Shown here: positions 1 through 64,000 of the stretch, piece after piece
Numbering within the stretch: position 1 is the stretch's first letter
How the letters are laid out: each line of letters begins with the position of its first letter
From: Christensenella massiliensis
GTDB taxonomy: Bacteria > Bacillota > Clostridia > Christensenellales > Christensenellaceae
DNA length: 64,000 nt
Direction of reading: 5' to 3'
Assembly: GCA_900155415.1 (NCBI GenBank)
Contig: LT700187.1
Span: 744,001 to 808,000 of the forward strand
Translations under genes and position numbers: made by a program
The notes under the pieces: generated by a model
Seen by the model: the letters and a program-made list of their open reading frames with translations, nothing else
The model's database searches: none
Told to the model about the DNA's origin: nothing

Positions 1-1
1 G

Positions 2-337
2 GTCATCATATTGGGCACGGGCTTCACGATGGCAAACGGGCTTTATACGGAAGCATTCCCGCGCTATGGCATCGAAGCGCTGATCCCGGACCGGGAGGGC
101 CGGGAGTTTGTACACAATACGATTTTTTCCAAATTGGAGGATGGGACCGCCCGCCCTGCGGATAAGGAGGCTATGCTCGAGTTCACGGAAGAATTGATCC
201 GCAATTCTCATGCCGACGCGGTCGTACTCGGCGGCACAGAGCTTCCCCTGATGATCCGACCGGGCGACCTGTCCGTTCCCGCGCTCGATACGGCGCAGGT
301 CCACATTTCAGCCATCGTCCGCGAGATGCTCAAATAA
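2..337 (+). CDS. Aspartate/glutamate racemase family protein, C-terminal part
   Basis: The reading frame is open to the left edge, so only the last 111 codons are present. The fragment has the family's second-half layout, ending in the strand and turn VVLGGTELPLMI. In this family that turn normally carries the second catalytic cysteine (GCTE); here the codons give GGTE, with Gly in place of Cys. Such proteins interconvert L- and D-amino acids in the cytoplasm without cofactor. A VanZ-domain gene follows 57 bp downstream on the same strand. Whether this protein still racemises, and which amino acid, cannot be told without the N-terminal half and its first catalytic residue. Confidence 0.75.
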   Translation, partial: VIILGTGFTMANGLYTEAFPRYGIEALIPDREGREFVHNTIFSKLEDGTARPADKEAMLEFTEELIRNSHADAVVLGGTELPLMIRPGDLSVPALDTAQVHISAIVREMLK

Positions 338-394
338 CACGCTTGCCGTCTGTTCCATTCCAAACATATTTCCGGTTCCAAGAAAGGCAACGCT

Positions 395-1810
395 ATGTAT
401 TTTGGAGATATGGGCAGCAATGTCCGTACCATGCTGATGACAGGGGCATTCGGCCTGATGATCGCCGTGCCCGCTTATGCTTTGCTTTGGCTTTTTACGC
501 GCAGGCGGTTTCCTGCAAAACCGGGAACGCATGTGCTGCGCTGTCTTTTTTTGGCCTATGTCATCTGTGTAGGCATGCTGACGCTCGTGCCGGACGGCGG
601 CTCGGACGCGCAGGGTAGCGCGAATCTGCTTCCCCTTTCCAGCGTCCTGTTCGCTTTCAGGAGCGGCTCGTCTGTTGCGCTTCAGCTTCTTTTCCTCAAC
701 GTCCTGCTGTTCATACCGCTGGGCATATTCCTGCCGTGGATATTCCCGAAAACCGGAAAGCTGCACAGGATCGCGCTCATTTCCTTTTGTTCGACGCTCC
801 TCATCGAAACGCTTCAGGTCATTTTGCCCGGCGGACGGGCGTTCGATGTGGATGACATTCTTCTGAATACTTGGGGCGGGATCGTCGGCTATTCCCTGTT
901 TTCCCTTCTTTCCCTGTGCGGAAAAAACCGAACGGCCCGTCCTTCCCGGATCGTTGCGTGGGCTGCGGCGCTTGCCCTGCTGCCCGCCGTGTTCCTCGGC
1001 TTTTCCGCGGCGGAAAACGCCCGTGAATTCAAATATAATTTTTCCTATACTTTAGGCGTGCCGGAGCAGGCTGAATATACGGGCCGGGATACGCTCCCCG
1101 CCGCAGCCATGACCTACGCGCGCACCGGGCCGTCTCAGGAAGAACTGCTCTCCGTGCTTATGGAAGCTTTCTCCATTTCCGGTACGCCCGAAGCTGAATA
1201 CGGCTATCTTATCCTGCGCAGCGGCGGCGCTTCTCTTTCCGTTTCGCCGTATGGCGACAGCTGGAACTGCCTGCTGCGCGAGCCTACGGGGCTCCCCGGT
1301 GAAAAAACGGACGAACAGGCCGCTTCGGAAGCAGAAGCATTCCTGCGGGAACGCGGCCTTTGGGCAGACGGCCTGCAAAGGACCGTGCAGGATACGCTGG
1401 GCGTCAACGCGGACGGCACGGAACGCCCCGACGGAAAAGAGGTCCTTTATGAGGCGGGGGAGGACGATCCTACGCGCATCGGCGGGCTTTCCGTCCTCTC
1501 CGACAGCGAGGGAATCTATTCCGTCTCAAGCTCTCTTGCGCAGTTCGTTCCCTACCGGGAGGCAGAGCTGATGCCCCCGGGCGAGGCGCTCGCAGCGGTT
1601 CTGAATACGCATCAATGCTATGTTGTTTCTGATTTGAAAGGCGAAGCTTCCATTCACCCGCAGACCGCTGTCTTTGACAAGGCTGAACTTCTATACATGT
1701 ATGGATATGGGATGCAGCAAAATCTCCCCGTCTGGAAGCTGTCCGGAACTTTTTTCGGCGATGGCGAACAGGCGGCCGGATATCTTCTGGCTCCCGCCGT
1801 CCGCCAATAA
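395..1810 (+). CDS. VanZ-domain membrane protein with long extracytoplasmic tail
   Basis: This 471-residue protein has six predicted membrane segments (about 12-34, 49-66, 96-116, 124-145, 155-175, 185-206). The VanZ core is recognisable: ETLQ near residue 138, then GRAFDVDDILLNTWG at 147-161. Residues 207-471 are soluble and contain no motif I recognise. VanZ itself gives low-level teicoplanin resistance by an unclear mechanism, and the wider family is found in many Firmicutes without any antibiotic link. The large C-terminal domain is not part of typical 160-200 residue VanZ proteins and probably lies outside the membrane. The start follows AAAGGCAACGCT. Family assignment is firm; function is not. 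Confidence 0.85.
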   Translation: MYFGDMGSNVRTMLMTGAFGLMIAVPAYALLWLFTRRRFPAKPGTHVLRCLFLAYVICVGMLTLVPDGGSDAQGSANLLPLSSVLFAFRSGSSVALQLLFLNVLLFIPLGIFLPWIFPKTGKLHRIALISFCSTLLIETLQVILPGGRAFDVDDILLNTWGGIVGYSLFSLLSLCGKNRTARPSRIVAWAAALALLPAVFLGFSAAENAREFKYNFSYTLGVPEQAEYTGRDTLPAAAMTYARTGPSQEELLSVLMEAFSISGTPEAEYGYLILRSGGASLSVSPYGDSWNCLLREPTGLPGEKTDEQAASEAEAFLRERGLWADGLQRTVQDTLGVNADGTERPDGKEVLYEAGEDDPTRIGGLSVLSDSEGIYSVSSSLAQFVPYREAELMPPGEALAAVLNTHQCYVVSDLKGEASIHPQTAVFDKAELLYMYGYGMQQNLPVWKLSGTFFGDGEQAAGYLLAPAVRQ

Positions 1811-2187
1811 GCGCCGGGCGCGCTTGCAGGGCCTGCGAAACGGCTGACTGCAAAATCCTATCGGCAGACACCCATGCGGATATGCCCCGCTGCCCTTTTT
1901 CCTGCGCACTGCCGGCCCGTTTAAGAGCCGTTTCGTTTATTTTCCAATGACTGCGGAAAATGCCGCTCCCCGCGGATACCAAAACGGCGGTGATGCCTTG
2001 CGTATGCCGCCTGCTTTTATCAAAAAAAGCCTCTCCGCCGCGGGGCTGGATATTTTCCGGGCTTACGGCGCTTGGCCCGTGCTGCCGTAAAACCGCTATA
2101 GAAGCGTGCCTGCGGGTGCACGTTCCTTGTCCGGCAAATAACGGCTTGAAAAGCTTCCTATCCGGAATATAAATTGATCGGCGGTAT
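1811..2187. other. Intergenic region with a degraded terminator-like copy
   Basis: No supported gene is seen in this gap. At 1981-2011 there is an imperfect copy of the left arm and partial right arm of the terminator at 2188-2226 (it begins AAAACGGCGGTGATGCC). It looks like a decayed duplicate of the surface-protein gene terminator. Short frames here have no ribosome-binding site and no recognisable product. Confidence 0.4.
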
Positions 2188-2226
2188 AAAAACGGCGGTG
2201 ATGCCCTATGCATCACCGCCGTTTTT
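2188..2226. terminator. Strong bidirectional terminator after surface protein 1
   Basis: This is a perfect 17-bp stem, AAAAACGGCGGTGATGC with its complement, around the loop CCTAT. A run of T on both strands follows. It serves the minus-strand gene ending at 2241. A near-identical hairpin follows surface protein 3 at 11347-11384. Confidence 0.9.
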
Positions 2227-2240
2227 TCGTTTTCTATCTC

Positions 2241-2800
2241 TTACTTTTCATACTGCCGTCTCTTCCGCATCGTTACAATGACCGCAGCAGCGACCGCCGC
2301 TCCCCCTGCTATCACCAGTAGGATATACGGCGTCATGTCCGTCCTGTCGCCCGTCTTCGGCGTATCGGAGGAGTCGGCGCCCTCATCTTTCGCCGTGTCA
2401 TCCGTTCCCGCTCCGCTCATGCTCCCCTTTTCGATCAGCGCATATTTGCTGAAGTGGTCCGTCTGGAAATAGGAAACGCCGTCCTGCACCGTCACCCCGT
2501 GCTCCACCGTCGTCTTATCCTCATTGATGCGGTGCACCGCCAGCTTCGACGTGTCGTACCCATCCGGCGTCGGGATCCCGATCAGCACGTCCCCCGCGGG
2601 CTGGATCGGCTCGCCCGCCGCATTCACCAGCGTGATGTCATACAGCACGAACCGCCCCGCCTTATCTTTCAGCGCTTCCCTCGCGTCCGCGTGCGCCTGC
2701 TCCGTCTCCGCTACCGGCTTCACGAGCAGATAGGAGCCCTCCGGCACCTTGGTCGTATCCGTATTCAGTATCACGCCCGTCGCCGCGTCTTTGTAATATA
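2241..2800 (-). repeat. Homogenised 3' end, copy 1 of 3
   Basis: This stretch of surface protein 1 is nearly identical in nucleotides to 6421-6985 and 11400-11945. Similarity with copy 3 continues through the terminator. Upstream of the block the three genes diverge abruptly, which suggests recombination or gene conversion. Confidence 0.85.
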
Positions 2801-5800
2801 CCGTTTTCACCGTCGGCGGGATCGTTTCCGTCCTGAGTACCCTGCCGCATACCGTGCACGAATAGGTCTTGACTCCTTCCGCGACGGTCGTCGGCTCGGT
2901 CGTAACTACGCCGCCGTCGCTCATGTGTTCTTCCGCTTCCGTTTTTTCGCCGCAGGCACATTCCTGCCAATGCCCCGTCTCATCCGACTTCCAGTCGGGT
3001 CCGAACACATGTCCTTCCACCGTCAGCACAATAGGCTCGCTTTCCGCCTCGTCGGACGTCTTTGTACCATCCGAAGCCGCTGCCTTCACCAGATAGCTGC
3101 CGCTCTCGCTGACTGTCAGCGTATCGCCCGTTTCTCCGGCAAGCGCCTCGCCGTCCTTATACCACTGATAGGTATACGCCGCTCCGGTCAAATCATGGGA
3201 TGCCTCCGCCGTCAGCGTGATCGTTCCCACATGCACCGTCTCAGCATCCGCTTTTACGGAAACCGTAGGCGCATTCAGCGTCCAGACCGCATACAGCTTG
3301 GTTCTGGCGCTTACTACATCCGTATCAAAATCCCATAACGCTTCACCGTCCTCAAGCTTCCACCCGGCAAGCGTATACCCTGCCCGTTCGGGTGCCGGTA
3401 CGTTATCAGGATCGATCTTTTCTCCCTGCACTACGCCGTGCCGGTATTCACTGAATTCCGTTCCGTCTTCGTCATAGAAATACACGATTTCTGCTTCCGC
3501 CCATTTCAATGTCTGCCCGTCGGCCACAAGTCCGTCAAACAGCGCGCCGGAAGTAAAATCTTTCGGATCGGGCGTAAGCCCCGCTGCATATTCCACGGCT
3601 GTAATTCCATATTCGCCGTTGCTTCGGTTGATCTCAACAGGTACAGCCGGGGTAAATTCATCCGTTACGTCGATTACAAATCCGTCCGGATAATCATCTC
3701 GGAAAAATACATCTCCTGAGATATTCGGGCTGCCGCTCAGCTCCAGCTTGGCATAATCCCCCTCCTGCAGGCCAGCGAGAGTGATCCCGTGACCGATGTC
3801 TTCGTCTATCGACTGGTTGTCCTCAACCGTGCCGCCCGATATTCTGACGATGGTTTCTCCGTCGTTATAATATCCGAAAATCCCGGCTCCCGTTCCGCTT
3901 TGCGAAATATTTTCCGTAACGGATCCGCTTTTCATTTCAAAAACAGCTGGAGTTCCATCATAGTTTGTGAAGCCCTCCAGATAAATGCCGCCGCCGTTTC
4001 CCTCAGCTTCGTTTCCGCTGACCACGCCGCCGTCAAGCACTGTCTTTGCTCCGGACAGTACTGCGATGCCCGCGCCCCATGACGCACTGTTGTTTTTCAC
4101 TTCCGCACCGCCGCTGATGGTCACGGTCCCGCGTTCATTCAAAATACCGCCGCCGCAATAATCCGGCACCTGATTCCCTGAAATTTCTCCGCCGGTAATA
4201 TTGGTCGTTCCGTAGTTGCAGATGCCCGCGCCCCCGGAATATTCAGCGGAGATCGAATTATCTTTGACCGCGCCGCCGCTCATGTTCAGAAAGCTGCCAA
4301 CATTGACATAAACAGCCGTCGCATGGTTGTTGATCAGCTCTGTTCCGTCCTTGATATTGAGTGTGGCTCCGTTCGTAACAGCAACGAGACGTCCAGTTCC
4401 TGCGCAGTCTATGTTCTTCCCGTCAATAGCAACGTCCGAAAGCGTCAATTCCACCCCTGCTCCGCTTACGGAAAATAACTGTCCTGTATAACCGTCGGCT
4501 CTTGCGAATTTGATCCCGCTCACTGCGGCGGAGGCATCGACCGTCACCTCACCACAGATATAGACCGTGCCGCCGTCCGCCACAAGCTCGAGCGCCTTAT
4601 CGAGCGTCTTTACCGCGTTTGCCGCGTCCTTGCCGGAATTTGCGTCTTTTCCGTTCTTGCCGTTCAGATAAACAACGTCCAAACGGGTAACTATCCAGTT
4701 CCCCTCTTCGTCCTGCGTTATCGTAATGCCATCCGGCACATACGCTTCCACATCGCTGCTGAAAGCTCCGCCTGTGACAGTGATCTTATCTGTTCCGCCT
4801 GTCAATGCGGCTTTTCCATCAGCTCCGGTCAGCGTTCCTCCTGAAATCGCCGCCGTCGCTTCCTCCGAAACCTCCATCGCTGCGGCACGGTTTGTCGTGA
4901 TCTCCCCGCCTGTCATGGTGATCTTGGATGTTCCTTCCGCATCTACGGCAATATAATCCCCTTTGATGGTTCCGCCTGTGATCTTGAGGGCAGACGGGCG
5001 AGAATCAGAACCGTCGAGCCGAACCGCCCCTTTGAAACCAGTCGTTTCCAGCACAGCACTGCCGCTTACTGTCACATCCACGCCGCCGTCCACATATACT
5101 GTCCAGTCCTCACTGGTCAGCGTTCCTCCGGAGATGTTCAGCTTCAAAGCACTTTCAGTATTTCCTGTTGCAAAAATAGCTTCCCCGCTTGCTGCAGTAA
5201 CCAAGCCGCCCGCGATGTCTACTGTCATGCCCGAAGCGCCTGCCAAGCTGAGCGCACTGTCATATCCCGTGCACGCCACCGAGCCGCCGTTGATCTTCAG
5301 CGTCACACCGGAGGCGCCGTAACGGTTACATATCGCTTCCTGCGTTGCCTCCAATGCGCCGCCGTTGATTACAAGCGTACTATTGCTGCAAAGTTCGATT
5401 CCATAGCCGTAAGAGCTGTCCGTCGCAGCCAGCTTCCCGCCGCCGGTCGAGTCGTTCAGCGTCAGCGAACCGCCGTCTTGGATCACCATAAAGTAATGGT
5501 TTATTTCGCCATACGTCTTTGTGACCGTATTGCCTTTCAAATCGAGCGTGACGGGCTGCGTAATAACGATATCCATTTTTTCCGGAATTTCAAAGCTGCC
5601 CGTCAATTCGACCGTACCGCCCGCTTCCAGTGCTGCCTTGAATTCCTCTGCCGTATTTACGCCGTCATCCGCCAGCGGCGCCATAGCCATCCTCGGCGCG
5701 GGCTGTACAGATGCACCCGCTTCTTCCGGCTCTGCGCTTACGCTTGGCTCCGGTTCCTGCGAAGATTCTTCCGTTGGTTCCACACTCTCTGCCGGTGCCG

Positions 5801-5978
5801 TCTCCGCGCTTCCAATCGGATCCGTGCTTTCTTCCGGCAGCGGTTCTGCGCTTGCGCTTTCCGTCGGCTCCGGTCCCATGGATGGTTCCGGCTCCTGCGC
5901 CATTGCTACGCCGCCAAAGAGCGTCAGCACCATCACGATGCTCACTATGGCTGCGATCCATTTTTTACTCTTTTTCAT
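2241..5978 (-). CDS. Wall-anchored beta-helix surface protein 1
   Basis: The 1245-residue protein starts with a signal peptide (cleavage near AMA-Q, residue 27) and an acidic Ser/Pro/Glu linker to about residue 100. Glycine-rich GGT-type repeats typical of right-handed beta-helices fill about 105-830. An InlB/Flg_new-type repeat follows at about 832-905 (ERAGYTLAGW, LYAVW), then an Ig-like stretch (YQWYKDGE) and a segment with CACG and CTVCG pairs. The last 188 residues are shared with the other two paralogues and end in PKTGD (1207-1211), a hydrophobic segment and RKRRQYEK. It is probably sortase-anchored. The position before PKTG is Thr, not Leu, so a non-classical sortase is implied; none is in the window. 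A promoter, microsatellite and hairpin lie in its leader. Confidence 0.85.
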   Translation of the reverse strand: MKKSKKWIAAIVSIVMVLTLFGGVAMAQEPEPSMGPEPTESASAEPLPEESTDPIGSAETAPAESVEPTEESSQEPEPSVSAEPEEAGASVQPAPRMAMAPLADDGVNTAEEFKAALEAGGTVELTGSFEIPEKMDIVITQPVTLDLKGNTVTKTYGEINHYFMVIQDGGSLTLNDSTGGGKLAATDSSYGYGIELCSNSTLVINGGALEATQEAICNRYGASGVTLKINGGSVACTGYDSALSLAGASGMTVDIAGGLVTAASGEAIFATGNTESALKLNISGGTLTSEDWTVYVDGGVDVTVSGSAVLETTGFKGAVRLDGSDSRPSALKITGGTIKGDYIAVDAEGTSKITMTGGEITTNRAAAMEVSEEATAAISGGTLTGADGKAALTGGTDKITVTGGAFSSDVEAYVPDGITITQDEEGNWIVTRLDVVYLNGKNGKDANSGKDAANAVKTLDKALELVADGGTVYICGEVTVDASAAVSGIKFARADGYTGQLFSVSGAGVELTLSDVAIDGKNIDCAGTGRLVAVTNGATLNIKDGTELINNHATAVYVNVGSFLNMSGGAVKDNSISAEYSGGAGICNYGTTNITGGEISGNQVPDYCGGGILNERGTVTISGGAEVKNNSASWGAGIAVLSGAKTVLDGGVVSGNEAEGNGGGIYLEGFTNYDGTPAVFEMKSGSVTENISQSGTGAGIFGYYNDGETIVRISGGTVEDNQSIDEDIGHGITLAGLQEGDYAKLELSGSPNISGDVFFRDDYPDGFVIDVTDEFTPAVPVEINRSNGEYGITAVEYAAGLTPDPKDFTSGALFDGLVADGQTLKWAEAEIVYFYDEDGTEFSEYRHGVVQGEKIDPDNVPAPERAGYTLAGWKLEDGEALWDFDTDVVSARTKLYAVWTLNAPTVSVKADAETVHVGTITLTAEASHDLTGAAYTYQWYKDGEALAGETGDTLTVSESGSYLVKAAASDGTKTSDEAESEPIVLTVEGHVFGPDWKSDETGHWQECACGEKTEAEEHMSDGGVVTTEPTTVAEGVKTYSCTVCGRVLRTETIPPTVKTVYYKDAATGVILNTDTTKVPEGSYLLVKPVAETEQAHADAREALKDKAGRFVLYDITLVNAAGEPIQPAGDVLIGIPTPDGYDTSKLAVHRINEDKTTVEHGVTVQDGVSYFQTDHFSKYALIEKGSMSGAGTDDTAKDEGADSSDTPKTGDRTDMTPYILLVIAGGAAVAAAVIVTMRKRRQYEK

Positions 5979-6053
5979 CCCGATTCCTCCCCTCCGCCTC
6001 CCGGCGGATTTTTTATTTTTACCTTGCTGTCGCTATGCCTTGCTGTCAAATAT

Positions 6054-6093
6054 AAAAAAGCCCAGTTTATCCCGTGCGGCATAAACTGAGCCT
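6054..6093 (-). terminator. Terminator-like hairpin inside the leader of surface protein 1
   Basis: Read on the minus strand, GCTCAGTTTAT pairs with ATAAACTGGGC (11 bp with one G-T pair) and is followed directly by TTTTTTATA. It lies about 80 bp upstream of the start codon at 5978 and downstream of both candidate promoters. It therefore has the position of an attenuator rather than of a gene-end terminator. Confidence 0.6.
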
Positions 6094-6124
6094 ATATGGT
6101 ATACCAAATACAGGCAGGGTTACC

Positions 6125-6210
<86 letters not shown>

Positions 6211-6213
6211 AAG

Positions 6214-6242
6214 ATTATTGCCTCTCCCGACATATCTGTCAA
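6214..6242 (-). promoter_or_regulatory. Promoter P2 of surface protein 1
   Basis: On the minus strand TTGACA (6237-6242) is followed by a 17-bp spacer and AATAAT (6214-6219). The predicted start, near 6207, coincides with the beginning of the GACA repeat run. Confidence 0.6.
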
Positions 6243-6291
6243 TCCCTTATATACAATACCTATTCGACTTGGTAAACAATATTATATTTAA

Positions 6292-6319
6292 ATTATACCA
6301 AATAAATATACTATGTCAA
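6292..6319 (-). promoter_or_regulatory. Promoter P1 of surface protein 1
   Basis: On the minus strand a consensus TTGACA (6314-6319), a 16-bp spacer and TATAAT (6292-6297) are present. Transcription from here would start near 6285 and run through the whole microsatellite. Confidence 0.75.
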
Positions 6320-6363
6320 TTTTTTATGCAATTATTTTTGCTTCCCGGCGGCATCTCATCTAT

Positions 6364-6400
6364 AAAAAACGGCTGCATTTTTAAAATGCAGCCGCTTTTA
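6364..6400 (-). terminator. Terminator after surface protein 2
   Basis: On the minus strand CGGCTGCATTT pairs with AAATGCAGCCG and is followed by TTTTTT. It lies 20 bp beyond the stop codon at 6421. Confidence 0.85.
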
Positions 6401-6420
6401 TGGGATTGATACGTTGTTTA

Positions 6421-6985
6421 TTATTTCTTTACCGCTTTTCTGCGTACTGTCACAACAGCTCCGGCAGCGACCGCTGCTCCCGCGGCTATCACCAGCAGGA
6501 TATACGGCGTCATGTCCGCCCTGTCGCCCGTCTTCGGCGTGTCGGAGGAGTCGGCGCCCTCATCTTTCGCCGTGTCATCCGTTCCCGCTCCGCTCATGCT
6601 CCCCTTTTCGATCAGCGCATATTTGCTGAAGTGGTCCGTCTGGAAATAGGAGACGCCGTCCTGCACCGTCACCCCGTGCTCCACCGTCGTCTTGTCCTCA
6701 TTGATGCGGTGCACCGCCAGCTTCGACGTGTCGTACCCATCCGGTGTCGGGATCCCGATCAGCACGTCGCCCGCGGGCTGGATCGGCTCACCCGCCGCAT
6801 TCACCAGCGTGATGTCATACAGCACGAACCGCCCCGCCTTATCTTTCAGCGCTTCCTTCGCGTCCGCGTGCGCCTGCTCCGTCTCCGCCACCGGCTTCAC
6901 GAGCAGATAGGAGCCCTCCGGCACCTTGGTCGTATCCGTATTCAGTATCACGCCCGTCGCCGCATCTTTATAATATACGTCTTTT
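6421..6985 (-). repeat. Homogenised 3' end, copy 2 of 3
   Basis: The coding end of surface protein 2 is nearly identical to 2241-2800 and 11400-11945. The hydrophobic tail codons and the terminator differ from copies 1 and 3, so the shared block ends inside the sorting signal on this side. Confidence 0.85.
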
Positions 6986-9900
6986 ACTTCCGGCTGCGGC
7001 TCTTCTTCCGTCACAACCGTTTCGCCCGGCTCTACCGCCTCGCCGTTTACAACGACTTCGCCTTCGCCTTTATTTTCCACCGTCACGCCTACCGGAAGAG
7101 CCAGCTCCACATCGCCCTGCTGTACCGTTACGGTATCGCCTTCCTTTGCACGGGCTTCAATGGCCTCTGCCACCTCCTCGTTCGTTCCGATGAAGTAGGC
7201 CGTCTCTCCCTCTGTTTCCAGCGACGCCGACGCTTTGCCCTCTTCTATATATTCCGCGGGTACTTCGGAATTGAATTCCCCTTTTTCCACACCGATCTCA
7301 TAAGGTGCTTTTTCCGCCGGGTCATCCGGGTCTGGGAACACACCTGCAAAGGTGCCGCCCTGAATAGTCAGCTTTCCGCCCTCTTTGCCGCCAAGACCCC
7401 AGCCCAGCAGCTTGTCTGTACCGCCGTTTCCGGATGTGAACGTACCGCCCGTGATGGTCATGCTGCCCTTGTCGGCTTCGTTGGCAAAGGAACCGTTTGC
7501 GAGTACAAAGCCGTTCGGCACGCTGAAATTTCCGCCGCTGATGGTCGTCTCGTTCCAGTTCAGGATCGTCGGCCCCGTCGTATTTTCAAAGGTTCCGCCT
7601 GTAATGTTCAGTATACCGTAGTCGTCATTCTTTACGGTATTCATACCGCCTGTCAGAGTGCCGCCCGTAATAGTCAGCGTTGCAGCAGAAGCGCCATACG
7701 CCGTGTTCCGGTCCGTGTTGTTATCGCCATACCAGCCGTTCGCAACGAGGCTTGCGCTCGGTGCGGTCGTCTCTACGGAAACGCCCTCGCTGATTGTCAT
7801 CGTTCCCATATTTTTGATACTGTACCAGCCGCTGGACGTATAGGTGCCGCCTGTCAAGACTGCCGTCGCACCGGGATAATTCACGATTGCTCCCACAACG
7901 CTTTCGATCTTTCCGGAGCCCTTGATGGTAAGCGTTCCTTTATTCGATATCGTATCCTTATAGTTATTATAGATCCCGGGAGCCGCAGTATCTCCGTTCG
8001 ACAGGGTAAAGGTTCCCAAATCAAGCGTCACCGTTTTTCCCTCTGCGATCACGACGCACTCATCTACGTCCGCAAGCAGCGTTACCGTGCCGCCGTTCGC
8101 AGCGTCGATCGCAGCCTGCAGGGATTCATATTTCGTCTCTCCAACCTGCGCCACAGGCTCTTTTGTCGTAACCGTTTCGCCTGTGCCGATCTCGGTTCCG
8201 TTCGAGGTCACTGTGCCTTCGCCCTCATTTTTAACGGTCACACCCTCGGGAAGCGCAAACGCTGCATCACCCTGCTGTACCGTTACAGTGTCGCCCTGTG
8301 CTGCGCGCGACGCAACTGTTTCCGCTACCGCTTCGCCCGTGCCGACAAAGTAAGCCGTATCGCTTCCGGAGGCAACGGATGCCGCAGTCATACCAGAAAC
8401 GATATATTCTTTCGGCACCTCGGATGAGAATTCACCGCTCGTCACCCCGATCTCTTTTGTGCCGGAAGCGCTGTCCTCGAACAGCATTTGCACGGCCTTG
8501 CCATTTACACTTTCAAATGTTCCGTCTTGGATATCCACTTTGATATCCCGGCCGTAATTCCCCTCTACATAGAAAGCGTCTCCCGTGTTGTTGACACCGC
8601 TCGTATTGCCCTCAGACGGCGTGTTCGCCGCACCGGAGCCCGTGACTGCCGCGTCTCCCTTGACGGTGACCGTGCCGCCCTTTACTGCAACGCCCGTCTG
8701 CCCGGAAACAGCCGTTCCGTCAATGGTCAGCGTACTGTCCGCAGGCGGGAAATAAATACCGATCCCGTTTTCAGCCGTAACAGAGCCGCCTTTCAGGTTG
8801 ATATCGATGTTCGTGCTCGTTCCGTTGCATACGATACCGTAATCTCCACTTGCAGTAAGGTCTACATTTTCCATATTGAGCACGATGTTTTTATACTGGC
8901 CGGTTTCAACAGATCCGATCCCGACCCATGCGCCGTCCTGTCCGCCCATGATCTTCCCGTTTTTGACCGTCAGCGTCACATCGTCGCTCGCGATCGATAT
9001 CGCTCTGCTGTAATTCGATACGTCGATCATATGTCCGCCAAGGTCGAGCGTCCATTCGCACGGCGAGCCTACCGCTATCATATCGCTGCCCGTTACATAA
9101 TTATTGAGCAGAACTGCCGTATTGTTCACGTCATTCTCCGCTGCAGAGGCAAACGTTCCGTGGATATATTCCTTTCCACCCGCATGCTCCGCCTTGAAGC
9201 CGCCGTTCGCGACATATCCGGCTGTAGCCGCAGTATACTCGACGCAGGAACTCGTGCCGAGAACTACGCCTGGCTTTCCTACGGGAGCTTCAACCGAAAT
9301 GTTTCCTTCAAGTGCGATCATCAGCAGCTTTGAACTGTACCCGGACTTTGCTTCCACCGGAACATCTGCAGCAATAGCAGATGCTTTTCCTCCGCTGTTT
9401 ATGATCGTCACGAGCGAGCCGTCAGCCGGCATAGCCGTTCCATATTTCGGATAGACAGAAATTCCCTTTCCGCCCTCTTTCGTATTTGTGATGCTGTAGC
9501 CGTTGAGCTCGATCGTAGCCCGGTAGGCCCCCACCGTAATATCTTTGTCGCCCGTATAGTTCCTCAGTAATGTCAGTGTTCCGCCATTCTGCACCGCTGC
9601 AGCCGCTTCTGGAAGCGTAGCGTATAATGTACCGTCTACATCGGCAGCGGCAGTTTCCTGCGAAATATCCGTTACCTGCCAATATCCGGTCCCCTCAACG
9701 GGAACGCATACCTTGCCTCCCGGAAGCGAAGCGGAAACATCGCTGCCAAAGCTGCCGTTCAAAACAGAGCCTGCACCGAAGGTGCCCTTCACCGTTCCGA
9801 TCACACCGCTTTGGAACGTAACTGCCTTGCCGTTCGGATTGATGCCCGCAAGATAAACTCCCGCGCCGTCTATCGTAATGGCCGCAGAAGAATTTTCAAC

Positions 9901-10653
9901 CGCCGCATAGCTTGCTTTCGAGCTTTCAAGCTGTCCTCCGGTAATCTCGACCGTGCCGTTCAATGCCTGTACTGCCGGCGCTCCGGACAGCGTGCCGCCC
10001 GACATACGGAATACAGCGCCTGAATCTGTACGTACGGCGCCATATCCTGTCGTACTCACGCCTCCGCTCTCCAGCGTTACCGCTCCGCCGTTCTTTACCC
10101 AGAACATCTGGCCTGACGTACCCGATATCGTGCCGCCTGAAGCGCTGTCCTGAATGGTAAGGCTTCCTGTCACTGTAATCTTCTTCGCCGTAGAAATTGC
10201 ATTTCCCGCCAAATCGAGCGTTACGTCTCCGGTCACCGTCACGGCATTCTCAAGTGTGACCGGTCCTCCGAGAACGATCTCGCCGCCGTCGGCTGCCTCA
10301 AGCGCTTCCTCAAGCGCTTCCGATGTCGTAACCGCCCCGCCGTTTGCGGCCGGCGCCTGTGCCGGAGCCGCGGGAACGGATAAAACGTTCTGTCTTTTCT
10401 CTTTCTGCCCGGCGCTTTCCTCCGGCTGTTTCGTCTGCTCCGGTTCCTGTTCCTTCACTATTTCATCGTCTTGCTCGGGTCTCACTACGCAGTCGCCCTC
10501 GTGTTCCGCCTCCAGCGTACACCCCTCGGTGCATGCCGGTTCCATAGCTGTATCGCTGTCCTCTGCCAGTGCCACGCTCCCAAAAAGCGTCAGCACCATC
10601 GCGATGCATAACACAACGGCTATCAAATTCTTTTTCCGTTTCATCTTGCCCAT
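6421..10653 (-). CDS. Wall-anchored beta-helix surface protein 2
   Basis: The longest frame begins at 10707 (1428 residues), but the first 18 residues are all charged. ATG codons at 10653 or 10644, behind AGAAAGGAAA, give a normal signal peptide (IAVVLCIAMVLTLFGSVALA). I chose 10653, without excluding 10707, which has GGAG 5 bp upstream. A Pro/Glu/Gln-rich linker precedes long glycine-rich beta-helix repeats. A module with GDTVTVQQGD and ALP.GVTV occurs twice, indicating internal duplication. The C-terminal 190 residues match the other paralogues and end in TPKTGDRADM, a hydrophobic segment and RRKAVKK. No ligand can be inferred; adhesion or matrix binding is the usual guess for this architecture. 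Confidence 0.83.
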   Translation of the reverse strand: MGKMKRKKNLIAVVLCIAMVLTLFGSVALAEDSDTAMEPACTEGCTLEAEHEGDCVVRPEQDDEIVKEQEPEQTKQPEESAGQKEKRQNVLSVPAAPAQAPAANGGAVTTSEALEEALEAADGGEIVLGGPVTLENAVTVTGDVTLDLAGNAISTAKKITVTGSLTIQDSASGGTISGTSGQMFWVKNGGAVTLESGGVSTTGYGAVRTDSGAVFRMSGGTLSGAPAVQALNGTVEITGGQLESSKASYAAVENSSAAITIDGAGVYLAGINPNGKAVTFQSGVIGTVKGTFGAGSVLNGSFGSDVSASLPGGKVCVPVEGTGYWQVTDISQETAAADVDGTLYATLPEAAAAVQNGGTLTLLRNYTGDKDITVGAYRATIELNGYSITNTKEGGKGISVYPKYGTAMPADGSLVTIINSGGKASAIAADVPVEAKSGYSSKLLMIALEGNISVEAPVGKPGVVLGTSSCVEYTAATAGYVANGGFKAEHAGGKEYIHGTFASAAENDVNNTAVLLNNYVTGSDMIAVGSPCEWTLDLGGHMIDVSNYSRAISIASDDVTLTVKNGKIMGGQDGAWVGIGSVETGQYKNIVLNMENVDLTASGDYGIVCNGTSTNIDINLKGGSVTAENGIGIYFPPADSTLTIDGTAVSGQTGVAVKGGTVTVKGDAAVTGSGAANTPSEGNTSGVNNTGDAFYVEGNYGRDIKVDIQDGTFESVNGKAVQMLFEDSASGTKEIGVTSGEFSSEVPKEYIVSGMTAASVASGSDTAYFVGTGEAVAETVASRAAQGDTVTVQQGDAAFALPEGVTVKNEGEGTVTSNGTEIGTGETVTTKEPVAQVGETKYESLQAAIDAANGGTVTLLADVDECVVIAEGKTVTLDLGTFTLSNGDTAAPGIYNNYKDTISNKGTLTIKGSGKIESVVGAIVNYPGATAVLTGGTYTSSGWYSIKNMGTMTISEGVSVETTAPSASLVANGWYGDNNTDRNTAYGASAATLTITGGTLTGGMNTVKNDDYGILNITGGTFENTTGPTILNWNETTISGGNFSVPNGFVLANGSFANEADKGSMTITGGTFTSGNGGTDKLLGWGLGGKEGGKLTIQGGTFAGVFPDPDDPAEKAPYEIGVEKGEFNSEVPAEYIEEGKASASLETEGETAYFIGTNEEVAEAIEARAKEGDTVTVQQGDVELALPVGVTVENKGEGEVVVNGEAVEPGETVVTEEEPQPEVKDVYYKDAATGVILNTDTTKVPEGSYLLVKPVAETEQAHADAKEALKDKAGRFVLYDITLVNAAGEPIQPAGDVLIGIPTPDGYDTSKLAVHRINEDKTTVEHGVTVQDGVSYFQTDHFSKYALIEKGSMSGAGTDDTAKDEGADSSDTPKTGDRADMTPYILLVIAAGAAVAAGAVVTVRRKAVKK

Positions 10654-10759
10654 TTTCCTTTCTCTGTTTTTTCTACCTCTTCTTTTAATTTTTACCACGA
10701 ACACCATATAGGCTCCGGGCTGTATCTTTTATATAATTTGCCTTTATTATATAATACTA

Positions 10760-10830
10760 TTTCTAAACGGTATAATATCATATATATCCTGCTCATTCAA
10801 GCATCTACATCAGACCTTCCGTTTTTTATA
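10760..10830 (-). promoter_or_regulatory. Possible promoter of surface protein 2
   Basis: In this A+T-rich leader the minus strand has TTGAAT, 17 bp and TATTAT, and further TATAAT-like hexamers closer to the gene. The -35 is imperfect, so the exact start is uncertain. Confidence 0.35.
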
Positions 10831-10999
10831 CTGTTTTTTCAGATTTTTCCATTTTCTTAAGTCGTTTCCCCGCCGCTGTTTTTTGTCTTGACATTTCTGC
10901 AAAAAGCCTTATCTTGTTAAACAGATATATCTTTCATGAAAACAGCCTTTCCGCCCTCTGCTCTATTCCCGTTTTCTTTTGGTTCCTGCTCTTTGTTGT

Positions 11000-11206
11000 G
11001 ATAATTATGATTAACGAAATAAAAACAGCATTAAAAATGCAGCGTCATATTATTTCTAAAATGTTTTTTCCTATTTTCCAAAATATATCGTTCAGCCTTT
11101 CCTGTTTTCCGGGATCTTATTGACAAAAAATATTTGAAAATGTTATAGTGAGTACGGAAACCATAATAATGATTGTGTGTTGCGTTATCCGTTAATCATA
11201 ATTATC
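11000..11206. repeat. 17-bp inverted repeat pair flanking a promoter
   Basis: GATAATTATGATTAACG at 11000-11016 is perfectly complementary to 11190-11206. The 173 bp between contain the promoter of the candidate small RNA. The arms resemble paired operator sites (AT-rich, Fur-like GATAAT) as much as terminal repeats of a small element. No target duplication is evident. Confidence 0.6.
11120..11149 (+). promoter_or_regulatory. Promoter of a candidate small RNA
   Basis: A consensus TTGACA (11120-11125), an 18-bp spacer and TATAGT (11144-11149) lie on the plus strand. No plus-strand gene follows before the terminator at 11208-11250. Confidence 0.6.
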
Positions 11207-11250
11207 GCAATAAAACACCCGGACTGTTTACCAGTCCGGGTGTTTTATTG
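11156..11250 (+). ncRNA. Candidate small RNA of about 95 nt
   Basis: The interval runs from the predicted start of the promoter at 11120-11149 to a perfect 18-bp terminator stem. It has no frame with a ribosome-binding site. It crosses the right arm of the 17-bp inverted repeat and AT-rich, Fur-box-like sequence just after the start. It lies between two surface-protein genes transcribed the other way. No known RNA family is recognised; it could also be a short decoy or a remnant promoter-terminator unit. Confidence 0.4.
11208..11250. terminator. Very strong terminator hairpin
   Basis: CAATAAAACACCCGGACT and its exact complement form an 18-bp stem around GTTTACC, with a T-rich distal arm. It ends the candidate small RNA on the plus strand. 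Confidence 0.85.
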
Positions 11251-11346
11251 CATTATGATATTATTGTAGCACGTTGTGTCGCCCGCCGCAATAGCATACC
11301 TATCGCACAGCGTAGCGTTTATGGGGCATTTTGCTCGATTCCCCAT

Positions 11347-11384
11347 AAAACGGCGGTGATGCCCTATGCATCACCGCCGTTTTT
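11347..11384. terminator. Terminator after surface protein 3
   Basis: This is the same hairpin as at 2188-2226: AAAACGGCGGTGATGC, loop CCTAT, then its complement and T residues. The duplication of this terminator shows that the repeated block extends past the stop codon. Confidence 0.9.
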
Positions 11385-11399
11385 CTTGTTTTCTATCTC

Positions 11400-11945
11400 T
11401 TACTTTTCATACTGCCGTCTCTTCCGCATCGTTACAATGACCGCCGCTCCCGCTGCTATCACCAGCAGGATATACGGCGTCATGTCCGCCCTGTCGCCCG
11501 TCTTCGGCGTATCGGAGGAGTCGGCGCCCTCATCTTTCGCCGTGTCATCCGTTCCCGCTCCGCTCATGCTCCCCTTTTCGATCAGCGCATATTTGCTGAA
11601 GTGGTCCGTCTGGAAATAGGAGACGCCGTCCTGCACCGTCACCCCGTGCTCCACCGTCGTCTTGTCCTCATTGATGCGGTGCACCGCCAGCTTCGACGTG
11701 TCGTACCCATCCGGTGTCGGGATCCCGATCAGCACGTCGCCCGCGGGCTGGATCGGCTCACCCGCCGCATTCACCAGCGTGATGTCATACAGCACGAACC
11801 GCCCCGCCTTATCTTTCAGCGCTTCCTTCGCGTCCGCGTGCGCCTGCTCCGTCTCCGCCACCGGCTTCACGAGCAGATAGGAGCCCTCCGGCACCTTGGT
11901 CGTATCCGTATTCAGTATCACGCCCGTCGCCGCGTCGGTATAAGT
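11400..11945 (-). repeat. Homogenised 3' end, copy 3 of 3
   Basis: This copy is near-identical to 2241-2800 and 6421-6985. Relative to copy 1 it lacks 12 bp within the Ala-rich membrane segment, an in-frame slip in GC-rich repeats. Confidence 0.85.
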
Positions 11946-14900
11946 AACTGCTTTCACTTGCTGTTCCGTCACCGTCACGATACATTCGGCCGTATCACCA
12001 GCCGAATTTTCTGCAGTGATGAGCGCCTGTCCGGCCGTCTTGGCCATAACGAGGCCATTTTGATCAACGCCTGCGACTGTGTCATTGGATGAGCTCCATT
12101 TTACAGTCTTGTCCGTAGCATTCTCCGGCGTTACTGCTGCAGTAAGCTGTATTGTTTTTCCGATCTCCGCCGTTGCCGTCGTCTGGCTCAGTACAATGCC
12201 GTCCGCCTCAACGATCAGCTTCGTCAAGTCTTTATCCGCATAATATGTGTTATAGGATACGTTCGGGCAGACTGCGCTTCCGTCCTTATAGACCGCAATG
12301 ATCGTGTCGAAATCCGGTTTCTCCGAATTCCAGTAGTTCCCGCACAGGTCTACTTCATTTTCACCAACGCCTGTGATCTTCGCGAAATCGGGGTCTGTCG
12401 CTGTTGCCGGGTCATAATCCGGCTTTTGCATACTGTTGCCTGTGATGACAAACTCTTTTCCCGTATCGTCTCCGGAGCCGTTCCCCTGCGTGTCGATGCG
12501 AATGGCGCGGCCGCCGGAAGCGTCGTTATCCGCATCCCAGTTGACAATCGTATTCCCGGTAATTTCTACTTTTCCTGCATGCCTGTCATATCCGCTGTTT
12601 TTCTGGAACAGGATCGCGTTGTGATTCGTGTTTTCGATATAGTTTCCCGTCACAAGAGCGTCATAAGGGTTACGCAGATTGATCCCCATTCCCGATGCGT
12701 GCGTCACACCCACGATGCGGTTATTTTTCACAATAACAGAACCTTTCATGCCATCGCATTCCTGATCGAGCACTGCGATCGCATTCGCATCGGTAATATC
12801 GGTAAATTTATTGTTCTCGATCACAACGTCCTTTTCGTCCGCTATGGTGAGGCCTTTTCCTTGGAACGTAATGCCCTTTACCGTAATGCTGTAATTACGG
12901 GTATGACTGTCGTCATAGCCAAGATACATGCCGCCCGTCAGGACTGTTTCCTCGCTTAACCATGCGCTGCTGTTCGGGTCATTTTCCGCATTTGCGCCCA
13001 GCAGGGTAATGGATTTCTCTTTTACATGCTGCGAGTCTCCTGCCTGCGGCTTTACCGGCTCCGTATATGTTCCGGCCTGAATGCGCAGCGTTGCGCCATC
13101 CTCCGCTGCAGCGATCGCCTCGCTGATACTTCCTCCCGCGACTACGTCATAGGTCGTGCCGCCGATCGTCGCCGTGTCTTGTCCGCGCTTGATGATCGGA
13201 TAGGTACCGCCCTCGCTCATCGGTTTGCATTCCACGCTTGTCGCCGCATCGAGGATCACAGCCGTTTCAGGGGCGTCGGCCGCCGTCGTATATACTTTTT
13301 CATACGTTGCATTGTGGCTCAGGGTAACAGGCCCATAATAACCCGGCTGTCCCGTCTCGCCGTCCGGCGTGCCATATATCAGGCTGTCGGCGCGCAGCGT
13401 CGAATTCTCCACCATGATGGTGCTGCCGTATGCGCGGATGTCGAGCGCCGCCGTATGCAGTCCTTCTCCTATCACTTCTGAATCCCGTATCGTCAGTTCC
13501 ACTCCGTGATAACTCTCCTGCAGGACGATCGCCCCGTAATATCCGCCGGACGCGCCCTCCGTTGCAACAATCTTCGCGCCGGATATCTCGATCTTCGTAC
13601 CGCTGTCCTCAGTTCCATCCGGCAGGCTTCCCGCCGACGTCATGACCGCACCCCAGCCGGTGATGCTTCCGCCATTTACGGTCAATGTCTGGTTTTCATT
13701 CCGCAGGCCAACGCCGTAATGTGCCGCGCCTGTCACATCTGTATGATCCAGCGTCAGCGACGAGCCCTCGCTTTCCAAACGGAACGCCGTATCATTGTCA
13801 TAAACCGTGCAATTCGTAAATGTTACGTCTGCTGCCGCCTGTGCCGCAGGGAAAGTGATGAGCGCCGTTCCATAGGCGGTAGCCGTGTTGTTCTCCACCC
13901 TCAGGTCTTTCAACTCGGCCGTACAGCCATAGACCGTGATCTTTCCTTTTAGAACCGTAGTATCTTTTCCCTGCCCTGCGATCGTCAGGTTTTTGCTGAT
14001 CGTCAGATCCTCCGTCACTGCTTCCTGCGCAATGATCTCGACCGTACTGTTTGGCTGCGCGTCGTTGATCGCTTCCTGCACGGTCGTATACTTTTGATTT
14101 CCGACCTGCGCCGCATATTCGCCGACTGTAAATGTGCCGTCAGGATTGATGACCACGCACATACCCTCCGGGATATAATCAGACGGGTCCGCTTCATGCT
14201 TTCCTCCGGTAACTGTCAGGACCGCCTTTTTATCGTCCACCGTGCCCATCGTTCCCAATAGGCTGCTTCCCGTCGTGGTCCCGCCGGCCACCGTAATGCT
14301 TCCGGCTTTTCCGTTGCTGCCATGCGCTACAAAAGGCGCCGTCTCTGCATTTACAACAGCAGACGAGCCCTCCGGGAGCGTTATGCTGCCCGCCTCGTTA
14401 CCGGACGAATTCACTTTCGCTATCACGCCGTATTTTCCGTTCAGTGTGCCGCCGTTGATCACGGTGTCTCCATACGAGATGACCGCCCCCGCGCTGCCGC
14501 CGTTGAACGTACCGCCGTTGATGACCGTCGTCACGCCTGCCGCCGTGCTGACCGCTGCATTATAGGACGCGCTGCCCGCGCCGTTGCAGGTGAACGTTCC
14601 GCCCTCGATCGTCAGATTGTATCCGACATTGTTGACCACCGTAAAATATTGTCCGCCATCATAAATGACCGAACCATTTCCTGTGATCGTCAGGTTGCCC
14701 AAGTTTGCAATGACGATACTCGTTCCCGTAATCGTTTTTCCGTTCAGGTCAAGTATCATGCGCGCCTGCCCGGCACCGAGGGAAAATTCGCCGAAATTGA
14801 TATTCTGGCTTTTTCCCATTTCAATATTCTTGAGCAGAGTGACCGTATAGGTTCCATCGCCATTATCCGCAATACTTGCTGCCCCCTCGCCCCATGCCGC

Positions 14901-15275
14901 CGCGAGTTCTTCATTTGTGGTTCCGGGCTTAAAGGTAAATGTTTTGGCATCCGTAACCGTATCTCCGCCCGCCGCCGGCGCCATAGCCATCCTCGGCGCG
15001 GGCTGTACAGATGCGCCCGCTTCTTCCGGCTCCGCACCTGCGCTGGGTTCCGGCTTCGGTTCTTCGCTTGCCGCCGGTCCTGCACTTTCCTCCGGCTCCA
15101 TGCTTTCAGCAGGCTCCTGCGCTTCCTCCGTGTTTTTCGCCGGCTCTGTGCTCACGGCCGCAGACGGCTCCGCCGCGTCCGTTCCCTCTGCCAGTGCAGT
15201 ACCGCAGAGTGTCAGCCCTAATGCGATACACAACACCACAGAAAGCAATCTCTTAAGATCCATCTTTATTTTCAT
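11400..15275 (-). CDS. Wall-anchored beta-helix surface protein 3 with BIG2 domain
   Basis: The 1291-residue protein starts with MKIKMDLKRLL and a signal peptide ending ALA-E, behind the ribosome-binding site GGGGAAAGGAT. An acidic Ala/Pro/Glu linker follows; its end (EEAGASVQPAPRMAMAP) is identical to surface protein 1. Then come beta-helix repeats with parallel-helix features such as ENNKFTDI and ITGNTIVNW. A bacterial Ig-like group 2 domain lies near 1020-1105 (TVKWSSSNDTVAGVDQNGLV). The C-terminus is the shared block ending in TPKTGD (1256-1261). The Rrf2-family gene lies 48 bp upstream on the same strand, so the two are probably cotranscribed. Cell-wall attachment is inferred from the sorting signal; the ligand is unknown. 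Confidence 0.85.
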   Translation of the reverse strand: MKIKMDLKRLLSVVLCIALGLTLCGTALAEGTDAAEPSAAVSTEPAKNTEEAQEPAESMEPEESAGPAASEEPKPEPSAGAEPEEAGASVQPAPRMAMAPAAGGDTVTDAKTFTFKPGTTNEELAAAWGEGAASIADNGDGTYTVTLLKNIEMGKSQNINFGEFSLGAGQARMILDLNGKTITGTSIVIANLGNLTITGNGSVIYDGGQYFTVVNNVGYNLTIEGGTFTCNGAGSASYNAAVSTAAGVTTVINGGTFNGGSAGAVISYGDTVINGGTLNGKYGVIAKVNSSGNEAGSITLPEGSSAVVNAETAPFVAHGSNGKAGSITVAGGTTTGSSLLGTMGTVDDKKAVLTVTGGKHEADPSDYIPEGMCVVINPDGTFTVGEYAAQVGNQKYTTVQEAINDAQPNSTVEIIAQEAVTEDLTISKNLTIAGQGKDTTVLKGKITVYGCTAELKDLRVENNTATAYGTALITFPAAQAAADVTFTNCTVYDNDTAFRLESEGSSLTLDHTDVTGAAHYGVGLRNENQTLTVNGGSITGWGAVMTSAGSLPDGTEDSGTKIEISGAKIVATEGASGGYYGAIVLQESYHGVELTIRDSEVIGEGLHTAALDIRAYGSTIMVENSTLRADSLIYGTPDGETGQPGYYGPVTLSHNATYEKVYTTAADAPETAVILDAATSVECKPMSEGGTYPIIKRGQDTATIGGTTYDVVAGGSISEAIAAAEDGATLRIQAGTYTEPVKPQAGDSQHVKEKSITLLGANAENDPNSSAWLSEETVLTGGMYLGYDDSHTRNYSITVKGITFQGKGLTIADEKDVVIENNKFTDITDANAIAVLDQECDGMKGSVIVKNNRIVGVTHASGMGINLRNPYDALVTGNYIENTNHNAILFQKNSGYDRHAGKVEITGNTIVNWDADNDASGGRAIRIDTQGNGSGDDTGKEFVITGNSMQKPDYDPATATDPDFAKITGVGENEVDLCGNYWNSEKPDFDTIIAVYKDGSAVCPNVSYNTYYADKDLTKLIVEADGIVLSQTTATAEIGKTIQLTAAVTPENATDKTVKWSSSNDTVAGVDQNGLVMAKTAGQALITAENSAGDTAECIVTVTEQQVKAVTYTDAATGVILNTDTTKVPEGSYLLVKPVAETEQAHADAKEALKDKAGRFVLYDITLVNAAGEPIQPAGDVLIGIPTPDGYDTSKLAVHRINEDKTTVEHGVTVQDGVSYFQTDHFSKYALIEKGSMSGAGTDDTAKDEGADSSDTPKTGDRADMTPYILLVIAAGAAVIVTMRKRRQYEK

Positions 15276-15323
15276 ATCCTTTCCCCTTCCCCCGATTCCG
15301 GAGCGCCGTCCTGAAATCTGTTT

Positions 15324-15698
15324 TTATATCTTTCCCTTATATATCTCTCTGATCGGCATGGCCTTCAGGGCCTCCGCCTCTTTTTGACGCCTGTCCTCCA
15401 TAAACCGGCTGAACGGATCGTCCATCGGTCTTTCCTTGTCCCGCTCACCGGAACGATACTCAAAAAGCGCTACTACGTCGTACGCGCTCACATCCTCTTT
15501 TTCATTTCCCAGCCGGTAACCGCCGCGGCAGCCCTGCTCCGATTCCAAAAGCCCCGCGCGCTTCATCTCATTCATGATCTTCAGGGCGTACTGGTAGGAT
15601 ATCCCGACGTGCTCGACGATCTCTCCCGCCGTTACCAGTCTGTCACGCTGTGTGATATACCCCAATATCTTTGCTGCATAAATCGTAGTGATCTTCAT
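15324..15698 (-). CDS. Rrf2-family transcriptional regulator
   Basis: The 124-residue protein has the Rrf2 winged-helix layout: TAGEIVEHVGISYQYALKIMNEMKRAGLLES is the recognition region (quoted in part: VGISYQYALKIMN), followed by the wing GCRGGYRL. Unlike IscR it has a single cysteine (in the wing) and lacks the CX5CX7C cluster site, so it is unlikely to bind an Fe-S cluster the same way. The C-terminal third is charged and of unknown role. It lies directly upstream of surface protein 3 on the same strand. Its promoter carries two direct repeats that could be its own operator. Local regulation of the surface genes is an inference from position. Confidence 0.8.
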   Translation of the reverse strand: MKITTIYAAKILGYITQRDRLVTAGEIVEHVGISYQYALKIMNEMKRAGLLESEQGCRGGYRLGNEKEDVSAYDVVALFEYRSGERDKERPMDDPFSRFMEDRRQKEAEALKAMPIREIYKGKI

Positions 15699-15798
15699 CT
15701 TCTCCGCTCCTTCATCCTATTCTGTCCAAATCACCTTGTCCTGCCATGCCCGCTCATGACGCCTGTCAATACCCTGTTTTTCCAACCCCTGCACAAAT

Positions 15799-15804
15799 AT
15801 TATA
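15799..15804 (-). promoter_or_regulatory. Possible secondary -10 of the Rrf2 gene
   Basis: TATAAT is present on the minus strand about 100 bp upstream of the Rrf2 start. No good -35 is found 17 bp upstream, so this is weaker than the promoter at 15921-15949. Confidence 0.25.
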
Positions 15805-15920
15805 CTATCTTTTATCTGTATTATTTATAGCAAAAGAAATGCATCGACACCATGCCCGGTCGTTTCCCGTCCGCATGGGATATACTCATGCAAATATAAT
15901 AAATGATACCTTTTAAGGAT

Positions 15921-15949
15921 AATATAGCACCGCAGTTTTAAAATGTCAA
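15921..15949 (-). promoter_or_regulatory. Promoter of the Rrf2 gene
   Basis: On the minus strand TTGACA (15944-15949), a 17-bp spacer and TATATT (15921-15926) form a near-consensus promoter. Transcription would start near 15914, leaving a leader of about 215 nt. Confidence 0.7.
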
Positions 15950-15977
15950 CATTGTCCACAGGGCCGCGGTTTTAAAA
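15930..15977. promoter_or_regulatory. Direct-repeat operator candidate (CCGCRGTTTTAAAA twice)
   Basis: CCGCAGTTTTAAAA at 15930-15943 fills the spacer of the Rrf2 promoter. CCGCGGTTTTAAAA at 15964-15977 lies upstream of the -35, 34 bp away start to start, about three helical turns. A regulator bound there would block or shape RNA polymerase binding. Autoregulation by the adjacent Rrf2 protein is the simplest reading. Confidence 0.5.
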
Positions 15978-16068
15978 CACAGCATCCACGACTGCTTTTT
16001 CCGTTCATCCAGCTGCACCATTTTCTTCTGTTCCATACGCATCGTCTTTTTTCTGCGAACGGCACAAC

Positions 16069-16100
16069 AAAAGGGAACGCAGCGTACAGCGTTCCCTTTT
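16069..16100. terminator. Terminator after mscL
   Basis: AAAAGGGAACGC pairs with GCGTTCCCTTTT in a 12-bp perfect stem. It lies about 40 bp after the mscL stop codon on the minus strand. Confidence 0.85.
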
Positions 16101-16138
16101 CGTGACAGCCGTTTTATATATTATATAATGTAGGAAAT

Positions 16139-16582
16139 CTATTTTTCGTTCTTTTCCTCCGCACCGTCTGTCAGAATGGAGGTGCAGTGCGGACAGCGCG
16201 TCGCGTCGTCTGCGATCTCGCTTTTGCAGTACGGGCACAGGCGGGGCGCCTTTTCCGGCGCAGGCTCCGGCTTTCTGTGCAGGCTGTTCAGCGCTTTCAC
16301 GATCAGGAAGATGACAAATGCTGTAATCAAAAACGTAATAACTGCATTGATAAAAGCGCCAATATCGATCGCCGAGTCCGCCCCCAGCGGTATTTTCCAT
16401 TCGGAAAACTGAATGCCGCCTACAAGCAGTCCGATGATCGGGTTCAGGATATTGTTCACCAGTGCGTTCACGATGGCCGTAAATGCAGCGCCGATGATCA
16501 TACCGACGGCAAGGTCCATCACACTTCCCCGGGAGATAAATTCCTTGAACTCGTTTAAGAATCCCTTTGCTTTTTTGTTCAT
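16139..16582 (-). CDS. mscL: Large-conductance mechanosensitive channel MscL with zinc-ribbon tail
   Basis: The 147-residue product starts at the ATG whose ATGA overlaps the stop of the upstream alkyltransferase-like gene, so the two are translationally coupled. The N-terminus MNKKAKGFLNEFKEFI and the first membrane helix (VMDLAVGMIIGAAFTAIVN) are characteristic of MscL, which forms a pentameric pore opened by membrane tension during hypo-osmotic shock. A second helix lies near residues 75-97. Residues about 110-137 carry CPYCKSEI and CPHC, a four-cysteine zinc ribbon absent from classical MscL. The tail would sit in the cytoplasm next to the pore. Confidence 0.92.
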   Translation of the reverse strand: MNKKAKGFLNEFKEFISRGSVMDLAVGMIIGAAFTAIVNALVNNILNPIIGLLVGGIQFSEWKIPLGADSAIDIGAFINAVITFLITAFVIFLIVKALNSLHRKPEPAPEKAPRLCPYCKSEIADDATRCPHCTSILTDGAEEKNEK

Positions 16583-16950
16583 TCTTCTTTTTGCGCCGTT
16601 TCCTGCGGCGCTTCCCCTTTCTTGAATCTTCTGACCTCTTCTGTTTTTCCGTCCCATTGATACCGTTTCATATCCACATACCCGTCCTCGCTCACGGCTA
16701 TGCCCTCTGCTTCGAGCAGCTGCCTCTGCGCATCTGTTCCGCCGAACGCAAACGCCGGCGCGAGCCGCCCCTCCCGGTTCACCACCCGGTGACAGGGCAC
16801 GGCGCCCGGCATCGGATTCACATGCAGCGCATAGCCAACAGCGCGCGACGCACGCGGATTGCCGGCCATACGCGCGATCTGCCCATAGGTCGCAACTCTC
16901 CCGCTCGGTATCTTACTTACCATTGTATACACAATTTCAAAAAATTTCAA
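16579..16950 (-). CDS. MGMT-family DNA-binding protein (alkyltransferase-like, Cys intact)
   Basis: I place the start at TTG 16950 because GGGAGGAG lies 7 bp upstream and the protein then begins MKFFEIVYTMVSKIP, as usual for the family. A longer GTG frame from 16974 is less likely. The product has only the winged-helix C-terminal domain of O6-alkylguanine-DNA alkyltransferases, with GRVATYGQIARMAG and the active-site motif PCHRVVN. True alkyltransferase-like proteins have Trp in place of that Cys; here Cys is present, so transfer activity is possible. It probably recognises alkylated guanine. It overlaps mscL by 4 bp. A TATAAT lies at 16991-16996 on the minus strand. Confidence 0.85.
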   Translation of the reverse strand: MKFFEIVYTMVSKIPSGRVATYGQIARMAGNPRASRAVGYALHVNPMPGAVPCHRVVNREGRLAPAFAFGGTDAQRQLLEAEGIAVSEDGYVDMKRYQWDGKTEEVRRFKKGEAPQETAQKEE

Positions 16951-17080
16951 TTCTTTTCTCCTCCCGTTCGGCACGGCGTTCTCATTTGGTATTATACCGT
17001 AAAAAAAGCGTTTCAGAAAGGAGCCCTGCGGTTATCTTTATGTTGATTTGATACAGATTGCTGAAAGGAGGATAGGATCC

Positions 17081-17347
17081 GTGGCAAAGCAAGTAAAAAT
17101 GATGGTGCTGGACGGCTGCCCGCACTGCAGGCATGCGTTTGAGCTGATGGACGAGCTGCGGCTCGAGCATCCTGAATACCGCGATATCAGCGTTGAAGTG
17201 ATCGAAGAGGAACGGGAAGCGGAAAAGACGCAGGGCTACGATTACTGGTATGTTCCTACATTTTTCGTAGACGGTGTAAAGCTCCATGAGGGCGTTCCCA
17301 CCAAAAGCAAAATAGAACGCGTCTTTCGTCAGACTCTGGAACGGTAG
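17081..17347 (+). CDS. Glutaredoxin/thioredoxin-like protein
   Basis: The start is GTG 17081, 10 bp after the strong ribosome-binding site GAAAGGAGG. A longer TTG frame from 17048 has no such site. The 88-residue protein opens with a beta strand and the redox motif CPHC (Cys13, Cys16), then has a cis-proline strand YVPTFFVDGVKLHEG, as in glutaredoxin-like thioredoxin folds. It should carry out dithiol-disulfide exchange in the cytoplasm. It stands alone, divergent from the alkyltransferase gene and 100 bp ahead of a GNAT gene. The substrate is unknown. Confidence 0.85.
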   Translation: MAKQVKMMVLDGCPHCRHAFELMDELRLEHPEYRDISVEVIEEEREAEKTQGYDYWYVPTFFVDGVKLHEGVPTKSKIERVFRQTLER

Positions 17348-17449
17348 GCGATTCCCAAAGCTCTTTTCTGCGGAAAAGGGCTTTTTTATTTGCTTTCCTT
17401 TTTTTCGTCCTGTATAGTGGATAATAGAAATAAAGACCGGGGGGAAGCT

Positions 17450-18022
17450 ATGGAACTGCGGCTTGCTCAAACGGCTGATAGTCCTCTTCTGCGGGACTTG
17501 TATGCCCAATATACCGATACGGCCGTCACATTTGAATATTTGCCTGCTGCGGAGGAATTTACGCGCCGCATTGCAGATACGCTCATATCCTATCCCTTTT
17601 TGGTATGCGAGGACGCCGGGCGGGCAGTCGGCTATGCGTATGCGCACAGGCAAATGGAACGCGCTGCCTACGGCTGGAACGCCGTGCTTTCCGTCTATGT
17701 AGACCAGCGTTTCACTTCCCGCGGGATCGGCACGAGGCTTTATTCCGCGCTGCTCGCCCTTCTCCAGCTTCAAGGCGTTGTGAACGTGTACGGCGGCGTA
17801 ACGCTTCCGAACGAAAAGAGCGAGCGGCTGCACGAAAAAATGGGTTTCCGGCTTCTGGGCGTCTATCATAAAACAGGTTATAAATGCGGGAGCTGGCACG
17901 ATGTGGCATGGTTTGAAAAAAGACTTTGCACGCTGCCGGAAAGCCCCGCACCGTTCCTTCCGTTCAGCTGCCTTCCCAAAGAGAATGTGCTCCGCGTCCT
18001 GCGGACGCAGGACCAGCTGTGA
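17450..18022 (+). CDS. GNAT acetyltransferase, phosphinothricin-acetyltransferase-like
   Basis: The ATG at 17450 follows GGGGGGAAGCT; the longer TTG frame from 17390 lacks a site. The 190-residue protein aligns with the PAT branch of GNAT enzymes: LAQTADSPLLRDLYAQY near the start, VYVDQRFTSRGIGTRLYSALL as the acetyl-CoA-binding loop (R-G-I-G-T), and GFRLLGVYHKTGYKCGSWHDVAWFEK near the end (quoted in pieces: GFRLLGVYHKTGYK and WHDVAWFEK). This branch N-acetylates phosphinothricin, methionine sulfone and similar amino compounds. The natural substrate is unknown. It is followed 13 bp later by the DUF3006 gene, whose ribosome-binding site overlaps its stop. Confidence 0.85.
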   Translation: MELRLAQTADSPLLRDLYAQYTDTAVTFEYLPAAEEFTRRIADTLISYPFLVCEDAGRAVGYAYAHRQMERAAYGWNAVLSVYVDQRFTSRGIGTRLYSALLALLQLQGVVNVYGGVTLPNEKSERLHEKMGFRLLGVYHKTGYKCGSWHDVAWFEKRLCTLPESPAPFLPFSCLPKENVLRVLRTQDQL

Positions 18023-18035
18023 AAGGAGGCCTTCT

Positions 18036-18236
18036 TTGTATTATATCGTAGACCGTTTTGAAGAGGATACCGCCGTTATCGAGCTTCCGGATAAAAGTAC
18101 CGTTCCGGTCCCGGCGCGCATCCTTCCTCCCGGTACAAAAGAGGGCGACGTTATTTCCGTAGCTCTCGACCCAGACGCGACAGCCCGCCGCCGCGGCGCC
18201 GCACGCCGCAGGGCGAATCGGCTTTTGGGCCGCTGA
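18036..18236 (+). CDS. DUF3006 family small protein
   Basis: This 66-residue gene uses TTG 18036, preceded by GAAAGGAGG with 7 bp spacing that overlaps the GNAT stop codon. The sequence YYIVDRFEEDTAVIELPD, then VPARILPPGTKEGDVI is the DUF3006 pattern of a small beta-barrel-like protein. In other Firmicutes such genes often sit near ComEC-like or metallo-hydrolase genes; no such neighbour is present here. The Arg-rich tail (ARRRGAARRRANRL) may bind nucleic acid, which is only a guess. Function is unknown. Confidence 0.8.
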   Translation: MYYIVDRFEEDTAVIELPDKSTVPVPARILPPGTKEGDVISVALDPDATARRRGAARRRANRLLGR

Positions 18237-18320
18237 CCTTATTTTCCGCTGCTTTTCGGACCCGTTTTTTCCTCTTGCCGGATGCCGTTCATCCGGTATG
18301 TTTTTTTTGTGCGAATTTTA

Positions 18321-18348
18321 TTGATTTTTCACACGCGGGATGTATAAT
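18321..18348 (+). promoter_or_regulatory. Promoter of the Kef-type antiporter
   Basis: TTGATT (18321-18326), a 16-bp spacer and TATAAT (18343-18348) precede a leader of about 95 nt. The leader holds a GGGT...CATAC / GTATG.ACCC hairpin and a short CAGCCGCAGGCTG hairpin. I do not recognise a c-di-AMP or other known riboswitch. Confidence 0.6.
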
Positions 18349-18450
18349 ATTACCGGGTATACCATACTGTTTTCCGTATGACCCGTTTGATAAGGTCTTG
18401 AATCAGCCGCAGGCTGTTTTATAAAAATTTGGAATTTGGAAGTGTGAGCT

Positions 18451-19749
18451 ATGGAGTATAAATATTTACTTGACCTTGCAATTATTTTATTGAGCACCAA
18501 GCTGTTGGGCCTCGTGACCCGCAAATTTAAAATGCCTCAGGTCGTAGGCGCCCTGCTCGCAGGCGTTATCCTCGGACCCGCCTGCTTTGGCGTCATCGAC
18601 AACACGGATTTCATCAAAACGCTTTCTGAGGTCGGCGTTATCGTGCTGATGTTCTCCGCAGGTATGGAGTCGGATATCCACCAGTTGAAAAAAGCAGGTA
18701 AGGCGTCGCTCATTGTCGCCGGCTTGGGCGTCGTCGTGCCGCTTGTGGTAGGCTTTGCAGTCGCCGGCGTGTTCAATAATCCGTCCGTTATCCAGACAGA
18801 CCTTGAAACCAGTCATTTCCTCCAAAACGTGTTTATCGGCGTGATCCTGACCGCTACGTCCGTCAGCATCACGGTGGAGACTCTGAAAGAAATGGGCAAG
18901 CTGAACAGCAAGGTCGGAACGACGATCCTCGGCGCCGCCGTGATCGACGATATCCTCGGCATTATCGCCCTTACGGTCATCACGAGCCTTGCCGACCCGT
19001 CCGTTTCGGTAGGTATCGTCCTGCTCAAGATCGTCGGCTTCTTCGCCTTTGCGATCGGCGTAGGCGTCGTGACCTATATCCTCTTTAAGAAATGGTCCGA
19101 CCGTCACATCGACGACCATCGCCGTTTCGTGGTCATGGCCTTTGTCATCTGCCTGCTGATGTCTTTCTGTGCGGAGGAATGGTTCGGCGTCGCCGACATC
19201 ACAGGCGCATTCATCGCAGGCATCATCCTTTCGAACACCAGCCACGCGAAATATATGGCGTCCCGCTTTGAGACGCTGTCCTATACGCTGCTCTCACCCA
19301 TCTTCTTCGCGAGCGTCGGTCTTTCCGTCGTGCTCGACAACATGAGCGTGATGCTCATCGTATTCGCACTCGCGCTGCTCGGCGTTGCGATCATCACCAA
19401 GATCGTCGGCTGCGGGTTGGGCGCCCGGCTGTCCGGCTTCAACAACAAGGAGTCCCTGCAGATCGGCTGCGGTATGGTCTCGCGCGGCGAGGTCGCGCTG
19501 ATCGTTGCCAACAAGGGCGCCGCCGTCGGCCTGATGTCGCCTCTTTTGTTCGGCCCGGTGGTCATCGTCGTTGTCGTAACGACGATCATTTCTCCGATCC
19601 TGCTCAAGCTTTCCTTTGGCGGCGGGAAGAAGAAAAAGGGCTCAGGGCAAAAGGGAACGGAACAGCTGCCCGAGCATGAGCCGGATGTATCCACCGCTCC
19701 GGGGGCGGATACGGTCGTGCAGGAGGCTGCGCTTCCACAAAAAGAATAA
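18451..19749 (+). CDS. Kef-type cation:proton antiporter (CPA2 family)
   Basis: The 432-residue protein has the repeated hydrophobic layout of CPA2 antiporters, with about 12-13 membrane segments up to residue 390. Recognisable elements are PQVVGALLAGVILGP near the N-terminus, TATSVSITVETLKEMG, and the core motif VIDDILGIIAL, whose paired aspartates bind the cation. It exchanges K+ or Na+ for H+ across the cytoplasmic membrane. The usual C-terminal RCK/TrkA-N domain of KefB/C is missing; instead there is a Lys-rich hydrophilic tail (GGGKKKKGSGQKG). A terminator follows directly. Ion specificity cannot be told from sequence. Confidence 0.88.
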   Translation: MEYKYLLDLAIILLSTKLLGLVTRKFKMPQVVGALLAGVILGPACFGVIDNTDFIKTLSEVGVIVLMFSAGMESDIHQLKKAGKASLIVAGLGVVVPLVVGFAVAGVFNNPSVIQTDLETSHFLQNVFIGVILTATSVSITVETLKEMGKLNSKVGTTILGAAVIDDILGIIALTVITSLADPSVSVGIVLLKIVGFFAFAIGVGVVTYILFKKWSDRHIDDHRRFVVMAFVICLLMSFCAEEWFGVADITGAFIAGIILSNTSHAKYMASRFETLSYTLLSPIFFASVGLSVVLDNMSVMLIVFALALLGVAIITKIVGCGLGARLSGFNNKESLQIGCGMVSRGEVALIVANKGAAVGLMSPLLFGPVVIVVVVTTIISPILLKLSFGGGKKKKGSGQKGTEQLPEHEPDVSTAPGADTVVQEAALPQKE

Positions 19750-19752
19750 TGC

Positions 19753-19785
19753 AAAAACGCCCCGCTTTTGCGGGGCATTTTTATT
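19753..19785. terminator. Terminator between antiporter and MATE genes
   Basis: GCCCCGC, TTTT and GCGGGGC form a stem flanked by AAAAAC and ATTTTT, usable on both strands. Confidence 0.85.
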
Positions 19786-19800
19786 CTCTTTTGTTCTGCG

Positions 19801-21141
19801 TCAGCGTGCGGTATAGATGCGCTTCCACTTTCCCGTGCGATACTGTGCGAATGAAATGCTCCAGTTTGCGAACCAGCCGATGGGCACCGCATACCATACC
19901 ATCTCGATGCCGAGCGTCGGCGCGAACATGACGGAAACGAACACGCGGATAAAAAGATTCACGATATTCGCGATCGTAAACATCTTCATATCTCCCGCCC
20001 CGCGCAGCAGACCATCCACCGCCATTTTGAACCCGATCAGACAGAAGAACCAGCCCATGAACGATAAATAGCCCCGTCCCGTCGCCTCCGCAACAGCCGT
20101 GCCGCCGTCTCCAAGGAAAAAGGCCACGATAGGACCGTTGAAAAGCTCAAGCGCCACGCAGAGGACCGCCGCACAAAAGACCACCATCAGGTTGGAAACA
20201 CGATACCCCTGAACGACACGCTCCGGGTTTCCCGCGCCAATGTTCTGCGCAGTATAGGAAGAAAGAGCGTTGCCGATCGCGATCATCGGTACGATGCAGA
20301 GGGATTCCACGCGCATCGCCGCCGAAAATCCGGCAAGCGCCTGCGAACCGAAGCTGTTGACGACCGACTGCACCAGCATCATTCCAATGGAGACCGTCGA
20401 CTGCTGCAAAATAGAGGGCAGGGCGATTTTCGTCATGGCGGCCAGCTCGCCCCTATCAAACGCTTTTGTGTGCCCGCATTCCAGCTTTTTCAGTTCGCGC
20501 AGGAACACCAAAAAGGAAAGTACCGCAGATATCCCCTGCGCGATCAGAGTCGCCCATGCGACGCCCGCCACTCCCATCCCAAGCTGCGTCACCATGAAAA
20601 CATCCAATACGATATTCAGCAAAGACGAAAAAATCAGAAAAACGAGCGGTATTTTAGACTTGCCCAGCGCGTTGAACATGGAGGACAGCACATTATACAT
20701 AAACAAAAAGGGCAGGCCGATAAAATAGATGTTCAAATATTCCACCGCCATGTCGAGCACGTCGGCAGGCGTATTGAGCAGCACCATGATGTTCCGGCTG
20801 AACAGCAACCCAAAGCCGCCGAGGAGGACGCTGACGATGAGGAACGAAAGGAACGCCGTAAACACGGCCAGCTTCATGCGGTTATAATTTTTCGCCCCAA
20901 AATAGCGGCTGACGATGACCGACGCGCCGATCCCACCGCCGAGCGCGACGCAGATAAAAATATTCGTCAGGGAATAAGACGCGCCGACAGCGGCAAGCGC
21001 CTGTTCGCTGACGAAGCGCCCCACGACCGCCGAGTCCACCATCGTATACATCTGCTGGAACAGGTTCCCGATGATGATGGGCAAGGCAAAAATCAAAAGC
21101 GCATGGAACGGTTTTTTGCGCACTAAATAATCATTTTCCAC
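19801..21141 (-). CDS. MATE family efflux transporter
   Basis: I place the start at GTG 21141, behind GGAGGAGGG, giving MENDYLVRKKPFHALL. This overlaps the upstream ArsR-type gene by 11 bp. The 446-residue protein shows the MATE pattern: PIIIGNLFQQMYTMVDSAVVGRF in helix 1 (key residues NLFQQMYTMVD), then twelve membrane segments in two similar halves. Such transporters expel cationic drugs or metabolites using Na+ or H+ gradients. Pairing with an ArsR-type repressor suggests substrate- or metal-inducible expression. The substrate is unknown. Confidence 0.9.
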   Translation of the reverse strand: MENDYLVRKKPFHALLIFALPIIIGNLFQQMYTMVDSAVVGRFVSEQALAAVGASYSLTNIFICVALGGGIGASVIVSRYFGAKNYNRMKLAVFTAFLSFLIVSVLLGGFGLLFSRNIMVLLNTPADVLDMAVEYLNIYFIGLPFLFMYNVLSSMFNALGKSKIPLVFLIFSSLLNIVLDVFMVTQLGMGVAGVAWATLIAQGISAVLSFLVFLRELKKLECGHTKAFDRGELAAMTKIALPSILQQSTVSIGMMLVQSVVNSFGSQALAGFSAAMRVESLCIVPMIAIGNALSSYTAQNIGAGNPERVVQGYRVSNLMVVFCAAVLCVALELFNGPIVAFFLGDGGTAVAEATGRGYLSFMGWFFCLIGFKMAVDGLLRGAGDMKMFTIANIVNLFIRVFVSVMFAPTLGIEMVWYAVPIGWFANWSISFAQYRTGKWKRIYTAR

Positions 21142-21496
21142 CGGTTTTCCCTCCTCCTGCCGGGCGCTCTCTCCGCCGGCAGTCCGCAAAGAATTCGCAC
21201 GAGCATATCCATTCGGGACCGGGGCCCGTTTCTTCCTCCGCCAGCAGCTCGCGGAAAATGTCTGCCAGACGGGCTAACCTTTCCCTGTCTAAGCAGTAGT
21301 GCATCTGATAGCCGATCTTTTTCCCATAAACAAGCCCGTATTTTTTCAGAATACCCATGTGCTGCGACACCGCCGCTTCGCTGATTCCCAGTTTTTTGGA
21401 AGCTGCGCGCACACAGTAGCGCCTGTGAAGCAGTTCCTGCAGGATACGGAACCGCGTCGGCTCCGTAACGGCGTGGAGCGCCTGTATCTCATCCAT
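21131..21496 (-). CDS. ArsR-family transcriptional regulator with Cys-rich tail
   Basis: The 121-residue protein has the ArsR winged helix: EPTRFRILQELLHRRYCV, then the recognition helix ISEAAVSQHMGILKKYGLV and a wing YQMHYCLD. The C-terminus carries CSCEFFADC, three cysteines in nine residues, which could bind a soft metal or respond to oxidation. The start ATG follows GAGGCGGAAAT. It is the first gene of a two-gene unit with the MATE transporter and probably represses it. The leader contains the imperfect dyad TTTAAGGTAACACTAAATC as a possible operator. Confidence 0.85.
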   Translation of the reverse strand: MDEIQALHAVTEPTRFRILQELLHRRYCVRAASKKLGISEAAVSQHMGILKKYGLVYGKKIGYQMHYCLDRERLARLADIFRELLAEEETGPGPEWICSCEFFADCRRRERPAGGGKTGGK

Positions 21497-21581
21497 ATTT
21501 CCGCCTCGCTTTTTGATTTAGTGTTACCTTAAATAAAATAAAGGAATCGTATTTTTTTGTCAATCCGTTTTCCGCACAAAC

Positions 21582-21616
21582 AAAAAAGACCGGCACATAT
21601 CAGCACCGGTCTCTTT
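21582..21616 (-). terminator. Terminator after the ABC permease
   Basis: On the minus strand AGACCGG and CCGGTCT form a stem followed by TTTTTTG, just beyond the stop codon at 21627. Confidence 0.8.
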
Positions 21617-21626
21617 TCCGAATGCT

Positions 21627-22274
21627 TTACAAATCGAATGCTTCGAACGACTTCGCAGACCTGCGGTAGGCGATCAGCGTAAAAAGCGCCCACAGCGCCG
21701 CGCCCGCAGCAAGCGCGGCAAGCTGATACGGCAGGTTTTGCGTTCCCTGCGCATTCAGATAGGCGTCTATTGCGGGCAGCGCGAATCTGCCCGCCTCGAC
21801 TGCGGTCATCCCTGCCGCGAATGCAAGGCAGCCGAATAAAAACGGCATGCCCACTTTGTTCGGATTCCGATAATATTTGGGGAAAAATACAAGGTTGAAC
21901 AGGCCTATCAGCAGAAACGCGAATCCAAAAAATGCGGTATTTACATTCATTCCCGCCGCGTTTGGCGCACTGTACAGAGCATTGTGCAGGAGCGCGAACG
22001 GAATAGCGGCAGCGAATTGCAGCAGCTCGATCAGTATGGCGAGTAAGAACCGCGCAGCTACGATACCGCGCTTTGAAGCCGGAAGCAGCATCGTATAATA
22101 GATGTCCTTGTTTTCCCGCCCCGACAGGCAGATAAAGAACAGGCCGAGGCAGGTATAAAAGAAAATGACGAAATACGGATAGCTCGGTATCAGCAGCATG
22201 GACGACAGGCACAGAAAAAGGAGCGCCGCCGGATGCAGCGCAAGCCTCCATTCTTTTAGCAATAGATTTTTCAT
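21627..22274 (-). CDS. ABC-2 type transporter permease
   Basis: This 215-residue hydrophobic protein begins MKNLLLKEWRLALHP, the usual amphipathic start of ABC-2 permeases of the PF13346 type. About six membrane segments follow. It lies 6 bp after the ATPase gene and would form the channel of that exporter, probably as a dimer in the cytoplasmic membrane. The substrate is not evident; related small GntR- or AbrB-linked exporters in Firmicutes often act in antimicrobial-peptide or envelope-stress response. The start follows AAGGAGTAAGCGGAT. Confidence 0.83.
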   Translation of the reverse strand: MKNLLLKEWRLALHPAALLFLCLSSMLLIPSYPYFVIFFYTCLGLFFICLSGRENKDIYYTMLLPASKRGIVAARFLLAILIELLQFAAAIPFALLHNALYSAPNAAGMNVNTAFFGFAFLLIGLFNLVFFPKYYRNPNKVGMPFLFGCLAFAAGMTAVEAGRFALPAIDAYLNAQGTQNLPYQLAALAAGAALWALFTLIAYRRSAKSFEAFDL

Positions 22275-22280
22275 ATCCGC

Positions 22281-23111
22281 TTACTCCTTCTCCAGATGGA
22301 CCATGATCTCCTCAAGGGTCGCGTCTGAAACTTCCGCCCCCTCTGCCGGCAGGTCCTCAGCGCGCATGAGCGCCGAGCAGCCCCTGCGCTCCCGCTTCAC
22401 ACCAAGCAGCCGCCCGTCGTTCGGAACTTCCCCGGCAAAGCGCGCCACCCGGTATTCCGCAATAAAATCGTCGAGAGGCATTTCCGCTGATATCTCTCCG
22501 TTTTTGATATAGAGGATATCGTCCGCACATTTTTCAAGGTCCGCAGTGATATGCGTGGAAAACAGCAGCGTGACTCCTTCCCTTTCCACAAGCTCAAGAA
22601 AGATATCCAGCAGCTCATCGCGCGAGACCGGGTCAAGGCCGCTCGTAGGCTCGTCAAAGATCAGCAGCTCCGCATGATGGGAAAGTGCGAGCGTAAGGGA
22701 ATATTTCACCTTCATCCCCTCGGAAAGCTGTTTGGGCGTTTTGGTTTCGTCGAGACCGAACAGCTTCATATAGCGGCGGTAAACACCGTCGTCCCATTCG
22801 CCGTAAAAGCGTTTCGTTACGTCTGTGATGGCTTTCAGCTTCTTCATGGGATAGTAATCTGCTCCGCCCGAAACGAATCCGAGCTTTTGCTTGACCGCAA
22901 GCTCATGCTCCGCAATATCCTGCCCGAAAAAGCGGATCTCTCCGCTGTCCGGGTGGATAAAATGCAGAAGAGCTTTCAGCGTCGTCGTCTTTCCCGCGCC
23001 GTTTCGGCCGATAAAACCCGTGATCGTACCCCGCCTCAGTTCAAACGATACGTTTTTCAGTTCGAATGCTTTGTATTTTTTGCATAGACCCTTAACAGAC
23101 AATACAGCCAT
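22281..23111 (-). CDS. ABC transporter ATP-binding protein
   Basis: The 276-residue ATPase has Walker A GRNGAGKTT near residue 36, the Q-loop region LGFVSGGADYY, and Walker B LLIFDEPTSGLDP. The signature motif is LSEGMK rather than LSGGQ, as often seen in ABC-2 exporters of this group. A C-terminal extension of about 60 residues follows the H-loop STHI. The gene is 4 bp from the AbrB-type regulator and 6 bp from the permease, so the three form one operon. It powers export through the adjacent permease; the substrate is unknown. Confidence 0.9.
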   Translation of the reverse strand: MAVLSVKGLCKKYKAFELKNVSFELRRGTITGFIGRNGAGKTTTLKALLHFIHPDSGEIRFFGQDIAEHELAVKQKLGFVSGGADYYPMKKLKAITDVTKRFYGEWDDGVYRRYMKLFGLDETKTPKQLSEGMKVKYSLTLALSHHAELLIFDEPTSGLDPVSRDELLDIFLELVEREGVTLLFSTHITADLEKCADDILYIKNGEISAEMPLDDFIAEYRVARFAGEVPNDGRLLGVKRERRGCSALMRAEDLPAEGAEVSDATLEEIMVHLEKE

Positions 23112-23115
23112 TCAT

Positions 23116-23334
23116 TTATCCTTTCGGTTCCTCGGGGTTCTCCTGCGCCTTGAAAACCTGTTTCGCAAAATCGAGATAGGCGTCGTTTTTTACGATAGCG
23201 ATCCCTTGGTTGATATCGGCAAGGATCAAAAGCGTTTCGCCCGGCTCGATGCGGAACATATCCCGCACCTCCTTTGGTATCACGACCTGCCCTTTTGAAC
23301 CTACCTTAGCGGTCCCCATATATTTATCCTTCAT
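23116..23334 (-). CDS. AbrB/SpoVT-type transcriptional regulator
   Basis: The ATG at 23334 follows GAAAGGAG with 8 bp spacing; a TTG frame 18 bp longer would bury that site. The 72-residue protein carries the swapped-hairpin AbrB fold: GTAKVGSKGQVVIPKEVRDMF, here with key residues GSKGQVVIP, then IEPGETLLILAD. It binds DNA as a dimer. It is the first gene of an AbrB / ATPase / permease operon. Its promoter carries three 9-bp tandem repeats suited to autoregulation. Confidence 0.88.
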   Translation of the reverse strand: MKDKYMGTAKVGSKGQVVIPKEVRDMFRIEPGETLLILADINQGIAIVKNDAYLDFAKQVFKAQENPEEPKG

Positions 23335-23371
23335 TTCCTCTGCTCCTTTCAAAAGACCGGCCAGTTATATT

Positions 23372-23398
23372 AATCATACTTTTCATACTAATCATACT
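23372..23398 (-). promoter_or_regulatory. Three tandem 9-bp repeats (AGTATGATT-like) at the AbrB-operon promoter
   Basis: Read on the minus strand the sequence is AGTATGATT, AGTATGAAA, AGTATGATT in immediate succession, with a fourth degenerate unit AATATAACT. The repeats overlap the -10 and the predicted start. Phased short repeats fit an operator for the AbrB-like protein. Confidence 0.55.
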
Positions 23399-23419
23399 AT
23401 TTGTGGGAAAATTTGTCAA
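23391..23419 (-). promoter_or_regulatory. Promoter of the AbrB-ABC operon
   Basis: On the minus strand TTGACA (23414-23419), a 17-bp spacer and TATGAT (23391-23396) are present. Confidence 0.75.
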
Positions 23420-23436
23420 CAACGCGCCTGCGCAAA

Positions 23437-23468
23437 CAAAAAACAGCCGGAATATCCGGCTGTCTTTT
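23437..23468. terminator. Terminator after the VOC gene
   Basis: ACAGCCGG and CCGGCTGT form the stem. On the minus strand a run of T follows, 14 bp beyond the VOC stop codon at 23482. Confidence 0.85.
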
Positions 23469-23481
23469 GCTTACGTATCTA

Positions 23482-23949
23482 TTATTTTATGCAGCCTTTG
23501 ACGAAGCGTTCGGGCATCTGCGTGCGCTTTGCCACCTGCTGCGGCGTCATGCCCTCGTCAAGGAAACGCCTGCACACCACGCGCATGCTTTCGCCCACCT
23601 CGATGATATGGCGGTCCGGATCATAAAATCGTACGACACGCTGCCCCCAGTCATGCTCCTGCGGCGGATGTACATATTCAACTTCCCCGAGGAGCTCGAG
23701 CCGTCCGAGAAACGCGTCAAAGTCATCTTCCTCGAAATACAGCTCCGCGTCGTTGCCGCCGAACGCGATCCCGCCCGCCGGCTTGTGGATAAAATCTTCC
23801 CACGATTCCTTTGTTTGCAGGGAAACGCCTCCCGTAAATGTAATATTCGCGCCAAAATCTGAGATCACGCGCAGGCCGAGCACTTCCCGGTAAAACGCGC
23901 GGGAACGTTCCATGTCGCAAACGACGAGCAAGGGGCTGGCAAATTTCAT
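23482..23949 (-). CDS. VOC (glyoxalase/bleomycin-resistance) family protein with HTH-like tail
   Basis: The 155-residue protein has the beta-alpha-beta-beta-beta VOC fold: LLVVCDMERSRAFYREVLGL at the start, ELYFEEDDFDAFL in the middle and VVRFYDPDRHIIEVGES near residue 115. The expected metal ligands H/E in the second half are only partly present (the final Glu of HIIEVGE is). Residues 130-155 (EGMTPQQVAKRTQMPERFV) look like a helix-turn-helix extension, which is unusual for a stand-alone VOC protein. A good site, AGGAGGATTTGT, precedes the ATG. Substrate unknown; it could be a small-molecule-binding or resistance protein. Confidence 0.85.
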   Translation of the reverse strand: MKFASPLLVVCDMERSRAFYREVLGLRVISDFGANITFTGGVSLQTKESWEDFIHKPAGGIAFGGNDAELYFEEDDFDAFLGRLELLGEVEYVHPPQEHDWGQRVVRFYDPDRHIIEVGESMRVVCRRFLDEGMTPQQVAKRTQMPERFVKGCIK

Positions 23950-24005
23950 ACAAATCCTCCTGTGAGCGTCACACCATTTTCTAAAAACGCATTGATCATA
24001 CTATA

Positions 24006-24803
24006 TCAGACGCTTCTGTGTTTCGGCACATAAAGCTCCGCTTTTGCATAAAGCACTGCATTTCCCGCCAATATCACTCGGTCATTTTCCATGCGGCAAT
24101 GAAGTACGCCGCTTCTTTCAGAAGCTTGAAATGCCAACAACTCGTTTTTTCCAAGTCTTTCAGCCCACAATGGAGCCACATGGCAATGTCCAGAACCGCA
24201 GACCGGATCCTCCGGTACATTCAGTTTAGGAGCAAAGCTTCGAGTAACACAATCGTAATCAGTACCTTTTGCCGTTATCTGGACAAGAAGCCCGTCCAGC
24301 CTTTTCAACTTTTTTTCATCGGGAACTGCCTGAAAAACCTGATTCTCGTTCTCCATAACGCATATCAAATCCCGTCCTAACCAAGCTTCCGCCGGCCTAA
24401 AGCCAATCGCCTGTTCCATTTCGTCCGAAACGGGAATCGGCTTAAGCCGATATGCCGGCATATTCATTTCATACAGACCATTTTCTTTCTTTACAACGAG
24501 TCGTCCGCTTTTTGTCCGAAACGAGATGCTCCTGCATTCCGGCTCCAAAAAATGCAGCAACACATATGCCGTACCTAAGGTAGCATGCCCGCATAAATCT
24601 ATCTCGCCGCCGGGCGTAAACCACCGCAAGCCATATTCATTTTCCTCTTTCACCGTAAATGCAGTTTCCGACAGATTATTTTCCCGGGCAATGTCCTGCA
24701 TAAGAGGCTCCGCAAGCCATTCCTTCAGTACACAAACGGCTGCCGGATTTCCGCTGAAAACTTTATCTGTGAACACGTCGATAATATATTGCGGTATTGT
24801 CAT
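24006..24803 (-). CDS. PhzF family isomerase/epimerase
   Basis: The ATG at 24803 follows AGGTGAAGAAT; a GTG 9 bp upstream overlaps that site. The 265-residue protein has the PhzF two-lobed fold: YIIDVFTDKVFSGNPAAVCV with the catalytic Glu in NNLSETAFTV, GEIDLCGHATLGTA, and the second lobe DPVCGSGHCHVAPLW. PhzF in phenazine synthesis isomerises a dihydro-hydroxyanthranilate, but most bacterial homologues are of unknown role. It lies 5 bp after the TIGR03915-type gene on the same strand. No phenazine genes are nearby. Confidence 0.88.
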   Translation of the reverse strand: MTIPQYIIDVFTDKVFSGNPAAVCVLKEWLAEPLMQDIARENNLSETAFTVKEENEYGLRWFTPGGEIDLCGHATLGTAYVLLHFLEPECRSISFRTKSGRLVVKKENGLYEMNMPAYRLKPIPVSDEMEQAIGFRPAEAWLGRDLICVMENENQVFQAVPDEKKLKRLDGLLVQITAKGTDYDCVTRSFAPKLNVPEDPVCGSGHCHVAPLWAERLGKNELLAFQASERSGVLHCRMENDRVILAGNAVLYAKAELYVPKHRSV

Positions 24804-24808
24804 ATTCT

Positions 24809-25708
24809 TCACCTACATTCACCTTCCTTTGTGTCCTCCATCGGAATACTGCTCTCTCTGTTTTTAACCTCTGCCGAATACAGTATAGCAGAAGCCTCTG
24901 CCTGCGAACAAGAGCTTCTGCCTGCCGTTACGCCTTTCGCGGACGGCGCGGCGGCCCGCCTTATGAGCACGTCCTTTTCCACGGCAAATTCCGTCATATT
25001 CTCCCAATAGCGCTTGGGCATCTGTGCCATGCGGCAGCGCGGGTTTTCGCGCCCGGGAACGGCGATCGTCTCATAAAACATACGCCACAGCGCGCGGAAC
25101 CGAAGCTCTTCTTCGCCCTGCTGCGGCATGGTAAACCGTTCTGCTGAACATATCTCTATCTTTCCATGCATATACACGAGAATGTCTCCGTGCGTTTTGT
25201 CGTAGATCAGAAAATTCTCATTCGGATACCGTCCCCGGAAGTGTATTGCGAGAATCGGCAGCACATAATTTTTCGGCGTGATCTGCGCGGCAAGAGCCTC
25301 CCCATAATCGGAAAAACGGATGAAGCCCGTCAGAAGATGCGCCTCATTCGTAAGCTGCTTCACCGCCTTATGCAGCGTGCTCACCACATCGTCAGCCAGC
25401 ATATACAGGACTTTCGGCCCATATTCATAGCCCATACGTAAAAATGAGACGATATGCTTCTCTCTTTCCGACAGGCAGGTCAAAAACGCCTTGCGCACAA
25501 AATCAAGCGCGTCTGCGCCCATTTTTTTCGGGATCGATACAAGTACCCGCCGTGCGTGCGCGGGATCCGTTTCGACCGTACGCGTTCCAAACATCGATAT
25601 CTGCACAGTATCCGGGCCGTATATCCCCTCCGGGATCTCCCGGCGGGCAATGCTTTCAAATACACAGCACAGCAGTCCGTCAAAGCTGCCGTCGTATTGA
25701 TAAACCAT
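24809..25708 (-). CDS. TIGR03915/DUF4130-type putative DNA metabolism protein
   Basis: The 299-residue protein matches the family paired with the TIGR03916 radical SAM protein: it opens YQYDGSFDGLLCCVFESI and includes YGPKVLYMLADDVV and RFSDYGEALAAQI. From memory, the C-terminal part is the DUF4130 domain, with EEELRFRALWRMFYETIAVPGRENPRCRMAQMPKRYW (key part RMAQMPKRYW). In some organisms this protein is fused to a uracil-DNA-glycosylase domain, which suggests a base-repair role; that domain is not seen here. A tail of about 50 residues beyond KRYWENMTEF is not conserved-looking. Its partner gene lies upstream but is separated by 769 bp of hairpins. Confidence 0.85.
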   Translation of the reverse strand: MVYQYDGSFDGLLCCVFESIARREIPEGIYGPDTVQISMFGTRTVETDPAHARRVLVSIPKKMGADALDFVRKAFLTCLSEREKHIVSFLRMGYEYGPKVLYMLADDVVSTLHKAVKQLTNEAHLLTGFIRFSDYGEALAAQITPKNYVLPILAIHFRGRYPNENFLIYDKTHGDILVYMHGKIEICSAERFTMPQQGEEELRFRALWRMFYETIAVPGRENPRCRMAQMPKRYWENMTEFAVEKDVLIRRAAAPSAKGVTAGRSSCSQAEASAILYSAEVKNRESSIPMEDTKEGECR

Positions 25709-25733
25709 CGTTTCTTACCTACTCTCGTCGGAG

Positions 25734-25755
25734 CAAAGTCGGCTCTGTTCCGTTT
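25734..25755. repeat. 22-bp direct repeat, copy 1
   Basis: The 22 bases starting CAAAGTCGGCTC and ending TTCCGTTT recur exactly at 25964-25985, 230 bp away. The two copies flank hairpin units B and C. Confidence 0.8.
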
Positions 25756-25786
25756 CCGCAAAAGCGGAAACTCCTCACGCCTCCTT

Positions 25787-25839
25787 GCTCCTCCTCTTCC
25801 CCACGCAACCCGCGTTGCTGGGCTTGCGCGGGGGCCCCA
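25787..25839 (-). repeat. Hairpin unit C
   Basis: On the minus strand: GGGGCCCC, arm CGCAA, loop, arm TTGCG, GGGG, then AAGAGGAGGAGC. The outer frame is shared with units A and B while the arms differ but remain complementary. Confidence 0.65.
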
Positions 25840-25899
25840 TATTTTTGCACGCCCTTTTGCTTCGCTTCCGCCTCACGGCGAAAGCTCGCTCCTTGGGCG

Positions 25900-25952
25900 G
25901 CTCCTCCTTTACCCCAAACGACTCGCTTCGCTCGAGTCGTTCGGGGGCCCAA
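25900..25952 (-). repeat. Hairpin unit B
   Basis: On the minus strand: GGGCCCCC, arm AACGACTCG, short loop AGCGAAG, arm CGAGTCGTT, GGGG, then TAAAGGAGGAGC. It follows the same plan as units A and C with a different, self-complementary stem. Confidence 0.7.
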
Positions 25953-25963
25953 TTTATCATGAT

Positions 25964-25985
25964 CAAAGTCGGCTCTGTTCCGTTT
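25964..25985. repeat. 22-bp direct repeat, copy 2
   Basis: Exact copy of 25734-25755. Confidence 0.8.
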
Positions 25986-26113
25986 TTGTCCTATTCTGCC
26001 TCGTGCATTTCTTCCGCACGGCAGTAGGCCGCTGCCAATCGCGCTTCGCTCCGCTTGCGCTTTTGGGCGTCCCTTGCCCGGGCACCGTTCTCCAAATCAA
26101 AGATTTGGACGGT

Positions 26114-26175
26114 GCTCCGTCTTCCCCACGAAACTCATTTCGCTTCACTCCATTCGGGATTTTGTGGGGACCCCA
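26114..26175 (-). repeat. Hairpin unit A
   Basis: On the minus strand: TGGGGTCCCCAC, a long loop containing GTGAAGCGAAATGAG, then GTGGGGAAGACGGAGC. CCCCAC pairs with GTGGGG. It is the longest of the three units and keeps the GCGAA core in the loop. Confidence 0.65.
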
Positions 26176-26379
26176 GTCTTCCGCTTACACTTGCGGCAAA
26201 ACTACCGCTTATCAATCATAAAGAATGTTTCGTAATGAACAGGATTTGTGCTGACACAGCCGCACTTCTTTCCGTCCTTCTCTGCTCTCTTGGCACACTT
26301 CGTTCCCTTGCCCGCTTCCCCGCTGGCGGTGGCCGCCAGCGGAACTAGTCTGCGGCGTCAAGCCGCAGGAGCTTTTTTG

Positions 26380-26408
26380 GTTCTTTTTTGGCGATACCAA
26401 AAAAGAAC
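26380..26408. repeat. 12-bp perfect palindrome with 5-nt loop
   Basis: GTTCTTTTTTGG, CGATA, CCAAAAAAGAAC. It lies at the edge of the hairpin array next to the radical SAM gene end. With the TGCGGC/GCCGCA stem just before it, it may act as a terminator on either strand. Confidence 0.7.
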
Positions 26409-26477
26409 ATTGCGCCATTGCCCACACGCCGGGTTCGCGCACGGCAGCGCACCCTTTCCCTATTCCCTGCTCTTTTT

Positions 26478-27800
26478 TCATAACTGCCCGGTCAGGCACT
26501 TTTGTACGTCCCCCGCAAGCACGGCGGGCGGTTCAAAAAACGAGACCTGCCTGCTGCCGTCCGCGGAATACCCGCTCTGCCGATACATAGAAAGCATTTT
26601 CGCGGACATCATGGAGCACAGCACCTCTTCCTGCGTGAAGCGCGTACCTGCTTCCATCTTTCCGCGGCAGGTAATAAAATATTTCGCCCGCTTCCATACC
26701 ACGCCGAGCTTTTTTAGCCCCTCAAAGGTCAGCGCCCCCGTTCGCCGTGCGGAAAGGATACGCCGCGCGCTTGTGACGCCAATGCCCGGCACGCGCAGCA
26801 GCGCTTCATACGGCGCGCGGTTGACCTCCACCGGAAAATATTCGGGATGGCAAAGCGCCCAATTGCACTTGGGATCGATAAACGGGTGGAACGTCTGGTG
26901 CTTTTCGTCGAGCAGCTCTCCCGCCGTAAAATGATAATACCGCAGCAGCCAGTCAGCCTGATACAGCCGGTGCTCCCGCAAAAGCGGCGGCTTTGTGTGC
27001 AGGGAGGGCAAAAGCGAATGCTCCGCAACGGGGATATACGCCGAGAAAAACACACGCTTCAGCTGGTATTTCCGGTACAGTCCCTCCGCGAGGCTAAGGA
27101 TCTGAAAATCCGTTTCGGGCGTCGCGCCGACGATCATCTGGGTACTCTGCCCCGCCGGCGCGAACCGCGGCGCGTGCCGGTAAAGCGCAAGCTCCTGTGT
27201 GTTTTCCCGTTTCCGGTCGCGGATAAAGCCCATAGGCCCAAGCACCGCTTCCCTGCTCTTATCCGGGCACAGAAGCTTCAGACTGCCGCTCGACGGCATC
27301 TCAATGTTGACGCTCATCCTGTCCGCAAGCATACCGAGCCGGGCGAGCATCTCTTCCGATGCACCCGGTATCGCCTTTACGTGTATATACCCGGAAAATC
27401 CATATTCTTTCCGCAGAATGTGCAGGGTTTTCTCCATCAGCGCGCAGGTATCGTCAGGGCTGCGCACCACGCCGGAGCTTAAGAAAAGCCCCTCGATGTA
27501 GTTTCTGCGGTAGAACTGCATGGTAAGGTCCGCAAGCTCGCGCGGGGAAAACATTGTGCGGCGCACGTCGTTTGACCGACGGTTCACACAGTATTTGCAG
27601 TCGAAGATGCAATGATTGGTCAGCAGTACCTTCAAAAGGGAGATGCACCGCCCATCCGCCGCAAAGCTGTGGCAGCAGCCGCCGGACGACGCGCTCCCCG
27701 TCTGCCCGTGCCCTGCCGTGCGGGATACCCCGCTCGAGGTGCACGCAACGTCATACTTTGCCGAATCGGTGAGTATTTTCAGTTTTTCAAATACGTCCAT
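26478..27800 (-). CDS. Putative DNA modification/repair radical SAM protein (TIGR03916)
   Basis: The 440-residue protein carries the radical SAM cluster motif CIFDCKYC (CX3CX2C) near residue 64, preceded by CCHSFAADGRCISLLK, a family signature. The barrel continues with GLFLSSGVV and HVKAIPGAS. Near residue 340 a helix-hairpin-helix, LLRVPGIGVTSARRIL, indicates nucleic-acid contact. It is expected to use a 4Fe-4S cluster and SAM to generate a radical; the substrate is unknown, with DNA repair inferred from its constant pairing with the TIGR03915 family. That partner is downstream on the same strand but behind 769 bp of hairpins. The start follows GGGAGGCGCGGT. Confidence 0.9.
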   Translation of the reverse strand: MDVFEKLKILTDSAKYDVACTSSGVSRTAGHGQTGSASSGGCCHSFAADGRCISLLKVLLTNHCIFDCKYCVNRRSNDVRRTMFSPRELADLTMQFYRRNYIEGLFLSSGVVRSPDDTCALMEKTLHILRKEYGFSGYIHVKAIPGASEEMLARLGMLADRMSVNIEMPSSGSLKLLCPDKSREAVLGPMGFIRDRKRENTQELALYRHAPRFAPAGQSTQMIVGATPETDFQILSLAEGLYRKYQLKRVFFSAYIPVAEHSLLPSLHTKPPLLREHRLYQADWLLRYYHFTAGELLDEKHQTFHPFIDPKCNWALCHPEYFPVEVNRAPYEALLRVPGIGVTSARRILSARRTGALTFEGLKKLGVVWKRAKYFITCRGKMEAGTRFTQEEVLCSMMSAKMLSMYRQSGYSADGSRQVSFFEPPAVLAGDVQKCLTGQL

Positions 27801-27919
27801 ACCGCGCCTCCCGCCGTTCCTGTTTTCTTATCATACCACGGCAGGTGTACAATTACGGTCCTTTCTCAAATTAAATTTTATTTTCCGCGCCGCTTTCTCT
27901 TCCGCCCCTCATGGCAGTT

Positions 27920-27948
27920 TTTGTGCCGCCGTGGTACAATCAGGAGGG
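27920..27948 (+). promoter_or_regulatory. Extended -10 promoter of the CAT-like gene and its leader
   Basis: TACAAT at 27943-27948 is preceded by TGG, an extended -10, and a poor -35 (TGGCAG) 17 bp upstream. Transcription would begin about 45 bp before the leader peptide. Confidence 0.4.
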
Positions 27949-28000
27949 CGCCGCAGGCGCGGCGGCCGATGATTCCTGAAGCTGGCTGGGAGGTGAGTTT

Positions 28001-28039
28001 ATGAAATTCTGCATTGCCGTATTTCCATGCAAGGCCTAA
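28001..28039 (+). CDS. Leader peptide of the CAT-like gene
   Basis: A 12-codon frame, MKFCIAVFPCKA, follows the strong site GGGAGGTGAGTTT and ends 88 bp before the acetyltransferase gene. Its last codons (ATGCAAGG at 28027-28034) are complementary to CCTTGCAT at 28080-28087. That second segment can also pair imperfectly with TGCAAAGG, the ribosome-binding site of the main gene. ATGGAACG (28054-28061) pairs with CGTTCCAT (28097-28104) in an interleaved order. Known cat genes are induced by ribosome stalling in such a short leader. The peptide sequence is unlike the cat-86 leader, so analogy rests on layout only. Confidence 0.55.
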   Translation: MKFCIAVFPCKA

Positions 28040-28053
28040 TCGGATAGACTTGT

Positions 28054-28118
28054 ATGGAACGATGTTTCTATCCCAACGCCCTTGCATTTCTGATAACGTT
28101 CCATCAAATTTGCAAAGG
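28054..28118 (+). promoter_or_regulatory. Alternative leader hairpins covering the CAT-like ribosome-binding site
   Basis: Segments 28054-28061 and 28097-28104 form an 8-bp stem. The loop contains CCTTGCAT (28080-28087), which can pair with the leader peptide codons at 28027-28034 or, with one bulge, with the ribosome-binding site TGCAAAGG at 28111-28118. These pairings compete, the hallmark of attenuation control. Confidence 0.5.
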
Positions 28119-28127
28119 AGAATTGAG

Positions 28128-28763
28128 ATGAATTATAAAACAGTGGAGCTCAGCCGTTGGAGCAGAGGAGACCTCTTTCAATATTATATAAACAGTATGC
28201 GTATCGTTATGAGCCTGACGGCCGACGTCGATGTGACCGGCTTGCTTTCATTTTCAAAAGACAGGCGTTTGAAGTTTTACCCCGTTATGATCTGGGCCGT
28301 CTCAAAAATCGTCAATGCGCACGATGAATTCAAATATGGCTGGGACGACGCCGGGAACCTGATCAAATGGGATCTCGTTTCCCCCTCCTACACCGACTTC
28401 CACGCGCAGGACGAGCGCTTCACAAAATTGCTTACACCCTATTCCGATGATCTGCCGGAATTTCATGCGCGGTTTATGGCCGACCGGGAGAAATATCAGG
28501 ACTGCCGCGCGTTCGTGAAAAACCAGCCCTCGAATTTTTTTGACGTATCCTGCCTGCCGTGGGTGCGCTACCGGCATTTTGACGTTCACGTTTTCGACGA
28601 GGGCAAATTTCTCGCTCCGGTCGTGACGTGGGGAAAATATGAACGGGAAAACGGAAAATATATCATGCCCGTTACGATGAACATTCATCATGCCGTAGCG
28701 GACGGTTTCCACCTGTCCCGCTTCTTTGCGGAGCTGCAGGAGCTGATCGCTTCCCCCGCATAG
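28128..28763 (+). CDS. Chloramphenicol acetyltransferase-like protein
   Basis: The ATG at 28128 follows AAAGGAGAATTGAG; the longer frame from 28014 has no site and would swallow the leader region. The 211-residue protein has the trimeric CAT fold: RGDLFQYYINSM at the start, FHAQDERFTKLLTPY in the middle, and the active-site motif HHAVADGFHLSRFF, whose first histidines include the catalytic base. CAT acetylates chloramphenicol with acetyl-CoA; chromosomal homologues can have other acceptors. The leader arrangement supports drug-inducible control. Resistance itself cannot be read from the sequence. Confidence 0.87.
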   Translation: MNYKTVELSRWSRGDLFQYYINSMRIVMSLTADVDVTGLLSFSKDRRLKFYPVMIWAVSKIVNAHDEFKYGWDDAGNLIKWDLVSPSYTDFHAQDERFTKLLTPYSDDLPEFHARFMADREKYQDCRAFVKNQPSNFFDVSCLPWVRYRHFDVHVFDEGKFLAPVVTWGKYERENGKYIMPVTMNIHHAVADGFHLSRFFAELQELIASPA

Positions 28764-28957
28764 GCCTGCCGGACGCGCCGCAGCGCCTGATGGCTTTGGC
28801 CGTCTTGATTCGTACCGGAGCAGTATAAATTTGACCTCTTTTTTACATTCTTTTTACTGTTTCCGGGCAGACGCGGATGCCTTCCTCCGTTATCCTATAA
28901 GAAGAAAGCGGGCCGGACCCTGCCGGCACCGGACAAAGCAACCATACCCACCTTGGC

Positions 28958-28999
28958 AAAACAAAGCCGCCGGAGCTTGGTGCCCGGCGGCTTTGTTTT
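28958..28999. terminator. Terminator between CAT-like gene and serS
   Basis: A 16-bp stem, AAAACAAAGCCGCCGG with its complement, is flanked by A and T runs and serves serS on the minus strand. It can also end the plus-strand transcript. Confidence 0.88.
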
Positions 29000-29012
29000 A
29001 TCCGTTTTTTAT

Positions 29013-30302
<1,290 letters not shown>

Positions 30303-30409
30303 CTATCAGAAATGGAATGGACTGTTAAAGCCTTGCCGCATGGCCGGGCCGTTTTTCCTCCGCGGGCGCTTCGTCCGTCCGCACAGCCGTATCCCATCCT
30401 TATTCTTTC

Positions 30410-32101
30410 TCACATTTTGTCCGGCGCCTTGATGCCAAGCAGGGCAAGCCCCGTTTTCAGCGTATTCTTCACGCCCCGCACCAGCGCTGCGCGCGCAATG
30501 GTCTGCTCCGCGCTGCCGTCGATGATCCTGTGCTCATAATAATACTTGTTGAACGCCTGAGCAAGGTCTAAAAGATAGCGCGTGACATAAAAGGGCTCGT
30601 TCTTCTCGCTTGCCGCCGCAAGCGCCTGCGGGAAAGACGCAAGAAGCTTTAGGACGGCAAAGGCGTCGTCGTCCGTCAGCGCATCCATATCCGGCTCTCC
30701 CGTAAGCTCCGCGCACCGCGCGAGCACGGACGCGCACCGCGTGTGCGTATACTGCACATACGGGCCCGTTTCCCCGTCGTAATTCAACACCCTGTCGAAC
30801 GAGAACGTGATATCCTTGATGCGGCTCTGCGACAGCGTCGAAAAGATGACCGCGCCCACTCCGATCTCCTCGGCGACCTGCTCCTTGTTTGCAAGGCCGG
30901 GGTTCTTTTCCTCGATGACCGCCCGCGTTTTTTCCACAGCTTTTGTGAGCACGTCCTCCAAAAGCACGATCTTTCCCTTGCGCGTGGAGAGCGTTCCGTC
31001 CTCGAGCGACACCATGCCGAACGCAACATGCTCGCACTGCTCCGCCCATTCGTGCCCCATCTTTTTCAGCACCGCGAACAGCTGCTTAAAGTGCAGGTTC
31101 TGCTGATAGGCCACCACATAAAGGTTTTTATAAAAATCGTATGTCTTTTTACGGTATTCCGCCGCCGCAAGGTCGCGCGTCGCATACAGCGTCGTTCCGT
31201 CTGATTTCAGTATGATCGCCGGCGGCAGGCCCTCCTCGTCGAGGCGCACCACCCACGCCCCCTCGCTCTGCACGAGCAGATTTTTTTCGCGCAGCTCATC
31301 TAAGACCGCGGGGATCTTGTCGTTGTAAAAGCTCTCGCCTGCGTAGCTGTCGAACTGTACGTCGAGCCGTTCATATACGCGCTTCGCCTCGCGCAGGGTA
31401 AGCTCTTTGAACCATTCAAAAATGCGCAGGGCCTCTTCGTCGCCCTCCTCGATCTTTTTGAACCATGCGCGCCCCTGCTCGTTGAGGCTTTCGTCCTTTT
31501 CCGCCTCCTCGTGGAAACGCACATACAGCTTGAGCATGGCGGAAACGGAATCACGGTCGATCTCCTCGTCGTTCCCCCACAGCTTATAGGCCGCAATCAG
31601 CTTGCCGAACTGCGTTCCCCAGTCGCCGAGATGATTGACGCCCACCACGTCGTAGCCGAGATATTTGTAAATTTTATACAGCGCGCTGCCGATCGCCGTG
31701 CTCGAAAGATGCCCGATGTGGAACGGCTTTGCGATATTGACGGACGAGTAGTCGATCACGACCGTTTTGCCCACGCCGGCATCCGACCGCCCCCAGTCTT
31801 CTCCTGCCTCTTCCAACGCCGAAAGCACGCTTTCCGCATAAAAATTCCTGTCATAAAAAAAATTGAGATATCCGCCCGCAGCCTCCGTGCGCGTCACGAA
31901 CGCCGGCGCTTCAAGCTTTCCGGCGAGCTCCTGCGCGATGACGGGCGGCGCCTTCCGCAGCTCCTTTGCCAGCTTGAAGCAGGGCAGGGCCGCATCTCCC
32001 ATTTTCGGGTCGGGGGGCGTTTCCAACAACCCTGCGACCTGCGGCGCTTCCATACCCGCCGCTTTTGCTATCGTTTCCGCAAGCGCGGTTTTAAGATCCA
32101 T
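30410..32101 (-). CDS. argS: Arginyl-tRNA synthetase
   Basis: The start is ATG 32101, 7 bp after GGAGG; a frame 126 bp longer has no site. The 563-residue class I enzyme has an N-terminal tRNA D-loop-binding domain, the HIGH motif as HIGHLSS within SSVNIAKPFHIGHL (near residue 110), the Rossmann insert, and the KMSKS-equivalent region GTLSTRKGKIVLL, degenerate as usual for ArgRS. The C-terminal DALR anticodon domain ends in KAPDKM. It needs tRNA to activate arginine. It heads a likely argS-serS transcription unit. Confidence 0.95.
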   Translation of the reverse strand: MDLKTALAETIAKAAGMEAPQVAGLLETPPDPKMGDAALPCFKLAKELRKAPPVIAQELAGKLEAPAFVTRTEAAGGYLNFFYDRNFYAESVLSALEEAGEDWGRSDAGVGKTVVIDYSSVNIAKPFHIGHLSSTAIGSALYKIYKYLGYDVVGVNHLGDWGTQFGKLIAAYKLWGNDEEIDRDSVSAMLKLYVRFHEEAEKDESLNEQGRAWFKKIEEGDEEALRIFEWFKELTLREAKRVYERLDVQFDSYAGESFYNDKIPAVLDELREKNLLVQSEGAWVVRLDEEGLPPAIILKSDGTTLYATRDLAAAEYRKKTYDFYKNLYVVAYQQNLHFKQLFAVLKKMGHEWAEQCEHVAFGMVSLEDGTLSTRKGKIVLLEDVLTKAVEKTRAVIEEKNPGLANKEQVAEEIGVGAVIFSTLSQSRIKDITFSFDRVLNYDGETGPYVQYTHTRCASVLARCAELTGEPDMDALTDDDAFAVLKLLASFPQALAAASEKNEPFYVTRYLLDLAQAFNKYYYEHRIIDGSAEQTIARAALVRGVKNTLKTGLALLGIKAPDKM

Positions 32102-32150
32102 TTCCATTCCTCCGAATGCCGTTTTTACAATTCCTTTGACCGTAGCCTTT

Positions 32151-32179
32151 AATATACCATAAAAATGGTTCCTTGTAAA
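32151..32179 (-). promoter_or_regulatory. Promoter of argS
   Basis: On the minus strand TTTACA (32174-32179), a 17-bp spacer and TATATT (32151-32156) precede argS, with a leader of about 45 nt. Confidence 0.65.
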
Positions 32180-32311
32180 TAAAGCAGACCGCATAGCGGG
32201 CGCGTTTTGCGCAGTTCTGCGCTTCATCTGAAACGGCGGACGTGCGCAGGTTTTTTCTCTTCGGCCGCAGCTTTGCCGGTCTAAAGACGGGTTTTACCGC
32301 CGGAGCCAATG

Positions 32312-32320
32312 TGATATAAT
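32312..32320 (+). promoter_or_regulatory. Extended -10 promoter of the apbE cassette
   Basis: TGATATAAT at 32312-32320 is a perfect extended -10. The -35 region is weak. It lies 33 bp upstream of the small membrane-peptide gene. Confidence 0.5.
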
Positions 32321-32352
32321 AGGAAACGACCGAAACGAAACAGGGGGCGCTT

Positions 32353-32436
32353 ATGAAACTCGGGCTGAAACGTCTGTTATTCCTACTTCCATTTCTTGCG
32401 GCGGCGGCCGTATTTTTGATCCTGTCCGCAAGATGA
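32353..32436 (+). CDS. 27-residue single-pass membrane peptide upstream of apbE
   Basis: A short gene starts at ATG 32353 behind CAGGGGGCGCTT and encodes MKLGLKRLLFLLPFLAA followed by AAVFLILSAR. That is a Lys/Arg N-terminus and one 20-residue hydrophobic helix. Its stop TGA overlaps the apbE ATG as ATGA, so translation is coupled. It is too short to be a domain of apbE, whose own lipoprotein signal begins at the overlap. It could be a small subunit or assembly peptide for a membrane redox protein, or a leader that sets apbE translation. No family is recognised. Confidence 0.6.
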   Translation: MKLGLKRLLFLLPFLAAAAVFLILSAR

Positions 32437-33431
32437 AGCGTATCCTTTGCGTCCTTAGCGCCGCCCTCTGCTTATTTGCACTCGTATCCTGCGCGCCCGT
32501 GCAGCAAACAAGCGAAATTTTTGCGATGGATACCTTTATCATCCAGACTGCCTATGCGGACAGCGGCGATGCGCTTACCCAGAACAACGAGATGATACGC
32601 AGGCTGGAGGGGGAAATGTCACGCACCATCGAAACGAGCGATGTATGCAGGGCAAACGCTGCGCCCGGACAGGACACAGAGGTCTCGGAGGAAACGGCGG
32701 AGGTGCTTGCCGCTGCGCTCGATGCGGCGGAGGACACCGGCGGCGCGTTTTCCCCCGCGCTCGGCAGCGTCATCGCTGCATGGGGCTTTGGTACGGAGGA
32801 TGCGCATGTTCCCAGCGAAACAGAGCTTGCGTCCGCGCTCAATCAGGCGGATTACCGCACGGTGACGCTCAGCGGGAACACCGTGAACACCGGGGGCGCG
32901 ATGCTCGACCTCGGCGGCGTGGTCAAGGGCTATGCGCTCGATAGGGCTGCTGAAAATCTGAAAGCGAACGGCGTTCAGTCCGCCATCATCTCGTTCGGCG
33001 GCAGCATCTATGCCGTCGGGGAAAAGCCGGACGGAAGCAGCTACAAGGTCGGCATCCGCGATCCGGAGGGCGGGGAAAACGATTATATGGCGACGATCGA
33101 GCTCAACGGGCGCTTCGTTTCGACCTCCGGCACATACGAGCGCGGCTTTTCGGAGGACGGCGTTTACTATCACCATGTGCTCGACCCGGCCACAGGCTTT
33201 CCTGTCGATAACGGCCTCGTTGCCGTAACTGTCCTTTCGGACAGCGGTATCCGGTCGGATATCTATTCCACCGCGCTGCTCGTAATGGGCGCGGAAAAGG
33301 GCGCGGCATTCGCGGAGGAGCACGGGATAGATGCGCTCTTCCTCACCGAGGACAAGCATATCATCACGACGGACGGCTTTGCGGAAACGTATGGGCTTAC
33401 CGTCAGAAACGGAGCATACAGCCTCGGCTGA
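32433..33431 (+). CDS. apbE: FAD:protein FMN transferase (ApbE)
   Basis: The 332-residue lipoprotein has a lipobox LVSC (Cys20) and the ApbE fold: AMDTFIIQTAY, then ALGSVIAAWGFG, the FAD-binding LDLGGVVKGYALDRA and the Mg-site region STSGTYERGF with YYHHVLDPATGFPVDNG (key HHVLDPATG). It moves FMN from FAD onto Thr/Ser of extracytoplasmic redox proteins such as RnfG/NqrC or FMN-bind proteins. It acts outside the membrane. It is followed by NusG-II and Gx-transporter genes, a cassette seen in Firmicutes linked with flavin-based electron transfer. No acceptor protein is recognised in the window. Confidence 0.93.
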   Translation: MKRILCVLSAALCLFALVSCAPVQQTSEIFAMDTFIIQTAYADSGDALTQNNEMIRRLEGEMSRTIETSDVCRANAAPGQDTEVSEETAEVLAAALDAAEDTGGAFSPALGSVIAAWGFGTEDAHVPSETELASALNQADYRTVTLSGNTVNTGGAMLDLGGVVKGYALDRAAENLKANGVQSAIISFGGSIYAVGEKPDGSSYKVGIRDPEGGENDYMATIELNGRFVSTSGTYERGFSEDGVYYHHVLDPATGFPVDNGLVAVTVLSDSGIRSDIYSTALLVMGAEKGAAFAEEHGIDALFLTEDKHIITTDGFAETYGLTVRNGAYSLG

Positions 33432-33468
33432 AGCGCCTGCGCCTCCTCATCAACACGGATAAGAAGCT

Positions 33469-33837
33469 ATGCGGAATAAACTCATCACCAAAAGCGATAT
33501 CATTTTCACGGCGGCCATTGCCGCGGCTGTTCTTTTGATATGGTTTTTCACTTTGCCCCGCACGGCGGGAGAATATGTCGTTATCAGGCGGGGCGGCGAG
33601 GTCGTGGCGTCTCTGCCTCTTTCGGAGGACGCCTCCCTTGCGGTGGACGGGGATTACCATAACGTGTTCGAGATCAGAAACGGCTCCGTGCGCATGGCGG
33701 AGACCGACTGCCCCAACCGTCAGTGCGAACGGACGGGAAGCATTTCCCGCGCGGGGCAGTCTATCGTGTGCGCGCCGAACGGCGTAACTGCGACTATCAC
33801 GGGAGGGGAGGCTGATGTCGATGGCATTACGGGATAA
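33469..33837 (+). CDS. NusG domain II-containing protein
   Basis: The 122-residue protein has one N-terminal membrane helix (IIFTAAIAAAVLLIWFF) and then a small beta-barrel of the NusG domain II type: EYVVIRRGGEVVASLPL, HNVFEIRNGSVRMAETDCPNRQC (quoted in part: RMAETDCPNRQC), SIVCAPNGVTATI. The domain would lie outside the membrane and holds three cysteines. Such proteins neighbour apbE and Gx-transporter genes in many anaerobic Firmicutes, with unknown role. It overlaps the next gene by 23 bp, so both are translated from one message. Confidence 0.88.
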   Translation: MRNKLITKSDIIFTAAIAAAVLLIWFFTLPRTAGEYVVIRRGGEVVASLPLSEDASLAVDGDYHNVFEIRNGSVRMAETDCPNRQCERTGSISRAGQSIVCAPNGVTATITGGEADVDGITG

Positions 33838-34339
33838 TAAGACCTCCCGCTTCGTGCTCGCCGCCGTATTCTGCGGGCTCGCGCTCGCGCTTTCCCTGCT
33901 CGACGGCGCGGTCTCTTCCCTGCTTCCCCTGCCCGGCTTCAAGCTTGGCCTTGCGAACGTCGTCTCCCTGCTTGCGCTTCTCACGCTCGGGCTTCCGTGG
34001 ACGCTGCTCATCTGCCTTGTGCGCAGCCTGCTTGCCGCGGCGCTTTCGGGCAACCTGACGATGCTGTTTTTTTCGCTCGCAGGCGGCGTTGTTTCCATTC
34101 TCGTCATGCGGCTCGCCCAAAAGCGCCTGTCCGTTATCAAAATGAGCGTGCTCGGCGGCGTCTCCCACAACCTGATGCAGCTCGTGTGCGCGGCGCTGCT
34201 GACCGCCACGCCGCAGGTCTCCTATTATGTTCCTGTGCTCGTCCTTACGGGCACGGTGTGCGGCTTCTTTGTGGGCGTGCTGTGCACGCTCGTATCCCGG
34301 CGGCTCCGTCTTCCGTTCGCGGCCGCTTCGCCTGAATAA
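33815..34339 (+). CDS. Gx transporter family protein
   Basis: The 174-residue hydrophobic protein has about five or six membrane helices and the family pattern: FVLAAVFCGLALALSLLDG, LLPLPGFKLGLANVVSLLAL (key PGFKLGLANV), and VLGGVSHNLMQLVCA. The family is often labelled heptaprenyl diphosphate synthase component I, but it belongs with ECF-type substrate-binding membrane proteins. Neighbourhood with apbE and a NusG-II protein suggests a part in flavin or quinone supply to a membrane redox system. That role is inference. The start follows GGGAGGGGAGGCTG. Confidence 0.88.
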   Translation: MSMALRDNKTSRFVLAAVFCGLALALSLLDGAVSSLLPLPGFKLGLANVVSLLALLTLGLPWTLLICLVRSLLAAALSGNLTMLFFSLAGGVVSILVMRLAQKRLSVIKMSVLGGVSHNLMQLVCAALLTATPQVSYYVPVLVLTGTVCGFFVGVLCTLVSRRLRLPFAAASPE

Positions 34340-34380
34340 ACCTTTTTTCAAAATAATACTCAAAAGGCTCTCTTTTATTG

Positions 34381-34386
34381 TATAAT
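34381..34386 (+). promoter_or_regulatory. -10 of the protease-pseudokinase gene
   Basis: TATAAT lies 39 bp upstream of the ATG at 34426. The -35 region (CTCAAA) is weak. Confidence 0.4.
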
Positions 34387-34425
34387 AAAGCTACCGAATA
34401 AAATTCTTTTATGGGTGGGTGTATC

Positions 34426-36582
34426 ATGAAAAAATTTTTTTGCGCGCTTCTCGTCATCGTTTTGCTTCTGACTTCTTCCGCCGCGCTTGCAGCGTCGGTT
34501 CCGCAGCCCGTATTGGACGCGCGGGAGTCCACAGTACATATCAAAGTAGATGTTGAAAACGGTTACTCCACCGGCTCCGGCTTCGCAATCGGCACAGATA
34601 CACCCGTCGAATATATCATAACAAACTATCATGTAATCGATGAAATGACCGGAGCATGCATGGTATCTTTTGGAAATTATACCGTAGTGAATGCGACGGT
34701 CGCCGTTTCCCTTCCGGATCGGGACCTTGCCATTTTAAAGCTGGACGAGCCGATTTCCTCTATGAAGCCTCTGCCGCTCTATTCCGGCGAGCCGTCCGCC
34801 TTGGCGGGAGAGCAGGTCTATGCCCTCGGATTCCCCGGCGTTGCGGACGATCTTTTTGAACGCAGCAATTCCGTGCGGGACGACGTAACCATGACGGATG
34901 GTATCATCAGCGCGGTCAAGCCCTCCTATTCGTTCGGCACCGGAGAACGTACCGTAACGGGATTACAGATAAACGTTGCCCTCAACCACGGAAATTCCGG
35001 CGGACCGCTTGTAAATGGAGAAGGTATCGTCGTGGGCGTGAACACAATCGGTTCTGCCGTAGATTCGAACCTCAACGGTGCGGTCTGCATTTCCGAGCTG
35101 CTTTCCACGCTGGACGCAAAGGGAATCTCCTATCTTGCTTCCGCTTCTCCCGAAGCTTCCGCAATAACTAAAAATCCATGGTTGATACCCGCGGTCATCG
35201 CTGCCGCCGTATGCGCGGCTGTTGTTATCCTTCTGGTTGTACGCAGACGAAAAAAAACGCGGGGAAATTTTGTTGCCCTGAATACTTATCTCGCGGAAAG
35301 CAGCGGTAAAATGGGGTACGATATGACCGTCTATACGCTTTCTCCTCTGTTTACGCAGCTTAAAAAAGCACACGAAAACGGAAAATGCCTGCTCGGTATT
35401 TATCCGGAAAATATCCGTTTTTACCCGGAAGCGGGCAGGGCCATGCTCATTCCGCCTAAAAAACAGGCGCTTTGCATGGGCTATTCCGCTCCCGAACAAT
35501 ATAAGGAGATACCGCAGACCGGGCCGTGGACGGACGTTTACCAGCTTGGCGCGCTTTTCTACCGCATGCTGACAGGCGTTCGCCTCGCAGACGTCATGAC
35601 ACGTGCGGAGGGCGATGCCGAAACAACGCGTAATATTGAAGCGCTTGCGCTCGCGCCCGCCAAAAAAGAGGCGCTTCTGCGGGCAGTTTCCCTGAATCGA
35701 AGCGAACGGTTTGTGGATATCGGAACATTTCTGGAAGCGCTCGAAATAAAAGTAACGGAGGCTGTTCCCGATTTAAAATCATTTTCTGTTCAGAAAAAAA
35801 CGCGGAAGAAACTGACGAAAAAAGCGAAAGGCTTTATTGCCGCCGCAATTTGTGCCGCAAGCCTATTCTGCGTATTGTTTTCCTATTGGACAGTTAATAG
35901 AAACGCCCAAAACGAAGCCATACACCTCTTAAATCAACAAAATTTTACGGAAGCCGAGCGCCTTTTGGATTCTATTCCCGATTTTATCGAGCCGAGTATT
36001 CCTCAGCTTAAGAAGCTTGCTCATGCGGGCGTTTTATATGAATCAGGCGATTACGAGACCGCGCTTACCGCGTTTGAAGCCCTTGGCGATTATAGCTTTG
36101 CACCGCAAATGATAGAAAAAATCTATCAAAAATTTGATTCGGATTACCGGGAGCAAATCACGGAGCTTGAAGAAATACTGTCGTTTCAGGGGCTTGAAGC
36201 TGCTTATGAGCAGCTCAGCGGCTTAGATCTCAGCGGGATGTCAGAGTCGCTCAAGCAGGAATATTACGAAACAGCGGCAAATTGCTATGAAGCAGGCGAA
36301 ATCGAAAATTCCGTTCTTCTGTTTATCCTGTTAGAGGATTATAAAGATTCCGCTTCTCGTTCTATTTCTATAGCTGCTGAATTTGCACGGAAATGGATCG
36401 ACGACTATAACTATGTAAGGGCATACGGTGTTTTGGCTCCTTTGGCCGATAACGATGAAATAAGTAAGCTGATGAACGAGCTGATGCCATTGGTCAACGA
36501 ACGCGGGTGGCTGACCGGAAATGACGGTTATATCGATTACGATAAAGGTCATTGGGAGGGCCGTACATGGATTCCCGATTGA
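34426..36582 (+). CDS. Serine protease - kinase-like C-lobe - repeat protein fusion
   Basis: I start at ATG 34426 (718 residues). Residues 1-23 are a signal peptide. Residues 30-245 are a trypsin/HtrA-like protease with His69 (TNYHVID), Asp100 (DRDLAIL) and Ser191 (GNSGGPL). A membrane helix lies at 252-272. Residues 280-440 match only the C-lobe of a Ser/Thr kinase: YPENIRFY, GYSAPEQY and WTDVYQLGALFYRMLTG. The HRD and DFG residues and the whole N-lobe are missing, so it should not phosphorylate. A second helix (468-489) leads to a helical, TPR-like part of about 225 residues. The protease and repeats would be outside, the kinase-like part inside. Codon use is more A+T-rich than in neighbours, especially in the 3' half. 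Confidence 0.8.
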   Translation: MKKFFCALLVIVLLLTSSAALAASVPQPVLDARESTVHIKVDVENGYSTGSGFAIGTDTPVEYIITNYHVIDEMTGACMVSFGNYTVVNATVAVSLPDRDLAILKLDEPISSMKPLPLYSGEPSALAGEQVYALGFPGVADDLFERSNSVRDDVTMTDGIISAVKPSYSFGTGERTVTGLQINVALNHGNSGGPLVNGEGIVVGVNTIGSAVDSNLNGAVCISELLSTLDAKGISYLASASPEASAITKNPWLIPAVIAAAVCAAVVILLVVRRRKKTRGNFVALNTYLAESSGKMGYDMTVYTLSPLFTQLKKAHENGKCLLGIYPENIRFYPEAGRAMLIPPKKQALCMGYSAPEQYKEIPQTGPWTDVYQLGALFYRMLTGVRLADVMTRAEGDAETTRNIEALALAPAKKEALLRAVSLNRSERFVDIGTFLEALEIKVTEAVPDLKSFSVQKKTRKKLTKKAKGFIAAAICAASLFCVLFSYWTVNRNAQNEAIHLLNQQNFTEAERLLDSIPDFIEPSIPQLKKLAHAGVLYESGDYETALTAFEALGDYSFAPQMIEKIYQKFDSDYREQITELEEILSFQGLEAAYEQLSGLDLSGMSESLKQEYYETAANCYEAGEIENSVLLFILLEDYKDSASRSISIAAEFARKWIDDYNYVRAYGVLAPLADNDEISKLMNELMPLVNERGWLTGNDGYIDYDKGHWEGRTWIPD

Positions 36583-36590
36583 CGCAATAA

Positions 36591-36620
36591 AAGAGGCCTA
36601 CTGCATAGCAGGCCTTTTTT
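36591..36620. terminator. Terminator between the protease fusion and the phosphatase
   Basis: GGCC..CTGC and GCAGGCC form a bulged stem followed by TTTTTTAT on the plus strand. It is preceded by AAAAG for minus-strand use. Confidence 0.75.
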
Positions 36621-36623
36621 ATT

Positions 36624-37340
36624 CTACACCAGCTTCCCTCTCAGCCGGCCGATTGCACCGGCGGAAAGCCCGGCCGCTTTCAGATAGCCCTCTGCCGTAC
36701 CGTATTCCGCGGCGATATGCTCCATCAGCTTCCGCATATACTCCGGCTTCGAGCAAAATACGTGATCCGGTACTTTCACGCCCGCCTTTTCGAGCATCCC
36801 GCGCTGTTTTTCAAACGTCTCTTTCATATATTGCTCGGAAACGGCATAGTCTGCAAGCACGATCCCGTCCGGCACGCCCGCAAGCTTCAAAAGCAGCATA
36901 GTGATCACGCCCGTGCGGTCCTTGCCTGCCGTGCAGTGATAGAGCGCCGCTCCCTCCGTCTCTGCAAGGCAGGCGAATATCTCTTTCAGGCCGTCCTTGC
37001 TGTTTTCCACAAGGCCGATATACATGTTTCCCATATCGTCCGGCACTTTCCCCAGCATCGCCTCCGACTGGATATGGTCGAGAAGCGGGACGTGCAGCTT
37101 TTTCATCTGCTTTTTATCGAGGCGGTCCGGGTGCAGGAACGCTTCGTTGTTTCCGCGCACGTCGATCACCAGCCGCACGCCGTAGCTGTCCAAATAGTCT
37201 TCGTCCTCCTTTGTCAGCCCGTGCAGGCTGTCTCCGCGCAGGAACGCCTTAAATTTTGTCGTTCCGCCGTTTGCCGGATATCCTCCGAGGTCCCGTACAT
37301 TATGCGCGCCCGCGAGGGGGAGCGGCCTTGATATATTCAT
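36624..37340 (-). CDS. Tyrosine-protein phosphatase family protein
   Basis: The ATG at 37340 follows AAAGGTTTGAAT; a TTG two codons earlier is less likely. The 238-residue protein has the Y_phosphatase3 pattern: AHNVRDLGGYPANGG near the start and the P-loop HCTAGKDRTG (Cys-X5-Arg) near residue 135. Family members dephosphorylate phosphotyrosine or phosphoinositides, and bacterial ones can act on host or own proteins. No signal peptide is seen, so it is likely cytoplasmic. Its substrate is unknown. It converges on the protease fusion and diverges from DUF1294. Confidence 0.9.
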   Translation of the reverse strand: MNISRPLPLAGAHNVRDLGGYPANGGTTKFKAFLRGDSLHGLTKEDEDYLDSYGVRLVIDVRGNNEAFLHPDRLDKKQMKKLHVPLLDHIQSEAMLGKVPDDMGNMYIGLVENSKDGLKEIFACLAETEGAALYHCTAGKDRTGVITMLLLKLAGVPDGIVLADYAVSEQYMKETFEKQRGMLEKAGVKVPDHVFCSKPEYMRKLMEHIAAEYGTAEGYLKAAGLSAGAIGRLRGKLV

Positions 37341-37362
37341 ATTCAAACCTTTCTTTCCATGC

Positions 37363-37368
37363 TATAAT
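37363..37368 (+). promoter_or_regulatory. -10 box directly upstream of DUF1294 start
   Basis: TATAAT ends 6 bp before the ATG at 37375. The expected transcription start coincides with the A of ATG, so the message may be leaderless. No Shine-Dalgarno sequence is present. Confidence 0.5.
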
Positions 37369-37374
37369 CTATTC

Positions 37375-37656
37375 ATGGAGCTATCTGTCTGTTTTATTCT
37401 CTATCTTCTTGCCATCAACCTTGCAGCGCTTGCCGTCTGCTGCCACGATAAACGCGCGGCGCGCCGCCGGGCGCGCCGTGTTCCGGAAAAAACGCTGTTT
37501 TTGCTGTCCGCCGCAGGCGGGGCGTTCGGCATGCTCGCCGGCATGCTCGGCTGCCGCCACAAGACGCGGCATCCCTCTTTTATGATCCTTGTTCCGCTGA
37601 TGTGCGCAGGCTGGGGCGTTCTTGCGGCTTGGCTCGCCATACGCGCCGTTTTCTGA
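37375..37656 (+). CDS. DUF1294 small membrane protein
   Basis: The 93-residue protein has an N-terminal helix (ELSVCFILYLLAINLAALAV), the Arg-rich cytoplasmic loop DKRAARRRARRVPE, the family motif FLLSAAGGAFGMLAGMLGCRHKTRH (key GGAFGMLAGMLGCRHKT), and two more hydrophobic stretches. DUF1294 proteins are widespread inner-membrane proteins of unknown function, sometimes fused to cold-shock domains. The gene has no ribosome-binding site and a -10 box at the expected distance for a leaderless transcript. Confidence 0.85.
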   Translation: MELSVCFILYLLAINLAALAVCCHDKRAARRRARRVPEKTLFLLSAAGGAFGMLAGMLGCRHKTRHPSFMILVPLMCAGWGVLAAWLAIRAVF

Positions 37657-37669
37657 CCGTCCTTCCGCT

Positions 37670-38374
37670 TTAATTGTTCCTCCTCGACAGCACGAGCAGC
37701 CGCAGGAAGGAAAGGAACGAGGCGAGCATCGCCGCCACATACGTCATGGCTGCCGCGTTCAGCATACGCTTTGCCTCTGTCTGCTCCTGCGCGGTCAGCA
37801 CGCCGGACGCGGAGATATTCGCCATTGCCCGCTTACTGGCATTGAACTCCACAGGCAGGGTGACGACCTGAAAGATCACGACCGCAAAATACACCCATGC
37901 CCCGATATCCACCAGCACTCCCATGCCGGGCGTGCGCGCGGAAAACAGGATGCCGATCAGAATCAGCGGAAACGCAAGCTTCGTCGCAAAATTCACTACG
38001 GGAACGATCGCATTCCGCACCCGCATGGGGCCGTACTTCTTTTCCTTTTGCAGCACATGCCCGCATTCGTGCGCGGCAATGGAGACCGCGGCGATCGAAT
38101 GCTTTGCATACACGCCCTCCGAGAGGTTCACCGTCTGGCTGCGCGGGTCGAAATGATCCGTCATGTTTCCGGGAACGCTGCGTACCGTCACACCCGTAAC
38201 GCCGTTCTGCCGCAGCATCGTCTGCGCAAATTCCCGTCCGGATACGCCGCTTTGCGCGGGAATCGCCGAATATTTCTTATATGCGCTGCTCACCCTCGCC
38301 TGCGCCCAGATCGTTATGATGAACGCCGGGATCAGGATCAGCCACGTCCAATCGAGCCACAATGGAAAAAACAT
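37670..38374 (-). CDS. YugP-type membrane zinc metallopeptidase
   Basis: The 234-residue protein has an N-terminal membrane helix, the zinc-binding motif AAHECGHVLQ near residue 102, and two to three further helices. The pattern SGVSGREFAQTMLRQNGV and DHFDPRSQTVNLSEGVY (key DHFDPRSQTVNLS) is that of B. subtilis YugP (PF04298). It should be a membrane-embedded protease; its substrates are unknown. The upstream region carries a perfect 9-1-9 palindrome over the probable promoter, suggesting repression by a Fur-family or similar dimer. The start follows GGGAGATAAC. Confidence 0.9.
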   Translation of the reverse strand: MFFPLWLDWTWLILIPAFIITIWAQARVSSAYKKYSAIPAQSGVSGREFAQTMLRQNGVTGVTVRSVPGNMTDHFDPRSQTVNLSEGVYAKHSIAAVSIAAHECGHVLQKEKKYGPMRVRNAIVPVVNFATKLAFPLILIGILFSARTPGMGVLVDIGAWVYFAVVIFQVVTLPVEFNASKRAMANISASGVLTAQEQTEAKRMLNAAAMTYVAAMLASFLSFLRLLVLSRRNN

Positions 38375-38421
38375 GTTATCTCCCTTTCATTCTTTTGATA
38401 TCATTTTTATCTTATCATAGA

Positions 38422-38440
38422 TTTATGAATTATTCATAAA
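38422..38440. promoter_or_regulatory. Perfect 9-1-9 palindrome upstream of yugP-like gene
   Basis: TTTATGAATTATTCATAAA lies 48 bp upstream of the gene on the minus strand. A TTGATA (38454-38459) with 17-bp spacing places the -10 (TGAATA) inside the palindrome. The dimension is that of Fur/PerR-type operators, though the sequence is not a consensus match. Confidence 0.55.
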
Positions 38441-38485
38441 CTGAAACGGATTTTATCAAACGGTGCGCCGGGCGCTTCCGGCCAA

Positions 38486-38512
38486 ATAAAAAGGGGGGGA
38501 ACAGACCCCCTC
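38486..38512 (-). terminator. Terminator after the nitrogenase-like/ABC operon
   Basis: On the minus strand GGGGG and CCCCC flank TCTGTTC and are followed by TTTTT, 20 bp beyond the ATPase stop. Confidence 0.75.
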
Positions 38513-38531
38513 TCTGCGTTTTTGCGCAGGT

Positions 38532-39320
38532 CTACAGAATGGAGAGCGGCACTACCGATGCAACGCTCGTTTCTCCCACCTCCAGACGGTCGATATATAC
38601 CTCCACCTCAAACGACCTCTCCATGTTTTCACAGCTGATGACTTCCGCGCTCTCTCCAAAAATATAGCTTCCGGACTTATCCAGCAAAAGCGCCTGATCG
38701 GAAATTTTGAGCGCATGGTCTGGATAGTGCGTGTTGAACACGCAGGATATCCCCTGCTCCGCCGCCAGTCTTTGCATGATGTCCAGTATGATCAGCTGGT
38801 TTTTAAAATCGAGGTTCGATTCCGGCTCGTCCAGCACAAGCATGGACGGCTGCGTCGTAAGCGCCCGCGCAATGAGGATCATCTGCAGCTCGCCGCCGCT
38901 CATCTGCGAACAGAGCTTGCCGCAAAGGTGCGGCACCCCCACGAGCGCGATCGCCTCCCGCGCGAGCTCAAGATCCTTTTTTTTCGGCTGCTGCATCATG
39001 CCAAGGTGTGCGCAGCGCCCAAGCACCACCATTTCCTCAGCAGTATACATCAGCGCGTTTCCCTTTGCCTGCGGCACATACGCGATCTTTTTCCATAGCT
39101 CCCGCACCGGGATATGATGGATATTTTTCCCGTCGATACGGCTCTCCCCTTTTTTCCAGTGAAGCAGCCCCATCATGCACCGCAGAAGCGTCGTTTTGCC
39201 CACACCGTTCGGACCGAGCACAGAAAGTATTTTCCCCTCCGGCACACGGAAGCTGAGGTCGCGCAGCACCTCGCGCCCGTCTCCGTAGCCAAAACATCCG
39301 TGTACCACTTCAAATATCAT
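38532..39320 (-). CDS. ABC importer ATPase (FecE/BtuD type)
   Basis: The 262-residue ATPase has Walker A GPNGVGKTT near residue 36, signature MSGGELQM, Walker B MLVLDEPESNLD and the H-loop THYPDHAL. It falls in the class serving siderophore, heme and cobalamin importers. Its ATG overlaps the permease stop by 4 bp. It is the last gene of the six-gene operon that begins with the NifH-like gene at 44730. It would energise uptake of the ligand delivered by the lipoprotein encoded at 40340-41521. Confidence 0.92.
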   Translation of the reverse strand: MIFEVVHGCFGYGDGREVLRDLSFRVPEGKILSVLGPNGVGKTTLLRCMMGLLHWKKGESRIDGKNIHHIPVRELWKKIAYVPQAKGNALMYTAEEMVVLGRCAHLGMMQQPKKKDLELAREAIALVGVPHLCGKLCSQMSGGELQMILIARALTTQPSMLVLDEPESNLDFKNQLIILDIMQRLAAEQGISCVFNTHYPDHALKISDQALLLDKSGSYIFGESAEVISCENMERSFEVEVYIDRLEVGETSVASVVPLSIL

Positions 39321-40336
39321 AAATTAGACCCTCCCGTCTTTTTGAGCAGGATAATAAAGAACGGCGCGCCGATCACCGACGTCAAAATAGAGATCGGTAT
39401 CTCCGCGGCAGTCGCGCTGCGCGCCACCGTATCCATAATCAGCAAAAATACCGCGCCGAGGCTGATGCTTGCCGGAACGATATTCTGGTTGTTGCTGCCA
39501 AAGAGCATCCGGCAGATATGGGGGATCAAAAGCCCTACCCAGCCGACCTGCCCGCACATAGACACGCAGGACGCCGTGATCATTGTTGCCGCAAGCGCCA
39601 CGATCACCCGCATCATGCGGATATTCACACCCATGGTCTTTGCTTCATCCTCGCTGAGCATCAGAACATTGAGCTTCCAGCGCAGAGCGAAAATGACTGC
39701 GATCCCTGCAACAATAAACGGCGCGCCCAGCGCAAGGCTGCTGAAGCTGGTGTTCGCAAGGCTGCCCATCAGCCAATAGGTGATGGCCGGAAGCTGCGAT
39801 TCCGTATCCGCAATGAACTTGATGATGGATATCCCCGCTTCAAACAGCGACGCGATGACCATACCCGAAAGAATGACCATCACCGTGCTCGCCCCGCTCT
39901 TCTGACGGCTGATGATATAGGTCATCAGAACGGCGACAAAGCCGACCGCAAGCGCGGAGACCTGCACCGTGATGAGTCCCATACCCAGCAAAAGGGCGAG
40001 GGCGGCTCCAAAGCTGGAGCCTGCCGCTACGCCCAAAGTATCCGGCGTTGCCAGCGCATTGGAAAAGATGCTCTGGAACGCCGCGCCGGATACTGCCAGT
40101 CCCGCCCCGCACAGCACCGCGAGAATGATCCGCGGGAGCCGTACGCTGATCAGCACGCTGTATATCTGCGGATCGACGCTTTCCGGCCCGTGCACCGCGA
40201 TCTCAAACAGGTTCGTCACGATCTCGCCGGGGCTCATAGACATGCGCCCGATCCCCATGCAGACGATCGCCGTCACAATGGGCAGAAGGACCAATATGAT
40301 ATTTCTGAAAACATGATTCTGTTTCAGACTGGCCAT
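39317..40336 (-). CDS. FecCD-family ABC importer permease
   Basis: The 339-residue protein has about ten membrane segments and FecCD landmarks: RLPRIILAVLCGAGLAVSGAAFQ (key RLPRIILAVLCGAGL), GVAAGSSFGAALAL, and CGQVGWVGLLIPHICRMLFG near residue 255. This family imports Fe-siderophores, heme, cobalamin and related metal chelates. It would pair as a homodimer with the adjacent ATPase. The gene lies 3 bp after the binding-protein gene. The exact ligand is not encoded in recognisable motifs. Confidence 0.92.
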   Translation of the reverse strand: MASLKQNHVFRNIILVLLPIVTAIVCMGIGRMSMSPGEIVTNLFEIAVHGPESVDPQIYSVLISVRLPRIILAVLCGAGLAVSGAAFQSIFSNALATPDTLGVAAGSSFGAALALLLGMGLITVQVSALAVGFVAVLMTYIISRQKSGASTVMVILSGMVIASLFEAGISIIKFIADTESQLPAITYWLMGSLANTSFSSLALGAPFIVAGIAVIFALRWKLNVLMLSEDEAKTMGVNIRMMRVIVALAATMITASCVSMCGQVGWVGLLIPHICRMLFGSNNQNIVPASISLGAVFLLIMDTVARSATAAEIPISILTSVIGAPFFIILLKKTGGSNL

Positions 40337-40339
40337 GGT

Positions 40340-41521
40340 TTAGAATGCCGCCGCAGATTCCGGCGTCGGGGCGAGGATCAGGGCCACCTGTTCGTCCGTG
40401 AGCTCAAGGCCATAGAATTCGCTGTAATAATCCTTGATCTCCTGTTCGATGTCAAGGTCTTCGAATAATTCAGGATACATCTGCTTTGCCATCCACTGAA
40501 GCATCAGCGGGGAATCGGAGGACGGCGGGAACCAGTAATACATCCCCAGCGGGATCTTATAGACCCGTTTGTTCTGTACGGCCTTGATGCCGCTCCAGTC
40601 ATGTCCGTCCGCAGCCGTGTTATTATAGAGGTCCTCAGGCGTATAGGCCGAGAAGCTGTTGAGGAACAATACATCCGGGTTCCACTCATAGATCTGTTCC
40701 ATATTGACTTCGCCTGTAAACGCGCCTACATCATAGCCGAGGTTCTTGCCGCCGGTGGAGGTGATCCAGTAATTTGCAAAGCTGGTGCCGCCCGCCGTGA
40801 TCGCGGATTCATTATAGTTAGAGAGGATCAGCGTATTCGGATAATCCTCCTCCGGCACTTCCGCGAGCCTGTCGGCAACGGTCTGCTGCACCTCCTCGCC
40901 GTATGCGATGATGCCGTCCGCCCTGTCGGACGGTCCCATGACCTCCTTCAGGAGCTCGATCCATGCGTTGAAGGTATCGATGGTGTTGTAATCGTCAAAA
41001 AGCGTGGTCGAGAAGCCGACCGCCGGAATGCCCGCGGCGGAAAGCGCATCGTAGTTCGCCGTTACGTCCGCATTGTAGAACACGACGTCCGGGTCGAGCT
41101 TAATGAGCTCTTCCATATTGATCTCGTCTCCGCTCGCCCAGCCGTCCGGCAGGTCTTTCAGGCCCGGGTACGCTTCCCCGAGAATGGAATTCACCGCAGC
41201 GTTCTTGGAATCCGGATGGATGCCGACCAGCCCGTCCGCCGAGCCCATGAACATGCAGTATACGGACGTAAGCGGCGTTAGCCCGCCGATCGCCACGCGC
41301 TCTACCTTTTCGGGCAGCACGACCTCATGGCCCGCGTGGTCGGTAATAGTCCTCGTTCCCTCCGCTTCCTCTGAGGCTGAGGCCTCCGCGCTTTCAGAGG
41401 GCTCTGCGGACGCGCTCTCCGAAGGCTCCTCGGAGACCGCAGGCTCCTGCGCCGCGCATGCCGTGAGCATGAGAGACAAACACATCAGGACAGCAAGCAA
41501 GATCGCTATACTTTTCTTCAT
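40340..41521 (-). CDS. ABC importer substrate-binding lipoprotein
   Basis: The 393-residue lipoprotein has a lipobox LTAC (Cys22) and a Ser/Glu-rich linker to about 55. The periplasmic-binding fold of the BtuF/FhuD class follows: ITDHAGHEVVLPEKVERVAI, then LIKLDPDVVFYNADV and WNPDVLFLNSFSAY. It should capture a metal chelate or corrinoid-like ligand outside the membrane. An SD AGAGGTAAAGAA precedes the ATG. It is the fourth gene of the operon, 45 bp after the NifK-like subunit. The tie to nitrogenase-like genes is the main clue to the ligand. Confidence 0.9.
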   Translation of the reverse strand: MKKSIAILLAVLMCLSLMLTACAAQEPAVSEEPSESASAEPSESAEASASEEAEGTRTITDHAGHEVVLPEKVERVAIGGLTPLTSVYCMFMGSADGLVGIHPDSKNAAVNSILGEAYPGLKDLPDGWASGDEINMEELIKLDPDVVFYNADVTANYDALSAAGIPAVGFSTTLFDDYNTIDTFNAWIELLKEVMGPSDRADGIIAYGEEVQQTVADRLAEVPEEDYPNTLILSNYNESAITAGGTSFANYWITSTGGKNLGYDVGAFTGEVNMEQIYEWNPDVLFLNSFSAYTPEDLYNNTAADGHDWSGIKAVQNKRVYKIPLGMYYWFPPSSDSPLMLQWMAKQMYPELFEDLDIEQEIKDYYSEFYGLELTDEQVALILAPTPESAAAF

Positions 41522-41566
41522 TTCTTTACCTCTTTTCTTTAAAATATTGTAAGGATAGGTTCATCC

Positions 41567-42715
41567 TTAAATGCGTTTTACAAATTCTTCTATATGCTCC
41601 CCGATAAACGGGATACATTCATTCCAATGCAGCTTGCTCGACACCGCCGGGCTTGGAAAATCCACGAATTTCGCCCGGCTGTCCGGCGCCAGCAGCCTCC
41701 GGAACATTGGGTCGCCGATCACAAGCTCATATCCACCGTTCATAACGGCTGCGATCTCCGCCTCTCCCGAAGCATGCAGCCCGTCCGGGTGCATAAGCTC
41801 CACATTGGGCGTAAAGATGCTTACAGCCGCAGCGTTTTCCAATCCATGGTCCTGCACGAGGCAGCGCCCGATGGCTTCTGAGATCACCCTCTCTCCTAAG
41901 ATCAGCGCCTGTTTTCCCGGGCGCGGCGGAGCGGCCATGCGGTTTTTACCGTCCCGGCAAGTCTGCTCAAGCAGGCGGAGAAGCTCCTCCGTCGGCTTTT
42001 TTCCGACGGGCAGGCCGACCACGTAAGGGATCCCCAGCCGCTCATACATATCGTTTGCCGCGGCAAGCCCGCTCTGCGAAACGACTATGTTCGCCTGTGC
42101 CCGGCCGCATGTCATGATCTCTTCCAGCGACGCGCCCATCGCAAGGGATGTGCCCACCGTATAGCCCGCCTGTTCAAAGCACGAGCAGACCGCTTCCGCG
42201 TTCCCGTTCGTATAAAAATCAAGCGGGGTCAATCCAAGCAAATTGATTCGCTTCTCTTCCGTCTCTTCCTTTTTCCCAAAGCGCCTTACGAGCGCGAGAA
42301 AGGCGTCTGAAGCGCCGCTGTCGTAAAGGCGCAGCCCTGTCGTCGAAAATCCGAAGGCGGGCAGTCCGGTACGCTGCTCAAGCTCGTCTGCGATCCCCTG
42401 AAAATCGGTGCCGATCACCATGGGCACAGGGCTTCCGGTCACGCAGATGAATTTCGGCAGCATCTCCGCCGCCGCTTCCATAATGCGCCCGATCAGCTTT
42501 TCATCGTCGCCCAATATCGCGTCGATCTGCCGGAGCACCGAGCAGTATACCCCGCTTGAGGAGCCGTACCAGCGCGGCTCGTCGAAGCCCGTATAGTTTC
42601 CCGTGCAGCCGCACGCATCGTGTATCACGATCATTCCGCCCAGCTCGAACAGGGCCGAGCATACGCCTGAATAGTCCGGCGCAAAGGGAGGAAGGTTCAA
42701 AGATATCTTTTCCAT
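41567..42715 (-). CDS. Nitrogenase component 1-like subunit (NifK/NifN/BchB-like)
   Basis: The 382-residue protein belongs to the nitrogenase component 1 superfamily. Its start, DYSGVCSALFELGGMIVIHDACGCTGNYTG (key HDACGCTGNY, Cys35 and Cys37), is followed by Cys58 in GVYCSVLR and by Cys91 in FICVTGSPVPMVIGTD, the three positions used for the Fe-S cluster at the subunit interface. DAILGDDEKLI matches the family GG.E-type turn. It is shorter than NifK (about 520). It lies 1 bp after the NifD-like gene. It should form a heteromer with it, receiving electrons from the NifH-like ATPase. Substrate unknown. Confidence 0.85.
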   Translation of the reverse strand: MEKISLNLPPFAPDYSGVCSALFELGGMIVIHDACGCTGNYTGFDEPRWYGSSSGVYCSVLRQIDAILGDDEKLIGRIMEAAAEMLPKFICVTGSPVPMVIGTDFQGIADELEQRTGLPAFGFSTTGLRLYDSGASDAFLALVRRFGKKEETEEKRINLLGLTPLDFYTNGNAEAVCSCFEQAGYTVGTSLAMGASLEEIMTCGRAQANIVVSQSGLAAANDMYERLGIPYVVGLPVGKKPTEELLRLLEQTCRDGKNRMAAPPRPGKQALILGERVISEAIGRCLVQDHGLENAAAVSIFTPNVELMHPDGLHASGEAEIAAVMNGGYELVIGDPMFRRLLAPDSRAKFVDFPSPAVSSKLHWNECIPFIGEHIEEFVKRI

Positions 42716-42716
42716 G

Positions 42717-43967
42717 TCACACCACCAATCCGCTGTCTTTCACAAGCTGTTCCAGATCATATTCGTGTCCGCACTCCGCACGCATCTTTTCCATCATGGA
42801 AACGACGCCCGCATAGCCGTAATGCTCGCCGTCCGCCGCAATTGGGACCACATGAGGCGAGCCTGTGAAATAGGCCGCTTCAAATCCGATGCACAGGTGC
42901 TCTCTGCTGCCCGCGATCTGCCCCGGCATGGAAAAATGCTCGGGCTGAACGATTTTGACCTCGCGGTGGTTTTTTAAAATCCATTCCATGTCACCGCGCT
43001 CCACGGGCAGGCATTCCGACGTATAAACAGTATCTACCCGAAAGCCGTATTCCAGCAGCAGGCGCGCCAGTCCAAAGGGGCGGTAGGTCGCCGCGTAATC
43101 GATGGAAACGGGCCGCCCGGCAAGGGCTTTGAGCGTCTCGAATATTTTTTCCTCCGCCCGCTGCCGCTCCCGCGAAAAATCCGGCGCCGGAATGCCAAGA
43201 CTGCCGCACAGCTCCGCCGCGCCGCGCTCGATCTCATCAAAGGAATAGCTGACCGGAAAATATCCATAGCCGATCCCTTTGCGCAGCTTCATCTGCTTGG
43301 CCGCATAAAGCGCGAGCGGGGAGGTGATGATGTTGAACCGACTTTTTCCCATCTCTTGGAACGCGTCGAACGTTTGGTATTGGCTGATGTGCCGTGTCTC
43401 GATCCCGTTCTGCTTCAGCCAGCCGATCAACTCGTTGTCCGGCTCGATGGCAAGATTGCTGCCGATGAAATTGACCGCGTCGTCTTTTTTCTCCGCCTCC
43501 CCGGTGAGGGAGTAGATCGTATCCTGTATGGTAACGGCCGGCGGCGCGGGACCATCCCCCGTGATCGGGTTCATAAAGCATACGATGGTCTTCGTTTCGG
43601 GATATTTTTCGTTCAGCGGCGCGAGGAACGCGTCGTGGTCCGTCCCGAGCAGGTTATCGATACACGTCACGAAGATCATGAACACGCGCGGACGGGGCTC
43701 CATTTTTCCGAGCAGCCCGTCTACGCTCTCAAGGATCAGCGCTTCATAGCTTCCCGAAACGATGTCCGCCTCGCGGATCGGGAGCCACGAGATACGGTCG
43801 TCGATCTTAAGCTCCATGGAAGAGAGCATGATATGCCGCATGCATGCCGACGGTCCCACAAAAAGCTGATAGCTCTCCGGCACCTGCATCGCCATGCGCA
43901 CGATGCTCCATCCGCCGCGCGCGGGCGAGGAATATTGAAGCGTTCTTACAAAGCTGCATTCAGACAT
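42717..43967 (-). CDS. Nitrogenase component 1-like subunit (NifD/NifE/BchN-like)
   Basis: The 416-residue protein has the superfamily layout: [14 protein letters not shown] (Cys42), then [18 protein letters not shown] (Cys102), the position where NifD/NifK have T-x-C...GDD. No cysteine lies between them, so the middle Fe-S ligand found in NifD is missing. A second Rossmann-like domain includes [22 protein letters not shown] ribosome-binding site, AAGGAGGG, lies inside the end of the NifH-like gene, which overlaps by 8 bp. It would pair with the subunit encoded at 41567-42715. It is too short and too different to be a genuine MoFe-protein subunit. Confidence 0.85.
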
Positions 43968-44730
43968 CGGCTCTCCCTCCTTCGCATATCTTCAGCACAC
44001 GGTCCGCAAGCTCCAGATATTCGCGGGCCATACTGCTGTCCGGGAATGCCTCCACCACCGTTTTTCCCTGCTCCTCCGCGCGCTGGACGTCGCCGCTGCG
44101 CGGTATCGTCTTTACGACCTGCGTGCCCGCCTCCCGCGCGAAGTCTTCCACCAGCTCTTCCTCGCGTTCCACGTTGCGCGCGTTGAGTATCACGCCGCCG
44201 AACGATGCGTAACCCCGGTTTTTGAAATTCCCGATGGCAAGGGCGATGTTCGCCGCCGCATAAAGCGCCATCTTTTCGCCCGACGTCACGACGAAAACCT
44301 CATCCGCGTAGCCGCCGCGTATCGGCATGGCAAAGCCGCCGCATACCACGTCGCCGAGAACGTCATACAAAACGATGTCCGGCTTGAATCTCTCATACGC
44401 TTTGAGCTCCTCCAATTTTTCGAACGCCGTGATGATCCCCCGGCCGGCACAGCCGATCCCCGGGGTAGGGCCGCCCGCTTCCACGCACAGAATGCCGCGA
44501 TAGCCCTCTTCTACGATGTCCTCCAATATGACGCCGTCCCCTTTTTCGCGCAGCGCATCCAGCACCGTGCGCGGCTTTCTGCCGCCCAATAGGTTCTGCG
44601 TGGAATCCGCCTTCGGGTCGCACCCGATCTGCATCACCCGCAGCCCCTTTTGCGCGAACGCGGCCGACAGGTTGGAGGCGGTCGTCGATTTCCCGATCCC
44701 GCCTTTTCCATATAAGGCAATTTTTATCAT
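43960..44730 (-). CDS. NifH/BchL-like Fe-protein ATPase
   Basis: The 256-residue protein has the P-loop [15 protein letters not shown] (residues 7-21), CDPKADST, and the two cluster cysteines in GIGCAGRGI (Cys94) and [16 protein letters not shown] (Cys130). As a homodimer it should bridge one 4Fe-4S cluster and deliver low-potential electrons with ATP hydrolysis. It is the first gene of the operon, and its products are two component 1-like subunits and an ABC importer. No nifB, nifE, nifN or nifV is present, so nitrogen fixation is not supported. Tetrapyrrole, F430-type or sulfur-compound reductases are the closest known alternatives. Confidence 0.92.
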
Positions 44731-44759
44731 ACTTTTCTTCCCCTTTTGGCATAGATAAT

Positions 44760-44775
44760 GTTAGCTATAGCTAAC
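44760..44775. promoter_or_regulatory. Palindromic operator 1 of the nitrogenase-like operon
   Basis: GTTAGCTATAGCTAAC is a perfect 16-bp palindrome, 30 bp upstream of the NifH-like start in the leader. The same half-sites occur at 44827-44842. Confidence 0.7.
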
Positions 44776-44826
44776 TTTAAAGCAAAGAATAAGGGCTCTC
44801 TATGAGCGCCCCTTTCCCCCTTTTTT

Positions 44827-44842
44827 GTTAGCCGTTGCTAAC
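44827..44842. promoter_or_regulatory. Palindromic operator 2 of the nitrogenase-like operon
   Basis: GTTAGCCGTTGCTAAC has the same GTTAGC-N4-GCTAAC half-sites as operator 1. It covers the positions just after the predicted transcription start. Its design recalls DtxR/IdeR-type metal repressor sites, which is only an inference. Confidence 0.7.
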
Positions 44843-44850
44843 CGTTGATA

Positions 44851-44879
44851 ACTTTACCATCTTTTTTCAGGCCTGTCAA
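44851..44879 (-). promoter_or_regulatory. Promoter of the nitrogenase-like operon
   Basis: On the minus strand TTGACA (44874-44879), a 17-bp spacer and TAAAGT (44851-44856) predict a start near 44844, next to operator 2. Confidence 0.6.
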
Positions 44880-44943
44880 CAGGATTTTTCTTTTTTCGGT
44901 CTTTTCCGTAGCTTTTTGCGCGCGGCATTTTTCTGCATCCATG

Positions 44944-44976
44944 AAAAAAAGGCGCTCCGCCCTGCGGCAAAACGCC
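44944..44976 (-). terminator. Terminator after the PHP phosphatase gene
   Basis: On the minus strand GGCG...CCGCAGGGCGG...CGCC forms a nested stem followed by TTTTTTT, 13 bp past the stop codon at 44989. Confidence 0.7.
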
Positions 44977-44988
44977 CATAGATGCCGT

Positions 44989-45807
44989 TCAAAATTTTTC
45001 CAGCGGCACGAACTCCGGCTTCCGCGCGGCAAACCGGCACACATACCGTACGCCGCATGCGCGCATATATTCCACTGCGTCCGCGAACCGCCAGCCGACC
45101 CGCTCCGCCACATGCGCATCGCTCCCGAGCGTCACGACCTCGCCGCCCAGCTCCACATAGCGCCGCAAAACGCTTGCCGCAGGCGTCGGCCAGCCGTATA
45201 CGGCATAGTTGCTCGTATTTACCTCGATCCCTTTTCCGCGCCCGATCACAGAGCGGAAAACGGCGTCCAGAAGCTCTGGAAAATCCTCATATCCAAACGG
45301 CGTCCTGTCATCCAGCGTCTCGATATCCGGCAGATATTTATCGAGATAGCCAATGTGCCCGACTACGTCGAAGTCGTCGAAATGCTCGAGGTCATACAGC
45401 ATCTCCTCCAAATATTCCCGCTGCGCCTGCCGCAGGGTCTTGCCCTCGAAGCTTTCTCCGAAATACGGGTCTTTTTCCTTGATCGTGTGCTGGGAGGCGA
45501 TGATAAAGTCAAATTCATGCCCGCGCACGTCCGCCGCGATCTTCTTAAGCGAGCCGGGCATCAGCGAAAGCTCCGCCCCCCGCCGTATCACGATGCCGGG
45601 AACACGCTCCCGCGCCTTGCCGAGCTCTCTTTCATAAAGCCCGTAATGGAGCCCGGGCATGGGCTCCGGATAGGGATAATCGATCTCCTGATGCTCGGTA
45701 AAACAGATCTCCGTAAGCCCCTTTTCCCTTGCCGTCATGGCAATGCGCACAGGGCTGTCGTATGCGTCGTGGGATACGTTGGAATGAATGTGGTAATCGA
45801 ACATCAT
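44989..45807 (-). CDS. PHP-domain histidinol-phosphatase-type hydrolase
   Basis: The start ATG 45807 follows GAGGAAGCC; the longer frame from 45861 has no site. The 272-residue protein has PHP metal-binding motifs: DYHIHSNVSHDAYD at the N-terminus, FTEHQEIDYP, RRGAELSL, ASQHTIKE and GSDAHVAERVG near the end. It belongs to the HisK/HisJ-type histidinol-phosphatase family, which uses a trinuclear metal centre to hydrolyse phosphate esters. No other histidine-biosynthesis gene is near, so the substrate may differ. It diverges from queT. Confidence 0.87.
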   Translation of the reverse strand: MMFDYHIHSNVSHDAYDSPVRIAMTAREKGLTEICFTEHQEIDYPYPEPMPGLHYGLYERELGKARERVPGIVIRRGAELSLMPGSLKKIAADVRGHEFDFIIASQHTIKEKDPYFGESFEGKTLRQAQREYLEEMLYDLEHFDDFDVVGHIGYLDKYLPDIETLDDRTPFGYEDFPELLDAVFRSVIGRGKGIEVNTSNYAVYGWPTPAASVLRRYVELGGEVVTLGSDAHVAERVGWRFADAVEYMRACGVRYVCRFAARKPEFVPLEKF

Positions 45808-45880
45808 GGCTTCCTCTCTTTCACTGTCCGGCGCGCGGCCCCCGCGCCCGCCTATCCTCATTATACCGGGCGGGGCGTTG

Positions 45881-45910
45881 TTGTCAATCGCCGCCCGGTT
45901 GTGCTATACT
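45881..45910 (+). promoter_or_regulatory. Promoter of queT-LOG
   Basis: TTGTCA (45881-45886), an 18-bp spacer and TATACT (45905-45910) precede a leader of about 35 nt. No preQ1 riboswitch pattern is seen in it. Confidence 0.55.
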
Positions 45911-45951
45911 GTATCGTGTTTTAATTTTTGGAACAGATTGGAAGATTTGTT

Positions 45952-46443
45952 ATGGAAAGACCATCGAAAACGCGGTTCATCTGCGAGACCGCCGTGATCG
46001 CCGCTATCTACGCGGTCGTCACCCTGCTGCTCGCCCCGTTTGGGTTCCTGCAGTTTCAGGTGCGCGTGTCCGAGGCGATGTGCGTGCTTCCCTTTTTTAC
46101 GCCCGCGGCGGTGCCCGGCCTGTTTATCGGCTGCCTGATCGCCAATCTTTTCGGCTCGGGAACGCTGGGGCTGATGGATATCATCGTGGGGAGCCTTGCG
46201 ACGCTGCTCGCCGCATTCGTCACATGGAAGCTGCGCGGCAGAAGCAAGTGGCTGCTTCCCCTGCCGAGTGTTCTTGCAAACGCATTTCTCGTGTCGTGGA
46301 CGCTCAGCGTGATGCTCGGCCTCCCCTACTGGATGAACGTCCTGACCGTAGGGATCGGACAGGCGATTGCCTGCTATGCGATCGGTATGCCGCTGTGGTT
46401 CCTTTTGAAGCGGTATCAGAAAAATATATTCCAGAGGATATGA
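45952..46443 (+). CDS. queT: QueT-family queuosine precursor transporter
   Basis: The ATG at 45952 follows GGAAGATTTGTT. The 163-residue membrane protein has the QueT pattern: ETAVIAAIYAVVTLLLAPFG, then LQFQVRVSEAMCVLPFF, GLFIGCLIANLFGS and MDIIVGSLATLLAAF. It should be the substrate-specific S component of an ECF importer for queuosine precursors such as preQ0 or preQ1, used for tRNA modification. The ECF energising module is not in this window. The LOG-family gene starts 4 bp after its stop, in the same unit. Confidence 0.87.
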   Translation: MERPSKTRFICETAVIAAIYAVVTLLLAPFGFLQFQVRVSEAMCVLPFFTPAAVPGLFIGCLIANLFGSGTLGLMDIIVGSLATLLAAFVTWKLRGRSKWLLPLPSVLANAFLVSWTLSVMLGLPYWMNVLTVGIGQAIACYAIGMPLWFLLKRYQKNIFQRI

Positions 46444-46447
46444 AACG

Positions 46448-47032
46448 ATGAAAAAGATCTGTGTATTCGGCTCTTCCTCCTCCGTAATTGAAAAGACCTA
46501 TCTCGACGCCGCCTACCGCCTCGGCGAGCTGCTGGCGGAAAACGGCTGGGAGCTCGTGTTCGGCGCGGGCACGATGGGCATGATGGGCGCCGCCGCACGC
46601 GGCGCGCACAGCCGCGGAGGCCGTGTGACGGGCGTGATTCCCGAATTTATGAACGTTCCGGGCATTCCCTATGAAAAATGCGACGAGCTGTTCGTTACGC
46701 CCGATATGCGCATGCGCAAACAGAAAATGGAGGACCTTTCCGACGGCTTCATTGCCACGGCGGGGGGGTTCGGCACATTTGAGGAGCTGTGCGAGGTCGT
46801 CACCCTGAAACAGCTCAAGCGTCATAAAAAGCCTATTGTGATCCTCAATACAAACGGATTTTTTGACGAGCTGCTCGCCATGTTCGAAAAAACGGCTGCG
46901 CTCCGCTTTGCAAAAAGCGAGGCGCTCGGCGTATATGCAGCCGTGGATACGCCCGAGCAGGCGATCGAATCGATTCTGAATTACCACTATACGGAGACAG
47001 GCGACAAATGGTTCACACCGGAAAGTCCGTGA
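46448..47032 (+). CDS. LOG-family (TIGR00730) nucleotide phosphoribohydrolase
   Basis: The 194-residue protein has the LOG Rossmann-like fold: KKICVFGSSSSVIEKTYLD at the start, GAGTMGMMGAAARGA, then the conserved nucleotide-binding motif TAGGFGTFEELCEV (family PGGXGTXXE) and MRMRKQKMEDLSDGFI just before it. Members cleave nucleoside 5'-monophosphates such as AMP or cytokinin ribotides, releasing the base and ribose 5-phosphate. The usual Pro of PGG is Ala here. It is cotranscribed with queT. The physiological role in bacteria is unclear. Confidence 0.88.
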   Translation: MKKICVFGSSSSVIEKTYLDAAYRLGELLAENGWELVFGAGTMGMMGAAARGAHSRGGRVTGVIPEFMNVPGIPYEKCDELFVTPDMRMRKQKMEDLSDGFIATAGGFGTFEELCEVVTLKQLKRHKKPIVILNTNGFFDELLAMFEKTAALRFAKSEALGVYAAVDTPEQAIESILNYHYTETGDKWFTPESP

Positions 47033-47103
47033 GCCGGCGCTTTGCCTGTACGGGGATGCGGAAAACGGAACGGCCGGACTGATTCCGGCGAAAGGCGGAC
47101 CTT

Positions 47104-48009
47104 ATGGAAAATCTACCTATGAGCTTCAAGACCATGTTCCGAAGATCGGGAATCGTCTATAAACGGAATTTCAGCAGGCTGTTCCTGCCTCTGCTGCTTT
47201 TCCAGCTCGTGCTGCTCGTCCCGCTGATGTTTTTTACCATGCCGGGAACGGTCTCGGTCGCGCGCTCCCTGCTGCTCACGCTGTCCCGCGCGGGCAGGAG
47301 CGGCCTTTCGAGCATCGGCGCGATGCTCTCTGTCGTCGCGGGCGTCGCCGTTTTCGTATCTCCTCTGATGGTCTCGAATGTCGTCTATGTGATACATAGC
47401 GACTATATAGGCAGGACCGTGACCTTTCGGGAAGCCGCCGCACATGCGCGGCGCCGGTATGGCGGCATGCTGCGTTCCTACTTTGCCGCGATCGCGCTGC
47501 TCGCCCTGCCTGTGGCGGGGATCGTTCTTGCAATCATAGCGATCGTTCTGCCCGGCGGAGTTCCCGTATCTGTTTTGTCTGCGGGGCAGCTCGCGGGGAT
47601 CGTCGTCCTCGCCCTCGCGGCCCTGCTGCTGTTTTTCGGCATCGTTTTTCTTCCCTATACGGTCGCGGTGGAGGGAAAACACGGGTTCGCCGCCGTCCTC
47701 AGCTCCTACCGCTATGCGTTTCTCGGCAACTTTTGGAGCAATTTTACGCGCGTCCTTTCCGCGGCGGTCATCGTGGGGCTTGCCGGTATGCTGGTGAATT
47801 GGCTGTCCCGGCTGCCGTTCCGGGAGCTTTACGACCTGTATCTCGCGGACCCGATGCTGGCGCTTCAGGACCCTCTGATGATCTTTGTGATCCTGCTGGC
47901 GCTCGCGGCGATCGTCGTCGGCACGTTCGTATTCCCGTTCTGGTATGCGTTTACCTATCATACCTACCGGAATGCGAAATGGGAATATGAGAGAAAAAAA
48001 GGAGCATGA
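47104..48009 (+). CDS. Six-helix membrane protein of unknown function
   Basis: The 301-residue protein has a short cytoplasmic amphipathic start (SFKTMFRRSGIVYKRNFSRLF) and about six long hydrophobic segments near 26-46, 75-105, 120-155, 160-190, 210-232 and 258-285. The pattern, with LSSYRYAFLGNFWSNFTRVL between helices 4 and 5 (key YRYAFLGNFW), resembles DUF975/YciC-like or glycerophosphodiesterase membrane-domain proteins. The ribosome-binding site GAAAGGCGGACCTT fits the ATG. No catalytic motif is visible. It ends 80 bp before the ACT-domain gene and may be unrelated to it. Confidence 0.7.
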   Translation: MENLPMSFKTMFRRSGIVYKRNFSRLFLPLLLFQLVLLVPLMFFTMPGTVSVARSLLLTLSRAGRSGLSSIGAMLSVVAGVAVFVSPLMVSNVVYVIHSDYIGRTVTFREAAAHARRRYGGMLRSYFAAIALLALPVAGIVLAIIAIVLPGGVPVSVLSAGQLAGIVVLALAALLLFFGIVFLPYTVAVEGKHGFAAVLSSYRYAFLGNFWSNFTRVLSAAVIVGLAGMLVNWLSRLPFRELYDLYLADPMLALQDPLMIFVILLALAAIVVGTFVFPFWYAFTYHTYRNAKWEYERKKGA

Positions 48010-48089
48010 ACCAAGGATCGGTCCGGCGCACGCCGCCATACCGTCTTTGGCTTCCTTATTTTTATGACTGAGTGAAAAGGAGTAATGAT

Positions 48090-48362
48090 ATGAGAGCAAT
48101 CGTAAGCGTACTCGGGCAGGACAGGCCCGGCATCATCGCCCACATCTCGCACGCGCTTTATGAAGCGAACGCGAATATCCTCGACATCACGCAGACCGTC
48201 CTGCGGGACGAGGTGTTCGCTATGACGATGCTTGTGGACCTCAGCGCGGTCAGCACATCCTTCGGAGAACTGAAAGAGCAGCTCACCGCGGCGGGCGCGA
48301 AAATCGGCGTCGAGGTGCGCCTCATGCGTGAAGAGATCTTCAAAAGCATGCACAGGGTCTGA
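48090..48362 (+). CDS. ACT domain-containing protein (UPF0237)
   Basis: The ATG at 48090 follows AAAAGGAGTAATGAT, so the frame from 48072 is not used. The 90-residue protein is one ACT domain: RAIVSVLGQDRPGIIAHISHALYEANANILDITQTVL (key DRPGIIAHIS), then FAMTMLVDLS. ACT domains bind amino acids and regulate metabolic enzymes. It is found next to the PFL-like UPF0210 gene in many Firmicutes and Archaea, as here 117 bp downstream, which suggests a joint function that is not yet known. Confidence 0.92.
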   Translation: MRAIVSVLGQDRPGIIAHISHALYEANANILDITQTVLRDEVFAMTMLVDLSAVSTSFGELKEQLTAAGAKIGVEVRLMREEIFKSMHRV

Positions 48363-48479
48363 GCGGCAAATGCCCGGCGGGCGCCGTGCGGGGCGTGTTT
48401 TTGTACCGCGCGTTCCCGGCGCCGGGCCGTTCTATCCGCAGGGCATTCCAGCATTTTTATTGTGATAAAGGGGTTTTTT

Positions 48480-49832
48480 ATGATAGATCAAAAGGATATT
48501 TTAAAAACCATAGACATGATCGCGCGGCAGAATCTCGATATCCGCACGGTCACGATGGGCATCTCGCTTTTCGACTGTGTTTCAGACGACGCGGACGTGT
48601 GTGCCGGACGGGTGTATGACAAAATCACGCGCCGGGCGGCGCATCTTGTGGAAACGGGGGAGGCCATCGAAAACGAATTCGGCATCCCGATTGTTAACAA
48701 GCGCATTTCCGTCACCCCCATCTCCCTCATTTCTCAGGGCTGCGGAGACTATGTGAAGTTTGCCCGCGCCATGGACAGGGCCGCGCATGAAACGGGCGTG
48801 GATTTTATCGGCGGCTATTCCGCATTTGTGCAGAAGGCTGCGACGGAGGCGGAGGCACGGTTCATCGATTCCATCCCGCAGGCGCTCAGCGAAACGAAGA
48901 TCGTCTGTTCCTCCGTCAATGTGGCGACGACGCGGGCGGGCATCAATATGGACGCGGTCCGGCGCATGGGCGAGGTCATTAAAGAAAGCGCCGAGCGTAC
49001 CGCCGCGGAGGGCGGCATGGGCGCGGCAAAGCTCGTGGTGTTCGCTAACGCGGTGGAGGATAATCCGTTCATGGCGGGCGCGTTCCACGGCACGGGCGAG
49101 GGAGACTGCGTCGTCAATGTGGGCGTTTCCGGCCCGGGCGTGGTCAAGGTCGCGCTTGAAAGCAAAAAGGGGCAGCCGTTCGATGAGGTCGCCGAGACGA
49201 TCAAGACGACGGCGTTCCACATCACGCGCATGGGCCAGCTCGTGGCGCGGGAAGCAAGCAGGAGGCTCGGCGTGCCCTTCGGCATCGTGGACCTTTCGCT
49301 CGCCCCCACCCCGGCCATTGGCGACAGCGTCGCCTATATCCTCGAGGAAATGGGCCTCGAAACGTGCGGCGCGCACGGTACGACCGCTGCGCTCGCACTC
49401 CTCAACGACGCGGTGAAAAAAGGCGGCATCATGGCGACCTCCCATGTGGGTGGGCTTTCAGGCGCGTTCATCCCGGTCAGCGAGGACGCGGGCATGATCC
49501 ACGCCGCCGAAACGGGCGCGCTTACTCTGGAAAAGCTCGAGGCCATGACGTGCGTATGCTCGGTCGGTCTCGACATGATCGCCCTTCCCGGCGATACGCC
49601 CGCGGAGGTGCTTTCGGCAATCATGGCGGACGAGGCGGCGATCGGTATGGTCAATACCAAAACGACGGCGGTGCGCCTCATTCCCGTACCCGGCAGGCAG
49701 GTGGGCGACTATGTGGATTTCGGCGGGCTTTTAGGCCGTGCGCCCATCATGCCCTATAATCAGAATTCTCCTAAGGAGTTCATTGCCCGCGGCGGGCGTA
49801 TTCCCGCGCCTCTGCACGCGCAGCGGAATTAA
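48480..49832 (+). CDS. PFL family protein (UPF0210/DUF711)
   Basis: The ATG at 48480 follows AAAGGGGTTTTTT. The 450-residue protein has the UPF0210 pattern: [27 protein letters not shown] (key [12 protein letters not shown]), [25 protein letters not shown] and GRAPIMPYN near the C-terminus. The fold is related to pyruvate-formate-lyase-like barrels, but the glycyl-radical loop is absent. No activity has been assigned to this family to my knowledge. It is paired with the ACT-domain gene, and a terminator follows 18 bp later. Confidence 0.92.
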
Positions 49833-49850
49833 AGCGGCACGGCAGGCGCG

Positions 49851-49888
49851 GCGTCCGCCTCCTTTTTTGCGGGAAGCGGACGCTTTTT
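49851..49888 (+). terminator. Terminator after the PFL-family gene
   Basis: GCGTCCGC and GCGGACGC form an 8-bp stem followed by TTTTTG. Confidence 0.7.
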
Positions 49889-49944
49889 GCAAGGCGCCGT
49901 GTGCGCGTTTGATGCGCTTGCGTCTCAGGACTGGGGGAAACGTT

Positions 49945-50373
49945 ATGGAATATAAAAGATTTGAAAATACTATCATCGTACGGCTCGACAGGGGCGAGGA
50001 AATATTGGAGCAGATGGAAAAGCTCGCCCTCCGGGAGCACATTCAATTGGCGGGCGTTCAGGCGCTCGGCGCGGTCTGTGAATTTACGGCCGGCGTATTT
50101 GACACAAGGGAAAAGAAATTTCTTGCGAACGATTTTCGCGGCACCTTTGAGATCGTATCGCTCACCGGAACGATCGATACGATGAACGGCGCGTTCTACT
50201 GCCATCTGCACATGAGCGCGGCGAACGAAAGAGGAGAGGTGTTCGGCGGCCATCTCTCCCGCGCCGTCATAAGCGCCACCTGCGAAATGGTCGTCACGGT
50301 CATAAACGGCAGCGCCGACAGGCTGTACGATGAGCAGACCGGCCTGAATCTGCTTCAATTTCCGCGCGTTTAA
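49945..50373 (+). CDS. PCC/DUF296-domain DNA-binding-like protein
   Basis: The ATG at 49945 follows GGGGGAAACGTT. The 142-residue protein has the PCC fold: FENTIIVRLDRGEEILEQM (key VRLDRGEEI), LAGVQALGAVCEFTAGVFD, and the conserved FYCHLHMSAANERGEVFGGHL (key CHLH and GGHL). Plant AT-hook proteins carry this domain, but bacterial stand-alone forms are of unknown function. The histidines of CHLH and GGHL likely bind metal. It stands alone between the PFL-family gene and pepF. Confidence 0.85.
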   Translation: MEYKRFENTIIVRLDRGEEILEQMEKLALREHIQLAGVQALGAVCEFTAGVFDTREKKFLANDFRGTFEIVSLTGTIDTMNGAFYCHLHMSAANERGEVFGGHLSRAVISATCEMVVTVINGSADRLYDEQTGLNLLQFPRV

Positions 50374-50408
50374 GCGGTAAAATATTTTTAACTTCACAAA
50401 AACGGCGT

Positions 50409-50414
50409 TATAAT
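50409..50414 (+). promoter_or_regulatory. -10 of pepF
   Basis: TATAAT lies 42 bp before the pepF ATG. The -35 region (TTTAAC, 16 bp upstream) is a weak match. Confidence 0.4.
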
Positions 50415-50455
50415 AGAAGTATAAATCTGTCCGGCAGGCAAAAGGAGCGAGCATT

Positions 50456-52333
50456 ATGGAAGAAAAAACAAGAGAGCAGATAGACAAGCGTTATAAATGG
50501 ACATTGGAAGACATCTACGCTACAGACGAGGCATGGGAGCAGGATTATAAACGGCTGGAAAAGCTGATGGAGGATATCCCCTCCCTCCAGAAAACGCTGA
50601 CTAAGGATGAAAAAAGCCTTGCCGCCGCGCTCGCGGCCATCGAGAAAATGGAGCATATCGCGGGCGACCTGTTTGTGTACGCGCGCATGCGGCGGGACGA
50701 GGACAACGCGAACGCCGCTTATCAGGCGCGGGCCGCGCGCGCGATGGACCTGAATGTACGCCTCGGAAGCGCGCTTTCGTTCGTGAGTCCTGCGCTGCTC
50801 GCGCTTAAGCCGGGTGTGCTGGAGGGCTATATCGGCGCGGCTGTTCCCCACTGCAAGAAAGGGCGCGACCCCAAGACGTGCAAAAAGGGCGGCCATTGCT
50901 CGAAATGCAGCAACCATACGCACGGCAATAGGCAGCTTGCGCCGTATGATTTCATGCTGAAAGAGCTCGTACGCAGCAAAAAGCATGTGCTGTCCAAAAA
51001 GGAAGAAAGGCTGCTGTCCATGGCTGCGGATATTTCCGGCGCGCCGAAAGACATCTTCACCATGATCGACAATGCGGATCTGAAATTCGGTTCCGTAAAG
51101 GACGCGGACGGAAAGGACGTGCAGCTTTCCCACGGGAAGTATATCGTGATGATGCAAAGCCCGGACCGTGCGGTGCGCAAAAACACCTACGAAACGTATT
51201 ACCAGTCCTATAAGGATATGATCAACACCATCAGCGCCGCCTATGCCGCGAGCGTCAAAAAGGACGTGTTCTACGCGCGGGCGCGCAAATTCGGGAGCGC
51301 CCTCGAAAAATCGCTTTTTTCGGATAACGTGCCCGTTTCGCTGTATGATAACCTCATCGAAACGATCCACAAAAACCTGCCCACGATGTACCGCTATGTG
51401 GACGTGCGCAAAAAGGCATTGGGGCTTTCCGACCTCGCCATGTATGACATCTATACTCCCCTTGCCAAGGAAACGCACGGGGAATACTCCTATGAGCAGT
51501 CCATGGAACTCGTGAAGAAAGGCCTTGCCGTTCTGGGCGGGGAATACGGCGCGCTTTTGCAGGAGGCGCAGGACGGCGGCTGGATCGACGTATACGAGAC
51601 GCCGGGCAAGACGAGCGGCGCTTACTCGTGGGGCGTGTTCGGCGTACATCCCTATGTGCTTCTGAACCACCGTGGCGACCTCGACAGCGTGTTCACCATC
51701 GCGCACGAGCTCGGCCACGCGATGCACACCTATTATTCCAACCAAAACCAGCCCGAGGCAAAGGCAGGCTATGAAATTTTCGTGGCGGAGGTCGCGAGCA
51801 CGGTCAACGAGGTCCTGCTCACGCATTACCTGCTGGAAACAGAGCAGGATGCGGACGCACGGCGGTATATCCTCAACCACTATCTCGACCAGTTCCGCAC
51901 CACGGTCGTCCGCCAGACCATGTTCGCGGAATTTGAAAAAATGACGCATGCGGCCGCGGAGGCAGGTGAAGCCCTCACACATGAGAGCATGTGCAAAATG
52001 TACGGCGACCTCAACGCGCTCTATTACGGGCCGCAGATCGCGCGGGACGATACCATTTCCTATGAATGGGCGCGTATCCCGCATTTCTACAATGCTTTTT
52101 ACGTTTATAAATACGCGACGGGCTTCTCTTGCGCGGTCAAGATCGCCTCGGATATCCTCTCCGGCAAAAAGGACGCAGTGCGCGATTATATCCGCTTCCT
52201 CTCGTCCGGCGGGAGCGACTATCCGCTCGAGCTTCTGAAGCTCGCCCATGTGGACCTTGCGGGCGGCGAGCCCGTGGAGGTATGCATGCAGGAATTCGCG
52301 AAAGCGCTCGGAGAATTCGAGGAAATGCTTTAA
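50456..52333 (+). CDS. pepF: Oligoendopeptidase F with Cys/His-rich insert
   Basis: The 625-residue M3 metallopeptidase has the zinc motif AHELGHAMH near residue 417 and the flanking DLDSVFTIAHELGH and FVAEVASTVNE (third ligand Glu). It hydrolyses peptides of about 7-17 residues in the cytoplasm. Length and overall pattern fit PepF, except that residues 132-156 read HCKKGRDPKTC...GGHCSKCSNHTH, with four Cys (133, 142, 148, 151) and several His. I do not recall this in other PepF proteins. It looks like a zinc-knuckle insert in the N-terminal helical domain. The ATG follows AAAAGGAGCGAGCATT. Confidence 0.92.
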   Translation: MEEKTREQIDKRYKWTLEDIYATDEAWEQDYKRLEKLMEDIPSLQKTLTKDEKSLAAALAAIEKMEHIAGDLFVYARMRRDEDNANAAYQARAARAMDLNVRLGSALSFVSPALLALKPGVLEGYIGAAVPHCKKGRDPKTCKKGGHCSKCSNHTHGNRQLAPYDFMLKELVRSKKHVLSKKEERLLSMAADISGAPKDIFTMIDNADLKFGSVKDADGKDVQLSHGKYIVMMQSPDRAVRKNTYETYYQSYKDMINTISAAYAASVKKDVFYARARKFGSALEKSLFSDNVPVSLYDNLIETIHKNLPTMYRYVDVRKKALGLSDLAMYDIYTPLAKETHGEYSYEQSMELVKKGLAVLGGEYGALLQEAQDGGWIDVYETPGKTSGAYSWGVFGVHPYVLLNHRGDLDSVFTIAHELGHAMHTYYSNQNQPEAKAGYEIFVAEVASTVNEVLLTHYLLETEQDADARRYILNHYLDQFRTTVVRQTMFAEFEKMTHAAAEAGEALTHESMCKMYGDLNALYYGPQIARDDTISYEWARIPHFYNAFYVYKYATGFSCAVKIASDILSGKKDAVRDYIRFLSSGGSDYPLELLKLAHVDLAGGEPVEVCMQEFAKALGEFEEML

Positions 52334-52426
52334 GGCGGGTTCGGGCCGATGCGCAGGAGATGAAAAACAGACGGCGCCCCGTGAAAACGGGTGCGCCTTT
52401 TATCGCTCACAGACCGGAGGATGACA

Positions 52427-53065
52427 TTGGAACAAACAAAGCTTTTATTCAGGCCCCTTGAAGAAAAAGACCACCCGCAGGCCGCCGCCCTCGCGGCGGG
52501 CGTCTGGCGGTTTGACCAGCTGATCGCGGACCCGCAGGCCGCCGCCCTCGCGCGCGAGGCCTTTTTCCGCTATTACCTCTCCCGCCAGAACTATACGGAG
52601 GCCGCCCTGCGCGGCGGGGAGCTCCTCGGTATTTTGTTCGGGCACTGCGCCGCCCTGCCTCTGCCGCCGGAGCACAGCGCGCAGGAAAAGGCGGCGGAGA
52701 ATGCGGCGGAGCGCCTGCTTTCTATGCCGGAGGGCCGCAGATTCCGCACGGCGATGGAGCGTAACAGCGCATGCGAAAAGCGCTTGCTCGCCTCCTTTGA
52801 GGGAGAATTCGACGCAGAACTGGTGCTGTTCGTGACCGCCCCGGCCGCACGCGGCCTCGGCATCGGCAAGGAGCTGCTCGCGCGGTTCAATCAGTTTCTT
52901 GTGCAAAACGGCGCGCGCCGTCCGTTCCTCCTGACAGACACGCTCTGCAACTATGGCTTCTACGACCATCTCGGCTTTCGCCGCCTCGCGGAAACCGAGG
53001 GGCTGCTCGGCATCGAGCCGGACGGAAAGCCTATGCACTTTTTCCTGTACGGCTATGAGCTGTAG
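52427..53065 (+). CDS. GNAT family acetyltransferase
   Basis: The start is TTG 52427, 6 bp after GGAGG. The ATG at 52421 lies directly on that site. The 212-residue protein has a long N-terminal half and the acetyl-CoA loop in VTAPAARGLGIGKELLARF (R-G-L-G-I-G-K), then FLLTDTLCNYGFYDHLGFRRL (key NYGFYDHLGF), typical of GNAT enzymes. Its acceptor is unknown. It lies 93 bp after pepF without a clear terminator between, so cotranscription is possible. A promoter for the next gene lies just downstream. Confidence 0.85.
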   Translation: MEQTKLLFRPLEEKDHPQAAALAAGVWRFDQLIADPQAAALAREAFFRYYLSRQNYTEAALRGGELLGILFGHCAALPLPPEHSAQEKAAENAAERLLSMPEGRRFRTAMERNSACEKRLLASFEGEFDAELVLFVTAPAARGLGIGKELLARFNQFLVQNGARRPFLLTDTLCNYGFYDHLGFRRLAETEGLLGIEPDGKPMHFFLYGYEL

Positions 53066-53081
53066 CGGAACGCATCGCGCA

Positions 53082-53110
53082 TTGCAAACCGAAATGCCGT
53101 ATGTTACAAT
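53082..53110 (+). promoter_or_regulatory. Promoter of the sugar isomerase gene
   Basis: TTGCAA (53082-53087), a 17-bp spacer and TACAAT (53105-53110) give a leader of about 36 nt. Confidence 0.65.
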
Positions 53111-53152
53111 AAAGAAAAGTATCAACAGTATCGATCAACGGAGGTCTTCGTT

Positions 53153-53959
53153 ATGAAACTTTGTTTTTCCACATTAGGCTGCCCTGAATGGAGCTTTTCG
53201 GATATCATCTCCACAGCATGCGACATGGGCTATGACGGCATTGAGATCCGCGGCGTTGGAAATGTGATCGACGGAACGCGCATCCCGCAGTTTTCCCCCG
53301 AAAACGCGGAAAAGACAAAGGCGCTCCTCGCGGGAAAAGGGCTCGCCGTCGCGTGCCTTACCTCCGCATGCTATATGAACGATTCCAATCATCCGGAGGA
53401 TATGCTGTACCTCGCTAAGGCGTATGTGGATACGGCGCACGATATGGGCATCAAAAATATCCGCGTGCTCGGCGACTTCGGTCCCGAGCAGAGCGGCGAG
53501 CTGAATATAGGCGAGATCGCCGCGCGCGTAAAAGAGGTGGCGCGGTATGCAAAGCCGCTCGGCGTAGACGTCCTCGTGGAGACCAACGGCTTTTTCGCCG
53601 ATTCGCACAACATGGAGGAGCTGATGAACAAGGCGGACGAGGAGAATCTCGGCGTTTTGTGGGATATCCACCATCCATACCGCTATTTCGGCGAGACGCC
53701 GGGGGATACGGTGGGCAGGCTCGGCGACCTCATTCGCCACGTACACATCAAGGATTCCGTCTATACGGACGGCAAGCTGAGATATACAATGGTCGGCTAT
53801 GGAGACCTGCCGGTGCGCGCGTGTGTGGAGGCGCTCCGGAGCGTCGGCTATGACGGCTTCTATTCTCTTGAGTGGCTCAAGCGGTGGGACCTTTCTCTTG
53901 AAGAGCCGGGCATCGCGTTCGCTGGCTATGCAGACTATATGCGTTCGCTGGTGAAGTAA
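53153..53959 (+). CDS. Sugar phosphate isomerase/epimerase
   Basis: The 268-residue TIM-barrel protein of the AP endonuclease 2 / IolE-IolI superfamily starts MKLCFSTLGCPEWSF, with metal-site elements VLVETNGFFADSHNM, GVLWDIHHPYRYFGE, and RHVHIKDSV and YSLEWLKRW further on. These enzymes isomerise or epimerise sugars, inositols or hydroxypyruvate using a divalent metal bound by Glu, Asp and His. No sugar operon surrounds it; it has its own promoter and terminator. The substrate is unknown. An SD GGAGGTCTTCGTT precedes the ATG. Confidence 0.88.
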   Translation: MKLCFSTLGCPEWSFSDIISTACDMGYDGIEIRGVGNVIDGTRIPQFSPENAEKTKALLAGKGLAVACLTSACYMNDSNHPEDMLYLAKAYVDTAHDMGIKNIRVLGDFGPEQSGELNIGEIAARVKEVARYAKPLGVDVLVETNGFFADSHNMEELMNKADEENLGVLWDIHHPYRYFGETPGDTVGRLGDLIRHVHIKDSVYTDGKLRYTMVGYGDLPVRACVEALRSVGYDGFYSLEWLKRWDLSLEEPGIAFAGYADYMRSLVK

Positions 53960-53965
53960 GCAAAT

Positions 53966-54000
53966 AAAGACCGAAGTAACATAAGTTACTTCGGTCTTTT
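53966..54000. terminator. Strong terminator after the isomerase gene
   Basis: A 15-bp perfect stem, AAAGACCGAAGTAAC with its complement, is closed by ATAA and followed by TTTT. Confidence 0.9.
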
Positions 54001-54071
54001 GATTGAACCATTCTTACGTTATTGCTCCGCACTGTTTCGCCGCAGCCAAAGCAAATTCTTCCCCGCTTCCC

Positions 54072-54800
54072 TTATAACGTTTTACAGTATTCCTCAAATT
54101 CTTTCATAAAGGAAATATAGGCGTTCTGATATTCTTCGCTTGCATGAAATTCCAGCCATGCGTTCATATCTTCCGATGTCTGTGTCTCTTCCCACTTATC
54201 ATATAGCTCTTTTTCTGTTCGGTTCATCTCTTTAAACTTCCCGAAATAGATTTTTTTGAAGTAATAGCTTTGCAAAGCCTCTTTTGCATACCAAACTTTT
54301 ATATAGGGTATCATAACCTCATCGACATATTCGTCAAAGGATAATCCGGCAGCTTTCGCGGCCGCTTCGATATTTTGTTTATACGCAAGATTTGCCTCTC
54401 CGTCCCTCCCCTCAAAGGCGTCAACGGTCTCTAAATTGGCCAGTAAAAGGTTTCGATAGCTTTCTTTCGTATACCGCTCTGGTTCATAACCATTTTTACA
54501 GGCAAGATCGTAAACCTTCAGCAGCGTATCATACTCTTGCATGAGTTCTTCTTCCGTATAATCTTCGATTGGCCTTTCGAACCTTGACATCTGATATTCG
54601 GTCACCAGCTTTTGCACGTTGCTTGAGCCAAGAGCCGCATATATATCCCTGCTATAAGTCTCCTCAATATCTTTTACCGCAACAAAATCTTCGTAGGACA
54701 ATTTAATATCCTTTTTCGCGCAGGAAGCCGCAAAAACAACAACGATACATAAGAGGAACGAAACGAGCCTTTTCCTATATTCCCCCGCATGCCGCCTCAC
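54072..54800 (-). CDS. Lipoprotein of unknown function
   Basis: I place the start at GTG 54800, where GTGA overlaps the stop of the upstream DUF6506 gene and AGAGG lies 8 bp upstream. The 242-residue protein has a basic N-terminus, a hydrophobic stretch (LVSFLLCIVVVFAASC) and a lipobox Cys followed by AKKD. The rest is acidic, Tyr/Glu-rich and helical, with coiled-coil-like stretches, e.g. EELMQEYDTLLKVYDLACKNGY (key DTLLKVYDLACK). No family is recognised. Codon usage is clearly more A+T-rich than its neighbours, suggesting foreign origin despite tight coupling. Confidence 0.7.
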   Translation of the reverse strand: MRRHAGEYRKRLVSFLLCIVVVFAASCAKKDIKLSYEDFVAVKDIEETYSRDIYAALGSSNVQKLVTEYQMSRFERPIEDYTEEELMQEYDTLLKVYDLACKNGYEPERYTKESYRNLLLANLETVDAFEGRDGEANLAYKQNIEAAAKAAGLSFDEYVDEVMIPYIKVWYAKEALQSYYFKKIYFGKFKEMNRTEKELYDKWEETQTSEDMNAWLEFHASEEYQNAYISFMKEFEEYCKTL

Positions 54801-55105
54801 CCGTTGAACCTCTGGAAAAACCGTTCGAACACTCCGTCCTGCTCGGGAAAATGCGTCACGAATCCGACGGCGACCTCTCCGCCCGTCAGCCCGATGATCT
54901 TCCGTGCCATTTCTTCCCCGAACGCGCCGCACAGCTCGATCGCACCCACGCCCGCGTCTTTCAGCGCGGCTGCCTTGGCATAGGCTTCCTCCGCATTTTT
55001 TACGGTGCAGATGTATGTGATCTGCTTCTCCGTCTCAAATTCCGCACAGTGGCGCGCAGGGTCATAGTGCTCTCCCATCAGTAAAAACGCAAACTTCTTT
55101 TTCAT
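54797..55105 (-). CDS. DUF6506 family protein
   Basis: The 102-residue protein starts at ATG 55105, whose ATGA overlaps the stop of the GyrI-like gene, behind AAAGGAAAAGGAT. It reads MKKKFAFLLMGEHYDPARH, then TYICTVKNAEEAYAKAAALKDAGVGAIELCGAFGE (key DAGVGAIELCGAFG) and VGFVTHFPEQD. The family name is from memory; it has a ferredoxin-like or TIM-related look but no catalytic motif I can assign. It is coupled at both ends, to a GyrI-like gene before and a lipoprotein gene after. Confidence 0.75.
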   Translation of the reverse strand: MKKKFAFLLMGEHYDPARHCAEFETEKQITYICTVKNAEEAYAKAAALKDAGVGAIELCGAFGEEMARKIIGLTGGEVAVGFVTHFPEQDGVFERFFQRFNG

Positions 55106-55740
55106 ATCCTTTTCCTTTCCACGGGCAGGCGCAGCACGGTCCTGAGGCGCTCCGGCGCAGTGCGCCGCGGGTCTCCCAAATAAATCTCGTGATGCTTTCT
55201 TTCGCTTCCCGTCATATCCTCCAAACCGTTTTCTTCCATGAACCGGCGCAGCAGGCCGAGCGTCTCCCCTTCCTTCGCATAGGGGCCTATGTGCATCGCC
55301 TGCACGCACAGCCCTTCCCGGAACGTCTCGAGGCGCACCCTTGAGACGTCTGCGTCCGGCTTTTTGCGGCGGCATTCCTCCGCCGCCCACTCGAACACCT
55401 CCTGCGTTACAAACTCCGGCTGGCGGATCATAGAGGTCCACAGCCACTTTTTCCGGTCTCCCCGCTCAAACCAGCCCGGCTCGCCGTGCCACAGCCCCTC
55501 GAGCGGCGGCACCACATATTCAAAATAACCCTCCGGCTGCCTGCCGCTCATCCTGCTCATCTTGATGGTAAACGTGAGCGCGTACAGCGCATGGAGCGCG
55601 CTTTGGTATTCCTCCCCGCCGGGCGCGCCTTTTCCGTCCGCCATGATAAAGCATATCGGCGGCACGTCGATCAGCGCAGGCTTTGTCTTGGGCAGGTATA
55701 GATCCTTATATTCCTTTTTATAATCGAATTTTTCCGGCAT
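55102..55740 (-). CDS. GyrI-like small-molecule-binding protein
   Basis: The ATG at 55740 follows GGAGGTTTTT and gives MPEKFDYKKEYKDLYLP, the usual start of this family. The 212-residue product has the GyrI-like (SOUL/BtrG-type) fold: PPICFIMADGKGAPGGEEYQ, then LEGLWHGEPGWFERGDRKKW (key GLWHGEPGW), and AMHIGPYAKEGETLGLL near residue 155. Stand-alone members bind hydrophobic or cationic compounds, and some hydrolyse them. It is first in a three-gene coupled unit. The frame stays open upstream of the ATG for another 279 bp; see the separate entry. Confidence 0.87.
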   Translation of the reverse strand: MPEKFDYKKEYKDLYLPKTKPALIDVPPICFIMADGKGAPGGEEYQSALHALYALTFTIKMSRMSGRQPEGYFEYVVPPLEGLWHGEPGWFERGDRKKWLWTSMIRQPEFVTQEVFEWAAEECRRKKPDADVSRVRLETFREGLCVQAMHIGPYAKEGETLGLLRRFMEENGLEDMTGSERKHHEIYLGDPRRTAPERLRTVLRLPVERKRI

Positions 55741-56019
55741 AAAAACCTCCGTGTTATCAGCCAAGGGAAGTCCTGATAACGGCTCCGGGCGCAACGAGTC
55801 CAACGCGAGTATGGGCACAGTAAGCGGGAGCTTCTCCACATACGCCCGCTTCGGCCTTTTCGGGTCATACAGTACATCAAGAAAAGAACCCAGCGGACAC
55901 CGCTTTTCTGCAAGCTCCCGCAAATTGAGGATCGCGCCTGTACGGATATGCGCCGCATCGTTTCCATCAATAAAAAGCCCGCTGCTGTGCTGCCCGAAGC
56001 CGGACGGCGCGCTGCGTTT
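55741..56019 (-). pseudogene. Orphan open frame upstream of the GyrI-like gene
   Basis: The GyrI-like frame continues upstream to a stop at 56020-56022 without an ATG or GTG start; only TTG codons such as 55923 are available. The translation (for example RELAEKRCPLGSFLDVLYD and KRAYVEKLPLTVPILALDS) looks protein-like rather than random. It may be the 3' part of a decayed gene whose end runs into the GyrI-like start, or chance. No family is recognised. Confidence 0.3.
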
Positions 56020-56305
56020 TCACAACGGCTCTGAAGCGTCTTTGGGCCCAAAGCCTCCCGTCCGCTTCATATTCCACGGCCGGCGAGGGTGTATCGTTCA
56101 AAAAAGAATACCGCGCTGCCCTCCCCTGCGTTTCCGCAATACACACGCGCCGCTTCCTTTTTCCAGCGCAGGCCCGGCCAATACACAGCGGGCATCGGCA
56201 GCGATGCCGTTTCCCTTTTTTCTATTGTAACCGAAAAGCGTTGAAAATGCACGGCCGTCCGCCGCGTTTTCTTCAAAATAATCCTTTGGATTTTCGCTTC
56301 CTTTG
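56020..56305. other. Intergenic region upstream of the flavoprotein gene
   Basis: No supported gene. Short frames on both strands have no ribosome-binding site. It may hold the decayed 5' end of the orphan frame at 55741-56019. Confidence 0.4.
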
Positions 56306-56334
56306 TTGCACCTTTCGTCCGTTTGCTGTAAGAT
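56306..56334 (+). promoter_or_regulatory. Promoter of the flavodiiron protein gene
   Basis: TTGCAC (56306-56311), a 17-bp spacer and TAAGAT (56329-56334) are followed by a leader of about 100 nt. Confidence 0.55.
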
Positions 56335-56442
56335 AAAAAGTGTATTTGTGACGAAATAGACAAAGGCGGGAAAAGACGCGGCCGAACGCGCACGGCATTT
56401 CTCTTCCCGTTAAAAATAAAAACAAATGAACGGAGGACCGCT

Positions 56443-58290
56443 ATGTATTGCACAAAGAAGATATCAGACGACCTTACATGGGTGGGCGCGGACGACCGCA
56501 GGCTCGCTATGTTCGAGGGTGTTTATTCCGTACCGGACGGCGTTTCCTATAACTCCTATCTGCTGACGGACGAAAAGACCGTCCTGTTCGATACGGTCGA
56601 TAAGGCCGTGGCGAAAACGTTCTTTGAGAACGTGGAGCACGCCCTCGGCGGAAGGAAGCTCGATTACCTCGTCGTACAGCACATGGAGCCCGATCATTCC
56701 GCTACCATAGAGGGGCTTTTGCTGCGCCATCCGGAAACGACGGTCGTCTGCAACGATAAGATCAAAAAGATGATCGGCCAGTTCTTCAGCGCGGAGCTGG
56801 AAAGCAAGGTGCAGACCGTAAAGGAGGGCGATACCCTTGAAACGGGCCGTCACACGCTGACGTTCGTCATGGCACCGATGGTCCACTGGCCGGAGGTCAT
56901 GGTCACCTACGATACGGCCGATAAAATTTTATTCTCGGCCGACGCATTCGGCACGTTCGGCGCATTAAACGGCGCGATCTTTGCGGACGAGGTGGATTTT
57001 GAGCGTGATTTTCTGGATGAGGCGCGCCGCTATTATACCAACATCGTGGGCAAATACGGCACGCAGGTGCAGGCGCTCCTAAAAAAGGCGTCCGCGATCG
57101 ACATCGAAATGATCTGCCCGCTCCACGGCTTCGTATGGCGCTCGAATCTCGGTGATTATATCGGCAAATACGCAAAGTGGAGCGCATATCAGCCGGAGGA
57201 AACGGGCGTGATGATCGCCTATGCATCCGTTTACGGGAATACGGAAAACACCGCGAATATCCTCGCGTGCCGCCTGCGCGACCGGGGCATCAAAACGGTG
57301 ATGTACGACGTATCGGTCACCCCCGCGTCGGAGATCGTCGCCGCCTCCTTTAAATGGAGCCACCTTGTGTTCGCCTCCACCACCTATAATGCAGGCATCT
57401 TCGTCACAATGGACGAGCTTCTGCGCGACCTCGCTTCCCACAACCTGCAAAACAGAACGGTCGCGTTCATCCAGAACGGCTCATGGGCGCCGACCAGCGG
57501 AAAACTGATGAAAGAGATCATCGGGCCGCTGAAGGGTATGACCGTGCTCGAGGAAACGGTGAACATCACGTCCTCCCTCAAGGAAGACCAGCTCGCCGAC
57601 ATAGACCGCCTCGTGGACGCGATCGCCGCAACGGTGCCGCGTTTTGAAGCGGAGGACGATCCGAAAGTCCCTGCGATCGATCCAAATGCCCTCTTTAAGC
57701 TGAGCTACGGCCTGTATGTCGTGACCGCGCAGGACGAAAACGGACGGGACAACGGCTGCATCACCAATGCGGTCATGCAGGTGACCGATTCCCCGAACCG
57801 CATCGCCATCGGCGTCAACAAGGCCAACTGCACGCACGACATGATCGCAAAGAGCGGAAAATTCAGCGTGTCCGTCCTGACGGAGGACGCGCCGTTCAAG
57901 CTGTTCCAGCACTTTGGCTTCAGGAGCGGCCGCGACGTGGATAAATTTCAGGAATTTAAGCATGCGGACCGCTGCGCGAACGGGCTTTACTATCTTTCCA
58001 AATATTCCAACGCGCTCATCTCCGGTACCGTGATCGTCTCGGAGGACTGCGGCACGCACACGCTGTTCATCGCAGATGTGACGGAGGCCTGCATCCTTTC
58101 GGACGCTCCGTCGGTGACGTATGAATATTATTTCGAGCATATCAAGCCAAAGCCGCCTGTTTCGGCAGGTCCGCAAAAGGGCTTTGTCTGCAAGGTGTGC
58201 GGCTATGTCTATGAGGGCGACGTTCTTCCCGCGGATTTCATCTGCCCGCTGTGCAAGCACGGCGCGGACGCCTTTGAGCCGCTGAAATAA
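56443..58290 (+). CDS. Four-domain A-type flavoprotein (flavodiiron, flavin reductase, rubredoxin)
   Basis: The 615-residue cytoplasmic protein has a metallo-beta-lactamase-like di-iron domain (residues 1-245; HMEPDHS at 79-85, further ligands near VHWPE and PLHGFVW). A flavodoxin domain follows (about 255-395; YASVYGNTENTANILA), then a flavin reductase-like domain (about 405-560; LSYGLYVVTAQDENGRDNGCITNA, key YGLYVVTAQ), and a C-terminal rubredoxin (CKVCGYVYEG ... CPLCKHGADAFE). Flavodiiron proteins reduce O2 to water or NO to N2O. Fusing electron donors lets this one take electrons from NAD(P)H without partners. The site CGGAGGACCGCT precedes the ATG. Confidence 0.93.
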   Translation: MYCTKKISDDLTWVGADDRRLAMFEGVYSVPDGVSYNSYLLTDEKTVLFDTVDKAVAKTFFENVEHALGGRKLDYLVVQHMEPDHSATIEGLLLRHPETTVVCNDKIKKMIGQFFSAELESKVQTVKEGDTLETGRHTLTFVMAPMVHWPEVMVTYDTADKILFSADAFGTFGALNGAIFADEVDFERDFLDEARRYYTNIVGKYGTQVQALLKKASAIDIEMICPLHGFVWRSNLGDYIGKYAKWSAYQPEETGVMIAYASVYGNTENTANILACRLRDRGIKTVMYDVSVTPASEIVAASFKWSHLVFASTTYNAGIFVTMDELLRDLASHNLQNRTVAFIQNGSWAPTSGKLMKEIIGPLKGMTVLEETVNITSSLKEDQLADIDRLVDAIAATVPRFEAEDDPKVPAIDPNALFKLSYGLYVVTAQDENGRDNGCITNAVMQVTDSPNRIAIGVNKANCTHDMIAKSGKFSVSVLTEDAPFKLFQHFGFRSGRDVDKFQEFKHADRCANGLYYLSKYSNALISGTVIVSEDCGTHTLFIADVTEACILSDAPSVTYEYYFEHIKPKPPVSAGPQKGFVCKVCGYVYEGDVLPADFICPLCKHGADAFEPLK

Positions 58291-58322
58291 ATGGGTACGG
58301 CAAAGAAGGGAGTTCTGTTGTG

Positions 58323-58934
58323 ATGAAAAAGGCTGCCATTTTGGCTGCTGCCGTTCTCCTGTGCGCGGCGCTGTTTTGCGGATGTTCTTTCTTTTCCAGC
58401 GCAGTCACGGATTTTATAGATTCGCGGACTCCCGTGCAGGTTCCTGCCGCCGCAGACACTTCCGGCAGCGCGGCGGCCCGGTATACAGGCAGCGTAGTAT
58501 CGCTCGTCCTTCCGGACGGCGTAACGGTCGATGAGCAGAAAAGCAACCATGAGGACGGAATAGATTTTATTTACATGGATACGCCGTTCGACGGCACATA
58601 CATTACTTTAACGGCTTCCGCCGCGCCCTATGAGGGGATGACGTGGGAGGAAGGAAAGACGATGTATGAAAATTTCCTGACCTCTATCGACGCGGAAATT
58701 TTAGCGCGGGATGAAGTGGAAAGCGCAGACTATCCGAATGAATTATTGTACGTCTTGCAGACAGCCGAAGCCACTGCGTCCGCAGGTGAGGATCTGGAAG
58801 TGGAAACACTGCATATCGTGTTTCTCGCGGAAGATAATTTGTGCGCGCTGGTCGGCATGAGCGCCGACTATGACGCGTTCGAGAGTATTATGGATATGTG
58901 TTTTGACCTGTTCGATTCCTTTGCGCTGAAATAA
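58323..58934 (+). CDS. Lipoprotein of unknown function
   Basis: The ATG at 58323 (or the GTG directly before it at 58320) follows GGGAGTTCTGTT. The 203-residue protein has a lipobox CGC after a hydrophobic stretch (AAILAAAVLLCAALFCGC), a Ser/Ala-rich linker, and a globular part of about 150 residues with PYEGMTWEEGKTMYENFL and ETLHIVFLAEDNLCALVGM. It resembles small acidic lipoproteins common in clostridia; no family is recognised. It follows the flavodiiron gene by 32 bp and may be cotranscribed with it. Confidence 0.75.
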   Translation: MKKAAILAAAVLLCAALFCGCSFFSSAVTDFIDSRTPVQVPAAADTSGSAAARYTGSVVSLVLPDGVTVDEQKSNHEDGIDFIYMDTPFDGTYITLTASAAPYEGMTWEEGKTMYENFLTSIDAEILARDEVESADYPNELLYVLQTAEATASAGEDLEVETLHIVFLAEDNLCALVGMSADYDAFESIMDMCFDLFDSFALK

Positions 58935-59024
58935 TATCAGAAAGATATACAGGATATCAGAAAGCGGGCGGCCGATACCGTCCGTTTTTTGCGTCCGCAG
59001 ACTGTTTCGGAGCATACGGGCAGC

Positions 59025-59050
59025 GGGAATATTATGATAATCATGATCGA
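59025..59050. promoter_or_regulatory. AT-rich dyad upstream of ogt
   Basis: ATTATGATAATCATGATC near 59032-59049 contains overlapping Fur-like half-sites (GATAATC, ATCATGAT). It lies about 70 bp upstream of the methyltransferase gene. Role uncertain. Confidence 0.3.
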
Positions 59051-59119
59051 GCCATAGTATTCGCCCATTTTTCGTGATAAAATCATACTGTCTGGAAAAA
59101 AGCAGAAAAGAGGAAACCT

Positions 59120-59656
59120 ATGATGCAGTATACTGCCCGTTATCATTCTCCCATCGGCGATATTCTTTTGGCCGCAGATGATATTGGCCTAACCGGTTTA
59201 TGGTTCGAGGGCCAGAAGTATTTTGCTCTTTCTCTTGATACAGAGCGCGAGGAGAGGGAAATCCCTCTTTTTGAAAGGATAAAGAGCTGGCTCGATATTT
59301 ACTTTTCCGGAAAAGAGCCGGAGTTTGCCGTTCCGCTTCATTTCATTGGAACAGAATTTCAAAAAGATGTATGGAAAATTCTTTGCTCCATTCCCTACGG
59401 CCAAACCATGACCTACGGTGGTATCGCAAAGCAGATCGCCGCAGAAAGGGGCCTGCCCCGTATGTCTGCACAAGCGGTGGGCGGCGCGGTCGGGCATAAC
59501 GGGATCTCGATCATCGTTCCCTGCCACCGGGTCGTCGGAACAAACGGCAGCCTGACCGGATATGCGGGTGGGATCGAGAAGAAGGTGAAGCTATTGACCT
59601 TGGAAAAAACGGATATGCAGCGTTTTTTTATCCCCAAAAAAGGAACGGCGCTATGA
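59120..59656 (+). CDS. ogt: Methylated-DNA--protein-cysteine methyltransferase
   Basis: The 178-residue protein has the full two-domain layout of Ogt/MGMT: an N-terminal RNase H-like half (YTARYHSPIGDILLAADDIGL) and the C-terminal winged helix with FQKDVWKILCSIPYGQTMTYGGIA (key IPYGQTMTYGGIA), an Asn/Gly hinge VGHNGISIIVPCHRVVG with the methyl-accepting Cys. It removes O6-methylguanine lesions by a suicide reaction. This is the second MGMT-family gene in the window, after the short one at 16579-16950. The ATG follows AGAGGAAACCT. Confidence 0.95.
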   Translation: MMQYTARYHSPIGDILLAADDIGLTGLWFEGQKYFALSLDTEREEREIPLFERIKSWLDIYFSGKEPEFAVPLHFIGTEFQKDVWKILCSIPYGQTMTYGGIAKQIAAERGLPRMSAQAVGGAVGHNGISIIVPCHRVVGTNGSLTGYAGGIEKKVKLLTLEKTDMQRFFIPKKGTAL

Positions 59657-59709
59657 AGCCGGAGCTTCGGGCAGCCCGCCCGTTCTCTCTTAAAACACAG
59701 TTTCCCAAA

Positions 59710-59739
59710 CAGGAGCGTACGCCGCTCCTATTTTTTTTC
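59710..59739 (+). terminator. Terminator after ogt
   Basis: AGGAGC and GCTCCT form a stem followed by ATTTTTTTT. Confidence 0.8.
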
Positions 59740-60114
59740 CTGCAATGCCCAAAGCGCAAGAGCCGCCAGCCCAATGCCCAGCATTGCCGTTCCGGACCTT
59801 ATATCCAGCGCATCCAATACCGATAAAACGGCGGCTGCGATCCCCATTGCGGCCGCGACCGCCTTGAAGGCCAAGCTAAGCATCCCACTGCGCGCCGTTT
59901 CCTTTGGCGCGGCGCCCCGCATCAGCTCGTCTGTGGAAACGCCGAGGAGCTCTGCCAAACGGGGCAGAGAGCTCACGTCGGGGCAGGATAAGTCCCGCTC
60001 CCATTTGGAGACCGCCTTATCCGTCACGCACATCTTCTCCGCCAGCTCAAGCTGTGTCATCCCCTGTTTTTTTCGCAATTCAGCGATCGTCGCCCCAAGC
60101 GTCTTTCGTTTCAT
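59728..60114 (-). CDS. XRE-family regulator with two membrane helices
   Basis: The ATG at 60114 follows AGGAGGT with 7 bp spacing. The 128-residue protein has an N-terminal XRE/Cro helix-turn-helix (TIAELRKKQGMTQLELAEKM, then VSKWERDLSCPDVSSLPRLAELLGVS; key VTDKAVSKWERDLSCPD). After residue 75 come two hydrophobic segments (about 78-97 and 104-123). It is probably a membrane-tethered transcriptional regulator of the common clostridial type. Target unknown. It converges with ogt, whose terminator overlaps its end. Confidence 0.88.
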   Translation of the reverse strand: MKRKTLGATIAELRKKQGMTQLELAEKMCVTDKAVSKWERDLSCPDVSSLPRLAELLGVSTDELMRGAAPKETARSGMLSLAFKAVAAAMGIAAAVLSVLDALDIRSGTAMLGIGLAALALWALQEKK

Positions 60115-60223
60115 GCTCATACCTCCTGCTTTTTCTGCTTTCAGTATACCCCCGCGCCCTGTTTTCCTCAACCGACCATCAGTCGAGCCGCGGTTTCGCT
60201 GCGGTAGAGCGGCTGGAAAACAC

Positions 60224-60260
60224 AAAAAAGCGGCATAGCGCGTGTGCGCCATACCGCCGT
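60224..60260 (-). terminator. Terminator after dut
   Basis: On the minus strand GCGGTATGGCGC pairs (with G-T pairs) with GCGCTATGCCGC and is followed by TTTTTT, 30 bp past the dut stop. Confidence 0.75.
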
Positions 60261-60292
60261 CTGTCCTCTTTTTCGTCCGCCCCGGCAAACCC

Positions 60293-60736
60293 TCACCGGC
60301 CCGTGGAGCCGAAGCCTCCGCCGCCCCGCTCCGTTTCCTCCAGCTCTTCCACCTCATGGAACGAGACCGCAAGAACGGGCGTCACGACCATTTGTGCGAT
60401 CCGCTCGCCCGGCTGTACCGTCTGCGGCTCGCCCGAATGGTTGTGCAGCGCTACCATGAATTCCCCGCGATAGTCGCTGTCCACCACGCCCACCTTGTTG
60501 GCGGGCGCGAGCCCGCGCTTTGACGCAAGACCGCTGCGCGCGTAAATCAGCCCCGCATATCCGACCGGTATCTCCATCGCGATCCCGGTGTGTATCATCT
60601 TCGTCTCGCCCGGAGCGATCACGACCTCCTCCCCGAGGCACGCATAAAGGTCCGCACCTGCGGAATATTCCGAGCCATACGTCGGAATAACCGCTTTTTT
60701 GTCCAGCTTTTTGATATTGATCTTCTGCTTTGGCAT
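60293..60736 (-). CDS. dut: dUTP diphosphatase
   Basis: The ATG at 60736 follows AAGGAG. The 147-residue trimeric dUTPase has its five motifs: SAGADLYA (1), ARSGLASKRGL (2), NKVGVVDSDYRGEFMVAL (3), GERIAQMVV (4) and the C-terminal arm RGGGGFGSTGR (5). It hydrolyses dUTP to dUMP, keeping uracil out of DNA and feeding thymidylate synthesis. It follows nrdG by 14 bp on the same strand, so nucleotide reduction and dUTP clean-up are coexpressed. Confidence 0.95.
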   Translation of the reverse strand: MPKQKINIKKLDKKAVIPTYGSEYSAGADLYACLGEEVVIAPGETKMIHTGIAMEIPVGYAGLIYARSGLASKRGLAPANKVGVVDSDYRGEFMVALHNHSGEPQTVQPGERIAQMVVTPVLAVSFHEVEELEETERGGGGFGSTGR

Positions 60737-60750
60737 TTGTATGTTTCTCC

Positions 60751-61278
60751 TTATTCCTGATTCTCGTTCCACAATACCGTTCTCCCCGCCGCGAGGGATT
60801 CGGGCACCAAAATGGTTCTCTGGTTCTCCGAGCCCTTGAACCGGAGGCTGACGTTTTTCAGTGCCGCCACAAATTCTCCGTCCACGAGCACATGAAGATA
60901 GGAAAGCAGCTCTTTCATGTCCGCGTCGCCTCCCCACGCGCCCAGAATGTCGCGCTCGAAATCATAACCGGTGAAGCACCATACGTCCTTTTCGGGATAT
61001 TCCGTCCGCACCCGGCGCATCAGCGGCAGCAGCGCCTTTCTGTTTTCCGGCTCCAGCGGGTCGCCGCCGAGCAGCGTCAGCCCTCTGACATAGGAGGGCG
61101 CGAGATAGAAAAGGACGGTCTCCTCCGCTTCCCTTGTGAATTCCTTTCCGTAATGGAAATCCCACGTTTCCGGGTTAAAGCAGTCCTTGCAGCGGTGCCT
61201 GCACCCGCTCACAAAAAGCGACACCCGCACGCCCGGGCCGTTTGCAACGTCATATTGCTTGATATCCGCGTAATACAT
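60751..61278 (-). CDS. nrdG: Anaerobic ribonucleotide reductase activating enzyme
   Basis: The 175-residue radical SAM enzyme has CRHRCKDC (CX3CX2C) near residues 26-33 and GLTLLGGDPLEPENR. It places the glycyl radical on NrdD using SAM and a 4Fe-4S cluster. It starts 3 bp after the nrdD stop with no own ribosome-binding site, so translation is probably coupled. The start MYYADIKQYDVANGPGVRVSLF (key NGPGVRVSLF) is family-typical. Confidence 0.95.
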   Translation of the reverse strand: MYYADIKQYDVANGPGVRVSLFVSGCRHRCKDCFNPETWDFHYGKEFTREAEETVLFYLAPSYVRGLTLLGGDPLEPENRKALLPLMRRVRTEYPEKDVWCFTGYDFERDILGAWGGDADMKELLSYLHVLVDGEFVAALKNVSLRFKGSENQRTILVPESLAAGRTVLWNENQE

Positions 61279-61281
61279 GGC

Positions 61282-63408
61282 TTACAGGTGCAGCACGCGG
61301 GCTTTGATCTCTTTGGTTTTGCCCACATTCCAGAAATTCTCGCCAAGATACCCGCAGGTGCGCCGCGTAACGTTCATTTTGGTATGGTCCTTGTTTCCGC
61401 AGTTCGGGCATTCCCATTCATTGTCGTCGTTGATGATGATCTCCCCGTCGAAGCCGCAGACGTGGCAGTAATCGGATTTCGTATTAAACTCCGCATACTG
61501 GATGTTGTCATAAATATATTTGACGACCTCCTCCAGCGCCTCCAGATTATGGCGCATGTTGGGGATCTCGACATAGGAGATCGCCCCGCCCGACGAGATG
61601 GTCTGGAACCTGCTCTCGAAATCGAACTTGCTGAACGCGTCGATCCGCTCCCGCACGTCCACATGATAGGAATTGGTGTAATAACCCTTATCCGTCACAT
61701 CCTCGATGGTGCCGAAGCGCTCCTTATCGATGCGCGCGAAGCGGTAGCAGAGGGATTCCGCCGGACTTCCATACAGCCCGAAGCCGATCCCCGTCTCCGC
61801 TTTCCAGCGGTCGCAGGCCGCGCGCATGCGGTTCATCACCTGCATAGCGAATTCCTGCCCGCGCGGCGTAGTGTGGCTCTCGCCCTTCATCAGCTTGGTG
61901 ACCTCATAAAGCCCGATATAGCCGAGGGAAATCGTGGAATAGCCGTCCTTGAGGAACGGATCGATCTTTTCGCCCGGCGCGAGCCGTGCGATCGCGCCGT
62001 ACTGCCAATGTACGGGACTCACGTCCGACGTTGTTCCGAGCAGCGCGCGGTGACGGCACATCAGCGCCTCGCGGCACAGCTCCAGCCGTTCGTCCATCAG
62101 CTCCCAGAATTTTTTCTCGTCGCCCTTGGCAAAGATGCCGATCTGCGGCAGATTGAGGCTCACAACGCCTTGATTGAAGCGCCCTTCAAATTTATAGCGG
62201 CCGTTTTCGTCCTTCCACGGCGTGAGGAAGCTGCGGCAGCCCATTGGGCTGAATACGTTGCCCTCATAGTGCTCGCGCATCTTTTTCGCGGAGATATAAT
62301 CCGGGTAAAGGCGTTTGGCGGAGCATTTTACTGCCAGCTTGGTGATATAGTCGTATTTCCCGCCCTTGAGGCAGTTGTGCTCGTCCAGAACATAAACGAG
62401 CTTAGGGAACGCGGGCGTCACATAGACCCCCTTCACGTTCTTGATTCCCTCGAGGCGCTGGCGCAGAATCTCCTCCACGATCATCGCGTTTTCCGCGAGG
62501 TATTCGTCGTCCTTGTTAAGATTCAGGAACAGCGTGACGAACGGGGACTGCCCGTTGGTCGTCATCAGTGTATTGATCTGATACTGAATGGTCTGCACGC
62601 CGCCCCGCAGCTCCGAGCGCAGACGCTCGTCCGTCAGCTTTTCAATCATTTCCTCCGGCGCGTCCGGCCCCATGATGCTGCGGAAGCGCGCGCGGAATTT
62701 ATCCCTGCTGCGGCGCAGGTATTTGCCGAGATGCCGCACGTCCACAGACTGCCCGCCATACTGGCTGCTGGCCACGGAAGCGATGATCTGCGTCATCACC
62801 GTACACGCGACCTGAAAGCTCTTCGGGCTTTCAATCAGCTTGCCGTTCATCACCGTGCCGTTATCCAGCATGTTCCCGATGTCGATCAGGCAGCAGTTGA
62901 AAATGGGCTGCAAAAAATAGTCCGCGTCGTGGAAATGCAAAACGCCCTCGTCGTGCGCCTTGGAGATCTTTTCGGGCAGCAGTACCCGCCGCGTGAGGTC
63001 CTTTGATACCTCTCCGGCGATGAGGTCGCGCTGCGTCGCCGCGACGACCGCGTTTTTGTTGGAATTTTCCTCCATCACGTCCTTGTTGCTGTTTTTGATA
63101 AGGCTCAGGATAGAATCGTCCGTCGTGTTGGCCTTCCGCACCAGCGCGCGCGTATACCGGTAAATGATATAGGTCTTGGCAAGGACGAATTTTTTTTCGT
63201 CCATCAGCTTCTGCTCGATGATATCCTGAATATCCTCTACCAGCATGCGCGGACGGTTTTTCTTCTCGATGCTCTCGATGATCGCGTCTATTTTGTCTTC
63301 CGATATTTTTTCGCTCTCTTCTACCTCGGCGTTCGCCTTGCGGATCGCGACCGCGATCTTGCTCCTGTCGTAATCCACAGAGCTGCCGTCTCTTTTGATG
63401 ACCTGCAT
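61282..63408 (-). CDS. nrdD: Anaerobic ribonucleoside-triphosphate reductase
   Basis: The ATG at 63408 follows GGAGGAGAAAGCGGT. The 708-residue class III reductase has an N-terminal ATP-cone (MQVIKRDGSSVDYDRSKI, residues 1-90), the ten-stranded barrel (for example FHDADYFLQPIFNCCLI), a C-terminal zinc site CHVCG ... CPNCG, and the glycyl-radical loop RRTCGYLGENF with the radical Gly. It reduces NTPs to dNTPs without oxygen. The leader has an NrdR-type box. It heads the nrdD-nrdG-dut group. Confidence 0.96.
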   Translation of the reverse strand: MQVIKRDGSSVDYDRSKIAVAIRKANAEVEESEKISEDKIDAIIESIEKKNRPRMLVEDIQDIIEQKLMDEKKFVLAKTYIIYRYTRALVRKANTTDDSILSLIKNSNKDVMEENSNKNAVVAATQRDLIAGEVSKDLTRRVLLPEKISKAHDEGVLHFHDADYFLQPIFNCCLIDIGNMLDNGTVMNGKLIESPKSFQVACTVMTQIIASVASSQYGGQSVDVRHLGKYLRRSRDKFRARFRSIMGPDAPEEMIEKLTDERLRSELRGGVQTIQYQINTLMTTNGQSPFVTLFLNLNKDDEYLAENAMIVEEILRQRLEGIKNVKGVYVTPAFPKLVYVLDEHNCLKGGKYDYITKLAVKCSAKRLYPDYISAKKMREHYEGNVFSPMGCRSFLTPWKDENGRYKFEGRFNQGVVSLNLPQIGIFAKGDEKKFWELMDERLELCREALMCRHRALLGTTSDVSPVHWQYGAIARLAPGEKIDPFLKDGYSTISLGYIGLYEVTKLMKGESHTTPRGQEFAMQVMNRMRAACDRWKAETGIGFGLYGSPAESLCYRFARIDKERFGTIEDVTDKGYYTNSYHVDVRERIDAFSKFDFESRFQTISSGGAISYVEIPNMRHNLEALEEVVKYIYDNIQYAEFNTKSDYCHVCGFDGEIIINDDNEWECPNCGNKDHTKMNVTRRTCGYLGENFWNVGKTKEIKARVLHL

Positions 63409-63444
63409 ACCGCTTTCTCCTCCAATTTGTTCGTGCCGGGGCTT

Positions 63445-63473
63445 ATTATACCATAAACAAATCGCTTCGTCCA
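63445..63473 (-). promoter_or_regulatory. Promoter of nrdD-nrdG-dut
   Basis: On the minus strand TGGACG (63468-63473), a 17-bp spacer and TATAAT (63445-63450) are present, with a leader of about 30 nt. Confidence 0.6.
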
Positions 63474-63486
63474 CTATATATCGTGT
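63472..63486. promoter_or_regulatory. NrdR-like box
   Basis: CACTATATATCGTGT matches the NrdR consensus acaCwAtATaTwGtgt at all but about two positions. It overlaps the -35 of the nrdD promoter. A weaker AT-rich copy (ATACATATATACTACA) lies at about 63495-63510. Confidence 0.65.
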
Positions 63487-63678
63487 TTGTTTTGATACAT
63501 ATATACTACATTTAGTTTATTCCATAGGGCCGCGAATGTTTTTACAGAGGCTTTTCCTATGCGTCCTCCCCCTGATTTTCTTCCCCGAAAAATTTTTCTG
63601 CGGCTGTATTTCTTTGCGGCCGCAGCAGACGGATGATGCGGGAACGGAATATTGCGGGGAAGAAGTCCTGTCGGTAAA

Positions 63679-63701
63679 AATACGGCCTAAAAGGCCGTAT
63701 T
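63679..63701 (-). terminator. Terminator hairpin with a 10-bp stem
   Basis: AATACGGCCT, AAA, AGGCCGTATT. On the minus strand TTTTT follows. It would end a minus-strand transcript from the right. Confidence 0.75.
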
Positions 63702-63823
63702 CGTCTCCCGCCTCTCTGCTTTCCGCCGCCGTTCCCGCACCTCGCTTTCCTGCTCTTTCTCATGCCGGTTCCGTTTTTCAAATTCCCATTCCGTCTTTCT
63801 TCCTGCCTGTTTTTTCCCATAAC

Positions 63824-63847
63824 AAAAGGGACCGGCGCTCGGTCCCC
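63824..63847 (-). terminator. Terminator after the right-edge gene
   Basis: On the minus strand GGGACCG and CGGTCCC form a 7-bp stem followed by TTTTG. Confidence 0.65.
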
Positions 63848-63956
63848 TTCAGCAGCGCTTTCCTGCTGCTCCCGCATGAACGGCATACCACAAAAAGCGC
63901 CTCTTTTCCATGACGTATGCGGCATCCGCCGTTGCGCTTTTGTACCGGGAGAGCCG

Positions 63957-64000
63957 CTACTTCAAATGCGTTCCCTCCACCTCGTTGAGCAGCGAATAAA
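63957..64000 (-). CDS. C-terminal end of a gene at the right edge
   Basis: A minus-strand frame enters the window at the right edge and ends YSLLNEVEGTHLK then TAG at 63957-63959. Only 13 residues are visible. The following terminator at 63824-63847 supports a real gene end. The product cannot be identified. Confidence 0.4.
   Translation of the reverse strand, partial: YSLLNEVEGTHLK

Follow-up and report, generated by a model that had tools for sequence, protein, structure and literature searches.

What does a nitrogenase-like reductase do in the company of an ABC importer? The question is raised by positions 38532-44730 of the stretch of Christensenella massiliensis DNA analysed here (64,000 nucleotides in full; hereafter the window), where six tightly packed genes are all read from the minus strand in the order H, D, K, lipoprotein, permease and ATPase, with intergenic gaps of -8 to 45 bases. 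The initial annotation, made from the sequence alone, proposed that an imported chelate or tetrapyrrole is reduced inside the cell or, as a second option, that the importer feeds the metal centre of the enzyme, and took the reaction to be apparently undescribed; the literature that we searched yielded no description of this system.

The six-gene operon

All six open reading frames were confirmed in place and the Pfam matches of all six proteins exceed the gathering cut-offs, in agreement with the gene content first proposed. H (43960..44730; 256 aa; Fer4_NifH, 323 bits), a NifH-like [4Fe-4S] ATPase and putative reductase component, is followed by two nitrogenase component-1-like subunits, D (42717..43967; 416 aa; Oxidored_nitro, 88 bits) and K (41567..42715; 382 aa; Oxidored_nitro, 110 bits). 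The lipoprotein substrate-binding protein (SBP; 40340..41521; lipobox Cys22; Peripla_BP_2, 62 bits), the FecCD-type permease (PERM; 39317..40336; PF01032 FecCD, 272 bits) and the importer ATPase (ATP; 38532..39320; 262 aa; ABC_tran, 103 bits) occur together, as in a type II (FecCD) ABC importer. Related H-D-K-importer operons are found in Bacillota, Synergistota and Spirochaetota, and the arrangement is therefore far from a chance one.

H carries both cluster cysteines, as had been read from the sequence, namely C94 in the motif GCAGRGI and C130, along with the P-loop GKGGIGKST. It is the only full NifH recovered by a profile search of the genome, which gave one strong match and two partial P-loop matches covering 38 and 43 positions of the NifH profile. 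The remark that cofactor-assembly genes do not accompany the reductase holds within the six-gene operon, where we also found no NifE/N/B-like gene.

Relationship to known nitrogenase-like enzymes

H falls below the NCBIfam cut-offs for nifH (an equivalog model; 346.8 bits versus 394.35), CfbC (342.4 versus 402) and BchL (209.6 versus 345.15), and K below that for BchB (55.5 versus 490.35). In a tree built without Mar, Isr and Cfb sequences, D and K lie outside NifD/NifE, NifK and BchN/BchB as well as outside two NifB/NifX-linked Nfl sets (L177, L179); nesting within a characterised group, which the initial annotation had named as grounds for abandoning its view, is thus answered in the negative for the Nif, Bch and Nfl proteins included. 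No viral relatives of D were found.

Three cluster-type Cys positions had been counted in one component-1-like subunit and two in the other. Cysteines in these numbers do lie near the cluster sites (C42, C102 and C130 of D; C19 and C37 of K), but only D C42 and C102 (both 25/25) and K C37 (25/26) are kept across homologues. The two D residues align with the NifD C88 and C154 sites and K C37 aligns with the NifK C95 site; the NifD C62 site is without Cys, the NifK C153 site is occupied by Pro, and the invariant K D14 lies near the NifK C70 site, leaving the window with Cys at three of the six aligned P-cluster sites. The column of the FeMo-cofactor Cys (NifD C275 site; C274 in NifD_Dv) is not Cys-rich family-wide, falling short of the threshold, set at five of the 27 alignment rows. 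D contributes two of the ligand candidates that are kept, both Cys, and K the other two, a Cys and an Asp; together they support a predicted interface cluster of the DPOR-like kind, unlike the MoFe P-cluster, in a complex with no apparent FeMo-type site. The first reading of a cluster closer to those of tetrapyrrole reductases is in line with this ligand map and with the AlphaFold model of K (pLDDT 87), which among solved structures comes closest to chains of DPOR, the best being 9buo_D (Z 34.1, with 360 residues at an rmsd of 3.3), ahead of the BchB chain 8vqh_B (Z 33.9). As judged from the model, this likeness is one of shared fold, not of shared function.

DPOR (BchL-BchNB), the light-independent protochlorophyllide reductase, likewise combines a NifH-like ATPase with two component-1-like subunits, and its cluster is held by three Cys of BchN and an Asp of BchB. 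Three Cys and a candidate Asp recur in the window, but here D provides only two of the Cys, the third lying in K together with the Asp, and the genes are tied to an importer in an operon without chlorophyll genes; membership of DPOR was rejected on the different distribution of ligands and the missed score cut-offs. CfbCD, the Ni-sirohydrochlorin a,c-diamide reductase, resembles the window complex in being a small nitrogenase-like reductase, with H scoring 342 bits to CfbC versus 347 to NifH. CfbCD has a single component-1 subunit, however, whereas the window encodes two different ones, and membership was rejected on this difference and on the CfbC cut-off; at E 1e-3, neither D nor K matched a CfbD model in NCBIfam, a library that may hold none. 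The sulfur-substrate Group IV enzymes MarHDK and IsrHDK share the nitrogenase-like H-D-K composition. According to one source, Isr works with SsuCAB, an ABC importer of its substrate, and both Mar and Isr are accompanied by a radical SAM B gene (PMC11423573); another assigns P- and [Fe8S9C]-clusters to Mar (PMC12552129). The window enzyme, too, has an importer as its partner, but of a different type, and the radical SAM B gene looked for as a mark of the Group IV set (MarHDK, IsrHDK, NfaHDK) is not among the six genes of its operon.

Window-type loci retain the importer

The importer is kept in 22 of the 24 window-type loci (clade A), with the gene order identical in 19, which bears out both the proposed association of reductase and importer and the expectation that homologues elsewhere would show the same link. 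A locus of this type also resides on a Treponema saccharophilum plasmid, and importer linkage extends to the distant relatives L055 and L082, the latter being a divergent H-D-K-SBP-PERM-ATP operon of genome G107. H-D-K genes without an adjoining importer were found in G003, which belongs to the same genus as the window, and in L105. Beyond the six, no gene family is common to more than three of the 23 clade A neighbourhoods compared, and none of the radical SAM B type recurs among them. HydE, HydF, TM1266 and HypC-F are encoded in none of the 24 loci, nor is any other Hyd gene.

HydG and HydF are both missing from five of the 18 clade A genomes tested, and HydG is retained in the window genome as well as in all five members of its genus that were searched; the product of the window operon is therefore not simply destined for the H-cluster. 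The window genome itself contains six hydrogenase-domain matches together with HydE, HydF and HydG (710 bits). The window D lies outside clade B (see below), no Hyd gene adjoins the operon and the genome has HydG: the window copy, a relative independent of HydG, exists alongside an intact HydG gene and is not a HydG substitute.

Clade B and its neighbours

Other genomes were needed to see what the initial annotation missed: a second group of loci, clade B, is tied to the maturation of [FeFe]-hydrogenase and to the loss of HydG. In this clade, the neighbours of H-D-K are HydE, HydF, a TM1266 regulator and HypC-F, at least one of which is present in 51 of 56 loci; in L048, HydE and HydF are equivalogs by NCBIfam. 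The importer is found in 28 of the 56 loci and HypCDEF/second HDK in 22, never both. In L169, from C. carboxidivorans, the genes are ordered H2-D2-K2-HypF-C-D-E-H1-D1-K1, and the genome has no HydG over the cut-off. The ATPase is fused to TM1266 in 15 of 23 clade B cases versus 0 of 22 in clade A, and the TM1266 domain (Pfam PF21699) was found in four further ATPases; the window ATPase has no C-terminal TM1266 domain, as judged by Pfam and by its length relative to the fused clade B homologues. A genome of the window's own family (G014; 79% complete) unites HDK, a TM1266-fused ATPase and HydF, with no HydG over the cut-off.

Clade B is monophyletic on D in both a quick tree (support 98) and a careful one (100/98). 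In the former, clade B and the Christensenella group are sisters (92); in the latter, which we prefer, the window lies inside a weak clade A (87/61). Six changes of the HypCDEF label are counted on the quick tree, where default labels were given to six loci that have no importer and no HypCDEF, and four, at least two of them forced, on the careful tree, where these six loci were unlabelled and L038, L049, L052, L055 and 15 of 20 second-set D rows were dropped. On these phylogenies, the importer has apparently been exchanged with HypCDEF and a second H-D-K set more than once within clade B.

Absence of HydG

Among 50 named genomes, HydG (TIGR03955 model, cut-off applied) is absent from 29 of the 31 HydF-positive clade B members versus 1 of the 13 HydF-positive clade A members (Fisher test, 5e-8, relatedness ignored). 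In a census of 391 genomes of the window's class, at least four of which are also among the 50, a D homologue was present in 15 of 29 genomes with HydF and without HydG, versus 5 of 232 with both (1e-12, again with relatedness ignored). HydF absences in the census are unsure, because the class-wide search scored four first-look candidates per genome, often out of 20-40. A hydrogenase domain was detected in 369 census genomes and a HydF match in 261, so that the domain alone is no proof of a matured hydrogenase; all 15 genomes with D and HydF and without HydG have a hydrogenase-domain match at E 4.1e-94 or better. In 10 of these 15, HypD lies within the HDK cluster, and no [NiFe] large subunit was found in those 10 at E 1e-10; this setting differs from the known [NiFe]-hydrogenase system, in which HypC, D, E and F make Fe(CN)2CO, as stated in a 2022 survey (PMC9431212).

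The association has exceptions. Within clade B, L170 and L172 keep HydG and L171 is without both HydF and HydG. Four near-complete genomes with HydF and without HydG (G176, G293, G299, G350) have no H-D-K, even by profile, and HydG loss therefore has other solutions; a B12-binding radical SAM protein neighbouring HydF in G176 was absent from every other locus examined. A divergent HydG hidden below the cut-off was rejected for the six matches examined (G455, G334, G452, G226, G448, G371), all of which are ThiH: they score 496-535 bits with NCBIfam ThiH versus 380, and their match to the HydG profile stops at position 382 of its 470. For most of its acetogens, the same survey reports radical SAM genes that are HydG-like but atypical, about 450 aa in length (PMC9431212); in C. 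carboxidivorans, none was found at E 1e-40 save ThiH. A divergent-HDK profile matched three (G296, G384, G074) of the 14 genomes with HydF and without HydG or a D match at E 1e-8, and these matches were rejected as evidence of HydG replacement, given that 9 of 34 HydG-positive control genomes, including G107, matched as well.

From the gene counts we infer that HydG has probably given way to a nitrogenase-like complex in clade B. The building block that HydG provides is Fe-CO/CN, and hence CO and CN as well as iron. Clade B shares HydE and HydF with the HydEFG system but mostly lacks HydG, and has a nitrogenase-like complex with an importer or HypCDEF beside HydE/HydF; the clade of the window, by contrast, is not linked to Hyd genes.

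The importer and its cargo

The nearest structure to the SBP model is an uncharacterised Veillonella protein (Z 38.6), followed by MolA (molybdate) and a Eubacterium eligens iron-transporter protein (both Z 31.1) and, further off, by YiuA (iron-siderophore; Z 28.1) and H. pylori CeuE (Z 27.5), one entry of which contains a Ni-His complex; heme binders (about 22) and BtuF (20.4) score lower. The modelled fold class, that of MolA, YiuA and H. pylori CeuE, offers a weak hint as to the ligand, because a shared fold does not name what is bound. The best NCBIfam match of PERM is BtuC, at 198.6 versus a cut-off of 461, i.e. far below it. Riboswitches were rejected as a clue to the cargo: there is none at the window operon and no telling one in seven clade A and seven clade B loci, where we found, respectively, only an FMN riboswitch about 3 kb past the ATPase of L096, and a yjdF/azaaromatic riboswitch directly 3' of SBP plus a weak cobalamin riboswitch about 8 kb from the D gene, both in L138. 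The window SBP is 36-45% identical to aligned clade B SBPs, only somewhat less than the 43-53% seen with those of clade A outside the genus.

Proposed function and alternatives

On balance, and with moderate confidence, we favour the view that the window encodes a self-contained import-and-reduce cassette and that in the related clade B the same module was recruited to [FeFe]-hydrogenase maturation, where it probably stands in for HydG. Uptake of a small metal complex or an anion would be the task of the lipoprotein, permease and ATPase. The NifH-like dimer, with ATP, would supply electrons of low potential to a (DK)2 complex, and this complex would reduce the imported cargo. It is predicted to hold one cluster of the [4Fe-4S] type where D and K meet, bound by C42 and C102 of D, by C37 of K and probably by D14 of K, and no FeMo-type cofactor. 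In clade B, the HDK module would act with HydE and HydF, probably in place of HydG, and the likeliest common chemistry may be the reductive handling of small iron or cyano/carbonyl-iron species. More tentatively, the raw material in clade B could be made by HypCDEF and the second HDK or be imported, in which case the importer would carry a small cyano- or carbonyl-iron compound; we know of no description of such a compound as a nutrient. The Christensenella operon could then be a salvage form of the same import-and-reduce chemistry that is not tied to hydrogenase.

Reductive metal assimilation, in which an iron (or other metal) chelate is imported and HDK strips the metal, with the iron passing to HydE/HydF in clade B, is possible, if rather unlikely. 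It would suit the FecCD permease, the nearness of the SBP model to MolA and to iron-siderophore and Ni-His binders, and the five clade A hosts without HydF. Iron alone, however, would not make up for the CO and CN given by HydG, which clade B mostly lacks, and the importer alternates with a ligand-synthesis system, HypCDEF. We are doubtful that the importer brings a metal for an HDK cofactor while the enzyme works on an internal substrate: the MolA-like fold of the SBP speaks for this option, but there is no family-wide Cys at the FeMo-cofactor site, no NifB/NifEN-like gene in the operon and no importer in the HypCDEF form. A similarly small chance is given to the window copy being a second, redundant supplier for the cell's own [FeFe]-hydrogenases alongside HydG, for which the hydrogenase complement of the genome and the gene combination of the 79% complete G014 speak, and against which stand the clade A genomes without HydF and the lack of Hyd genes at all 24 loci. 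Reduction of an imported tetrapyrrole or corrinoid, as in DPOR or CfbCD, is quite improbable and the early suggestion of such a cargo found no support, since MolA, YiuA and CeuE match the SBP model better than heme and B12 binders do, the window operon has no riboswitch and the context in clade B is hydrogenase maturation, to be set against the DPOR-like fold of K and the far sub-cut-off BtuC match of the permease. An ordinary or alternative nitrogenase, as the database names of the Treponema homologues ('nitrogenase component 1', 'nitrogenase iron protein NifH') would have it, is already largely refuted and extremely improbable, and was rejected on the Cys at only three of six P-cluster sites and on H falling below the nifH cut-off, in an operon that is also devoid of NifE/N/B.

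Significance

The H-cluster is taken to owe its CO and CN ligands to HydG. In the 2022 survey, five of eight acetogenic Clostridium have HydE and HydF with no HydG identified, C. carboxidivorans has a second, unexplained HypCDE set, five species have HypCDEF without HypA/B, and the possibility of unknown ligand mechanisms is raised (PMC9431212). The clade B cluster is one testable answer for the HydG-less C. carboxidivorans, and it yields a candidate function for a nitrogenase-like family that is so far uncharacterised. The label 'nitrogenase' on such genes is unsafe; a study of gut H2 describes nitrogenase genes as widely encoded and minimally transcribed, a set that may or may not include HDK genes (PMC12578642). 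The HDK-importer operons point to an unfamiliar small compound taken up by gut anaerobes and, if the proposal is true, the HDK of clade B took over part of the building of the H-cluster iron cofactor that has so far been ascribed to HydG.

The importer-linked operon and its lineage

Open reading frames and Pfam matches confirmed the six-gene operon of the initial annotation. Closely spaced at 38532-44730, all on the minus strand and each with its main Pfam match above the gathering cut-off, the genes encode a NifH-like ATPase (H, 43960-44730), two component 1-like subunits (D, 42717-43967, and K, 41567-42715), a lipoprotein (SBP, 40340-41521), a FecCD permease (39317-40336) and an importer ATPase (38532-39320). 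H, the one full NifH copy in this genome, scores below all curated nitrogenase-type cut-offs of NCBIfam (nifH, 346.8/394.35; CfbC, 342.4/402; BchL, 209.6/345.15), and the NifE, NifD and BchB scores of D and K are weak. Downstream, on the same strand, lie genes for a Zn_peptidase_2 protein (37670-38374) and a Y_phosphatase3 protein (36624-37346), for which Pfam analysis of the window gave no sign of cassette membership.

Aligned with NifD/K/E of Nitratidesulfovibrio and BchN/B of Sulfitobacter, C42 and C102 of D match the NifD C88 and C154 sites, and C37 of K the NifK C95 site (Azotobacter numbering); Gly occupies the NifD C62 site, D14 of K lies at or adjoining the NifK C70 site, and Pro stands at the NifK C153 site. 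Aligned relatives conserve both D cysteines (25/25), K C37 (25/26) and K D14 (26/26). In DPOR, BchN contributes three Cys ligands to the cluster and BchB contributes Asp36, and the BchN/BchB rows of the alignment show C29, C54, C115 and D36; the ligand recipe of D and K is therefore similar to that of DPOR, but differently distributed between the subunits. DPOR chains are the solved folds nearest to the K model (pLDDT 87), with a top Z of 34.1 (rmsd 3.3 over 360 residues); one Mar chain scores 29.7 and chains of NifEN score about 29. In a 27-row tree, built without Mar, Isr and Cfb and unsure in its root and deep order, the D and K rows fall into separate clades of six rows, each supported at 100/100 and distinct from NifD/E, NifK, BchN, BchB and the NifB/NifX-linked Nfl proteins. 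Among the families covered by this tree, the operon represents a new lineage of nitrogenase-like reductases, one linked to an importer. A distant H-D-K lineage likewise stands beside FecCD importers (L082:7863-14016, L055:7401-12640 and L076:8043-16445), with three Cys in D and none at those K sites, a BchN-like pattern; among its hosts, HydG is present in G107 and G227 and absent in G296.

A scan of one genome per species (84,980 species) yielded 461 stretches with relatives of D, the best 80 of which (L096-L175) were sorted by the best match of their D, either to the window D (clade A, 24 loci) or to a D of clade B, the related loci beside hydrogenase maturation genes (56 loci). The proposed ABC link is conserved: among these best 80 of 461, importer genes are retained in 22/24 clade A loci, the exceptions being L104, on a 3.5 kb contig, and L105, and 19/24 have the exact order H-D-K-SBP-PERM-ATP. 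Hosts include Christensenella hongkongensis, Petroclostridium, Clostridium sporosphaeroides, Faecalispora, Anaerobacterium, Ruminococcus flavefaciens, Tissierella praeacuta, Treponema lecithinolyticum and Synergistaceae, and Treponema saccharophilum (L176) carries the whole operon on its 424 kb plasmid pTS1, annotated as ‘nitrogenase component 1’. Upstream of this plasmid operon lies an extra, divergent SBP gene, and a second SBP gene also adjoins the operon in L098, L100, L101 and L118. Within the window's genus, D occurs in 3/6 genomes, and G003 (L036:7842-11083) has an H-D-K set 83-89% identical, with no adjoining importer genes. Across 23 clade A neighbourhoods, no further gene family was common to more than three. 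In T. praeacuta (L041, identical to L115), a CobW-like GTPase, an unusual ABC ATPase and an SBP_bac_6 protein are encoded directly upstream of H (L041:5922-8223), a set recurring wholly or partly in L123, L111 and L103.

Clade B and the exchange of importer and Hyp genes

On D, clade B is monophyletic (support 98 in a first tree, 100/98 in a more careful one), whereas the Christensenella group is its sister in the first tree (92) and falls within clade A in the second (87/61). In example clade B loci, Pfam and NCBIfam identified HydE (539 bits, cut-off 255), HydF (548, cut-off 326), the putative hydrogenase regulator TM1266 (113, cut-off 61), HypD, HypF and a HypE-like AIRS protein; HypC was assigned by BLAST and motif. 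Among the best 80 of 461 stretches, at least one such neighbour accompanies 51/56 clade B loci versus 0/24 of clade A, and HydE or HydF is found in 36/56. A C-terminal TM1266-like domain is fused to 15/23 clade B ATPases and 0/22 from clade A (21 loci), and Pfam confirmed the fusion in four others, L038, L046, L047 and L048 (PF21699, E 1e-14 to 3e-20). In G014 (L038), of the window's own family, HydF (truncated at the contig end), the TM1266-fused ATPase, permease, SBP, K, D and H are consecutive, and no HydG exceeds the cut-off.

Importer genes occur in 28 of the 56 clade B loci and HypCDEF/second H-D-K (HDK2) genes in 22, never together; L119, L122, L125, L129, L139 and L175 have neither. 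The HypCDEF label changes four times on the careful D tree, at least two changes being forced, so that importer and HypCDEF plus HDK2 were exchanged more than once. Clostridium carboxidivorans P7 (L169) is arranged H2-D2-K2-HypF-C-D-E-H1-D1-K1, with no HydG over the cut-off. The importer-type locus L138 has a yjdF/azaaromatic riboswitch directly after its SBP gene (L138:13585-13684).

The window SBP is 36-45% identical to aligned clade B SBPs and 43-53% to clade A SBPs outside its genus, and 26 residues are invariant across 35 SBP rows, which suggests one cargo class. The best structural match of the window SBP model (pLDDT 86) is with an uncharacterised protein of Veillonella (Z 38.6); MolA and a protein from E. 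eligens follow, both at 31.1, ahead of YiuA (28.1) and CeuE of H. pylori (27.5). Since heme binders (about 22) and BtuF (20.4) score below MolA, YiuA and CeuE, a tetrapyrrole is a less likely cargo than a small metal complex or an anion. The initial reading, that an imported chelate or tetrapyrrole is reduced or metal is fed to the reductase, is partly supported, its tetrapyrrole variant being disfavoured. The HypCDEF product is a cyano/carbonyl iron unit (PMC9431212). As the importer is interchangeable with HypCDEF plus HDK2 in clade B, the boldest, and rather doubtful, reading is that the cargo itself may be a small cyano- or carbonyl-iron compound. A separate HypF-C-D-E set is present in the window genome (L092:6019-10530), and near it lies the genome's sole [NiFe] large-subunit match, to an N-terminal part (70 positions).

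Loss of HydG

The genomes of 50 of the 80 named loci were searched, the choice having been made before HydG results for them were known and 30 loci, mostly on short contigs, having been dropped. Among 18 clade A genomes, 13 have HydF, 12 of these with HydG, and five have neither, whereas 31 of 32 clade B genomes have HydF and 29/31 lack HydG (exceptions, L170 and L172); L171 has neither. Fisher's test gave p 5e-8, although at least four genomes (L097, L112, L115 and L142) are shared with the census below, which leaves this test less than fully independent, and HydG of L116 (G001) was known beforehand. Sub-threshold matches, considered as hidden HydG, were ThiH in 6/6 examined. The window operon is no HydG substitute, because its genome has a HydE-HydG-HydF operon elsewhere and 5/18 clade A genomes lack both HydF and HydG.

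The census covered 391 genomes from the same class as the window, which members such as C. luticellarii and Tissierella indicate to be Clostridia. Of these, 21 have a D homologue (threshold E 1e-15), 237 HydG, 369 the hydrogenase domain PF02906 and 261 HydF (259 over the curated cut-off). D is present in 15 of 29 genomes with HydF and no HydG, in 5 of 232 with both (G000, the window genome, G003, G195, G227 and G285) and in one (G157) of 130 with no HydF match, an absence that is unsure as only four first-look candidates per genome were scored for HydF. Fisher's test gave p 1e-12, with relatedness ignored. Five genomes have HydG and no HydF match. PF02906 is present with no HydF match in at least 108/391 genomes, which may partly reflect this scoring; those lacking matches to both HydF and HydG include genomes of about 0.9 Mb from the window's order (e.g. 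G022, G061 and G089).

A swap of D for HydG is visible within genera: in g65 (ten genomes), six have D and no HydG versus three with the converse (G102, G257 and G345), G276 having neither and no HydF match, and the counts are two versus one (G352) in g148 and one versus one (G340) in g202. Profile search gave weak nitrogenase-type matches in G352 and G257. Each of the 15 genomes with D and HydF and no HydG matches the hydrogenase domain at E 4.1e-94 or lower; HypD occurs in ten, always amid HDK genes, the other five being of the importer form. No [NiFe] large subunit was found in those ten at E 1e-10, nor HypD in the five HydG-bearing genus mates.

The 14 genomes with HydF and neither HydG nor D comprise eight less than 90% complete and six near-complete. 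Profile search found divergent HDK in two of the latter (G296 and G384) and no match in G176, G293, G299 and G350; the same profile matches 9/34 HydG-bearing controls. In G176 (L080:8047-12298), the gene 11 bases beyond TM1266-HydE-HydF encodes a KedN5/BchE-like B12-binding radical SAM protein with no homologue in the other loci examined, perhaps yet another HydG substitute.

In the open-licence PMC literature searched, we found no report that connects either the loss of HydG or this importer with a nitrogenase-like complex. PMC9431212 states that HydG was not identified in 5/8 acetogenic Clostridium, that five species have HypCDEF without HypA/B and that the two HypCDE sets of C. carboxidivorans merit further investigation. 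It offers two explanations, either HydG-like genes of an atypical kind, about 450 aa long and present in all except C. autoethanogenum, or use by HydE and HydF of CO and CN of other origin, and also raises possible unrecognised mechanisms. Clade B is the stronger discovery relative to the window operon, and probably represents a HydG-independent route to the H-cluster.
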